Origin: Campylobacteraceae bacterium
GTDB taxonomy: Bacteria > Campylobacterota > Campylobacteria > Campylobacterales > Sulfurovaceae
Direction of reading: 5' to 3'
Assembly: GCA_027035765.1 (NCBI GenBank)
Contig: JALVUD010000015.1
Span: forward strand, 1 to 38,021
DNA length: 38,021 nucleotides
Positions 1 through 38,021 of this stretch are shown here, piece after piece. How positions within the stretch are numbered: the stretch's first letter is position 1; every line of letters begins with the position of its first letter. The notes below the pieces were generated by a model. The model was not told the DNA's origin. It did no database searches and saw nothing but the letters and a program-made list of their open reading frames with translations. A program made the position numbers and the translations under genes.

Positions 1-127
1 TTCGTAACTGGAGCCTGACACTCTCACAGCTGGCCATCTTCTTCGAAGGCAGATTGGATGATGCTCTGGATCTGTGATATGATCTTATTCAACTATCGGA
101 TGCTGACACAAAATTCTGAACGGTCCC
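1..127 (+). mobile_element. Right end of an IS256/Mutator-type insertion sequence (partial)
   Basis: The first 77 bases encode the last residues of a transposase. They are followed by about 50 bases that end in ACACAAAATTCTGAACGG then TCCCC, which resembles the terminal inverted repeat of IS256-family elements (ACACAA-ATT-n-ACGG near the tip). The rest of the element lies outside the window, so the left repeat and target duplication cannot be seen. The tip falls within about 10 bp of the stop codon of the next gene. The family call is by resemblance of the C-terminus and the tip. Confidence 0.55.
3..77 (+). CDS. Transposase, C-terminal fragment (IS256 family-like)
   Basis: The open frame enters from the left edge and ends at TGA 75-77, giving about 24 residues that read RNWSLTLSQLAIFFEGRL and then DDALDL. 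A W..A/T-L-x-Q-L/F-A-I-x-F-x-x-R-L ending is typical of IS256/Mutator-type DDE transposases. Only the tail is visible, so neither catalytic residues nor integrity can be judged. It is read toward the histidine kinase gene that lies on the opposite strand. Confidence 0.55.
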   Translation, partial: RNWSLTLSQLAIFFEGRLDDALDL

Positions 128-134
128 CTTCGCT

Positions 135-1520
135 TCATCGGACAGGAATAGTAACGGTGAAGCAGGCTCCTTCCTCGCCATTGCGTACCCTGATCTTGCC
201 TTTTATATGGTGTTCTACGATTATTTTCGCGATGTAAAGCCCCAAACCGGTTCCTCCCGACTGCTCCTTGGTTGTGAAATAGGGATCGAAAACCTTTGCA
301 AGGTCTTCATCGTTGATACCGCCTCCAGTGTCAGAAATTTCGATCAAAACCTCCTCACCACTTTTCCATGTTTTTATCGAAAGGATTTTATTTTCAATAC
401 GGCGATTTTTTAGAGTTTCAATCGCATTGGATATGATAATGGTCAAGACCTGTATAAGTTCACTATTGTAACTGTATATTTCTATATCTTCATTGCAGTC
501 ACATTTTACATCGACCTGTTTAAGGTTGTTTTTCATCAAAGAAAGAATATCAGAAATGCAATCCCTTATAGAAAAAAACTCCTTCTCCTTACTCTCTTTC
601 AATAGACTTCTGAAATCTTCAATAGTTTGAGACATATAGGAAGTGATATCAAAAATTTCAGAGATTTTTTTCTTCAGATACTCAGTGCTTCTATTTTTGT
701 CGATTCCACGATCGATATTCATCAGGACCGTATTGATATTCATGAGGGGCTGTCGCCACTGATGCGCGATAGAATCTATCATCTCGCCCATACTAGCCAT
801 GCGGTGCTGTCGTAACAGAATCTGCTCTTGTGTCAATCGCTTTTCGATCTCATTCTCAACACGCTTTTCGAGATCTTTGTTAAGTCTCCTGATCTCTTCG
901 GTTTTATCTTGCACTTTTTTCTCAAGCACTTTGTTATATAGGAGCAATCTGGACTTTTCGGCATCCTTAAGCCTATCGTACATATACATCACAAACGTCG
1001 TTATCAAAATATTTGCCAAGAGTGTAATGTACTCTTCCGGGCTGTACCCATAGTCTATCGAATTGAGATATATAATGAATAATATAAGAAGGAAAAAAAT
1101 TATTATTCCTCCCTGTTTATTCATAAAGAAAAAGATATAAATCGGTGCCGTAGCGATCCATAAAATATTCAACCGATTTTCCGGAACGTTAAAAAAAACT
1201 ACATTAAAGTAAACAAAAAAAAGTATGAGAAACAAAGATGAATAGATAATATAAATATTCTTTCTATACTTTAGGAGAAAAAAACCGATCATTAGAAAGA
1301 GAGAGAGAAAACCCTGAAATAAACCGACAAGATGATTTCCGTTCATATACCTGTAGCAACCGAAGCAGAAGAGTCCCAAACTGAAAAAGAAAGAGATGAT
1401 CATCAGGGCGGTAATCTGATGCTTGAGTATCCATTCGTCATATTTGAAATACTCTATAGGAGTGAAGAACTCGATAACTCTCTGCATCACGCACTCTTTC
1501 ATAAGGCAATGATCATTCAA
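135..1520 (-). CDS. Membrane sensor histidine kinase (orphan)
   Basis: 461 residues. About six hydrophobic segments lie between residues 37 and 183, so it is a polytopic sensor with almost no periplasmic domain. A charged coiled coil follows (about 185-240), then an H-box with phospho-acceptor His253 in IAHQWRQPL, an N-box region near residue 365, and G-boxes (DTGGGI, then GGTGLGL). The C-terminus, ending in a beta strand ACFTVTIPV, looks complete although an IS tip lies within about 10 bp of the stop codon. No response regulator is adjacent, so the partner is elsewhere. AT-rich codons in the membrane part contrast with the GC-rich genes next door, which hints at a different history. The ligand is unknown. 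Confidence 0.85.
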   Translation of the reverse strand: MNDHCLMKECVMQRVIEFFTPIEYFKYDEWILKHQITALMIISFFFSLGLFCFGCYRYMNGNHLVGLFQGFLSLFLMIGFFLLKYRKNIYIIYSSLFLILFFVYFNVVFFNVPENRLNILWIATAPIYIFFFMNKQGGIIIFFLLILFIIYLNSIDYGYSPEEYITLLANILITTFVMYMYDRLKDAEKSRLLLYNKVLEKKVQDKTEEIRRLNKDLEKRVENEIEKRLTQEQILLRQHRMASMGEMIDSIAHQWRQPLMNINTVLMNIDRGIDKNRSTEYLKKKISEIFDITSYMSQTIEDFRSLLKESKEKEFFSIRDCISDILSLMKNNLKQVDVKCDCNEDIEIYSYNSELIQVLTIIISNAIETLKNRRIENKILSIKTWKSGEEVLIEISDTGGGINDEDLAKVFDPYFTTKEQSGGTGLGLYIAKIIVEHHIKGKIRVRNGEEGACFTVTIPVR

Positions 1521-1553
1521 AATATTTATATTGTATCTTAATTTTAAGGTATT

Positions 1554-1847
1554 TTATCCCGGGTTCTCCTCTCCAAATTTCCCTATGGCACAGCTGACGA
1601 AGCTTTTGGCCTTGGCGGCTCCGGCATCCAGGATCCCCAGGCTTTCGTCAGCCATGGGGTATCCCAGTTTCCGGAGGCGTTCCCGGAGCATTGCGATCCG
1701 GTCTTCGTCGATCTGCAGGGTGATCCGTCTGGGCATCGACTCCAGATCCACCTCCACCGGACCGAACTCCGGCTCCAGTTTGGTGCGCAGTGTGTTGGCG
1801 CAGCCGCCGCATTGGACGTTGAGGACTTCGAAGGTCTGTGTTTTCAT
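1554..1847 (-). CDS. Heavy-metal-associated (HMA) domain protein, CopZ-like copper chaperone
   Basis: 97 residues. The first 65 or so form a ferredoxin-like HMA fold with the metal-binding CxxC as VQCGGCANTL (Cys13, Cys16). The C-terminal tail of about 30 residues is longer than in typical 68-residue CopZ proteins and holds one more Cys. A good ribosome site (AAAGGAG) precedes the ATG. It is the last gene of a short leftward operon that begins with two small cytochromes c and lies just downstream of the copper ATPase gene. This suggests it ferries Cu(I) to that ATPase, which has no HMA domain of its own. The metal is inferred from context. Confidence 0.8.
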   Translation of the reverse strand: MKTQTFEVLNVQCGGCANTLRTKLEPEFGPVEVDLESMPRRITLQIDEDRIAMLRERLRKLGYPMADESLGILDAGAAKAKSFVSCAIGKFGEENPG

Positions 1848-1889
1848 TTCGACTCCTTTGTGAGAAATTATATCAGGATCGATCGCCCC

Positions 1890-2330
1890 TCACTCTTCCA
1901 GTTTGAAATGTTTATCGTAGCGTTTCCGGATCTCCTCAGGCCAGAGAGAGTGAAGGTATTTGAGGATCGCCAGACGATCGGAGGCATCGAGTTTCTTTTC
2001 GAATCCCGGCATCCATCCTTTGTAGGCGTCCCCGTAGGTTTTGGCCCCCTGGGCGATGATCCGGTCGAGCAGCTTGGGGGAGTGATGCCAGGCATGGGCG
2101 GTGCCGTTGAGCGGCGGTGGGGGGAAACTGCCGTCGGCCAGTTTCTTTTTCCAATCCACCCCCGGTTTTCCCGCAGCTTTGACCCCATGACAGACGGCAC
2201 AGTTCCTGGCAAAAAGCTCCTCCCCCTTTGCGATAGCCGCCGGATCGTCCCAACCGGCAATAGCGAAAGAGGCGGCTCCTCCGAAAAGCAGCAATCCTGC
2301 CAAAAAATTTCTGTATAGACCGTATTTCAT
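1890..2330 (-). CDS. Small periplasmic c-type cytochrome
   Basis: 146 residues with an N-terminal signal peptide (hydrophobic 9-25, cleavage likely after AIA). One heme site, CAVCH (Cys44, Cys47, His48), and a likely distal methionine in GWMPGFEKKL near residue 107. Class I monoheme cytochrome c fold by size and motif order. Its ATG overlaps the stop of the upstream gene by four bases, so translation is coupled. The upstream gene is a homologue with the same layout (xxWMPxFxKxLD and SLWP motifs), so the pair arose by tandem duplication. An electron-shuttle role in the copper/redox block is inferred. Confidence 0.85.
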   Translation of the reverse strand: MKYGLYRNFLAGLLLFGGAASFAIAGWDDPAAIAKGEELFARNCAVCHGVKAAGKPGVDWKKKLADGSFPPPPLNGTAHAWHHSPKLLDRIIAQGAKTYGDAYKGWMPGFEKKLDASDRLAILKYLHSLWPEEIRKRYDKHFKLEE

Positions 2331-2733
2331 TGTGACTCCTTTATCGATTTGAGATGGAATTTCTTTTCATAATGGCTCCATGTCTTCCGGGGCCAGAGAC
2401 TGTAGAGATAGGCCAGAACCGCTTTGCGTTCTTTGCTATCGAGACGCTTGTCAAAAGCGGGCATCCACTCCCCTTTTTTCGTCCCCCCTTTTCGGATATG
2501 GGCCAGGAGAGTTTTGGGGGGATGATGGGTCACATGCCCTTTGCCGTTGAGCGCAGGTGGGGAGCGCCGTCCCTCGAATCGAAGGCCCCCTCTGCCTGCA
2601 CTCCGTGACAGGAGGCGCAGTTGGCGGCATAGAGGCCTTTGCCTCTCTCAATTTGCCGGGAATCATCCCAGTCCGCAGCGCTCAAAAGAAGCGGAAGGGA
2701 GACCAATAAACAGATCGAACGTTTCCGTCGCAT
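2327..2733 (-). pseudogene. Small c-type cytochrome, frameshifted
   Basis: A homologue of the next cytochrome, split by a single-base shift. The first frame gives a signal peptide and the heme site CASCH, then runs into a stop near 2530. The second frame carries the distal half (GEWMPAFDKRLD, SLWPRKTW). Adding one base to the GGGG run at 2559-2562 rejoins both parts as a continuous protein that aligns with the intact neighbour through PPALNG and THH. The start is taken at 2733, the second Met, because GAGGAG lies 7-8 bases upstream; the Met at 2748 has no such site. A copper-box promoter lies directly upstream. It may be a real mutation or a sequencing error in a homopolymer. Confidence 0.75.
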
Positions 2734-2757
2734 CGTAAAACTCCTCATGTTTTTGAC

Positions 2758-2791
2758 ACTCTACAGGAGCAGTGTGCAACCGATATGCACA
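2758..2791 (-). promoter_or_regulatory. Candidate copper-box promoter for the cytochrome-HMA operon
   Basis: Read on the minus strand: TGCATA-N5-TGCACA, nine bases, then a -10-like TAGAGT, then the leader of the cytochrome gene. The two half-sites are 11 bp apart, as expected for tandem binding of an OmpR/PhoB-type regulator. The same arrangement occurs at five other promoters in the window. The motif was found by eye. Confidence 0.5.
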
Positions 2792-2802
2792 GGCGGCTCC
2801 AC

Positions 2803-4824
2803 TCATGCCGATCCGTAACGCTTGAGCAGCTGGGCGTTGAGGGCGACGATCACTGTGCTGGCGGACATCAGGATCGCCCCTACCGCCGGATCGATGAGGA
2901 TCCCCCAGGGGGCGAGCACCCCGGCGGCCAGGGGGAGTGCCACGATGTTGTATCCGCTGGCCCACCAGAGGTTCTGGAGCATTTTGCGGGTCGTGGCCCG
3001 GGAGAGCCGGATCGCATGGACGACGCTGGAGGGATCGCTCTGGGTCAGGATGATGTCGGCGCTTTCGATGGCGATGTCGGTCCCCGCCCCGATGGCGATA
3101 CCGATATCGGCCGTCAGGAGCGAAGGGGCGTCGTTGATGCCGTCTCCCACCATGGCGACGGTTTTGCCCGATTCCCGGAGCCTCCGGATCCGCTTGACCT
3201 TTTCGTCGGGCAGCAGTCCGGCACGATAGTGGTCGATCCCGCAGGTCTTTGCCACTTCACGGGCGACCGCTTCGTTGTCTCCGGTGAGCATCCAGGTCTC
3301 GATCTCCAGTTTTTTGATGGCGGCGATCGCACCGACGGCACTCGGACGGATCCGATCGGCCAGCAGAAAGACCCCTGCTACCCGCCCGTTGACAGCTACC
3401 CAGACTTTGGTCGACTTTTCCCGGCGGAAGGGTTCCAGAGCCTCGGGGAGTTCCAGAGATTCCCGCTCTAAAAGACGCGGCCCGCCCACCATCACCTCAT
3501 GCCCTTCTACCACGGCTTGGGCCCCGATCCCCGGGAAAGCGGTGAATTTGGCCGCCTCTGACACCCGGGCATTCCGATCCTGGGCGTAGTTGACGATCGC
3601 CTGGGCGATGATGTGTTCAGAGTTTCGCTCCACGGCGGCGGCGAGGGCCAGAAGCTCCCCGGCCTCTCCGACCGTTTCGAAACGGGAGACTTCCAGTTTT
3701 CCCTCGGTCAGGGTTCCGGTCTTGTCGAAGCAGATCGCATCGACCTTTCTCAGGGTTTCGAAAGCCTGGCGGTTTCGGATCAGGATCCCCCGTTTCGCCG
3801 CCAGAGAGGTGGAGATCGCCACGACCAGCGGGACCGCCAGCCCCAGAGCGTGGGGGCAGGCGATGATCAACACGGTCACAGTGCGCAGGACCGCATCCAT
3901 CGGAGAGACGAGTGCCGACCAGACCGCGAAAGTCACCGCTCCGATACCCCCGGCGGCATAAAAGAGCCATCCGGCGGCACGGTTGGCCATATCCTGACTG
4001 CGGGAGCGGCTCGACTGGGCTTCGCGCACCAGCTCGATCACCTGGGAGAGGTAGCTCTCAGCTCCGCTCTTGGTGATCCTCACTTTCAGGGCACCGTCGA
4101 TATTGCTGCTCCCCATAAAGACTTCGCTGCCGGGTTTTTTTGATACCGGCTTCGACTCTCCGGTGAGAAAGGCTTCGTTGCTCAGGCTCTCTCCCTCTTC
4201 GACCACTCCGTCCGCCGGAACGGTCTCCCCCGGGCGGATCAGAATACGATCCCCCGGATGGAGGGTATCGATGGGGACCGCTTCGGTCTTGCCGTCGTCC
4301 CGGATTTTCATAGCGGTTTTCGGGATCATCCTCACCAGCTCACCCAGGGCGTCCGAGGCCCCCAGGATACTTTTGGCCTCGATATAGTGGCCGATGAGCA
4401 TGATGTCGATAAGGGTAGCCAACTCCCAGAAGAACTCTTTGCCGCCGGGGACGACCAGCGTGACGGCCGAATAGAAATAGGCGACACTGATCGCCAGAGT
4501 AATCAGCGTCATCATCCCGGGTTTGCGCTTGCGGATCTCTGTAACCATTCCGGTCAGGAAGGGCCATCCGCCGTAGAAATAGATAAACGTGGAGAGGATG
4601 AAAATGATCGCTTCCCGATAGGGAACGTCCAGACGGAATCCAAGCCATCCCTGAATCATCGGTGAGAGCAGAAGAATCGGGACTGTCACCGCCAGGGAGA
4701 CGTAAAAACGCCGTTTCATCTCTTCGGCATGGTGCTGGTGCCCTTCGTTTCCTTCGTGTCCGCCGCCATGGTCGTGACCCCCTCCGGCGGCGTGGGTATG
4801 GTCGGGTGTTTTATGGGGAGGCAT
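2803..4824 (-). CDS. copB: Copper-exporting P1B-type ATPase, CopB-like (CPH type)
   Basis: 673 residues, full length for CopB. The N-terminus (1-36) is a His/Gly-rich tail with about ten histidines and no CxxC HMA domain. Hydrophobic segments follow, then the actuator motif TGES (221-224), the transmembrane metal motif CPH (323-325), the phosphorylation site DKTGT (Asp367), and the hinge MVGDGINDAP. CPH marks the P1B-3 group, which moves Cu (or Ag) out of the cytoplasm, whereas CPC marks CopA. The start overlaps the SHOCT gene by 14 bases, so the multicopper oxidase, SHOCT protein and ATPase form one operon. The separate HMA protein nearby could supply copper. Confidence 0.93.
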   Translation of the reverse strand: MPPHKTPDHTHAAGGGHDHGGGHEGNEGHQHHAEEMKRRFYVSLAVTVPILLLSPMIQGWLGFRLDVPYREAIIFILSTFIYFYGGWPFLTGMVTEIRKRKPGMMTLITLAISVAYFYSAVTLVVPGGKEFFWELATLIDIMLIGHYIEAKSILGASDALGELVRMIPKTAMKIRDDGKTEAVPIDTLHPGDRILIRPGETVPADGVVEEGESLSNEAFLTGESKPVSKKPGSEVFMGSSNIDGALKVRITKSGAESYLSQVIELVREAQSSRSRSQDMANRAAGWLFYAAGGIGAVTFAVWSALVSPMDAVLRTVTVLIIACPHALGLAVPLVVAISTSLAAKRGILIRNRQAFETLRKVDAICFDKTGTLTEGKLEVSRFETVGEAGELLALAAAVERNSEHIIAQAIVNYAQDRNARVSEAAKFTAFPGIGAQAVVEGHEVMVGGPRLLERESLELPEALEPFRREKSTKVWVAVNGRVAGVFLLADRIRPSAVGAIAAIKKLEIETWMLTGDNEAVAREVAKTCGIDHYRAGLLPDEKVKRIRRLRESGKTVAMVGDGINDAPSLLTADIGIAIGAGTDIAIESADIILTQSDPSSVVHAIRLSRATTRKMLQNLWWASGYNIVALPLAAGVLAPWGILIDPAVGAILMSASTVIVALNAQLLKRYGSA

Positions 4825-5032
4825 CGTTGTCTCCTTTCAGGATCCTGATCCGTTTTCGATACTCAGCTTCGTCGATCTCTCCCCGGGCGAAACGCTCGTC
4901 CAGGATCCGGCGTGCTTCATCGGCAGATCGCCGGGAGGTTCCTCTTGTGAAGAGGTAGATCAGCCCCGCCAAAACCAGCAGCGGGACGATCCATCCCCAT
5001 CCCATGCCAAAGATCGGTCCATAGTGCATCAT
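4811..5032 (-). CDS. Small membrane protein with SHOCT domain
   Basis: 73 residues from the chosen start. One transmembrane helix (about 9-28) is followed by a SHOCT motif, ARRILDERFARGEIDEAEYR, a short C-terminal amphipathic unit common in small membrane proteins of metal-resistance operons. The start is placed at the Met-Met-His at 5032, which has AAAGGAG eight bases upstream; the longer open frame to 5074 lacks a ribosome site and would overlap the oxidase gene. It overlaps the copper ATPase start by 14 bases. The function is unknown; a role in assembly or oligomerisation is only a guess. Confidence 0.8.
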   Translation of the reverse strand: MMHYGPIFGMGWGWIVPLLVLAGLIYLFTRGTSRRSADEARRILDERFARGEIDEAEYRKRIRILKGDNDASP

Positions 5033-5060
5033 GGGTAACTCCTTTCCCTCTCGATTCACG

Positions 5061-6542
5061 TCAAACGACGACAAACTGCCCCATCATCCCCGCATCCTCA
5101 TGTTCCAGGATATGGCAGTGGTACATGTAGGGCACCGAAGCGTCGGCATAGTCGGTATGACGTACCAGCAGCTTCACCTCATCCCCCGGGGCCAGGAAGA
5201 CCGTATCTTTGTAGCCCCGCTCCCAGGGCCGTACCCCGGAAGCGCTACCATTGCGCTCCAGAATCCTGAAATGGGTGGCGTGCATGTGGAAGTTGTGATT
5301 CATCCCCATCATGCGCCCCATCCCCATTCCCACATTGCGGACGGTCCAGATCTCATAGGCCCCCAGCGGCACTTTCTCATCGATGCGCTGCGGATCCATC
5401 GCCTTGCCGTTTATCACCAGCCGGCCGGGTCCCCGGGCCGCCAGGTCGAAGCGGCGGCTGCCGGTGGGGCGAACCTTTTCCACGCTCTCCAGACGGGTCA
5501 GGCGTTGGGGAATCTCGGAGCGTGCCGTTGCCGCTTTGGCGACCCGGATCCGCAGAACCCCCGCTCCGCTTTCACGGTCCACCAGGAACAGATCCCGGCC
5601 GGACATCCCTTTCAGATCCAGGACCACCTCGGCCCGCTCCGCCGGGGAGAGAAGGACCTCTTCCACCTTCTCCGGTCGTTCGAGGAACGAATTGTCCCCC
5701 GCGATCAGATGCATCGGCCGGCCGTCTCCCAGGGCGAACCGATAGATCCGGGCATTGGAGGCGTTCAGCAGCCGGATCCGCAGCAAGCCCTCCTCCGCTT
5801 CGAAATAGGGGGCAATCGTCCCGTTGACCAGCAGTGTATCACCCGAAAAACCGTGCATCACCGTCATCATATTCTGCGGATAGGCGAAGTATCCCTCTTT
5901 GGTAAAGAGCCGATCCTGCACCACCACAGGGACGTCATCGATCCCGTAGCGTTTGGGCAGGGGAAGCGCCGCACTCTCCTTGTCGTCGATGATGATCATC
6001 CCGCCAAGCCCCAGCATCACATGCTGAGCCGTCCGGTCCATGATATGGGGGTGATACCAGTTGGTGCAGGCCTTTTGATCGACCCGGTAGCGGGCGACCC
6101 AGCTTCGCCCCGGTTCGATAACCTGATGGACATTGCCGTCCATCGCGGCGGGCAGGTGCATCCCGTGGCCGTGCATCGTGGTGCTCTCGGGCAATCGATT
6201 GAACCAGCGCAACGCCACCTCCTCTCCCCGTTTCAGACGAATCGTCGGCCCGAGATAGGGGCCATTGATCCCCCAGGTCGGGGTCTTGATGCCGGGAAAA
6301 AATTCACTGATTCCACTCTGGAGGGTCAGGTCGTAATGGCGGACCCCGTTTTTCATCTCCCCTTTGATTTCGGGAGGGATTCTCAGAGGATTGAAGAATC
6401 GGTTTTCCTGCTTCTTCACCGCCTGGCTGCCTCCCTGCATTCCCATCCGGCCGCCCATCATGCCCCGTGCAAAAAGGGCGGCCGCCGTCGCCCCGGACAG
6501 GCCCAGCGCGACGAGAAGGAAGTTTCTTCGATTGGTTTTCAT
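5061..6542 (-). CDS. Multicopper oxidase (CueO/CopA-like), Tat-exported
   Basis: 493 residues. A twin-arginine signal (RRNFL at 5-9, hydrophobic to about 26) sends it folded to the periplasm. All four copper-ligand blocks are visible: HGH (124-126), HPH (164-166), HxxHxH (416-421) and HCHILEH plus axial Met (475-486), so the type 1 site and the trinuclear cluster should be intact. A short Met/Gly-rich stretch (MMGGRMGMQ) follows the signal and MGMGRMMGM lies before the third block, as in cuprous oxidases. It is the first gene of the operon with the SHOCT protein and CopB. The likely role is oxidation of Cu(I) to less toxic Cu(II). A candidate copper box lies upstream. Confidence 0.92.
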   Translation of the reverse strand: MKTNRRNFLLVALGLSGATAAALFARGMMGGRMGMQGGSQAVKKQENRFFNPLRIPPEIKGEMKNGVRHYDLTLQSGISEFFPGIKTPTWGINGPYLGPTIRLKRGEEVALRWFNRLPESTTMHGHGMHLPAAMDGNVHQVIEPGRSWVARYRVDQKACTNWYHPHIMDRTAQHVMLGLGGMIIIDDKESAALPLPKRYGIDDVPVVVQDRLFTKEGYFAYPQNMMTVMHGFSGDTLLVNGTIAPYFEAEEGLLRIRLLNASNARIYRFALGDGRPMHLIAGDNSFLERPEKVEEVLLSPAERAEVVLDLKGMSGRDLFLVDRESGAGVLRIRVAKAATARSEIPQRLTRLESVEKVRPTGSRRFDLAARGPGRLVINGKAMDPQRIDEKVPLGAYEIWTVRNVGMGMGRMMGMNHNFHMHATHFRILERNGSASGVRPWERGYKDTVFLAPGDEVKLLVRHTDYADASVPYMYHCHILEHEDAGMMGQFVVV

Positions 6543-6572
6543 TCGCTTGATCCTTTGGTTAGATTCTTTTTC

Positions 6573-6607
6573 ATTGTAAGATGTGCAGTGTGCAGCCTAT
6601 GTGTAGC
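6573..6607 (-). promoter_or_regulatory. Candidate copper-box promoter for the multicopper oxidase operon
   Basis: Minus strand: TACACA-N5-TGCACA, ten bases, then -10-like TACAAT, about 30 bases before the oxidase ATG. Its last 16 bases are nearly the same as those of the box upstream of the cytochrome-HMA operon (shared TGCACACTG). It lies back to back with a similar box for the rightward DUF302 gene. Confidence 0.55.
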
Positions 6608-6618
6608 GATAGCGGTCC

Positions 6619-6650
6619 TACAGAAACGCTACACACCGTTGGAATAGACT
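6619..6650 (+). promoter_or_regulatory. Candidate copper-box promoter for the DUF302 gene
   Basis: Plus strand: TACAGA-N5-TACACA, nine bases, then -10-like TAGACT, about 30 bases before the ATG at 6681. It has the same layout as the boxes on the minus strand, and so supports the pattern in the opposite orientation. Confidence 0.5.
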
Positions 6651-6680
6651 TTCAAAAAATTGACAAAAAGGAAGAGAAAA

Positions 6681-7067
6681 ATGATCTATCAAGTTGTAAG
6701 CACAAAAACGAAAAACGAGATCGAGTCCCAGCTTACCGAACGAGCGAAGGGCTTCGGCTTCGGCGTTTTGGGCTCCTACGATTTCAAAGAGATCCTGGAG
6801 AGCAAGGGATTTCCCATCGAACGAGAGATCACGGTCTATGAACTTTGCAATCCCGTCGGCGCTCAGCAGGCTCTGAGCGAGCTTCCCGAGATCTCCGTCT
6901 ATCTTCCCTGCCGACTTTCGATCTACCGGGAAGGGGATCGGACGGTCCTGGCCACCATCGGCTTCGAGGACATTTTGTCCTCGGTGAACGTAGAGAAGGG
7001 TCTGCAGGAGCATTTCACCACCCTCTTCGAGCGGCTCAAAGGCTTGATGAAGAGTTGGGAGGAATAA
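6681..7067 (+). CDS. DUF302 domain protein
   Basis: 128 residues from Met 6681, chosen because AGGAAG lies 6-8 bases upstream. No signal peptide is visible, so it is probably cytoplasmic. The fold is that of the DUF302 family: an alpha/beta unit with GFGVLGSYDFKEILESKGF near the start and a middle LCNPVGAQQAL followed by a VYLPCRLSIY strand. The YELCNP and LPC cysteines could bind a metal or act in redox chemistry, but this is not shown. It is transcribed divergently from the multicopper oxidase and shares the candidate copper-box promoter layout. A second DUF302 gene lies at 37274-37708. The biochemical function of the family is not established. Confidence 0.85.
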   Translation: MIYQVVSTKTKNEIESQLTERAKGFGFGVLGSYDFKEILESKGFPIEREITVYELCNPVGAQQALSELPEISVYLPCRLSIYREGDRTVLATIGFEDILSSVNVEKGLQEHFTTLFERLKGLMKSWEE

Positions 7068-7075
7068 CGCCGAAT

Positions 7076-7504
7076 TCAGCGCAGCTTGAACTGCGCGTGG
7101 CAGGCGATGCAGGAGGCGGTGATTTGGCTGAGAGCCTTGTAGGTTTTACGGGGGTCTTCTTCCTGCACCGCCAGGGCGAAGCGGCTGGCGGCGTGGTGGA
7201 GGCCCATCCCGGTCTTGCGCATCGCCGGCGGCATGTAGGGGGCGGCCTTGTTCGCACCGTGCAGCGCCATCGAAGACATCCCCAGCCGCGATTCTGCGAT
7301 CCGGGCCGCTTCGTCGCTGTCGTCCCGTGCCAGGGCGTCCAGGATCTCGTGAAGCGCCAGGAGATGATCGCGCATACTGTGGAGCATGTGGGTTTTAAGC
7401 GTCGCCGGGAGAGAGACCTCCTGACGGGCATCCATCCCGGCGGCCCAGGTACCCGTGGTGCCGAAGAACAGCACTCCGGTCAGAACGATCTGCGGCATTT
7501 TCAT
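7076..7504 (-). CDS. Cytochrome c'-like periplasmic protein
   Basis: 142 residues with a signal peptide (cleavage likely after TWAA, about residue 22). The body is all-helical and the single heme site CIACH lies at the very C-terminus (Cys132, Cys135, His136), as in cytochromes c' and the related four-helix-bundle cytochromes. Such proteins often have a five-coordinate heme that binds NO or CO; whether this one does is not visible. The gene follows the P460 gene by 10 bases in a two-gene operon, so both hemoproteins should be made together. The stop lies nine bases from that of the convergent DUF302 gene. Confidence 0.75.
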   Translation of the reverse strand: MKMPQIVLTGVLFFGTTGTWAAGMDARQEVSLPATLKTHMLHSMRDHLLALHEILDALARDDSDEAARIAESRLGMSSMALHGANKAAPYMPPAMRKTGMGLHHAASRFALAVQEEDPRKTYKALSQITASCIACHAQFKLR

Positions 7505-7514
7505 CGTTGGACTC

Positions 7515-8261
7515 CTACGGGTTGGTCAGATCGAAAAATTTGGACTTCAGCGTCGCATCCCCGATCCACGTCACCTCGGCATTGACCGTTTTGTTGTGGG
7601 AGAAGACGAAGTCGTTGCCCGAAGCCGACTGGTGGCAGGAGATACAGCCGACGGGCTTGCCTTTGGCGACTCTTCCTGCCAGTTTCATCCCTTTGGGATT
7701 GCTCATGACCGAACCGTCGGGAGCGTACTTGATCCAGAACCAATCTTTATCCTCCGGGTCATAGCCTGGGCGTTTGGCCATCACCGTCACCGACTTCAGA
7801 TATTTTTTCGGATTGGCTGCGGCCTTCTCGACCGTCACATCCTTGCCCCGGTAATTGGTCTTGACGATGACCAGATGACCGTCGATGACTCCTTCGCTCA
7901 CTTCCCGTACCTTGCCGTGCGGAGGACCGCCCACATAGAGATGACCATGGACCCGGTCATAGCCCGCTCCGTGCAGCTTGGGCCAGAGCTTTTGGGCGTA
8001 GGCAACATCCTCGGGATTGCCGAAGGGAGGTTTCATCATTCCCTTTTGCATTGCCCCTTTTTCCATCGAAGCCGAAGGTTTCATCATCCCCTGCCCCATT
8101 TTCTGCGGTGTTTTCATCGTATCGGACGGAGACATCATCCCCGATTTTGCCTTGTGCGCCTCCCCTTTCTGACCCATTCCGCAAGGATCGGCCTCCTCGG
8201 CTGCCAATGTTCCCAGACCTGTCGCGACCAATGCGATGAGTATCCATTTTGCTGTTTTCAT
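7515..8261 (-). CDS. Cytochrome P460-like protein with Met-rich N-terminal segment
   Basis: 248 residues. A signal peptide (1-20) is followed by a low-complexity stretch (about 30-80) with many Met, Lys and His (MMSPSDTMK, MGQGMMK, MEKGAMQKGMM), of the kind that binds Cu(I) in periplasmic copper proteins. The C-terminal part looks like a P460 domain and ends with the heme site CISCH (206-210), followed by NDFVFSH. P460 enzymes oxidise hydroxylamine or handle NO, but many family members are uncharacterised. It heads an operon with the cytochrome c'-like gene and has a candidate copper-box promoter. The copper role is inferred from the Met-rich segment and context. Confidence 0.78.
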   Translation of the reverse strand: MKTAKWILIALVATGLGTLAAEEADPCGMGQKGEAHKAKSGMMSPSDTMKTPQKMGQGMMKPSASMEKGAMQKGMMKPPFGNPEDVAYAQKLWPKLHGAGYDRVHGHLYVGGPPHGKVREVSEGVIDGHLVIVKTNYRGKDVTVEKAAANPKKYLKSVTVMAKRPGYDPEDKDWFWIKYAPDGSVMSNPKGMKLAGRVAKGKPVGCISCHQSASGNDFVFSHNKTVNAEVTWIGDATLKSKFFDLTNP

Positions 8262-8288
8262 TTCGTCTCCTTTCGAATAGACTTCCCC

Positions 8289-8324
8289 ATTCTAATCGGA
8301 TCGGTATGCAAAAAGTGTGTAGTG
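8289..8324 (-). promoter_or_regulatory. Candidate copper-box promoter for the P460 operon
   Basis: Minus strand: TACACA-N5-TGCATA, ten bases, then -10-like TAGAAT, about 28 bases before the ATG. AAAGGAG serves as ribosome site. It has the same spacing as the other boxes. Confidence 0.5.
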
Positions 8325-8334
8325 TTTATGAAAG

Positions 8335-8360
8335 GTCATTTGATGTCATTCATGGTCATT
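8335..8360. promoter_or_regulatory. Three direct GTCATT repeats at 10-bp spacing
   Basis: GTCATT begins at 8335, 8345 and 8355, exactly one helical turn apart, directly left of the foldback element. Inverted copies (AATGAC) occur on the other side of that element at 8656, 8680 and 8690. Such phased repeats are usual for OmpR-type or other cooperative DNA-binding proteins. No binding protein is identified. Confidence 0.4.
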
Positions 8361-8361
8361 T

Positions 8362-8634
8362 ATCACCGCACCAATCAACTGCCTCAATTTTTGAGAGAGC
8401 GAGACGCGGTGAGATGTGTGCAAAGAAATCCGAAGGACTCCCCGTAGGGAATTCGAGGGCTTTGTTTGTGCGCAGATCGCCGCGTATCGCTCTCCCCGAA
8501 GGGTGCGGCACTTTTGCCCATATGCTGCGTTGGATTTTCTTGAATTAGCCTCCGGCTAGTCCTGCAAAAATCCGCCTTGCCTATGAACAAAATTGCCGCA
8601 TCAAAAGTTTGAGGTAGTTACTTGGTGCGGTGAT
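8362..8634. repeat. Foldback element A with 33-bp terminal inverted repeats
   Basis: The 33 bp at the left end (ATCACCGCACC, then TGCCTCAA) and the right end (GAGGTAG, then GGTGCGGTGAT) are imperfect inverted repeats. Inside, 8393-8409 pairs with 8480-8492 plus flank (GAGAGCGAGACGCGG against CCGCGTATCGCTCTC). The segment 8502-8604 forms a second long imperfect hairpin (TGCGGCA-n-TTTTG against CAAAATTGCCGCA) with a perfect apex TAGCC-TCC-GGCTA. The whole can fold as a three-way junction. It contains no credible gene. It is MITE-like or an RNA element; copies elsewhere in the genome cannot be checked here. Confidence 0.65.
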
Positions 8635-8655
8635 TAGGGTGTATTTCCCTGCCCC

Positions 8656-8695
8656 AATGACTGCACGTGCAGCGCGCATAATGACCTCAAATGAC
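8656..8695. promoter_or_regulatory. Inverted AATGAC repeats with central palindrome
   Basis: AATGAC occurs at 8656, 8680 and 8690 (the last two 10 bp apart), mirroring the GTCATT array on the left side of element A. A perfect 12-bp palindrome, CTGCACGTGCAG, lies at 8661-8672. The rest of the gap to the kinase gene at 8716 shows nothing else. Confidence 0.35.
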
Positions 8696-8715
8696 AGTGA
8701 AGCGAATCACAAAAA

Positions 8716-9924
8716 TTATTCTTGATCGCCGGCACCGCCTTTTTCCCGAAGCGACCGGAAATCGAAGACGAAGCGGCTCCCCTCCCCTTTGGCCGACTCC
8801 ACCTCCAGGCCGATGCCGTGATCCCGGCAGATCTGGGCGACGATACTCAAACCGATCCCGAAGCCTCCCCGCTCCTTGTTGGCCCGTGTATAGCGCTTGA
8901 AGATCTCCCGGCGCTCGTCAGGGCTCATACCGATTCCCCGGTCCGCCACACTCAAACGGCACCGCTCCAGGGTCACGGTCACCTCCCCGCCCGGATCGCT
9001 GTATTTGATGGCATTGGAGAGGACGTTGTCGATGAGGCGGCGGAGCTCCTCCCGGTTCATCCGGATACGGCAGGGCTCCAGCCGGATATCGAAGGCGATT
9101 CGTTTGCTCTGGGCCAGCGGCTCCATGGCGTCACAGCGCTCGGCACAGATCTCGGCCAGGTCCAGCGCTTCGCTTCTGTTCTCCTCCACCTCCCGGCCCA
9201 AACCGTAGGCGAGGCTGTCGTACATGGTGCTGAGCCGCTGGGCACTGGCTTTCAATCGCCGCAGTTTTTTCTCCTCCACCCCTTTGAGCTGCCGAATCGT
9301 CATCAAAATCGCTGAAACGGGGGTGTTGAGCTCGTGGGTGGTCTCCTCGATGAAGCGGTCCAGCGCCTCGATCTTCTCCCGGATCGGGCGCATGAACAGC
9401 CGCGCCAGGAAATACCCCACCACCGACATGAAGAGAAAGGAGAGGACCAGATAGCCGATGATCTTCCATCGCAGGGCCCGGATCATCCCCTTGAGCTTGG
9501 TCTCCTGCAGCGCGATGTAGGCGACCCCCTCTTTGCCCAAGGCGCACTTGATCGTACTGTAGCAGCTCCCTTTCCCGGCGTAGAAGGGCTTCTCGAAACC
9601 GGGGATCCCGCTGATTTCGCTGTAGAGGGGACGATGATCCGCATCGTAGTAGCCGACTTTGAACCGGCGGCTCCGGATCCCTTTGAGCACGTCGATCAGA
9701 TCCTCCCGGTCCAATACCGGCTGCTGCATCAGCGCCTGGGTCAGACGCGACTCGATCCGATGGGCTTCGGAGAGCATCTCGAACTTCATGGCGCTCTTCA
9801 TCATCGCGGCGTTGTGCTCGAAAAAGAGCCAGCCGATGATCGCCAGCAGCACGAAAACCGACCCCAGATAGAGGCTCAGAAAGCGCAGCAGCGAGCGCTT
9901 CTCATACCCGGTCAGCGGCGTCAA
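8716..9924 (-). CDS. Sensor histidine kinase of the copper-block two-component system
   Basis: 402 residues. Two transmembrane helices (about 17-36 and 153-176) enclose a periplasmic sensor domain of about 115 residues that has two cysteines (SCYSTIKCALG) and several His and Met residues. The H-box has His197 in ETTHELNTP, followed by N (LIDNVLSNAIKYSD), DRGIGM and GFGIGLSI motifs. Its start overlaps the response regulator by 23 bases, so the pair is made together. Copper sensing is inferred from the neighbours and from the shared promoter box, not from the domain itself. Confidence 0.85.
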   Translation of the reverse strand: MTPLTGYEKRSLLRFLSLYLGSVFVLLAIIGWLFFEHNAAMMKSAMKFEMLSEAHRIESRLTQALMQQPVLDREDLIDVLKGIRSRRFKVGYYDADHRPLYSEISGIPGFEKPFYAGKGSCYSTIKCALGKEGVAYIALQETKLKGMIRALRWKIIGYLVLSFLFMSVVGYFLARLFMRPIREKIEALDRFIEETTHELNTPVSAILMTIRQLKGVEEKKLRRLKASAQRLSTMYDSLAYGLGREVEENRSEALDLAEICAERCDAMEPLAQSKRIAFDIRLEPCRIRMNREELRRLIDNVLSNAIKYSDPGGEVTVTLERCRLSVADRGIGMSPDERREIFKRYTRANKERGGFGIGLSIVAQICRDHGIGLEVESAKGEGSRFVFDFRSLREKGGAGDQE

Positions 9925-10567
9925 TGCGGTACCCCTCCCCTTTGACGTTTTCGATCATATCATGCCCCAGAATCTTGCGGAGATTTTTGATGTAGGTGCG
10001 GATGGTGGCATAGGCAGGAGTCTGATCCTCCTCCCAGACATTGGCGATGAGTTCGTCGAAGGAGACCACCTCCCCCCGGCGGCTGAGCAGATAGCCCAGG
10101 ATCATCGACTCCTTGGCCTTGAGCGGGATTCGCTCCCCCTCCGGCCCCAGCAGCAGATGCCGCTCCGGCTGAAAGGTATAGGGCCCGCACTCCCGGATAT
10201 CCCCTCCCCCCTGGCGCAGATGGTGCTCGATCCGTATCGCCAACTCCTCCAGGTCGAAGGGCTTTTTCAGATAATCCTCCGCCCCCAGATCGAAGCCTTT
10301 GCGCAGATTCTTCAGGTCCCCAAGGGAGGTGATGAAAATGGCCGGGGTGCGGTTGCGGATCTCCCGGAGGTACTCCAGCATCTCAAAGCCGTCGATCTCG
10401 GGGACGTTCACATCGAGCAGGAGCATGTCGTAATGCTCCTTCATCGCCGCATCCAGCGCCGACTCCCCGTCGTAGTAGCAGTCGACCCGGTAACCCCGCT
10501 CGATCAAAAACTCTTCGATGATCTCCTGGAGAATGATGTCGTCTTCGAGCAGCAGTATTCTTCGCAT
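9902..10567 (-). CDS. OmpR/PhoB-family response regulator
   Basis: 221 residues. Receiver domain with acidic pair LEDD (8-10), phospho-acceptor Asp52 (LLLDVNVPEIDG) and the conserved Lys in LKKPFD. The C-terminal winged-helix domain ends with ATIRTYIKNLRKILG, the recognition helix region, and GEGYRI. Proteins of this class bind tandem half-sites about 11 bp apart. The gene has such a tandem box in its own promoter (10600-10636) and the same box stands before five other operons here, so it is the best candidate for the shared regulator. The gene is the first of the RR-kinase operon. Confidence 0.88.
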   Translation of the reverse strand: MRRILLLEDDIILQEIIEEFLIERGYRVDCYYDGESALDAAMKEHYDMLLLDVNVPEIDGFEMLEYLREIRNRTPAIFITSLGDLKNLRKGFDLGAEDYLKKPFDLEELAIRIEHHLRQGGGDIRECGPYTFQPERHLLLGPEGERIPLKAKESMILGYLLSRRGEVVSFDELIANVWEEDQTPAYATIRTYIKNLRKILGHDMIENVKGEGYRIDAADRV

Positions 10568-10599
10568 CTTCCATCCCTTTCCCGCATTGTATCACTCTC

Positions 10600-10636
10600 A
10601 TAGTAGCCTGCGACTGTGTAAGCGGTTGCACGTAGC
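10600..10636 (-). promoter_or_regulatory. Candidate copper box in the response-regulator promoter
   Basis: Minus strand: TGCAAC-N4-TACACA, nine bases, then -10-like TACTAT. The upstream half-site is weaker and one base closer than in the other boxes. It shares the start GCTAC with the box of the multicopper oxidase. It would allow autoregulation. Confidence 0.4.
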
Positions 10637-10693
10637 TGGAAGCGGAGAAAAGTGCAGGGAGTATCGTGCCGGAGAAGTTCTCCGGTCAAGGGA

Positions 10694-11215
10694 TCAGTAG
10701 AGCCGGTGGATATTCTCCAAAAGGTTGTCGACGGTGATGTCCTCACCATGCTCTGCCAGGAATTGGTTGAGATACTTCTCCGAGGCCTCCATGCCTCCCT
10801 CTTTTTCAATCTCGGTCAATTTCTTGTAGAGAGGGTCGAGGACTTCGGTGACATGGTGGGAGATCTTTTTGCGGATCGCCTTGTAACCGGTGATATTCCC
10901 CTGCGCGTCCCGCACCGTCTCGAAATCGGTGAAGACCCAGTAGTAGCGGCCGTCCTTGGCCAGGTTTTTCACCGCGGCGATAAAATTTTTTCCCTCTTTA
11001 AGCCGGTCCCAGAGGATTTTGAAAAGGATCTTCGGCATGTCGGGATGACGGACGATATTGTGAGGCTGGCCCACCAGCTCCTCGGGGGTATAACCGGAGA
11101 TCTCGGCGAAGTAGTCATTGGCGTAGGTGATAATCCCTTTGGGATCGGTGTCGCTCTCGATGTAGACGTTGTTTTTGAGTTCGATCTCTTCGTTACGGGG
11201 TTCGGGTCGTTTCAT
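10694..11215 (-). CDS. PAS domain protein, Aer/CetB-like
   Basis: 173 residues, soluble. Residues 16-125 form a PAS domain of the Aer type: GIITYANDYFAEISGYTPEEL, then GQPHNIVRHPDMP and NLAKDGRYYWV, features that go with flavin binding in energy-taxis sensors. The last 45 residues are helical and charged. It has no output domain, so it would work with a partner, as CetB does with CetA in Campylobacter. No such partner is in the window. It is read from its own start with GGAGGATCC upstream. FAD binding is inferred from family resemblance. Confidence 0.75.
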   Translation of the reverse strand: MKRPEPRNEEIELKNNVYIESDTDPKGIITYANDYFAEISGYTPEELVGQPHNIVRHPDMPKILFKILWDRLKEGKNFIAAVKNLAKDGRYYWVFTDFETVRDAQGNITGYKAIRKKISHHVTEVLDPLYKKLTEIEKEGGMEASEKYLNQFLAEHGEDITVDNLLENIHRLY

Positions 11216-11281
11216 GGGATCCTCCTTTAGATCATGTTACGTGCTTAACGTCAAGTGCTTCGAAATATATCTTCTCGCTAT

Positions 11282-11362
11282 GCGGGAATGAATTCCCGCT
11301 TCCAAAAATATGCGTTGCAAAGCAACGCCCCGAAATCATTCACCATTCATCATTCACTATTC
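11282..11362. repeat. Hairpin plus heptad repeat, copy 1
   Basis: GCGGGAAT-GA-ATTCCCGC (11282-11299) and GCGTTGC-AAA-GCAACGC (11312-11328) are perfect hairpins. They are followed by CCGAA and four degenerate 7-bp units (ATCATTC, ACCATTC, ATCATTC, ACTATTC) at 11335-11362. The second hairpin and the heptads recur at 27.4 and 31.4 kb. It lies just downstream of the nosL-like gene and could end its transcript. Confidence 0.65.
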
Positions 11363-11367
11363 ATCCC

Positions 11368-11895
11368 CTACATCATATCGAGATAATGGACCAATCCATA
11401 TCCTTTGTCACCCACCTCCTGGAAGCTCATGATTTTGGTTCCGCCATAGCGCTTGACGAAGAGCTCGGCCCGGGTCCGGCTGCTGAGAGGAATCAGATCA
11501 TCCCCGTGCGGCCCCATGAGACGGGAGCCGAAGACATACCAGGCCTTCTGAAGCGGGATCCTCTCTCCGCTGAGATAGTCCTGCACAAACATTGTCTTGA
11601 TCGCTTTCCGGCTTCTCACTTTGTACAGAGGATACTTTTCCGGATGATAGTAGAAGTTGAGCATCGACTTGACCGAAGCGAATCGGATCTTTTTGCCGTT
11701 TTTGAGCACCATCTCGGCGGTGAATTTAGGCAGTTTGTCCACCGGAATCATATAGACGGGATCGAGACGGTTACTCCAGCCCGAAGCGGCGGGTGCCGTT
11801 TGGACCGAAGGTATCGTAGCGTTCCCCTCGTCCGCCATCACAGCGGTACCGCTCAGCAAAAGCCCGATCACCAGAAAAAACGTCAATCTTTTCAT
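11368..11895 (-). CDS. NosL-family-like protein without the CxxC motif
   Basis: 175 residues from Met 11895, which has GGAGG eight bases upstream; the longer frame to 11943 only adds residues read from a heptad repeat. A signal peptide (1-20) is followed by a domain with LPKFTAEMVLKNGKKIRFASVKSM and NFYYHPEKYP, which resembles the second part of NosL. The copper-binding CxxCM of true NosL is absent. It is the last gene of the nos operon, starting about 45 bases after the nosY stop. A role in maturing N2O reductase is inferred from position and resemblance. Confidence 0.65.
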   Translation of the reverse strand: MKRLTFFLVIGLLLSGTAVMADEGNATIPSVQTAPAASGWSNRLDPVYMIPVDKLPKFTAEMVLKNGKKIRFASVKSMLNFYYHPEKYPLYKVRSRKAIKTMFVQDYLSGERIPLQKAWYVFGSRLMGPHGDDLIPLSSRTRAELFVKRYGGTKIMSFQEVGDKGYGLVHYLDMM

Positions 11896-11926
11896 CTTCC
11901 ATCCTCCTTCTTCAATCTTCCATCCC
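11894..11926. repeat. Heptad repeat covering the start of the nosL-like gene
   Basis: Plus strand ATCTTCC, ATCCTCC, TTCTTCA, ATCTTCC in tandem. On the coding strand this supplies both the GGAGG ribosome site and the start codon region of the nosL-like gene. Confidence 0.55.
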
Positions 11927-11939
11927 GAACCTCGTCCGG

Positions 11940-12767
11940 TCACAGCAGATCCTTTCTTCTGAACAGAGTATAACCCAGCAAGGCAAATACAATTCCCAGA
12001 ACGATCGGGTAGAAAACCGCATAGAGCATCAAGAGGGTATGCCCCAGCGAATCGAGCAGATAGTAGGCCACCGGCCCGATCACTGTCAGTTCGGGATCAA
12101 ACAGGGCGATCGCCCCAATCCGGAAAGCCTCCATGGGATTGAGCATCGCGATCGTGATGATCACGCCGTCGGAGACCCGGTTCTGCATCATCAGTCCGAT
12201 GAGCGCCACATCGATAAAGGCCAGTAGCACGATCCAGGTCATAAAAGCGATCCCCAGCGCCATATCGTGGGATTTGACCGTCGTGGAGATGAAAAAGGCG
12301 ATTCCCAGAAAGACGATACAGAGAGCGAAGATCAGGGCCGAATAGAGTGACACCATTGCCCAGGGAATCGCCGCACCTTTGAGCACCCCCCAGCCGATCC
12401 CCAGAATCAGAGCGCCGATGACCGGAACAAAGACTGTGACGAAGCGTCCCAGGAACTTCCCCCAGTAGTAATCCCGCAATGAGATAGGGAAAGAGAGCAT
12501 ATACTCCAGAATATTGCTCTCCCGATCGGCAGAGATCGATTTGACGGTGGTGATGAGGATGAAAATCGGCAGGATGATGATGGTCACCTGCATAAAGACC
12601 AGCAGCAGACGGCTCAGCCCGGTAAAGCCCATCACCACCGAGTCGGTAATCCCGGTGATGAAAAAGAGCCCCATCAGTCCCCCAAAGACCACCGCATAGA
12701 CATAGAACCATTTCGATCGCAGGGACTCCCGGATATCCAGATAGGCCACCAGCAGCAGATTTTTCAC
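11940..12767 (-). CDS. nosY: ABC transporter permease NosY
   Basis: 275 residues with six hydrophobic segments, of the ABC-2 type. The motif SADRESNILEYMLSFPISLRDYYWGKFLG in the first cytoplasmic stretch is typical of NosY. With NosF it forms the transporter that acts with NosD in assembling the CuZ site of N2O reductase; the cargo is thought to be a sulfur species or copper. The start overlaps the nosL stop by four bases. It lies downstream of nosF and nosL within one leftward operon. Confidence 0.9.
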   Translation of the reverse strand: MKNLLLVAYLDIRESLRSKWFYVYAVVFGGLMGLFFITGITDSVVMGFTGLSRLLLVFMQVTIIILPIFILITTVKSISADRESNILEYMLSFPISLRDYYWGKFLGRFVTVFVPVIGALILGIGWGVLKGAAIPWAMVSLYSALIFALCIVFLGIAFFISTTVKSHDMALGIAFMTWIVLLAFIDVALIGLMMQNRVSDGVIITIAMLNPMEAFRIGAIALFDPELTVIGPVAYYLLDSLGHTLLMLYAVFYPIVLGIVFALLGYTLFRRKDLL

Positions 12768-13243
12768 GGTTGAACACCTCTCAGTTGATTGTTTTTCTCT
12801 TCGATCCTGTGGATCACCCGGACGGCATCTTCGAAGTGCAGCACCTTGTGCCCTTTGGGGAAGGTTTTTTCGCTGAAGGCGGCGATCCCGTAGGCCATCG
12901 GCGTAATCGAATCATCGGTATAGAGGGCCTTCCTCGCATCGAGCCACTCACCGGTTTTGGCATCGGTCACCCAGATTTTTGCCCGGTCCTTCCAGGGGAT
13001 ATGCTCCTCCTCCAGCCAGAGGGTCGCACAGCCGATGTCGTCGAATTTGTAGACTTTGCCGGTGTCGGGGTTGATGATTTCGGCGGCATATTTGCGTTCG
13101 CTTAGGACCATTTTGCAGCGTTCACAGACATCCCGGTCCCAGTGAACCGGTTCAAACATTCCCTTTTTCCGCTCTTTGCATCCGACGAGGATCGGTAACG
13201 CCGCCAGAGCGAGGAGGCAGAAATCACGCCGTGATCGGTTCAT
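12764..13243 (-). CDS. nosL: NosL, copper-binding lipoprotein for N2O reductase assembly
   Basis: 159 residues. The N-terminus MNRSRRDFCLLALAALPILVGC has a lipobox with Cys22, so it is likely a lipoprotein; the RRDF also resembles a Tat signal. The Cu(I)-binding motif of NosL is present as CERCKMVLSE. The core VYKFDDIGCATLWL and DSITPMAYGIAAF match the family. NosL delivers copper to apo-NosZ. The gene overlaps nosF by 20 bases and nosY by four. Confidence 0.92.
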   Translation of the reverse strand: MNRSRRDFCLLALAALPILVGCKERKKGMFEPVHWDRDVCERCKMVLSERKYAAEIINPDTGKVYKFDDIGCATLWLEEEHIPWKDRAKIWVTDAKTGEWLDARKALYTDDSITPMAYGIAAFSEKTFPKGHKVLHFEDAVRVIHRIEEKNNQLRGVQP

Positions 13244-13877
13244 CCTCGACCACCTTTCCCAGTTCCATATAGACCTTGCGGTTGACCAGCCCCTCCAACT
13301 CTTCGAGGCGGTGGGTGATATAGATCGCCGAATAGTCGTAATCGAGCTCCGTCAGCAGCCGGTAAAAGAGCTCCCGCGCTTTGGGATCGAGACTGGCGGT
13401 CGGTTCGTCAAACACAAACAGTCGGCTCCGTCGCGCCAGGGCAATGGCGATGAGGAGTTTCTGTTTCATGCCCCCGGAAAGCTTGAAAAAGGGTTTGGAG
13501 GCGTGAGCCTTGAGATCCAGATCCATCCGACCCGCCTGGGCCACTATCGCCTCCGCCGCGACGCCACTGCTGCGCTCCACGTACATCAGCAGCTCGTCGA
13601 TGCTCAGCTTGACCGGAGGCGGCAGCTGGGGGATGAAACCGATAGCCTTGAGGACCTCCACTCTCTCCCGGACCGGATCCCTGCCCAGGACCCGGATCGT
13701 TCCGCCGTCGAGATGGTAGAAGCCCAGCATCGAACGGACCAGGGTCGTTTTGCCCGCCCCGTTGGGGCCCAGCATCGCAATACGGTCCCCGGCCTCAATC
13801 TTCAGTGTGACACCGTCCAGAACCGGGGTGCCCAGAAACTTCTTGCGGACGTTGCTGATCTCGACGATGGGGCTCAA
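13224..13877 (-). CDS. nosF: ABC transporter ATPase NosF
   Basis: 217 residues from a TTG at 13877 that overlaps the nosH stop codon and has GAAGGA six bases upstream. A longer frame with ATG at 13937 exists but runs 60 bases into nosH and has no clear ribosome site. All ABC motifs are present: Walker A GPNGAGKTT, Q-loop (GFIPQLPPPV), signature LSGGMKQK, Walker B LFVFDEPTASLD and the switch His (ITHR). It powers the NosFY transporter needed for CuZ assembly. The start choice is uncertain; the function is not. Confidence 0.9.
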   Translation of the reverse strand: MSPIVEISNVRKKFLGTPVLDGVTLKIEAGDRIAMLGPNGAGKTTLVRSMLGFYHLDGGTIRVLGRDPVRERVEVLKAIGFIPQLPPPVKLSIDELLMYVERSSGVAAEAIVAQAGRMDLDLKAHASKPFFKLSGGMKQKLLIAIALARRSRLFVFDEPTASLDPKARELFYRLLTELDYDYSAIYITHRLEELEGLVNRKVYMELGKVVEDEPITA

Positions 13878-14785
13878 ATCAGATCCTTCAATCGGAAGGT
13901 GTAGTTGTAGGCATCGGTATGGCAGACATCGAAACAACGGGCACAGAGAGTACAGTCGCCGTTGACGACGAGCTGTTTGTTGATCCCCTTCTCTTTGCGC
14001 TCCTTGTCATATTTGGGCTTGGTGAACTCGATGACGTGGTTCTCGAAGCAGGCATCCAGACAGGCACCGCAGTGGTCGCATTTGTCCATATCCCACTGCA
14101 CCCGCGTCGCACTGATCCAGCCGACCAGATTGTAGGTGGTTCCCACCGGACAGATATATTTGCACCACATCCGACGGGAGTAAAAGACCTCGAAGGCCAG
14201 AATTACCAGAACCCAGACGATCGCCAGACTCCAGCCGTAGACGATGAATCGGCTCAGGATCCCGATGGGGTTGATGATCTCGAAAACCAGAATCCCGTCA
14301 AAGAAGGTCACGATCAGAAAGACCGCCCAGAAGGCGAAACGGATCCTCGGATCCCATTTCCGCTCCTTGATGATCTTTTTGCGGACCAGCTGCTGATGCC
14401 AATACTCCCCGATCTCACTGAGCACACCGTAGGGACAGGCCCAGGCGCAGAAGGTTTTGCCCCCCACCAGCAGATAGAAGACAAAGATCGTCGTCGCCCC
14501 GATGATCATATTGGTATGAATCACATGGGTCGCCGCCCAGGTCTCCAGCGCGGTAAAAAGATCGATCATGTGAAAGCCCAGGAGCCTCGATCCGTTCATC
14601 GTCCCTTCCAGTAGCTGAATATCAATGTGATAGGAGAGGAAAAAGGCGATGTTGATGATGATGACGCTCAGCCAGCGCCAGAAACGCCAGGTGGGTCGGA
14701 TCTTTCCCTCCCGCGTCCTGTAGTAAAACGTCGAGAAAAACGAAGCCCTGAGAATCTCCCGAATACTGCTGTTATATCGATCCAT
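13874..14785 (-). CDS. nosH: NosH-type membrane polyferredoxin (NapH-like)
   Basis: 303 residues. Four to five transmembrane helices are interleaved with two CxxxCP motifs on the cytoplasmic side (CAWACPYG and CKYICPVG). The C-terminal region has two 4Fe-4S sites, CDHCGACLDAC and CTLCARCFDVC. The layout matches NapH/NosH quinol dehydrogenase subunits. With NosG and the NosC cytochromes it is thought to pass electrons from menaquinol to NosZ in clade II systems. The 4-base overlap with nosF and the tight spacing from nosC2 (39 bases) fit one operon. Confidence 0.9.
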   Translation of the reverse strand: MDRYNSSIREILRASFFSTFYYRTREGKIRPTWRFWRWLSVIIINIAFFLSYHIDIQLLEGTMNGSRLLGFHMIDLFTALETWAATHVIHTNMIIGATTIFVFYLLVGGKTFCAWACPYGVLSEIGEYWHQQLVRKKIIKERKWDPRIRFAFWAVFLIVTFFDGILVFEIINPIGILSRFIVYGWSLAIVWVLVILAFEVFYSRRMWCKYICPVGTTYNLVGWISATRVQWDMDKCDHCGACLDACFENHVIEFTKPKYDKERKEKGINKQLVVNGDCTLCARCFDVCHTDAYNYTFRLKDLI

Positions 14786-14824
14786 GGTTTCTCCTTCCTC
14801 AGTACCGGTTCCCCGGCATTACTT

Positions 14825-15352
14825 TCACTGTTTCTGCGACGCTTCGAGCTTCTGCTGGAAGGTGCCGATCTCCTCGGCCAACGCTTTGAGCTGAGCTTCA
14901 TCCATCTTCGACAGAAGGCCGTACATGACGTAATTTTTCCGTTTGCCGCTTTTGAAATCCTCCAAAGCTTTGAGGATGAAATCGCTCGATTTTCCAATCA
15001 ACTTGGGTCCGATGATTCCCTCCCCGTTGACTCCGTGGCAGGAGGAACACTTCTGTTTGTAGAGAGGGCTGACCTTGAAAGCCATGACATTGCCGGCCCG
15101 CTCCTGCAGGGCTTTGAGCTTTTTGGCGGTCTCATCCTCCTCTTTTTTTGCCTGGGGCTTCGCTGACGTTGCCGCCGGCTGAGCCGCCGCGGAAGCTCCG
15201 GGATGCTTTTCGACCTTCACCTCCATCTTTGTCCGCTCCAGCAGTTTCTGAATTTCACCGAAGCGGTTCGCCTCCTGATCCAGGCGATACATAAAGACCA
15301 TGGCCCAGATAGCCAGCAGTGTCGCAATGGCTGCGATGATATGTCGAATCAT
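14825..15352 (-). CDS. nosC2: NosC2, membrane-anchored monoheme cytochrome c
   Basis: 175 residues. An uncleaved N-terminal helix (2-22) anchors the protein; a charged Ala/Lys linker (about 45-85) leads to a monoheme domain with CSSCH and a distal region IGPKLIGKSSDFI. The same GPxLxGKSxDFI, DFKSGKRKN and AxxDEIA/AEEIG motifs occur in the neighbour NosC1, so the two are paralogues. In Wolinella-type nos clusters these carry electrons between NosGH and NosZ. The ATG overlaps the nosC1 stop by four bases. Confidence 0.85.
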   Translation of the reverse strand: MIRHIIAAIATLLAIWAMVFMYRLDQEANRFGEIQKLLERTKMEVKVEKHPGASAAAQPAATSAKPQAKKEEDETAKKLKALQERAGNVMAFKVSPLYKQKCSSCHGVNGEGIIGPKLIGKSSDFILKALEDFKSGKRKNYVMYGLLSKMDEAQLKALAEEIGTFQQKLEASQKQ

Positions 15353-15915
15353 TTTTTCCTCTCCCTCAGTTTTTGGATTTGTTTATTGAATGCGGCGATC
15401 TCATCGGCGATCGCTTTGAGTTTCGCATCGTCGATCTGGCTCACCAGCTCTTTCATCAGTACATTCTTACGTTTACCCGATTTGAAATCCATCAATCGGC
15501 CGTAGATAAAATCACCGCTCTTGCCCAGAAGCGACGGTCCGATCACGCCGTTGGCATAGTCGTCGTGGCAGGGAGAGCAGCGGACGATGAAGTCCCGGCT
15601 CAGCTTCTTGATCATCAGCGTGATCTGAATCCGCTCATAGGGCGAATGGATGTGCAAATAGGCATCGATCGTCGTCCGATGCTTCTGCTCGGCCACCGGC
15701 GCTTGCTTTTTCTCCTGGTTATAGGAGTAGTAAAACTGTCCGCTGTTCTCTTTGGAAGGTTCTTTCTCCTTCACCTTTTTAACCGCCCCTTTTGTGACGG
15801 TTATCTGAGGCGGAGAAGCCTTCTGGGCCTCTGTTTTCTCCTCTTTTTTCCCGTTACACCCGCTCAGAAACAGAATTCCGCTACAGGCGATGGTCAGCAA
15901 GGTTCTTTTACGCAT
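15349..15915 (-). CDS. nosC1: NosC1, lipoprotein monoheme cytochrome c
   Basis: 188 residues from Met 15915, chosen for AAGGA eight bases upstream; the longer frame to 15945 would run further into nosG. The lipobox ILFLSGC puts the lipidated Cys at 20. A long charged spacer follows, then the heme site CSPCH and GPSLLGKSGDFIYGRL. It is paralogous to NosC2. The expected role is to carry electrons in the periplasm toward NosZ. The gene overlaps nosG by eight bases and nosC2 by four. Confidence 0.85.
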   Translation of the reverse strand: MRKRTLLTIACSGILFLSGCNGKKEEKTEAQKASPPQITVTKGAVKKVKEKEPSKENSGQFYYSYNQEKKQAPVAEQKHRTTIDAYLHIHSPYERIQITLMIKKLSRDFIVRCSPCHDDYANGVIGPSLLGKSGDFIYGRLMDFKSGKRKNVLMKELVSQIDDAKLKAIADEIAAFNKQIQKLRERKK

Positions 15916-16708
15916 TCTTTTTTCCTTTTCCGTAGAGGTCGGCATAGCTTTTGCGGGGGATCACTTTGATCACATCGGCGGGACAAAGCTCCACACAGGC
16001 ACCGCAGCCGTTGCAGGCCTCCCGAATCTCCGGCAGCAGTCCGCCTCCTTTGGCATCGACCATACCGATCGCTTTGCTGGGATCGGGATAGGGACACATG
16101 TCGGCACAGATGGTACAGGACTGCTCGCCCCGGTGTTTTTCCAGTTTCTGGAGCAGCTTTTTCTGCAGCACCGTCTTCTCAGGATCGTTGTCACGGATCA
16201 CCGCCTTATGATTGCGGTGTTCCTCCGGGCTCAGTACCTTTGTGTGGTCATAGATCCGATCGATCGCTTCATCGGGAACCGGTTTGCCGATTTTGGCCAG
16301 GCACCCCTGGGGATCGTGAACGACCGCAATTCCCATATGGACGAATTCGATGCTGTCGTGCTCATGGTCCAGTGCCCCGCTGGGGCAGGCCAGGATGCAG
16401 GGGAAGGCTTCACAGAGATAGCACCCCCGCTCTCTGGGTTCGATATAGGCCATTCCCACGCTGGCACGTCCGTCGATGTCCTCCAGCTTGATGGAGTCGT
16501 AGGGGCAGACCTGAAGACACTGACCGCATTTGATGCAGAGCCCCAGAAACTCCTCCTCCGGCACGGCACCGGGAGGACGCAGTCTCGCCCCTTCCGCCTT
16601 GAGATAAGGCGCGCCGAAGATCCCGCCGGCTGCCGCCAGGCCCAGGACCCCAAGCCCGGTCATCTGCTGAATGAATTCGCGTCGTTTTTTGTTCGTTTGT
16701 GCGCTCAT
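15908..16708 (-). CDS. nosG: NosG, periplasm-facing 4Fe-4S ferredoxin protein (NapG-like)
   Basis: 266 residues from Met 16708, which overlaps the nosD stop as ATGA and has GGGAGG before it. The N-terminus has a Tat-like signal (KKRREFIQQM then a hydrophobic run to about 35). Four cysteine clusters for 4Fe-4S centres are visible: CIKCGQCLQVCP, CYLCEAFPCILACP, CTICADMCP and CNGCGACVELCP. This is the NapG/NosG layout; with membrane NosH it is thought to oxidise menaquinol. Confidence 0.9.
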   Translation of the reverse strand: MSAQTNKKRREFIQQMTGLGVLGLAAAGGIFGAPYLKAEGARLRPPGAVPEEEFLGLCIKCGQCLQVCPYDSIKLEDIDGRASVGMAYIEPRERGCYLCEAFPCILACPSGALDHEHDSIEFVHMGIAVVHDPQGCLAKIGKPVPDEAIDRIYDHTKVLSPEEHRNHKAVIRDNDPEKTVLQKKLLQKLEKHRGEQSCTICADMCPYPDPSKAIGMVDAKGGGLLPEIREACNGCGACVELCPADVIKVIPRKSYADLYGKGKKNA

Positions 16709-17943
16709 TGGGCACCTCCCTTTTCCAGTTCCTTTTCGTACATGACAGGATGGGGATCCTCCAGCAGCATAATCGGCTGCGACAGCGGGGCCAGTTTCGC
16801 CAGGAAATTGAGAATCGACACCACGGGTGAGGCGTAGAAAAACTTGATATTGGGATTGCTCATCCACATCCGATCGGCGTAGTAGTAGAGCCGATAGGGG
16901 GTATCGCCGATCCCGTCTCCGTCTTTGTCGAATCCTTCGTAGTCATCCCAATAGTTGCCATTCCACCGGTTCTTGACCGAGTGGAGCGTCACCTGATCAT
17001 CATCGTAGACATTTTCGATATTCCCTTTGAAAACATTTCCGTGAATGTAATTGTTGATGCTCAAGGAGTGAAAATTGATCCCGATAGAGTTGTAAACGAT
17101 CCGGTTGTCGGCGATCGTATTGTTCTGATCGGGTTGAAAGGGACTGCGGTCGATATAGAGACCCCGGGCACAGTAGATCACCGTATTGTCACGCAGGGTG
17201 AAGTTGCTACAGTCCTTGAGACCGATCCCCAGTCCGGTAGTCCCGATGGAGCTCTTGATCGTGTTGCCCACGGCGACGGAATCCCGCGAATACATAAAAA
17301 AGATCCCCACCGAATTGTGCTCGTAGGTGTTGCGGAGCACCTCGTTGCGCCCGGCGTACATGAAATGGAGCGAATAGCGGCTGTACTCCCCGAAGTTGTC
17401 AGCGATGGTGTTGCCATGGCTGTACCAGACCACCATATCCCGGGAGTGGGTGATGTGGTTGGCGCTGACATTGTTGTCGTTGCTGTACCAGAGTCGCACC
17501 GCATCGCCCCGCAATCCCAGGGGGAACGGTTTGGAGCGGATCCAATTCCGGGTAATCTGTGATTCATCGACCTGCTCCATATCGATCCCGAAGAGGCAAT
17601 CGTCGATCCGGCAGTGATCCACCGTGACATGTTTGGCCTTTTTGACGGAGACGGCGGCATCGACGCGTTCATGTTCCTGTCCGCTGTGCAGAATTGTCAG
17701 GTTCCGTAGAGTCACATAGTCGCTGCGGATCGTCACGACCGTTCCGTTGCCGTCGCCGATGATTTTGGCCCCCTGGCTTTTGCCCTCGATGATCAGGGGT
17801 TTGTCGATGATGATATTGCCGTGATACTCCCCGGCGGGAAGCTCCAGTTTCGAGCCGGCTTCCGCCCGGTCGATGGCTTCCTGCAGGAGATTTCCCGACA
17901 AGAGCCCTGTTAGCGTAAAAATCATCATCGCCGCCTTGAACAT
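16705..17943 (-). CDS. nosD: NosD, periplasmic beta-helix protein for CuZ maturation
   Basis: 412 residues with a signal peptide (1-19). The bulk is a right-handed parallel beta-helix made of repeated N-x-I/V-x-x-N turns (NNTIADNRIVYNSIG, NNYIHGNVFKGNI), the CASH-domain pattern of NosD. The C-terminal part has a single helix-forming hydrophobic stretch. NosD works with NosF and NosY in building the copper-sulfide site of N2O reductase. It follows nosB by 13 bases and overlaps nosG by four. Confidence 0.92.
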   Translation of the reverse strand: MFKAAMMIFTLTGLLSGNLLQEAIDRAEAGSKLELPAGEYHGNIIIDKPLIIEGKSQGAKIIGDGNGTVVTIRSDYVTLRNLTILHSGQEHERVDAAVSVKKAKHVTVDHCRIDDCLFGIDMEQVDESQITRNWIRSKPFPLGLRGDAVRLWYSNDNNVSANHITHSRDMVVWYSHGNTIADNFGEYSRYSLHFMYAGRNEVLRNTYEHNSVGIFFMYSRDSVAVGNTIKSSIGTTGLGIGLKDCSNFTLRDNTVIYCARGLYIDRSPFQPDQNNTIADNRIVYNSIGINFHSLSINNYIHGNVFKGNIENVYDDDQVTLHSVKNRWNGNYWDDYEGFDKDGDGIGDTPYRLYYYADRMWMSNPNIKFFYASPVVSILNFLAKLAPLSQPIMLLEDPHPVMYEKELEKGGAQ

Positions 17944-17956
17944 CGAAGGGTTCCCA

Positions 17957-18745
17957 TCAAGCCGTCTGCGTGGCCGCTCGTCGCGCTTTTTTCTTGGCCA
18001 GAATCGCCAACAGACTGAAGAGGCTGATCGCCAGCAAAATCCAGAAGCCGGTCGTCGGATAGGAGTGGGTCGTAAACTGCGCCACTTTCCCGTCTCCGAA
18101 GACCGTCGGCATAAAGGGTTTGATCTTGAAAGCCCACCACGGGTGCATATGGTGGCCGAACCAGTAGAGCCAATAGGCGTAGAAGCCCAGGAAGATCGCC
18201 GGCAGAACCACCGGAATCAACATCAGCCAGTCAAGAATCCGGGCATTGTAGAGCATATAATAGACCATCAGCAGCGCCACCAGTACCAACGCGTAGGGGG
18301 CCAATGCCCGCAGATAGGGAGCCCCGCGCTCCATGGGGTCCATCCCGATAAAGTGGTTGATGGTGTTCATCTCATGCACATCTCCGCTGAATCCGTCGAA
18401 ATGGTAATAGACGGGAATCCCTTCGGGGAAGGCCTCCTTGGGATAGTTGGGCGCCTCCAGGGCGACGTACCAGATCGGCGCGGAGACGACGGAGAGTTCT
18501 GCATCCTCTTCGATCATCTTCTTCAGATCCCCCACGGCATCTTTTGGGGTGTTGGGACTGACATACTGCCCCTTCTGGTAGTAGTTCCAGACCTTGTAGG
18601 AGATCGCCGGAATTTTGTCCGCTTTCCCCTCCCGGGCCAGCTCCACCACATCATGGGTAAAGACCGCCGGAATTACGAAAAAGTAGAGGAGCAGGCCCAG
18701 GGCGATCAGGGTGAAGATCCTCGCTTTCATCAGTGAACTTTTCAT
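17957..18745 (-). CDS. nosB: NosB, membrane protein of clade II nos clusters
   Basis: 262 residues from Met 18745, which has AAAGGAAG upstream. An upstream Met at 18769 sits at the predicted transcription start and is unlikely to be used. Hydrophobic segments near the N-terminus, in the middle (two or three) and at the C-terminus flank a large loop with HFDGFSGDVHEMNTINHFIGMDPMERGAPYL. NosB is found only beside clade II nosZ; its function is not settled, with electron transfer or maturation proposed. The gene has its own FNR-type promoter after the nosZ hairpin. Confidence 0.85.
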   Translation of the reverse strand: MKSSLMKARIFTLIALGLLLYFFVIPAVFTHDVVELAREGKADKIPAISYKVWNYYQKGQYVSPNTPKDAVGDLKKMIEEDAELSVVSAPIWYVALEAPNYPKEAFPEGIPVYYHFDGFSGDVHEMNTINHFIGMDPMERGAPYLRALAPYALVLVALLMVYYMLYNARILDWLMLIPVVLPAIFLGFYAYWLYWFGHHMHPWWAFKIKPFMPTVFGDGKVAQFTTHSYPTTGFWILLAISLFSLLAILAKKKARRAATQTA

Positions 18746-18772
18746 CACACTTCCTTTGCTGAATTTCATCTG

Positions 18773-18813
18773 ATTATACTCCGTTCCTCCCCAAAAAAAT
18801 TGACTGACGTCAA
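18773..18813 (-). promoter_or_regulatory. nosB promoter with FNR/NNR-type site at -40.5
   Basis: Minus strand: a perfect TTGAC-N4-GTCAA site (18800-18813) is followed, 21 bases on, by a consensus -10 TATAAT (18773-18778). The centre of the site lies at about -40.5, the class II activator position of CRP/FNR proteins. TTGAC-N4-GTCAA is close to FNR (TTGAT-N4-ATCAA) and to NNR-type nitrogen-oxide boxes. The regulator gene is not in the window. Confidence 0.65.
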
Positions 18814-18887
18814 TGCGTAAAAACAGAATAATTTCTTCGTCATCTGTTTTTCGAAAATGGGTGGGAAAATCAACGTGATTTGAAAGA

Positions 18888-18904
18888 GCCGGGGGAGCCC
18901 CGGC
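18888..18904 (-). terminator. Hairpin after nosZ (terminator or mRNA processing site)
   Basis: GCCGGGG-loop-CCCCGGC, a perfect 7-bp GC stem starting eight bases after the nosZ stop, followed on the transcript by a short pyrimidine run (TCTTTC). It is weak as an intrinsic terminator because the U-run is interrupted. It may let nosZ be transcribed more than the accessory genes. Confidence 0.5.
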
Positions 18905-18911
18905 ATCGCGA

Positions 18912-20225
18912 TTAGAAGAGGTTCGCGTTCTTATCGATCCACTTGAGGTATTCGATAATATCGTCCACCTGCTTCTCGGTCATACCCTGGTTGGGCATGC
19001 GGAGGTTGAAGTAGTTGGTCATGGATTTGATGTAGGGGTTGTTGTACATCTTCTCGGGATGCAGGATCCACTCTTTGACCCACTTCTCACCGTTTTTATG
19101 GCGCTGCAGTACACCGACCAGGTCGGGACCGGAGGAGACTTTTCCGATGACGTGGCAGCCGTTACATCCGCCTTCGAGATAGGCTTCGTGTCCACGCTTA
19201 GCCGCTTCGCTCATGGGAGTCGCCAGTTTCTTGACCAGCAGATCACGGGCACGGATACCGACGTCGGCGGTTTTGACCATATACTGCCAGATCATGTTTT
19301 CGAAGAGGATCGCTTTGTTCAGATCGCCTTTTTTGTAGGCTTCATCGGCTTTCTTCTTCTGCTCAGGAATCTTGCCGTACTGATCCAGGGCGTCTTCCAC
19401 CAGGTGTTTGACGACCGGATATTTCTCGTAATGGTTCTCTTTGAGGAACTTCACGACACTCTGGATAACCTTGTCGGTCGCTGCATTGGTTGCGACGATC
19501 TTTTTGTACTCTTTCTCCAGCTCGGCTTTGGACATTTTGGCCATTTTGAGCTTTTTGGCAGAGATATAGTGTTTGTTGGGATCCTTGACCAGCAGGTATC
19601 CCATCATCTCCAGGTGCAGTGCCGAACAGAACTCCGTACAGTAGTAGGGGAAGACACCTTCTTTGTCCGCCTTGAAGGTCAGGGCGACCGTTTTACCGGG
19701 CTCCAGCGAAGCGTGGACATTGTAGTCGTCGACGGTGAAGCCGTGGGTCTCATCCTCGGCACGCTCCAGGTTGGTCAGATAGAAAGTGACCGTATCGCCC
19801 AGATTGACGTGAACATGCTCGGGGTTGATGTGCGAGCGAACCATCGTGCCGTAGACATAGACATGGTTGCCTTTGCGGACGACATGTTCCTGCCCCGCCA
19901 AGGTCTTGCCGATATGCGGTTTTCCGGTGAAGGGGTTGGTTCCCATTTTGTAGCGGACATGCGGCTTGAGCTTGCTGGCCCGGATCGCGACCGCCTGGTG
20001 GGGTTCACCCAGAGGGATCGGCATATCGTAGAGCAGCTGCATCTTCTTGCCGCGAATGTCGATCAACTGGTGGTTCTGCGGGTGCAGAGGCCCGATCTCG
20101 TTGAAGCGGTCGATGGCCAGTTTGTTCAGCGCGATGATGTAATCGCCCTGGGGATCTTCGGTTTTACCTTCCATACCGCAGAGGTGGCCGATGTTGTAGT
20201 TAACGTTCTGGCGGTCTTCGACTTT
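18912..20225 (-). CDS. nosZ: Nitrous oxide reductase NosZ, C-terminal part after frameshift (CuA and heme c)
   Basis: 437 residues in a frame shifted relative to the N-terminal part; reading resumes at KVEDRQNVNYN, where no ribosome site or good start exists. It holds the end of the beta-propeller (YNIGH and PLHPQNHQ give further CuZ histidines), the cupredoxin domain with the CuA ligands (HGFTVDD, then CTEFCSALHLEMMG) and a C-terminal class I cytochrome c domain with CNGCH and a distal Met in LRMPNQGM. A fused heme c domain is the mark of Campylobacterota cNosZ. Both parts add up to about 864 residues, the normal length for the family. Confidence 0.85.
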   Translation of the reverse strand, partial: KVEDRQNVNYNIGHLCGMEGKTEDPQGDYIIALNKLAIDRFNEIGPLHPQNHQLIDIRGKKMQLLYDMPIPLGEPHQAVAIRASKLKPHVRYKMGTNPFTGKPHIGKTLAGQEHVVRKGNHVYVYGTMVRSHINPEHVHVNLGDTVTFYLTNLERAEDETHGFTVDDYNVHASLEPGKTVALTFKADKEGVFPYYCTEFCSALHLEMMGYLLVKDPNKHYISAKKLKMAKMSKAELEKEYKKIVATNAATDKVIQSVVKFLKENHYEKYPVVKHLVEDALDQYGKIPEQKKKADEAYKKGDLNKAILFENMIWQYMVKTADVGIRARDLLVKKLATPMSEAAKRGHEAYLEGGCNGCHVIGKVSSGPDLVGVLQRHKNGEKWVKEWILHPEKMYNNPYIKSMTNYFNLRMPNQGMTEKQVDDIIEYLKWIDKNANLF

Positions 20226-21507
20226 ACTCCCATTTGACGACCTGGCTGTCGACGTAGAGCGAGGTGTAGATCTCACCTTTGTCTTTCCAGTGCTTGCCGA
20301 ACTGGTTGTGCAGGGGCCCGAGGCCCAGCTCAGCCTGACAATGCATCGCTTTTTTCATATCGATGATGGGGATACCGTAGGGGTCTTTGCCGACGAAATC
20401 CTTATTGTCGATCGCTTTTTTGATCTTGTCCCAGCTGTAGACGGTCGCGTGGGTATCGAGCTTTCCGCAGACGACGATGTATTTACCGTCGGGAGAGACG
20501 TCGACCCCGTGCGGAGACTTGGGCTCGGGGATCAGGAAGAGCGCATTGTTCTTGACCGCCACATCGATGGGAACGACACGCATTCCGTTGATGACTTTGA
20601 CGTTTTTGTCATCCTTGGCCAGTTCAGCCAATTTCTTCCAATTGTAGACGTGGAGGAAGTCGGTGTCGTTCCGCGAACAACCCGCTTCGAAAGGAGGTAG
20701 GCCCTTTTCGATTCCTCCGGTGTACATCTCCGAGTTGAAGCTGTTGGTAAATCCCCAGCCGTAGCTCGCCTCTTTTCCGGCGTCGGAGAGGTCCTGCATA
20801 TAGGGAGGGAACTCAATCGTAAAGGATTTTTTCGGCTCAATCCGTCCGATTTTGGGGTTAAATTTCCACACGGTCACCCCGCCTCGATAGCTCTCTTTGT
20901 ATTCGCTCATCGGGTGCCAGTTGTTGTCCAGAGGCGCCGCATACTGGCACGCCTCGAGGATATACTCGCTATTGGGGGTAAAAAAGGCCCCGCCATGGTC
21001 GGACTTGAAAACCGGATTGACGACAATCTGTTTGGTGACAAAGTCACTCAGGTCAATCACGGCGAGTCGAGGATTGGCCTTGTCATTGATGACCAGCCAC
21101 TTGCCGTCGTAGCGTCCGTTGGTTTCGGAGAGTGCCGGGTGGTGGGTATCTCCCCAGGTGATCTGCTTGCCGCGAATCTTGCCCTCGGCCAACACCTTCT
21201 TGGTATCGTCGTCATAGCCCCAGCCCTGCCACGGCTCGGGGGTGAAGACACCGATATATTTGAGGATCCGCATCGAAGGGACCCCGTAGACAATAATCTG
21301 CCCCGACTGACCGCCGGAACTGAAGACGATATATTTGTCCCGTCCTCCGCTGGGAGTGTAGGTCTTGGCCGCGGCTAACAGATCCTGCTGGGTCAGACCG
21401 CGCTCCTTCATCACTTTTTCGAGCTCGCTCTGCCCGGCGGAAGCCAACGAAACACCGACCAGGGCGCCAATGGTTGCCATTGACAACCGTTTGACCATCG
21501 AATTCAT
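20224..21507 (-). CDS. nosZ: Nitrous oxide reductase NosZ, N-terminal part ending at a frameshift
   Basis: 427 residues. A Sec signal (about 1-24) is preceded by AAGGAG five bases before the ATG. The seven-bladed propeller follows with histidines expected to bind the CuZ cluster (GDTHHPALSE at 119-127, KSDHGGAF near 171, SPHGVDVS, KLDTHATVYS). It ends at TAA 20224-20226 directly after SQVVKWE. The remaining propeller strands, CuA domain and heme domain continue in another frame at 20225. As written, no complete enzyme is made. The gene heads the nos operon behind an FNR-type promoter. Either the gene is broken or the sequence has an indel. Confidence 0.85.
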   Translation of the reverse strand: MNSMVKRLSMATIGALVGVSLASAGQSELEKVMKERGLTQQDLLAAAKTYTPSGGRDKYIVFSSGGQSGQIIVYGVPSMRILKYIGVFTPEPWQGWGYDDDTKKVLAEGKIRGKQITWGDTHHPALSETNGRYDGKWLVINDKANPRLAVIDLSDFVTKQIVVNPVFKSDHGGAFFTPNSEYILEACQYAAPLDNNWHPMSEYKESYRGGVTVWKFNPKIGRIEPKKSFTIEFPPYMQDLSDAGKEASYGWGFTNSFNSEMYTGGIEKGLPPFEAGCSRNDTDFLHVYNWKKLAELAKDDKNVKVINGMRVVPIDVAVKNNALFLIPEPKSPHGVDVSPDGKYIVVCGKLDTHATVYSWDKIKKAIDNKDFVGKDPYGIPIIDMKKAMHCQAELGLGPLHNQFGKHWKDKGEIYTSLYVDSQVVKWE

Positions 21508-21566
21508 TCTTACTCCTTTTTGGATTGTTCACGCAGAATGACCCTCGGTCAATCCCGCATGAATCA

Positions 21567-21608
21567 ATTCTATTACTCAAAATCTTAAAAAAACTTGATC
21601 TTTGTTAA
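21567..21608 (-). promoter_or_regulatory. nosZ promoter with FNR/NNR-type site at -41.5
   Basis: Minus strand: TTAAC-N4-ATCAA (21595-21608), then a -10-like TAGAAT (21567-21572). The centre of the site lies exactly 41.5 bases before the predicted transcription start, as in class II FNR-dependent promoters. The half-sites match NNR (TTAAC) on one side and FNR (ATCAA) on the other. The leader to the ATG is about 50 bases. Confidence 0.6.
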
Positions 21609-21622
21609 GTTTCTTTAACAAA
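21601..21622. promoter_or_regulatory. Palindrome TTTGTTAA-N6-TTAACAAA upstream of nosZ
   Basis: A perfect 8-bp inverted repeat with six-base spacer, the CRP/FNR dimer geometry, overlapping the FNR-type site by eight bases. Its centre is at about -51 relative to the predicted start. It may be an alternative site for the same regulator. Confidence 0.45.
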
Positions 21623-21642
21623 ATGATCTATTTTCCCAGATA

Positions 21643-21681
21643 TTACATTTTCATTACATTCCTGTAACAAAGAAGTAACAC
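21643..21681. promoter_or_regulatory. Four half-sites at exact 11-bp spacing upstream of nosZ
   Basis: TTACAT at 21643 and 21654, TAACAA at 21665 and TAACAC at 21676, each 11 bp apart. This is the pattern of OmpR/PhoB-type tandem sites. It lies about 100 bp upstream of the predicted nosZ start. The remainder of the 21508-21784 gap is AT-rich leader without a gene. Confidence 0.45.
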
Positions 21682-21784
21682 AAGAGCCGATTTAAGGGGC
21701 TTTTATAGATTAAGGTTTATTTTAGGAAAATCGATTGTTTGAGCAATAAAGTATTTCGAGAGAAGGGCCGATCGGGTAAGAGGC

Positions 21785-22024
21785 TCAGCGACGGGAAAAA
21801 AGAAGCCTTTGGATCTCCCGTTTTTGCTTTTTGGAAAGCTTGAGCCTTTTCACGGCACATCCGTTTTTGTTGACCAGGGCGAAGAAAGGGGTATGGGGGC
21901 AACGGTCATCGCGATCAACAACACCGTCCATATCTTTACCCCGATATTCTGATTTGACTGAATAATAGGGATTCCCCGCACTCAGCAGGCCAAGTGAAAA
22001 AAGAAGCAGAACAATATGCTTCAT
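21785..22024 (-). CDS. Small secreted protein with thrombospondin type-3-like Ca2+ repeat
   Basis: 79 residues with a signal peptide (1-16). The middle contains GKDMDGVVDRDDRCPHTP, the DxDGxxDxxDxCPxTP pattern of thrombospondin type-3 repeats that bind calcium and often precede OmpA-like domains. No such domain follows; the last 25 residues are basic (KRLKLSKKQKREIQRLL). The ATG comes directly after the stop of the upstream Ser/Gln-rich protein gene, so both are in one transcript. The function is unknown. Confidence 0.65.
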   Translation of the reverse strand: MKHIVLLLFSLGLLSAGNPYYSVKSEYRGKDMDGVVDRDDRCPHTPFFALVNKNGCAVKRLKLSKKQKREIQRLLFSRR

Positions 22025-23362
22025 TTAGAAACCTCCCGCTCCTCCGGCTCCTCCGCCGCCCATACCGCCATCGCAATCACCTCCCATTCCGCCGGCGCCA
22101 TGGTCACCGCCGAAACCGCCCATGTCACCACCGAAACCGCCCATACCGCTATGACCACCGTGACCGTTTCCTTTTGATCCGCCAAAGTTTCCGTTGAGAG
22201 CATCCATGGCATTCATATGGTGGTAAGAGCCGTGATGCCCGCTACCCAGGACGCCAAGAGCCGACTGGGGATGGGAATGGGCTTGTTCAGTACTTTTCCG
22301 GGCACTGTGTGTCGCCCGATGCCGAGCACTTTGTGCACTCTTTTTTGCTTTGTGCTGGGCAGCCTTGGCCGCTTTTTGTGCCTTGTGTGCTTGGCCCCGG
22401 GTGCTTTTCTTCCCTTGCTTTGCCAGGTTTTTGGCCTCTTTTCCTGCCGCAGCACTCTTGGCTTTGGCTGCTTCGCGGATAGAAGAGATCGTCTTTTGCT
22501 GCTCTTCTTTGCTCATGGTGGCAATCCGGGACTTGATCTCATTCATAACTTTGTAGGTCTCTTGGGTCGTTGCTTTTTTATACTGATCAATCAATCCGTC
22601 AATGTCCTGATCTTTGGTAGCGGATTTCTGTATGCCGGCGCCTTTTTTGTCGGAAGTTTTGGTCTCTGTTTTTTTGTCAGACTGCTGTCGGTCAGAGCCA
22701 TTCGCAGCACCCTTGTCTCCGGATTGGGAGCCGGAAGCGGAACCCTTATCCGATGATTGCCCCTGAGAGGCGGAGGAGTGCTCACCGTTGTGGGTTCCCG
22801 TCATTCCCGAAACGGTTTTCTGCATATCGCTTTGGGCATCAGTGACGGCAGTTCCGGCTTTTTCCGTGCCGGCTCTAGCAGCCTGCGTCGCCTTGTCCAG
22901 CCCCTCTTCCGCCTTCTCTTTGGTTGACTTGACTGCCTCTTCGGCCCGGTTCAGTCCCTGCCCCATAGCCCTTTTGCCTGCTTCTTGAGCCTGCTCGGCA
23001 GTCGCTTTTCCTTTCTCCATCCCTCCCATAAAATTTTCTTCAGTGACATCGGTTGCCGCCTCCGAATTTCCTGATTCGCTTTTTTGACTGCCTTTATCAC
23101 TCTCCTGGGAATCTTTCCCTCCTTTTGAAGTTGTTTCAGACGAAGTCCCCTGTTCAGAAGAGTCCTGCTGGGCATTTCCGTTTTGGGAAGAAGTCTCCGT
23201 AGAAGCCTTGTTACCCGTTGCCTGATCCCCGGTTCCCTGCTGTCGGGAATCCTGTTGGGTGGGCTGAGTACCCTCTGTCTGACCTTCGGCTGCCAGAGCC
23301 ATACCGCCGATCAGACCTGCACTCAGGACCGAAACGGCGATGAATCGCTTGAAATTCATCAT
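22025..23362 (-). CDS. Secreted low-complexity protein with LEA-like, histone-like and Gly-rich regions
   Basis: 445 residues, not recognised as a known family. Signal peptide (1-25). Then: Gln/Ser/Thr-rich (26-100); an amphipathic Ala/Lys/Glu stretch like LEA proteins (about 105-185); Ser/Gly/Lys/Asp-rich (185-245); a short domain DIDGLIDQYKKATTQ followed by EIKSRIATMSKEEQQ (about 250-300); an Ala/Lys/His-rich histone-H1-like part (300-370); and a Gly-rich tail with GGFGGDMGG repeats and one Cys. AAGGAGAT precedes two Met codons; the second (23359) is better placed. The gene lies after the two-component cluster and shares its DLID motif with the protein at 23492-24088. Confidence 0.7.
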   Translation of the reverse strand: MMNFKRFIAVSVLSAGLIGGMALAAEGQTEGTQPTQQDSRQQGTGDQATGNKASTETSSQNGNAQQDSSEQGTSSETTSKGGKDSQESDKGSQKSESGNSEAATDVTEENFMGGMEKGKATAEQAQEAGKRAMGQGLNRAEEAVKSTKEKAEEGLDKATQAARAGTEKAGTAVTDAQSDMQKTVSGMTGTHNGEHSSASQGQSSDKGSASGSQSGDKGAANGSDRQQSDKKTETKTSDKKGAGIQKSATKDQDIDGLIDQYKKATTQETYKVMNEIKSRIATMSKEEQQKTISSIREAAKAKSAAAGKEAKNLAKQGKKSTRGQAHKAQKAAKAAQHKAKKSAQSARHRATHSARKSTEQAHSHPQSALGVLGSGHHGSYHHMNAMDALNGNFGGSKGNGHGGHSGMGGFGGDMGGFGGDHGAGGMGGDCDGGMGGGGAGGAGGF

Positions 23363-23491
23363 ATCTCCTTCTCATATAATTAAGTTGTATTGCAATTATA
23401 ATTTTTGTGTATTACTGAAAAGTTACTTTTTGTACCATTCTATGGGATATACCCGGTACAGAACTTCTTTGTCAGAAAAGGAGAAGCGCCC

Positions 23492-24088
23492 TTATTCGAC
23501 TTTACCCTTGAGAACCTCTTCCGCTTTGGGCTTTTTTGCCGGATGTCGGCGTTTCACGGTAGCTTTGCGGAAAAATTCCTGAAGAGACCGTTTCATTCGT
23601 TTAAAGGTGCACTCGAGGCTATGACAGCTTCTAGAAGAATACCTATGGGTTCTATCTTTTTTCACCGGATTTTTCTTGATCTTTTTGGAGGATTTTTTGC
23701 TGCGACCGGCATAACGACGCTCTTCCGCCTCAAGTTTTTTGAGTCTTATCATCTCCGCGATGGTTGTCTTTTGCCGACCGGTGACCTCATCCACGATTCG
23801 GGACCGGATACGCGCTTTCAGGCGAGCCTTCTCCCCTGCCGGGGCTTGTCGATAGGCATCGATCAGCGTATCGAGATCTGCCGGCTTTTCAATGCTCAGC
23901 CCCATGGAATCGGTTGCGGTTTTCCCGACAGGAGAAGCGTGACCGGGAATCTCTCCCCTCGCTTCCGTCAGCCAGAACATCAGCAAAGCACTCACAAGCA
24001 GCACAGCAACAGATCCCTTTCCGATGATCCTTCCAAAGGATCGGAAAGTTGCGGTGTCAATCACGAATCCAAACAATCCTCTCATCAT
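23492..24088 (-). CDS. Hypothetical basic protein with DLDxLIDxY motif
   Basis: 198 residues, not recognised. One hydrophobic helix (about 26-43) ends in EARGEIPG and may be a signal peptide or anchor. Residues 70-105 (DLDTLIDAYRQAPAGE, then KARIRSRIVDEVTG) resemble the DIDGLIDQY...EIKSRI segment of the neighbouring Ser/Gln-rich protein. The C-terminal 80 residues are strongly basic (KKSSKKIKKNPVKK; KRRHPAKKPK). The ATG overlaps the stop of the upstream kinase by four bases, so it belongs to the two-component operon. It may be an accessory or target of that system. Confidence 0.65.
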   Translation of the reverse strand: MMRGLFGFVIDTATFRSFGRIIGKGSVAVLLVSALLMFWLTEARGEIPGHASPVGKTATDSMGLSIEKPADLDTLIDAYRQAPAGEKARLKARIRSRIVDEVTGRQKTTIAEMIRLKKLEAEERRYAGRSKKSSKKIKKNPVKKDRTHRYSSRSCHSLECTFKRMKRSLQEFFRKATVKRRHPAKKPKAEEVLKGKVE

Positions 24089-25176
24089 GTTTTTTTCGCT
24101 GCAATCGGCAAATCTTTCAGATCCAGGACCACTGTTGTCCCCTCATTGACCCGGCTATTCAGAGTCACTCCGATCCCCAGTTCCTTCGCCAGTTTCCTGA
24201 CGATATGCAGTCCCAGCCCCAGCCCCCGCTCCCCCTCTTTGTAGTAACGATCGAAAGCACGTTCCGGATGACGCATCCCCACCCCGGTATCTTCGATTTT
24301 CAGTTCTTTGCCTCTCAGCGAGATGCGGACCTCTCCTCCGGGAACATTATATTTCCCCGCATTGCTCAGCAGGTTTTCGACAATCCGCAAGAAGGCCTCT
24401 TTGTTGCACTCCAGCTTCAGATCATTGGGGAAATCTATGACGAAGTTCACCTGCGGGTAGAGTTCCCTGAAATACTCCAGCCGCTCCCGAAGGAGCTCCC
24501 GAAGGGAGAAGGGCTCTTTCTGCCCCTCCTGACGGCTCAGAAAAGCCCGGAGATTGGATTGAAAGGCATGAATGGTTTCCAGGGCACTGAACATGCGCCG
24601 GAGACAACGTTCCTCCCCGTGCCGCTTTTTCAGTATGTTGAGGTTGATCCGCAGAGAACTCAGAGGGGTATTGAGGTCGTGGAGAATATCCCGGACAAAC
24701 TCTTCGTTGAGCTGCAGGGCCTTTTTGAAGGGATAAAGCGTATAGATCGCCAGCAGAAACGAAACAGAGGCGATCAGGATCAGATAGAGCGCCCAGCCTG
24801 AAAAACTCTCCTGCCGGATCCGATCCAGCATCGCATCGTACCGGCTGGTGGGAAGAGAGAGCTGCAAGAGATATTTTTTGCTGCCGGGGATCTCGAAGTA
24901 GCTGTAGACACTCTCATTCCCTTTGTAGAGGTGCACAAGATCTTTGACACGTTTTTTCAGCTCGAAATCCACATCGAACTTTTTTCCGATAGGATGGAAA
25001 CTGTAGATACGCATTTCATTGAGGATTCGCTCCTCCAGCTGACGCTGACGATCCCGATAGTTGAGCGTCGCCACCAGGACATAGAGTGCCGTCATCAGAA
25101 GGAAAAAGAGAAAAAAACTCTTGAGTAGAGATTCAAGCTCATACTTTTTCAAGCAGATACCCCTGTCCCCGGACAT
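24085..25176 (-). CDS. Sensor histidine kinase (second pair)
   Basis: 363 residues. Two transmembrane helices (about 15-36, 127-148) flank a periplasmic domain of about 90 residues. His166 lies in DILHDLNTP; the N-box (VENLLSNAGKYN), EDTGVGM and GLGLGLHIV complete the kinase. The start is uncertain: ATG 25176 overlaps the response regulator by 38 bases without a clear ribosome site; a TTG at 25149 (then KKYELES) is an alternative. The stop overlaps the next gene by four bases. The stimulus is unknown. Confidence 0.85.
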   Translation of the reverse strand: MSGDRGICLKKYELESLLKSFFLFFLLMTALYVLVATLNYRDRQRQLEERILNEMRIYSFHPIGKKFDVDFELKKRVKDLVHLYKGNESVYSYFEIPGSKKYLLQLSLPTSRYDAMLDRIRQESFSGWALYLILIASVSFLLAIYTLYPFKKALQLNEEFVRDILHDLNTPLSSLRINLNILKKRHGEERCLRRMFSALETIHAFQSNLRAFLSRQEGQKEPFSLRELLRERLEYFRELYPQVNFVIDFPNDLKLECNKEAFLRIVENLLSNAGKYNVPGGEVRISLRGKELKIEDTGVGMRHPERAFDRYYKEGERGLGLGLHIVRKLAKELGIGVTLNSRVNEGTTVVLDLKDLPIAAKKT

Positions 25177-25786
25177 TGGAAATGGTAATCCCCAGCCGCT
25201 TTTTGAGTTTGGCCATCGTCACCCGCAGAGCATTGAGATTGGAGCGCTCCAGCAGATCCAGCAGCTCCGGGGTAGGCACCAGCTGCCCCTCTCGTTCCAG
25301 AAGCGTCTGAAAGATCCGTCCCTGGACCTCCCCCAGGTAAAAGCTCTCTCCACCCTCCATCTGGACCTTGCCGCTCTCCGGTTCGAAACGCAGATTTCCA
25401 TAACGCAATATCCGGGTCGACGACTCGACATTCTGTTGGAAATGGCGGCGGATCCGCAGGAGAAGTTCCTCAGGATCGAAGGGCTTTTTGAGATAATCGA
25501 TCGCCCCCAGATCAAAGCCCTGGGTAATGGTCCGGATATCCGTCAAAGCGGAGATGTAGATGGCCGGTGTCCGATCCTCCGCCTCATAGAGCTCTTTCAA
25601 TACCTCCAGGCCATTGATGTCGGGAACGTTGATATCCAGAATATAGAGATCATAGCTTGTGTCGAAGGTCCGGTCAAAGACCTCCTCTCCACGGGTCACC
25701 CGCTCCACGTCAAACCCTTCCATCTCCAGAAACTCCTGGAGGCTCTCACCCAATACCGTATCATCTTCCAGCAGCAGAATTTTCAT
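25139..25786 (-). CDS. OmpR-family response regulator (second pair)
   Basis: 215 residues. Receiver with LEDD (6-9), phospho-acceptor Asp51 (YILDINVPDING) and LKKPFD. The winged helix near the C-terminus ends SNVRGQGYLLEKV; it is shorter at the recognition helix than PhoB (ALRVTMAKLKKRLG). It starts 36 bases after the stop of the previous kinase, so the two pairs form one cluster. It overlaps its own kinase. Confidence 0.87.
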   Translation of the reverse strand: MKILLLEDDTVLGESLQEFLEMEGFDVERVTRGEEVFDRTFDTSYDLYILDINVPDINGLEVLKELYEAEDRTPAIYISALTDIRTITQGFDLGAIDYLKKPFDPEELLLRIRRHFQQNVESSTRILRYGNLRFEPESGKVQMEGGESFYLGEVQGRIFQTLLEREGQLVPTPELLDLLERSNLNALRVTMAKLKKRLGITISNVRGQGYLLEKV

Positions 25787-25821
25787 GGTGTAGATTATAT
25801 TACCTCAAAATATACAAAGAA

Positions 25822-26673
25822 TTACCCGTTGATTTTTCCGCTGAAATCGAGACTTACCTCGGTCCCTTCTCCTGGAACCGATCGGAGACGCAGCCCTATC
25901 CCTTCATCGTCACAATACCGCTTCACCAGTGCCAGCCCGATCCCTTCACCTCTCACATTCCGGTCACTCTGATAATAGCGCTCATAGATCCTGAGGATCT
26001 CGTTTTCATCCATGCCGATCCCTCGGTCACGGATCAAGAGTTCTCCCCCCTCCAGCTGAATCTCAATCGGATCCATTTTGTCAGAGTATTTCACGGCATT
26101 TTCCAGCAGATTGTCCAACGTCTGTTCCAATCCGATCCGGTCGGCGGTGATGAAAGTCGGTTCCAGGTTCGTCTCGATGGGATTGCGCCCCATCTCTCTG
26201 AAAAAGCCTGCCCGCTCCTCCACCACTTCCGACAAATCGAAACGCTCCCGCTCCACCGGTGCGATCTGCCGTTTGATATTGTAGGAGAGTTCCCGATAGA
26301 GCCGTGCCAGACGCTTCGAAGCCGCTTCGATTCTTCTGATCCGCTTTGTCAGCCGTTCATCGTCGCTCTTTTTGAGGATCATACTCGTATTGGCTTCGAT
26401 GGTGGAGAGAGGCAGATTGATCTCATGGAGCACCTCACGCACCAGATGCTCCAGCTCCTCCTCCTGGCGACGACGCCCCTCAAGCAATCCGGAAAGAAAA
26501 ATATAGCCTACGATCATCACGCCGGGGAAGAGAATCGCCAAGGCGGTCAGATAGTTGCTCCGGTCAAAGCCCTCCTGCGCGAGAAAAAGAAAGTGGATAC
26601 CAAAAAAGGCGACGATGATTGTGCCGAAAATCACCAGGGATCCGGTCAGTTCTTTTTTCATTCCGTCTCTCAT
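25822..26673 (-). CDS. Sensor histidine kinase, short form (first pair)
   Basis: 283 residues, short for a sensor kinase. Two close transmembrane helices (11-31, 41-62) leave only about ten residues in the periplasm, so it likely senses within the membrane or through a partner. His83 is in EVLHEINLPLS; LDNLLENAVKYSD, DRGIGM and GEGIGLAL follow. The ATG overlaps the response regulator stop by four bases. No HAMP domain is seen. Confidence 0.85.
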   Translation of the reverse strand: MRDGMKKELTGSLVIFGTIIVAFFGIHFLFLAQEGFDRSNYLTALAILFPGVMIVGYIFLSGLLEGRRRQEEELEHLVREVLHEINLPLSTIEANTSMILKKSDDERLTKRIRRIEAASKRLARLYRELSYNIKRQIAPVERERFDLSEVVEERAGFFREMGRNPIETNLEPTFITADRIGLEQTLDNLLENAVKYSDKMDPIEIQLEGGELLIRDRGIGMDENEILRIYERYYQSDRNVRGEGIGLALVKRYCDDEGIGLRLRSVPGEGTEVSLDFSGKING

Positions 26674-27350
26674 CCGATTTGGGAGGGGTCAAAGCGATAT
26701 CCCACCCCCCGAACATTTTGAATCGCCCGGGGGAAAAGCTTTTTGAGCCGGGCGATGTAGACCCGTATCGCCCCTTCGCTGGCCTCTTCGTCATGACGCC
26801 AGAGACGCGCTTTGATCTCCTCCTGACTCACCGTTTCGCCTGAACGTTCCAGAAAAAGTTCCAAAAGGTCATAAACCTTCCGTCCCACACGAAGCGGTTT
26901 CCCCTCCATCAGCAGATCCCGGGAACGGGGATCCATGGTATAAGCCCCCAGGCTCTTCGGCCCCTCCCCCCGATGCCTCCGCCGCAGTGCAGCCGCCAGT
27001 CGGGCTGTGAGTTCCTCCAGATCCACCGGCTTGCGCAGGTAATCATCGGCCCCGATCTCGAATCCCTCCAACAGCGAAGCTTTATCTTCCCGGGAAGTGA
27101 GGAAAATCACCGGTGTCTCATCTCCGCTCTGACGCAGCTGACGAAAGGTCTCCAGGCCATTTTGGAACGGGAGGTTGATATCAAAAAGATAGAGATCGAA
27201 ACGGCGGGCATAACAGGCCTCGAAGGCCGTATGGGGATCATAGCAGGCTTCCACCTCAAACCCCTCCTCCTCCAGCCAGTCGCAGAGGGTCTCGCTGTAG
27301 AGACGGTCATCCTCGAGTAACAGGATTTTGGGAATGTTCGTCTGCGGCAT
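26670..27350 (-). CDS. OmpR-family response regulator (first pair)
   Basis: 226 residues. Receiver with LEDD (12-15), phospho-acceptor Asp57 (YLFDINLPFQNG), and LRKPVD. The effector domain carries EGAIRVYIARLKKLFP and GVGYRFDP, the usual winged-helix end. First gene of a leftward cluster RR-kinase-RR-kinase-basic protein with four-base overlaps or short gaps throughout. A heptad-repeat copy lies just upstream of it. Confidence 0.87.
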   Translation of the reverse strand: MPQTNIPKILLLEDDRLYSETLCDWLEEEGFEVEACYDPHTAFEACYARRFDLYLFDINLPFQNGLETFRQLRQSGDETPVIFLTSREDKASLLEGFEIGADDYLRKPVDLEELTARLAAALRRRHRGEGPKSLGAYTMDPRSRDLLMEGKPLRVGRKVYDLLELFLERSGETVSQEEIKARLWRHDEEASEGAIRVYIARLKKLFPRAIQNVRGVGYRFDPSQIG

Positions 27351-27374
27351 GGAACTATTTCAATATCGAAAAAA

Positions 27375-27427
27375 GCGTTGCCATGCAACGCCAACCGCCA
27401 TTCTCCATCCTCAATCCTCCATCTTCC
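27375..27427. repeat. Hairpin plus heptad repeat, copy 2
   Basis: GCGTTGC-CAT-GCAACGC (27375-27391), then CAACCGCC and four 7-bp units ATTCTCC, ATCCTCA, ATCCTCC, ATCTTCC (27400-27427). It has the same order and orientation as copies at 11.3 and 31.4 kb. It separates the fabG stop from the response regulator start. Confidence 0.7.
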
Positions 27428-27428
27428 A

Positions 27429-28172
27429 TCACATCAACATTCCGCCGTTGACCTTCAGCGTTTCCCCGGTAATGTAGGAGGCATGGTCACTGAGCAGAAA
27501 GGCAATCGCCTCGGCCACCTCTTTGGGCTCCCCGAAACGTCCCAGGGGAATCTTGGCGATAAAGCCCTCTTTGATCTCGGGCTTGAGCACCTCGGTCATC
27601 TCCGTTGCGATGAAACCGGGGGTGACAACATTGTAGCGGATCCCCCGTGGGGCCGCCTCCTGGGCGAAACTCTTGGTCATAGCGATCATCCCCCCTTTGC
27701 TGGCGGCATAGTTGGTCTGGCCGGCGTTGCCGGTTTCACCGACAATACTGGCGACATTCACTACCGACCCGAAACGCTTCTTGCCCATCACCTTGAGTGC
27801 CTCCCGGCAGCCGACGAAGGCCGATTTGAGGTTGGCCTCGATCACCGCCATGAACTCCTCGGTCTTCATCCGCATCGCCAGTTTGTCCTTGGTGATCCCG
27901 GCATTGTTGACCAGATAGCTCAACTCCCCGTCACTCTCCACAATCTGCTTGATCGCCTCGACGAAGGCTGCCTCATCGCTGACATCAAAGCCAATGGTCT
28001 CGGCCGCGCCTCCCGCAGCCAGGATCTCCCCTTTGACCGCCTCAGCCTCAACCTGGCCGCTGCGATAGTTGATCCATACCATCAGACCGTACCCCGCCAG
28101 GGTTTTGGCGATCTGCGCTCCGATCCCACGGCTTGCACCCGTAACCAGAACATTCTTTCCGCTAAACTGCAT
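27429..28172 (-). CDS. fabG: 3-oxoacyl-ACP reductase FabG
   Basis: 247 residues, standard length. Short-chain dehydrogenase fold: NADPH-binding TGASRGIG (11-18), NNAG (89-92), the catalytic tetrad Asn114, Ser142, Tyr155 and Lys159 (YAASKGG), and PGFIATEMT. It reduces 3-oxoacyl-ACP in each round of fatty-acid elongation in the cytoplasm. Close relatives such as PhaB act on acetoacetyl-CoA, but no pha genes are seen. AAAGGAG precedes the ATG. Confidence 0.92.
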   Translation of the reverse strand: MQFSGKNVLVTGASRGIGAQIAKTLAGYGLMVWINYRSGQVEAEAVKGEILAAGGAAETIGFDVSDEAAFVEAIKQIVESDGELSYLVNNAGITKDKLAMRMKTEEFMAVIEANLKSAFVGCREALKVMGKKRFGSVVNVASIVGETGNAGQTNYAASKGGMIAMTKSFAQEAAPRGIRYNVVTPGFIATEMTEVLKPEIKEGFIAKIPLGRFGEPKEVAEAIAFLLSDHASYITGETLKVNGGMLM

Positions 28173-28199
28173 CGATACTCCTTTAATTTTTATTGATCC

Positions 28200-28399
28200 C
28201 TACAGACAAAGGTCCAGGGAGGTTTCACTCGATGGCGACAAAGGAGCGCTCAACCCGTGAAACGGGCGCTCCTTCGCGGCTTCGCTACGCTCCGACCGCT
28301 ACGGTTCCGAAGCGGTGAAGGACAAGCAGTTGTCCTTCACTGACACTTCTCATGTTCGCGACTGCCAGAGCTATCGCGTGAAACCGGTTTTCCTTGTAG
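28200..28399. repeat. Foldback element C with terminal inverted repeats and hairpins
   Basis: Ends with CTACA at 28200 and TGTAG at 28399, with inner arms GGTTTCACTCGATGGC (28221-28236) against GCTATCGCGTGAAACC (28370-28385). Internal hairpins: AAGGAGCGC with GCGCTCCTT, inner CCCGT-GAA-ACGGG (28241-28274), and a perfect 11-bp stem GTGAAGGACAA-GCAG-TTGTCCTTCAC (28315-28340). It fills the gap between fabG and gpmI and has no gene. Confidence 0.6.
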
Positions 28400-28409
28400 A
28401 AAAATCCTT

Positions 28410-29906
28410 TCAGTTCTCGATCAAGGATTCATCCATCTCCTCCGGTTTTTCGAGCCCCATCAGTTCCAGCACCGTCGGGGCGATGTTGTTGAGCCCGCCG
28501 TGGGCTTTGAGCTTCGTCACCCCCGGCGCTTTGACGAAGGCCCAGACATCCCCCACCGTATGGTTGGTAAGCATATTCCCCTCGCTGTCGCGCATCTCTT
28601 CGCAGTTGCCGTGGTCGGACGTCAGGACGATATTGTAACCCCGTTCCTCGGACTTCTCCAGAATTTTCCCCAGTTCGGCATCCACCGCCTCCACCGCTTT
28701 GACCGCCGCATCGAAATTGCCGGTGTGGCCTACCATATCCCCGTTGGCAAAGTTGACCACGATGAAATCATACGCCTCATCCATCGCCTTACGGACCGCT
28801 TCACCTACCTCGGGAGCGCTCATCTCCGGCTTCAGATCGTAGGTCTTGACCTGGGGGCTGGGGATCAGCACCCGGCTCTCTCCCTCCACCGGTTCCTCCA
28901 CCCCGCCGTTGAAGAAGAAGGTGACATGGGCATACTTCTCCGTTTCGGCGGTATGCAGCTGCCGCAGCCCCGCCCGGCTGATCACCTCCGCCAGGGTGTT
29001 TTTGGGCGGCTCTTTGGGAAAGAGCACCGGATAGGAGAAAGAAGCATCGTACTGGGTCATGGTGGCAATATGGAGTTTCAGAGGCTTACGGGGAAATTTG
29101 TCGAATGCGGGATCCCCCAATGCCGTGGTGATCTCCCGCATCCGGTCGGAACGGAAGTTCGCCATGATTACCCCGTCACTGTCTCGCATCCCCTCGTATC
29201 CTTCAAAGGCCGTGGGAATGATGAATTCATCGGTCACCCCCTCCTCGTAGCTCTTGAGCACATACTCCAGCGGGGAATAGGCGGTCCGGGGCTCCGCTTC
29301 GGCGATAGCCCGGTAGCCCTTTTCCACCCGTTCCCAACGGTTGTCCCGATCCATCGTATAGAAACGTCCGCCGAGGCTGGCGATCCGGATATCCTCATCC
29401 AGGATCTTTTCTACCTCCCTGAGATACTCCGGAGCCGAGGTGGGCGAGACATCCCGGCCATCGGTAATCAGATGGAGCCAGACCTTTTTGCCTTTGGCTT
29501 TGAGAATCTTGGCCAGGCCCAGAATATGCTCCAGATGGGAATGGACTCCTCCGTCACTCATCAGTCCCACGATGTGCATATCTTCGCTGGCTTCCACCGT
29601 CTCATTCAAGGCCGGATTCTCTGCCAAAGAGCCGTCCTCCAACGCCAGAGATATCTTGACCAGATCCTGATAAAGGACCCGGCCGCTGCCGATAGTCATG
29701 TGGCCCACTTCCGAATTGCCCATCTGTCCTTCGGGCAGTCCTACACTCAACCCGTAGGTGGAGATCAGCGTATGGGACACCGCCTCGAAGAGCCGGTCAT
29801 ACGTCGGTGTCTCGGCCGCTTCGAAGGCATTGGCAGTGCTCTCGGGCTTGTAGCCGATCCCGTCGGTAATGATCAACAGTGTTTTCCGTCCCTGCGTCTT
29901 TTGCAC
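28410..29906 (-). CDS. gpmI: 2,3-bisphosphoglycerate-independent phosphoglycerate mutase
   Basis: 498 residues, near the family norm. Metal ligands and catalytic Ser are visible: TDGIGY (Asp15), QMGNSEVGH (Ser65), DGRDVSP, the pair [12 protein letters not shown], and [11 protein letters not shown]. It interconverts 3- and 2-phosphoglycerate using two Mn ions, without bisphosphoglycerate. The start is GTG at 29906, with GGAG seven bases upstream. It is divergent from mraY, with 76 bases between. Confidence 0.95.
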
Positions 29907-29982
29907 TCAATTTCTCCGATCAAGAATTTATATTATTGTAGTAAAATATCACTTCTTAACCGATAAATCAAGAAAGAGTGCC

Positions 29983-31044
29983 ATGATCTATTACCTGCAT
30001 CAATTTATGGGAGTCCACCTCTTTTATTACATCTCGGTACGGGCGGGCATCGCCTTTTTCATCTCCTTTTGCCTGACACTCTTTCTTCTTCCCCGTTATA
30101 TCGCCTGGGCCCGAGCCCGCAAGGCCAATCAGCCTATCAACAAATATGTTCCGGCCCATGAAGAGAAGCAGCACACCCCCACCATGGGAGGCGCCATCTT
30201 CGTCGGGGCGACGGTGATCGCCACCCTGCTGACCGCCCGACTTGACAACTGGTATGTCATCGGTGGGCTCCTGACCCTGGTGGGTTTCGCCGGTGTCGGG
30301 CTCAAAGACGATCTGGGAAAGGTCCTCAGCGGCGACAATCTCCAGGGGCTCACGGCGCGGGGGAAAATGGCACTCCTCATACTGGTCTCCTTTCTGGTGG
30401 GGTCATTGCTGCTTTTCGGGGCCCATTTCCCCAGTACTTTCTACGTCCCTTTCGTCAAAACGCCCCTCTTTGATATGGGCTATTTCGCTATCATCTTCTG
30501 GGTCCTCGTCATGATCGCCACCTCCAACGCCGTCAACCTCACCGACGGGCTCGACGGCCTGGCCACCGTTCCCACCGTCATCGGACTGGGGACGCTGGGG
30601 GTCATCGTCTATCTCACCGGTCACGCCATCTTCTCCAAATATCTGCTGCTCCCCTATATCCCCGGTGTCGGAGAGGTCACCATCGTCGCCGCTGCCCTGG
30701 CCGGGGGACTGTTGGGCTTCCTCTGGTACAACTGCTATCCCGCCGAGATCTTCATGGGGGATACCGGCTCTCTCTCCATCGGCGCCTTCCTCGCCTATAT
30801 GGCGATCCTGGGCAAGAGCGAGGTCCTTCTGATCCTCATCGGCATCGTTTTCGTCATCGAAACCGTCTCGGTCATCCTCCAGGTAGGCAGCTGGAAGATC
30901 CGCCGCAAACGGGTCTTTCTCATGGCCCCCATCCACCACCATTTCGAGATGAAAAAGTGGGCAGAGAACAAGATCATCGTCCGCTTCTGGATGATCGCCT
31001 TCCTGGCCAACCTCCTGGCGCTCATTACGCTGAAGATACGATGA
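29983..31044 (+). CDS. mraY: Phospho-N-acetylmuramoyl-pentapeptide-transferase MraY
   Basis: 353 residues from Met 29983, with AAGAAAGAG upstream; a longer frame to 29869 would overlap gpmI. About ten transmembrane helices. Catalytic motifs: [29 protein letters not shown] and APIHHHFE. It makes lipid I from UDP-MurNAc-pentapeptide and undecaprenyl phosphate at the inner membrane. A likely -10 (TAAAAT) lies about 40 bases upstream. In many relatives murD follows directly; here 403 bp of repeats separates them. Confidence 0.96.
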
Positions 31045-31060
31045 GTACGATTATTGTTTA

Positions 31061-31360
31061 TTGGTCATTGGTCATTGGGGGCGCTTTTCGTCGTTTGTCG
31101 TTTGTCGTTTGTCGTTTGAAATCGGTTAGAAGTCGGCAGTCGGCAGTCGGCAGCAAGGTAGTCGCAAGTCACAAGTCGCAAGTCGCGAGAAGTGTCGCCT
31201 TCGGCAACGTTATTAGTCATTGGCCATTGGGTAGCACCTTTGACGCTTTGCGTCGTTTGAACAGAGGTCAGAAGGTGGGATCGCGCTTCGCGCTGGTGAG
31301 AAGGTGGGAAGGTATTGCAAACCCTATACCCACCTTCTTACCTTCTCACCTTCTCACCTT
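31061..31360. repeat. Island of several heptad tandem repeats between mraY and murD
   Basis: Different 7-bp units stand in tandem: TTGGTCA twice (31061-31074), GTCGTTT four times (31090-31117), AGTCGGC three times (31131-31151), AGTCGCA-type four times (31160-31187). Short hairpins with three-base loops lie between (GACGC-TTT-GCGTC near 31240; GCGC-TTC-GCGC near 31285). The last array (CACCTTCT type, about 31331-31360) has an 8-bp period. No gene or promoter is convincing in the 403-bp gap. Confidence 0.7.
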
Positions 31361-31371
31361 TTTTGACAAAA

Positions 31372-31424
31372 GCGTTGCCAAGCAACGCATACCGAAATTC
31401 TCCATTCTCCATTCTCAATTCTCA
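31372..31424. repeat. Hairpin plus heptad repeat, copy 3
   Basis: GCGTTGC-CAA-GCAACGC (31372-31388), then ATACCGAA and ATTCTCC twice and ATTCTCA twice (31397-31424). This is the most regular copy of the family and lies 24 bases before the murD start. Confidence 0.7.
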
Positions 31425-31431
31425 ATTAATC

Positions 31432-31449
31432 ATCGGAGTTCTCTCCGAT
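31432..31449 (+). promoter_or_regulatory. Hairpin hiding the murD ribosome site and start
   Basis: ATCGGAG-TTCT-CTCCGAT is a perfect 7-bp stem. The Shine-Dalgarno GGAG lies in the 5' arm and the first two bases of the murD ATG in the 3' arm. It could lower or control murD translation. Confidence 0.45.
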
Positions 31450-32728
31450 GAAACACCTTTCTTTCTTCGGCTACGGCAAAACCACCCGGGCCATCGCCAC
31501 CCGTCTGGGAGAAGGCTTTGATTTTTACGACGATCGCTGCGAAAAGCCCTGGACCGATGACGCCGGCAACCGGATCCACCCCTCCGAGGCCTTCGATCCC
31601 GATCAGAGCCTCATGGAGATCCTCACCCCCAGCATCCGCCCCGACAGCCCCCTGCTGGCCCAAGCCAAAAACCCCGTCAGCGAATATGACCTTTTTCTCG
31701 GCCGACAATGGATGGACTCTTTCAGCGATGATGATCGCCGATATCTTCCATCTTCCATCTTCCATCTTCCATCCGCCCCCCGTACCGTCTGGATTTCCGG
31801 CACCAACGGCAAGACCACCACCACCCAGATGCTCACCTGGCTGCTCGAACCCCACGGGGCCGTCAGCGGCGGAAATATCGGTACTCCGCTGGCAGAGCTC
31901 GATCCCGAAGCCCCACTCTGGATTCTGGAAACCAGCTCCTACACCCTGCACCATACCCGGGAGGCCTCTCCCGATCTCTACATCCTTTTGCCCATCACCC
32001 CCGATCATATCGATTGGCACGGCAATGCAGAGAGCTACTCGGCCGACAAACTCTCCCCCCTTCTTCGCATGCGAGAAGGCGAACCGGCACTGATCCCTGC
32101 CGATCTGGAGCCCCCCGAGAGTTTCGCCTGGATCATCTCCTACGATTCCGACAACTCTTTGGCAAATTACTTCGATATCGACGCCTCGGCCCTCCGATAC
32201 AGGGCCGGCTTCCGTCTGGATGCGCTGCTGGCATTGGCCGCAGGTCGTATCCTTTTTGATGAAGTCGACATTGGGCGTCTCAACGCTTTTGGCCTCGACC
32301 GTCACCGTCAGGAAGAGATCACCGATGCTCAGGGGAGACTCTGGGTCAACGACTCCAAAGCCACCAACCTCGACGCGACACTCCAGGCTCTCGAAGCCTA
32401 CCGCGACCGCCCCATCCATCTCATTGCCGGCGGGGACGACAAAGGGGTCGATATGACCCCTCTGATCGAGCGCCTGGCCCGACTCGATGCCACCCTCTAC
32501 ACCATGGGCAGCAACAGCGAACGTCTCAGCCGCCTGGCCCGGGAGTACGGTGTCCCCGTTCGGACCTTCCAGGAGTTGGACGAAGCCATGCAGGCCGTAG
32601 CGGAATCGCTCCGCGAAGGCGAGGTCGCCCTCCTCTCCCCGGCGGCTTCAAGTCTGGACCAGTTCCCCTCCTATGCGGTTCGGGGAGACCATTTTGTGGA
32701 ATTCGTGCGCCGTTTAAGAACGTTTTAA
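31448..32728 (+). CDS. murD: UDP-N-acetylmuramoylalanine-D-glutamate ligase MurD
   Basis: 426 residues. The Mur-ligase P-loop GTNGKTTTTQ (about 119-128), ETSSYTLHH, ITPDHIDWHGN, and in the C-terminal domain NDSKATNLDAT and GGDDKGVD mark MurD. It adds D-glutamate to UDP-MurNAc-L-Ala in the cytoplasm. Residues about 98-109 (YLPSSIFHLPSA), just before the ATP-binding domain, are encoded by four CTTCCAT heptads (31745-31772), the same unit seen in intergenic repeats. The reading frame stays open through it. Confidence 0.93.
   Translation: MKHLSFFGYGKTTRAIATRLGEGFDFYDDRCEKPWTDDAGNRIHPSEAFDPDQSLMEILTPSIRPDSPLLAQAKNPVSEYDLFLGRQWMDSFSDDDRRYLPSSIFHLPSAPRTVWISGTNGKTTTTQMLTWLLEPHGAVSGGNIGTPLAELDPEAPLWILETSSYTLHHTREASPDLYILLPITPDHIDWHGNAESYSADKLSPLLRMREGEPALIPADLEPPESFAWIISYDSDNSLANYFDIDASALRYRAGFRLDALLALAAGRILFDEVDIGRLNAFGLDRHRQEEITDAQGRLWVNDSKATNLDATLQALEAYRDRPIHLIAGGDDKGVDMTPLIERLARLDATLYTMGSNSERLSRLAREYGVPVRTFQELDEAMQAVAESLREGEVALLSPAASSLDQFPSYAVRGDHFVEFVRRLRTF
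31745..31772. repeat. Four CTTCCAT heptads inside murD
   Basis: A perfect fourfold 7-bp tandem repeat within coding sequence. It matches the ATCTTCC units seen at 11894 and 27421. Confidence 0.75.
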
Positions 32729-32739
32729 TGAAACTCGGT

Positions 32740-32745
32740 TATAAT
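32740..32745 (+). promoter_or_regulatory. tRNA-Phe -10 element
   Basis: A consensus TATAAT lies 17 bases before the first tRNA base, directly after murD. A clear -35 is not seen. Confidence 0.5.
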
Positions 32746-32762
32746 TCTAGTCCATTTCGAAA

Positions 32763-32838
32763 GGCTCGGTAGCTCAGTTGGTAGAGCAAAGGACTGAAAA
32801 TCCTTGTGTCGGCGGTTCGATTCCGCCCCGCGCCACCA
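32763..32838 (+). tRNA. tRNA-Phe (GAA)
   Basis: 76 nt with encoded CCA. The anticodon loop CTGAAAA gives GAA; D-loop AGTTGGTAGA and T-loop GGTTCGATTCC are canonical. The acceptor stem GGCTCGG pairs with CCGCGCC with one T4-C69 mismatch. It stands alone between murD and the lipid kinase gene. Confidence 0.95.
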
Positions 32839-32945
32839 TTGACTCTCTCTTTGATTCCTTTAGAATTTTTATTTCTATCATTTTTTTGTCTTCAATATTT
32901 TCCAATGTGCTACAATCCGATTCTATCAACTTTTGAAAGGATCCC

Positions 32946-33854
32946 ATGAAGATCCGTCTCATTCTCAATGGTGCCAAAGGCGAGCGCAGTGATATTCAGG
33001 AAGCGATCGAATGGGTGCGCCAACACCATTTTTTCGCTCTGGATGTCCGTTATACCCGGGAACCCGAAGATTTCGAACGTTTGACACATGACGCAGTCCG
33101 GGACGGTATCGACCGCCTCATTGCCGGCGGTGGGGACGGGACCCTCAACCTCATGATCAACGCCCTGATGAAGCTCCCAGCCGAACAGCGGCCCGAAATG
33201 GCGATCCTGCCGGTAGGAACCGCCAACGACTTCGCCACGGCAGCCTTTATCCCTGAAAACCCCAGACAAGCCCTGATATCCGCCATTGATGGATTCGCAT
33301 CCGAGGTGGATATCGGAAAGGTCAATGCGCGCTATTTTCTCAATGTTGCCAGCGGCGGATTCGGAGCTGTGGTGACGGCTGAGACCCCCCCGGAACTCAA
33401 AGAGATCCTGGGCGCCGGTGCCTACGCTCTGACCGGACTGCTTAAACTCTTCGATTTTCAACCCATCTACGGCAGCATGAAAATCGGTGATTTCTGTTTT
33501 GAAGGAAGTGCCTTCGCCATCGCCGTCTGCAACGGGAGACAGGCCGGCGGGGGAATGGTCCTTGCTCCGGAAGCGAAAGTGGACGACGGGCTTTTCGACA
33601 TCGTCCTCTACACTCTTGACAATCTTCCTATCCCTGCCACATTGGCACCCCCCAGTTCCATTCTGGGCTGGCTGCTTCCTTTTAAAAAGATCCTTCGGGC
33701 ACCGGCAGTAGAATTTACTCCCGAAGAGGGACCCCGCCAGATCAATCTCGACGGCGAACCCTACAGTGCCGACAGCTTCAGATTCACTCTGCACCCCGGT
33801 GCCCTCTCGCTGGTCCTGCCTCCTGACACACCTCTTTTGGGAGGGAACCGATGA
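32946..33854 (+). CDS. Diacylglycerol/lipid kinase family protein (YegS-like)
   Basis: 302 residues. The nucleotide-binding GGGDGTLN (61-68) and LPVGTANDFATA motifs mark the DAGK catalytic domain; a C-terminal beta-sandwich half holds LDGEPYSADSFRFTLHPGAL. Proteins of this family phosphorylate diacylglycerol, phosphatidylglycerol or sphingosine-like lipids; the substrate here is unknown. AAAGGAT precedes the ATG. It overlaps the metallophosphoesterase gene by four bases, so the pair is co-translated, and cardiolipin synthase lies close by. Confidence 0.85.
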   Translation: MKIRLILNGAKGERSDIQEAIEWVRQHHFFALDVRYTREPEDFERLTHDAVRDGIDRLIAGGGDGTLNLMINALMKLPAEQRPEMAILPVGTANDFATAAFIPENPRQALISAIDGFASEVDIGKVNARYFLNVASGGFGAVVTAETPPELKEILGAGAYALTGLLKLFDFQPIYGSMKIGDFCFEGSAFAIAVCNGRQAGGGMVLAPEAKVDDGLFDIVLYTLDNLPIPATLAPPSSILGWLLPFKKILRAPAVEFTPEEGPRQINLDGEPYSADSFRFTLHPGALSLVLPPDTPLLGGNR

Positions 33855-34741
33855 GAATCCTGCACTGCAGCGATCCCCATTTCGATCTTTCCCTCAAAAC
33901 GATTCCCTGGAAAAAGTGGTTCGGCAAACGGGCCATCGGCGCCCTGAACCTGCTGGGAGGAAGAGGGCGCTATTTCGACAACGCCGAAGCCAAGATAGCC
34001 GCCCTGACCCGATTCAAAGAGCGATACAGTGTCGATTTGGTCCTCTGCACCGGTGATTTGACAGCCCTGGGACTCACGGCCGAACTGGAAAACGCGGCAG
34101 AACTGCTGGCTCCTCTGGCCCAACCGCCTGAGCGTTTTATCGTCATCCCCGGCAACCATGATGTCTACAGCGGTGACGTGATCCGCGGGGATCACTTCCA
34201 CCTCTACTTTGGACAATACATGCATACCGACTGGCCCCAGTATGCCGTCGACGGCCCCTGGCCCATCGTCCGGCTTTTTGGAGAGCATATTGCCGTTATC
34301 GCCGTCAACAGTGCCAAGCCCAATCCTTTCCCCTGGCGCTCCGACGGGCACATTCCACCCGTTCAGCTGGAAGCACTGGAGAAGATTCTTGCCGATCCTC
34401 GATTGGCAGATCGTTGGATCTTCGTCATGACCCATTACGCCGCCCGTCTGGCTGACGGTACACCCGACAAACCCAACCACGGACTCCGCAACGCCGATGC
34501 GTTTATCCATGCCTGCCGCTCCATCGAGCGGGGCGCCATTCTCAACGGACATATTCACCGCTGCTATCGGACCCCTCTGAAAAAAGAGGGACTGGCGATC
34601 GATCTCTATTGTGCGGGAAGCGTCAGTATGGAAGGGAGGGAGTGTTTCTGGCTTTTTGATGTGGACGCCAGGCAGATGCAGGTGCATCGTGGGGGGTACG
34701 ATCCCGACTCCGGGGAGTTTCGGATTATCGAAACCTTATAA
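33851..34741 (+). CDS. Calcineurin-like metallophosphoesterase
   Basis: 296 residues, no signal peptide. The five metal-site blocks are visible: LHCSDPHFD (Asp8, His10), TGDLTALG, PGNHDVYSG, THYAA and NGHIHRCY. It resembles Icc/CpdA-type phosphodiesterases and also UDP-diacylglucosamine hydrolases; the substrate cannot be told. Co-translated with the lipid kinase. The stop lies at the outer edge of foldback element B. Confidence 0.88.
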   Translation: MRILHCSDPHFDLSLKTIPWKKWFGKRAIGALNLLGGRGRYFDNAEAKIAALTRFKERYSVDLVLCTGDLTALGLTAELENAAELLAPLAQPPERFIVIPGNHDVYSGDVIRGDHFHLYFGQYMHTDWPQYAVDGPWPIVRLFGEHIAVIAVNSAKPNPFPWRSDGHIPPVQLEALEKILADPRLADRWIFVMTHYAARLADGTPDKPNHGLRNADAFIHACRSIERGAILNGHIHRCYRTPLKKEGLAIDLYCAGSVSMEGRECFWLFDVDARQMQVHRGGYDPDSGEFRIIETL

Positions 34742-34742
34742 A

Positions 34743-34991
34743 CCCAAACCATGCAGTAGAAGGTGCGCCAGATGTGCCAATGCTCGGTTGGCAGGGGTGT
34801 TCGACCGAAACGCAGGCGCACCCGGAGGGGGAGGAGCGTCAAACAAAGGCAAACTGCTTTGCCTTTGTCGCTTCGCACGGCGCTGCGTTTATGCCGTAGG
34901 CATCGCAGACGCCCGACCCAGGCTTTGGGCGAATCGCCCATGGCACCGATGATTGGTGCAAATGGCGTGCTGACTAATGCATGATTTGGGA
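34743..34991. repeat. Foldback element B with about 40-bp terminal inverted repeats
   Basis: The left end (CCCAAACCATGCA, then TAG, CGCCA, CCAAT) and the right end match as imperfect inverted repeats over about 40 bp. Inside: GGTGCGCC (34762) pairs with GGCGCACC (34815); an 11-bp perfect hairpin ACAAAGGCAAA-CTGC-TTTGCCTTTGT (34843-34868); ATGCC-GTA-GGCAT inside GGCG-CGCC (34879-34912); and GGGCG-AAT-CGCCC (34927-34939). It fills the gap between two convergent genes and has no gene. Confidence 0.65.
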
Positions 34992-35000
34992 TAAAGTCTC

Positions 35001-36431
35001 CTAAAGCACAGGAGCGCTCAGGCGCGCCATTCGGACGCCTACCCGGAACCACCAGGGTTTCTGCTCCAAAATTCTCGGATCGATCTCCCGGGAGACGGTA
35101 AAGTCATCCAGAAACATCCGCTCCACTTCCGCTGCGAATTTTCGATCCTCCACTATCGCCGTTATCTCGAAATTGAGCCGGAAAGAGCGGTTGTCAAAAT
35201 TGGCTGTCCCCACCGTGGCCAACTGGTCATCGATAAGCATCACCTTCTCGTGGAGAAAGCCCTTTTGATAGCGGAAAAAGCGCACGCCGGTTTTGCCCGC
35301 GTCGGCCAGATAACTGAAGGCGGCCAGCCAGACCGGCAGGCTGTCCGATTTTTCGGGAATCAAAATCCGCACATCTACCCCGCGCAGCCCCGCCAGCTGC
35401 AGAGCATAAACCACGGCGTCATCGGGGACAAAATAGGGAGAAGCGATCCAAAGCCTCTGCTTGGCATGGTGGATCGCATGCAGATACATCAGCTCCGCCG
35501 TATCCAGTTGATCCGCCGGACCGGTAGGGATCACCTGGGCCGCAGCTTCCCCCTGGGCCGAAACAGGTTCCCACCGCAGATTCTCCAATTTTTGGGAAGT
35601 CGCCCAGAACCAATCCTCCACAAACGAGATCTGCGCCCCCATCACTGCCGGTCCCTCTATCGCGACGTGAGTATCCCGCCAAAAGCCCAGTTTGGGATCT
35701 TTCCCCAGATATTCATCCCCAATATTGTGTCCCCCGACCCAACACCGTTTCCCATCCACCACCACCACTTTGCGGTGGTTGCGAAAGTTGATCTGGAATT
35801 TGTTTCTCCATCCGTGCCGGGTATTAAATGAACTGGTGAGGATACCCGCTTTTCGCAGGCGGCTGAGATAACGTTCACTCAGATCGAGACTGCCGATCTC
35901 ATCATAGAGAAACCACACCTTCACTCCCCGCTGTGCCGCGGCGATCAGGTGATCGGCCATCTGATTGCCCAACACATCATCATGCACGATATAGAATTGA
36001 AAGAGAATATATTCTTCTGCAGCATCAATTCCCTCAATGATGCTGGCGAATGTCGCCTCTCCGTTGATCAGAAGCTCGACACGATTCCCGACAGTAAAAG
36101 GAAGATCTGCCAGTTTCTCCGCCACCAGGGCCGCATGCTCCTCCTCTCCCCTGAAGCGTCGATAAGGCGATACAGCCCGCAGCAAATGCTCCAGACGCCC
36201 CCTGATTTCGCTATCAACCGCCTCTTTGACCTTGAGATAACCGACAAAACGGCTTCGACCGAAAATCCAATAGAGTGGAACCGCCACATAAGGGAAGCTC
36301 AGCAGAAAAATAACCCAGGCAATCGCTCCCTGAGAAGTTCGAGTCTCCATCAATGCCTGATAAGCAGAAAAAATACCCAGGAGATACAAAACTCCCATTC
36401 CCAGGAAGAGTAGTTCAACACCCCAATGCAT
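35001..36431 (-). CDS. cls: Cardiolipin synthase (phospholipase D family)
   Basis: 476 residues, typical for ClsA. Two N-terminal transmembrane helices (about 5-24, 37-57) are followed by two PLD domains with HxK(x4)D motifs: His219/Lys221/Asp226 (HRKVVVVDG, with GGHNIGDEY) and His394/Lys396/Asp401 (HEKVMLIDD, with GTANFDNRS). It joins two phosphatidylglycerols to make cardiolipin at the inner membrane. Both catalytic motifs are intact. Convergent with the metallophosphoesterase gene. Confidence 0.93.
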   Translation of the reverse strand: MHWGVELLFLGMGVLYLLGIFSAYQALMETRTSQGAIAWVIFLLSFPYVAVPLYWIFGRSRFVGYLKVKEAVDSEIRGRLEHLLRAVSPYRRFRGEEEHAALVAEKLADLPFTVGNRVELLINGEATFASIIEGIDAAEEYILFQFYIVHDDVLGNQMADHLIAAAQRGVKVWFLYDEIGSLDLSERYLSRLRKAGILTSSFNTRHGWRNKFQINFRNHRKVVVVDGKRCWVGGHNIGDEYLGKDPKLGFWRDTHVAIEGPAVMGAQISFVEDWFWATSQKLENLRWEPVSAQGEAAAQVIPTGPADQLDTAELMYLHAIHHAKQRLWIASPYFVPDDAVVYALQLAGLRGVDVRILIPEKSDSLPVWLAAFSYLADAGKTGVRFFRYQKGFLHEKVMLIDDQLATVGTANFDNRSFRLNFEITAIVEDRKFAAEVERMFLDDFTVSREIDPRILEQKPWWFRVGVRMARLSAPVL

Positions 36432-36502
36432 ATAAAAACCCTTTCAGTAGTAATCACAGGCTCTGATGATAGAATCTAGACTAGATATGAGGATTATACA
36501 CA

Positions 36503-37252
36503 ATGTTTTTCATCAGAGATATTCACGCTTACTGTCATCGTACCAAGTCTGCTGCCCCGGCCCTGCCCCAACACTTCGGCCTCTTATGCTGGAATGTCAA
36601 CAAATCCACCGATATACAGCACTATCGTGATCTTTTTGAAGCTTTGAGAAATGAATGGAATCTCCATCTGATCCTGATTCAGGAAGCCAGGATGCGACTG
36701 CCCTCCGCCCCTTTTTTGCTACCGGATTTCTCCTACTGCAGCGCCCCAAATCTCAAACAGCGCACCCTTCACTACGGACTCCTCACCGCTTCATCCCAAA
36801 CCGCCCTGGAAGCGATGGTGCTGCCGAGTCAGGCAAAAGAAGGGATTTTGGGACCAGGGAAAGGTGCGCTTATTACCCACCACACACTGTCTGACAGGCA
36901 GACACTGACACTTGTCAATCTTCATGCCATTAATTTCAGAGCTGCACGTATTTATGCCGGAGAGTTGGAGAGCTTGCAGGAGTATCTGCAAAAGTTTTCC
37001 GGCCCCATGATCGTCGCCGGTGATTTCAACAGCTGGAGTGCAAAACGCATGCATGTATTGCAAACTTTTCGTCTGAATCTGGGTCTGGAAAGTGTCCCCT
37101 TCCCAACGGAAAAGATCAAAACATTCAGAGGATATCCTCTGGATCATATCCTGTACAGAGAACTGAAATGTCATCGCAGTTTGGCACCTGACCTACCCCA
37201 TGACTCAGACCACAATCCCCTCCTGGCGGAATTTTCCACACCCCATATCTGA
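36503..37252 (+). CDS. Endonuclease/exonuclease/phosphatase (EEP) family protein
   Basis: 249 residues, no clear signal peptide. The EEP core is visible: LLCWNVNKS, LIQEARM (metal-binding Glu), NLHAINF, VAGDFNSW (Asp/Asn pair), LDHILY and SDHNPLLAEF (catalytic His). The family covers nucleases and phosphodiesterases acting on DNA, nucleotides or lipids; the substrate is unknown. Start chosen as the first ATG with GAGGA about ten bases upstream. It is divergent from cls. Confidence 0.85.
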   Translation: MFFIRDIHAYCHRTKSAAPALPQHFGLLCWNVNKSTDIQHYRDLFEALRNEWNLHLILIQEARMRLPSAPFLLPDFSYCSAPNLKQRTLHYGLLTASSQTALEAMVLPSQAKEGILGPGKGALITHHTLSDRQTLTLVNLHAINFRAARIYAGELESLQEYLQKFSGPMIVAGDFNSWSAKRMHVLQTFRLNLGLESVPFPTEKIKTFRGYPLDHILYRELKCHRSLAPDLPHDSDHNPLLAEFSTPHI

Positions 37253-37273
37253 CGGAGATCATCTCTATAGAAG

Positions 37274-37708
37274 TTACATGGCAGCTTTGTCCGTCAAAAC
37301 ATTCAAAACTTTCCTCAGTTTTGCAGGAATAGGATTCTTATCGAGTTTATACAATCGTTTCAACGTCATAGGATCTTTGTAGACGATCCAGGTTTTCCCA
37401 TCTGAATCACGATAGACCAATACTTTCAAAGGCAGATCCAGGCCTGCCCTCGGATCTTTGAACATGATCATCGTCCCGATTTTCGGACTTCCAAAGATCA
37501 GAAGCTGCTCATCGTTCATATCCATACCTGCTTTTTGGGCTCCCTTGCGATGGTCGATGCGATCAAATACCGTCAAACCTTTATCTCTGACCAAACTCTC
37601 AAGACGATCCATTGTATCACCGACGCTGTGACGGCTCTCTTTGACGATCAGTTCACCGGCAGACAATACAGAGACACAGACCAGCAGCACACCAAACAGT
37701 AGTTTCAT
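37274..37708 (-). CDS. Exported DUF302 domain protein
   Basis: 144 residues with a signal peptide (1-17, cleavage near LSAG), unlike the DUF302 protein at 6681. The domain shows SVGDTMDRLESLVRDKGLTVFDRIDH, AGMDM and LLIFGSPKIGT, followed by the LPLKVLVYRD strand and YKDP. It has no Cys in the mature part, so a Cys-based role is unlikely. AAGGGGG precedes the ATG, and a degenerate copy of the copper box lies upstream. Convergent with the EEP gene. The function is unknown. Confidence 0.88.
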   Translation of the reverse strand: MKLLFGVLLVCVSVLSAGELIVKESRHSVGDTMDRLESLVRDKGLTVFDRIDHRKGAQKAGMDMNDEQLLIFGSPKIGTMIMFKDPRAGLDLPLKVLVYRDSDGKTWIVYKDPMTLKRLYKLDKNPIPAKLRKVLNVLTDKAAM

Positions 37709-37735
37709 TATTTCCCCCTTTAATGTATTCGAGAG

Positions 37736-37767
37736 AGTATACCGCTTAAAGGTGTCCTATGTGTGTA
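37736..37767 (-). promoter_or_regulatory. Promoter of the exported DUF302 gene with degenerate copper box
   Basis: Minus strand: TACACA-N5-GACACC, nine bases, then -10 TATACT. The first half-site and spacing fit the other boxes; the second half-site is poor. The remaining 37768-37912 shows nothing further. Confidence 0.35.
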
Positions 37768-37912
37768 CTGATAATCCACAGAAACAACATGGAAACAGAT
37801 AGGGAAGATGAAATAAAGAGAATACTTTGATGATAGTGCATGTGAAATAGAGATGAAAGAAGAGTGCAATTTAAAGGTATTGTTGAAAAAAATTATAGTG
37901 AAGAAGATTCTC

Positions 37913-38021
37913 AGGGTGGCGCTGACCTACGTTCCCACCAGCGTAGCCGGCAGTATCATCGGCGCTGGGAGGCTTAACTTCCGGGTTCGGAATGGGGCCG
38001 GGTGTGACCCTCCCGCCAGCA
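37913..38021 (-). rRNA. rrf: 5S ribosomal RNA (5' end cut by window edge)
   Basis: Read on the minus strand, it contains the conserved 5S core: CACACCCGGCCCCATTCCGA, then GAAGTTAAGCCTCCCAGCG and ATGATACTGCC, and ends near GTAGGTCAGCGCC. The first 8-12 bases lie beyond the right edge. An rRNA operon therefore probably continues to the right, read toward this window. The 3' end is approximate. Confidence 0.9.

What the first reader, a model, noticed from the sequence alone, without database searches (positions are those of the whole stretch)
8335..8697. Three-armed foldback element flanked by mirrored GTCATT arrays
Seen: element A has 33-bp terminal inverted repeats and two long internal hairpins that fold into a three-way junction; mismatches are spread in a way that keeps pairing. 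On both sides stand GTCATT repeats at 10-bp spacing in opposite orientation (8335, 8345, 8355 against 8656, 8680, 8690). This nesting is not explained by any gene. It could be a MITE that carries binding sites for a transposase, an RNA element, or an insertion into a regulatory site between the kinase and P460 operons.
Basis: seen in the sequence. Interest (0 to 1): 0.72.

Follow-up and report, generated by a model that had tools for sequence, protein, structure and literature searches.

The report
Mobile four-armed foldback DNA element
A 273-base non-coding piece of DNA that folds into a four-armed cross has inserted itself, with no transposase gene of its own, into a separate repeat in this bacterium; relatives of it, with almost unrelated stem sequences but the same fold, are scattered through many Campylobacterota and in one genome sit inside the ribosomal RNA genes.

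Summary
Element A (8362-8634) folds far better than shuffles (z = -11.8). It has a 94% identical second copy elsewhere in this genome, without GTCATT arrays beside it. The GTCATT arrays are a different repeat family. The window site is empty in a congeneric genome (G008), where the GTCATT array is intact. So A inserted into an older GTCATT repeat.

A belongs to a family found in 57 of 397 phylum-mates (22 of 68 genera; named loci include Sulfurovum, Nitratifractor, Sulfurimonas, Sulfurospirillum, Hydrogenimonas). Length is nearly fixed (267-274 bp). The fold is a four-way junction: closing stem, two long arms, CCC-NNN-GGG mini-hairpin. Covariation is very strong. Across the order the closing stem is only about 37% identical between copies, yet about 97% paired.

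Copies are mobile: empty sites, three identical copies at unrelated loci, insertion at T|A with no clear target duplication. Three identical copies lie in helix 10 of the 16S rRNA genes of one genome, the position of known Campylobacter 'intervening sequences'. No tested mobiliser (Y1, reverse transcriptase, IS110, IS630) tracks the element.

Best reading: a non-autonomous foldback element moved in trans by an unknown enzyme, probably as folded single-stranded DNA. That mechanism is inferred.

The parts
8362..8634 (+). Element A, ATCACC...GGTGAT, mobile foldback element (273 bp); the flanking T at 8361 is shared with the target
   Evidence: Second copy at C44; empty site in G008; boundaries constant in 45 copies; model match 8361-8634
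8362..8394 (+). Closing stem P1, 5' strand (terminal inverted repeat)
   Evidence: 32 pairs, 95.5% of cells paired, 23 pairs with changes on both sides
8395..8494 (+). Arm A, long hairpin; conserved tip motif GGACT...AATTC at 8435-8454
8495..8503 (+). Mini-hairpin CCC-GAA-GGG, fourth arm at the centre of the dyad
8504..8600 (+). Arm C, long hairpin; conserved tip motif GAATT...AGTCC at 8542-8562 (reverse complement of the tip of arm A)
   Evidence: also found alone on top of unrelated stems in 162-nt variants
8601..8634 (+). Closing stem P1, 3' strand (terminal inverted repeat)
8335..8360 (+). Element B (separate, older repeat), left half: three GTCATT units at 10-bp spacing
   Evidence: present in G008 without element A; family in 7 of 13 genomes of the genus
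8635..8695 (-). Element B, right half: GGG...CCC hairpin, AATGAC at 8656, TGCACGTGCA hairpin at 8662-8671, AATGAC at 8680 and 8690
7515..8261 (-). Neighbouring gene, cytochrome P460-like; its start is about 100 bp from element A (context, not part of the element)
   Evidence: PF16694, E = 7.9e-9
8716..9924 (-). Neighbouring gene, histidine kinase (context, not part of the element)
   Evidence: PF02518 and PF00512

Best explanation
Element A is a non-autonomous mobile foldback element. Shown: it and its relatives occupy sites that are empty in related genomes, insert at T|A without a clear target duplication, are too short and stop-ridden to encode a transposase, keep a nearly fixed length, and keep one four-way-junction fold while the closing stem drifts almost freely in sequence. 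Inferred: it is moved in trans by an unidentified enzyme that recognises the folded form (conserved hairpin tips and mini-hairpin) of single-stranded or cruciform DNA and joins the ends between T and A. In the window it landed inside an older GTCATT foldback repeat between the P460 gene and the histidine kinase gene. Where a copy is transcribed, as in 16S rRNA of genome G103, its long closing stem would be expected to be cut by RNase III, as is known for rRNA intervening sequences; this too is inferred.
For: Second copy and partial copies in the own genome. Copies in 18 of 60 relatives and in 57 of 397 genomes of the phylum, 22 of 68 genera. Empty sites for five insertions, including the window's own. 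Three identical 269-nt copies with unrelated flanks in one Sulfurovum MAG. Covariation: 96.7% of cells paired, 66 of 106 pairs with changes on both sides, against 85% when shuffled and about 40% when slid; order-wide 93.5% against 54%. P1 37% identical between 53 distinct elements while about 97% paired; tips 58-69%, mini-hairpin 74%. Target T|A in 84% and 73% of 108 sites. P1 mismatches show no G.T excess (36 to 30), which fits pairing kept at DNA level.
Against: No mobilising enzyme was identified. No direct evidence for single-stranded DNA or for transcription. Arm A keeps more G.T than A.C pairs (187 to 47), which would fit an RNA. A rough hand count of orientation relative to replication (from, origin assumed at position 1) showed no strong bias, which single-strand transposons such as IS200/IS605 would lead one to expect.
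Confidence: 0.6

Rival explanations
1. Ordinary MITE of an IS630/Tc1-mariner-type transposon (like RUP or Correia elements): a DDE transposase acts in trans on the terminal inverted repeats and duplicates a TA target.
For: Long terminal inverted repeats, no coding capacity, T|A at both ends in most copies.
Against: No IS630-type DDE_3 domain over the cut-off in the genus (G008 has one weak match below it). The outermost A and T are invariant (44 of 45) while the presumed duplicated T and A vary. The truD target in G008 reads as TG, not TA. Terminal repeats differ between copies of one genome, although a transposase would be expected to need them.
Confidence: 0.12
2. Derivative of a Y1 (HUH) transposon: REP/BIME or IS200/IS605-derived element moved as single-stranded DNA by a RAYT-like protein.
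For: No clear target duplication, conserved hairpin tips with mismatches, solitary half elements of about 105 nt; single-copy Y1 proteins of about 256 aa in G000, G008 and G011.
Against: G001, G004, G005 and G006 carry the element with no Y1 gene found in the assembly, and G004 is 99% complete; G002, G007 and G010 have Y1 but no element. No element, half element or comparable hairpin beside the Y1 genes examined.
Confidence: 0.15
3. Functional structured RNA (or a mobile RNA moved through reverse transcription, or an intron-like element removed from transcripts) whose fold is conserved for an RNA role.
For: Very strong covariation; G.T excess in arm A; copies in 16S rRNA; right-hand gene more often in the same orientation, 66 to 37 by rough ORF calls; three in-phase sense insertions in genes of G008.
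Against: No Rfam match at the curated threshold. P1 and arm C show no G.T excess. Genomes with copies lack reverse transcriptase domains. The ORF screen of about 68 further copies gave no convincing disrupted gene. Window copy is antisense to both neighbours.
Confidence: 0.13

Closest known systems
rRNA intervening sequences (IVS), e.g. helix 10 of 16S rRNA in Campylobacter sputorum, curvus and helveticus (PMC12453555) and 23S IVS of Coxiella (PMC4990558)
   Same: Non-rRNA insert with complementary ends replacing a hairpin loop; the G103 copies sit at the same helix 10 position.
   Different: Here the insert is one member of a dispersed family with a conserved four-way-junction core, mostly outside rRNA. 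Whether the published Campylobacter IVSs belong to the family was not tested.
Bacterial MITEs of the RUP/Correia/NEMIS kind (IS630-type)
   Same: Short, non-coding, terminal inverted repeats, dispersed copies, A+T target.
   Different: No clear TA duplication, no IS630 transposase in the genus, terminal repeats not conserved between copies, conserved internal fold.
REP/BIME and REPIN elements with RAYT (Y1) transposases; IS200/IS605-derived PATEs
   Same: Inverted pairs of hairpin units, no target duplication, hairpins with conserved mismatches.
   Different: About 272 bp, closed by a long outer stem, no GTAG tag seen, not linked to a Y1 gene.
ERIC-type intergenic palindromes
   Same: Dispersed intergenic foldback sequences of a fixed core length (from general knowledge, not compared here).
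   Different: Larger, four-armed, stem sequence free to change, different host group.

Membership tests
IS630/mariner-type MITE | TA target duplication | tested here: inconclusive
   Net insertion lengths fit either no duplication or a 2-bp one; variability of the outer T and A and a TG target favour none
IS630/mariner-type MITE | Related DDE transposase in the genome or its relatives | tested here: not met
   No DDE_3 domain above cut-off in 13 genomes of the genus
IS630/mariner-type MITE | Terminal inverted repeats conserved among copies | tested here: not met
   Outer hexamer conserved within the genus, the rest of P1 down to 52% within G008 and 37% over the order
REP/BIME or IS200/IS605-derived element | Y1 transposase present with the element | tested here: not met
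   G004 (99% complete) has copies and no PF01797 match
REP/BIME or IS200/IS605-derived element | Insertion without target duplication | tested here: inconclusive
   Favoured by the data, TA duplication not formally excluded
rRNA intervening sequence | Located in an rRNA hairpin | tested here: met
   Met for the three G103 copies, not for the window copy, which is intergenic
rRNA intervening sequence | Excised by RNase III | not testable with these tools
   Needs RNA data; known for other IVSs (PMC4990558)
Group II intron or other retroelement | Reverse transcriptase in copy-bearing genomes | tested here: not met
   none in G000, G001, G004, G005, G006, G008, G011
IS110-type element with bridge RNA | DEDD transposase in copy-bearing genomes | tested here: not met
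   none in G000, G001, G004, G005, G008, G011; one in G006
Any Rfam family | Match at the curated threshold | tested here: not met
   (window, E up to 10, only weak chance matches)

The most novel reading that the evidence does not exclude
A new class of mobile element defined by fold rather than sequence: the closing stem drifts almost freely while staying paired, so the mobilising machinery must read the folded single strand; the same class is a source of 16S rRNA intervening sequences in Campylobacterota.
Probability: 0.35. Interest if true: 0.85.

Novelty: new variant of a known kind. Interest (0 to 1): 0.72.

Why it matters
It links two things usually treated apart: dispersed mobile repeats and the intervening sequences inside rRNA genes, whose origin has been unclear. 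The covariance model built here gives a direct test (do the known Campylobacter helix-10 IVSs match it?). It also points to an unknown enzyme that must recognise a folded cross, since the stem sequence is not conserved.

Tried and rejected
GTCATT as part of the element: rejected. Intron that restores host genes: three insertions in one genome (truD, msrB-like, one unknown ORF) are in sense and in phase, but the ORF screen of about 68 further copies gave no convincing disrupted gene. Strand bias from G.T against A.C: my first count (254 to 31 in the arms) was inflated because conserved A.C mismatch columns were left out; corrected counts give an excess in arm A only. General preference for hairpin targets: not supported, folding z at junctions does not differ from the flanks (p = 0.20), although the window copy and the C44 copy both sit in inverted repeats. 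Larger autonomous version with a gene: none seen around 20 partial copies or 20 solitary ends. Replication-strand bias: rough hand count (origin assumed at position 1) showed no strong bias. Plasmids, phages and viral contigs: no matches. Mobiliser by co-occurrence with Y1, RVT_1, IS110 and IS630: no association in the genus.

Full report
Observation. The region folds as single-stranded DNA at -95.3 kcal/mol, z = -11.8 against dinucleotide shuffles. The window lies in a 2.03 Mb assembly (G000, 47 contigs). Judged by contig names and lengths, members of its genus include MAGs labelled Campylobacteraceae bacterium and Nitratifractor sp.. The neighbours are a cytochrome P460-like gene (7515-8261, minus strand) and a histidine kinase and response regulator pair (8716-10567, minus strand).

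Two separate repeats. BLAST of the region against the own genome gave a second copy, 94% identical over 8359-8634 only, at C44:86219-86496, with no GTCATT beside it. GTCATT arrays, by contrast, occur at other loci without the element. The pattern GTCATT-N4-GTCATT has 18 hits in G000 and 28 in G009, with no control hits in either, and G009 has no element A. The arrays form their own modular foldback family: GTCATT units, mostly 10 bp apart, facing inward around small hairpins. I call it element B.

Empty sites. Joined flanks of 16 insertions were searched in relatives. The window site is empty in G008, where P460, array B and kinase stand in the same order (GGTCATTC|AAGGGTG). Four other insertions also have empty counterparts, one of them in six relatives. 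Net insertion is about 273 bp. The outermost A and T of the element are each present in 44 of 45 copies, while the flanking T (40/45) and A (34/45) vary; over 108 distinct sites these are T 84% and A 73%. This favours insertion between T and A with no duplication, but a TA duplication cannot be formally excluded.

Fold and covariation. Thirty-two copies give a four-way junction with no unpaired base at the centre. 96.7% of cells pair, against 85.3% when partners are shuffled and about 40% when slid; 66 of 106 pairs show changes on both sides. A covariance model (R1) found matches in 57 of 397 genomes of the phylum, 22 of 68 genera (at most four candidates per genome were scored, so copy numbers are lower bounds). 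In an order-wide set of 102 aligned matches the paired fraction is 93.5% against 54% shuffled. That set holds most elements on both strands and was fitted to the model, so it leans towards the structure; without the second strands and duplicates 53 elements remain. Their closing stem is 37% identical on average, while tips and mini-hairpin are 58-74% identical, and lengths cluster at 267-274. Within G008, closing stems are as little as 52% identical while interiors stay 88-98% identical.

Which nucleic acid folds? A first count suggested a strong excess of G.T over A.C pairs. That was biased, because conserved A.C mismatches are not scored as pairs. With opposed mismatch columns included, only arm A keeps an excess (187 to 47); arm C and P1 together are balanced, 123 to 121 (the script's label C there includes P1). 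In the order-wide set P1 has 36 G.T and 30 A.C. A stem kept paired without extra tolerance for wobble is what one expects if pairing is maintained at DNA level, for example by copying between the arms of a hairpin. This is inference.

Mobility and variants. Three identical 269-nt copies lie at unrelated places in one Sulfurovum MAG. There are solitary half elements of about 105 nt with the same terminal hexamers and one-arm versions of about 162 nt in which a long, sometimes quite different stem carries the conserved tip of arm C. In genome G103 three identical copies sit in 16S rRNA genes, in the loop of the helix 10 hairpin (16S match of 1252 bits for the one tested, L227; the other two have the same flanks), and a fourth, different copy abuts the 3' end of a 23S rRNA gene. 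Helix 10 is where structured intervening sequences are known in Campylobacter species (PMC12453555); 23S intervening sequences are cut out by RNase III (PMC4990558). The assignment of the G103 site to helix 10 is from the flanking sequence and my knowledge of 16S rRNA.

Mobiliser. None found. Y1 transposases, reverse transcriptases, IS110 and IS630 transposases do not follow the element in the genus. Incomplete assemblies weaken the absence in G001, G005 and G006, but G004 is 99% complete.

Verdict. A real, widespread, structure-conserved mobile foldback family, here nested in another repeat. It works like a MITE or REP-type element but was not shown to be a member of either: defining features of each were tested and not met or were inconclusive. 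The link to rRNA intervening sequences is shown for one genome and proposed for others. Literature searches found no description of this family, but the library holds open-licence papers only.

Noticed in passing
window 8335-8360 and 8635-8695; L376, L391, L155, L400: GTCATT element B: a genus-level family of modular palindromes built from 10-bp GTCATT units and small hairpins; abundant in G000, G006, G008, G009 and absent from several congeners.
   Followed up: partly
L054, L052, L058 (genome G008): Copies inserted in sense inside a truD gene, an msrB-like gene and an unknown ORF; the reading frame is open and in phase on both sides, and the 273-nt insert carries stops.
   Followed up: partly
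L227-L229 and L403 (genome G103): Family copies inside three 16S rRNA genes (helix 10) and one abutting the 3' end of a 23S rRNA gene.
   Followed up: yes
L100, L107, L109, L110, L111, L117, L119, L120: Solitary half elements of about 105 nt of two types, with the same terminal hexamers as the full element and breakpoints just after the apical stem.
   Followed up: partly
L305, L282, L314, L317: One-arm versions of about 162 nt: a long near-perfect hairpin with freely varying stem and the conserved tip of arm C.
   Followed up: partly
L065 and L095: The C44 copy and its counterpart in G004 share flanks and sit inside another inverted repeat (TTTTCTTTTTTCTTTG... / ...CAAAGAAAAAAGAAA).
   Followed up: no
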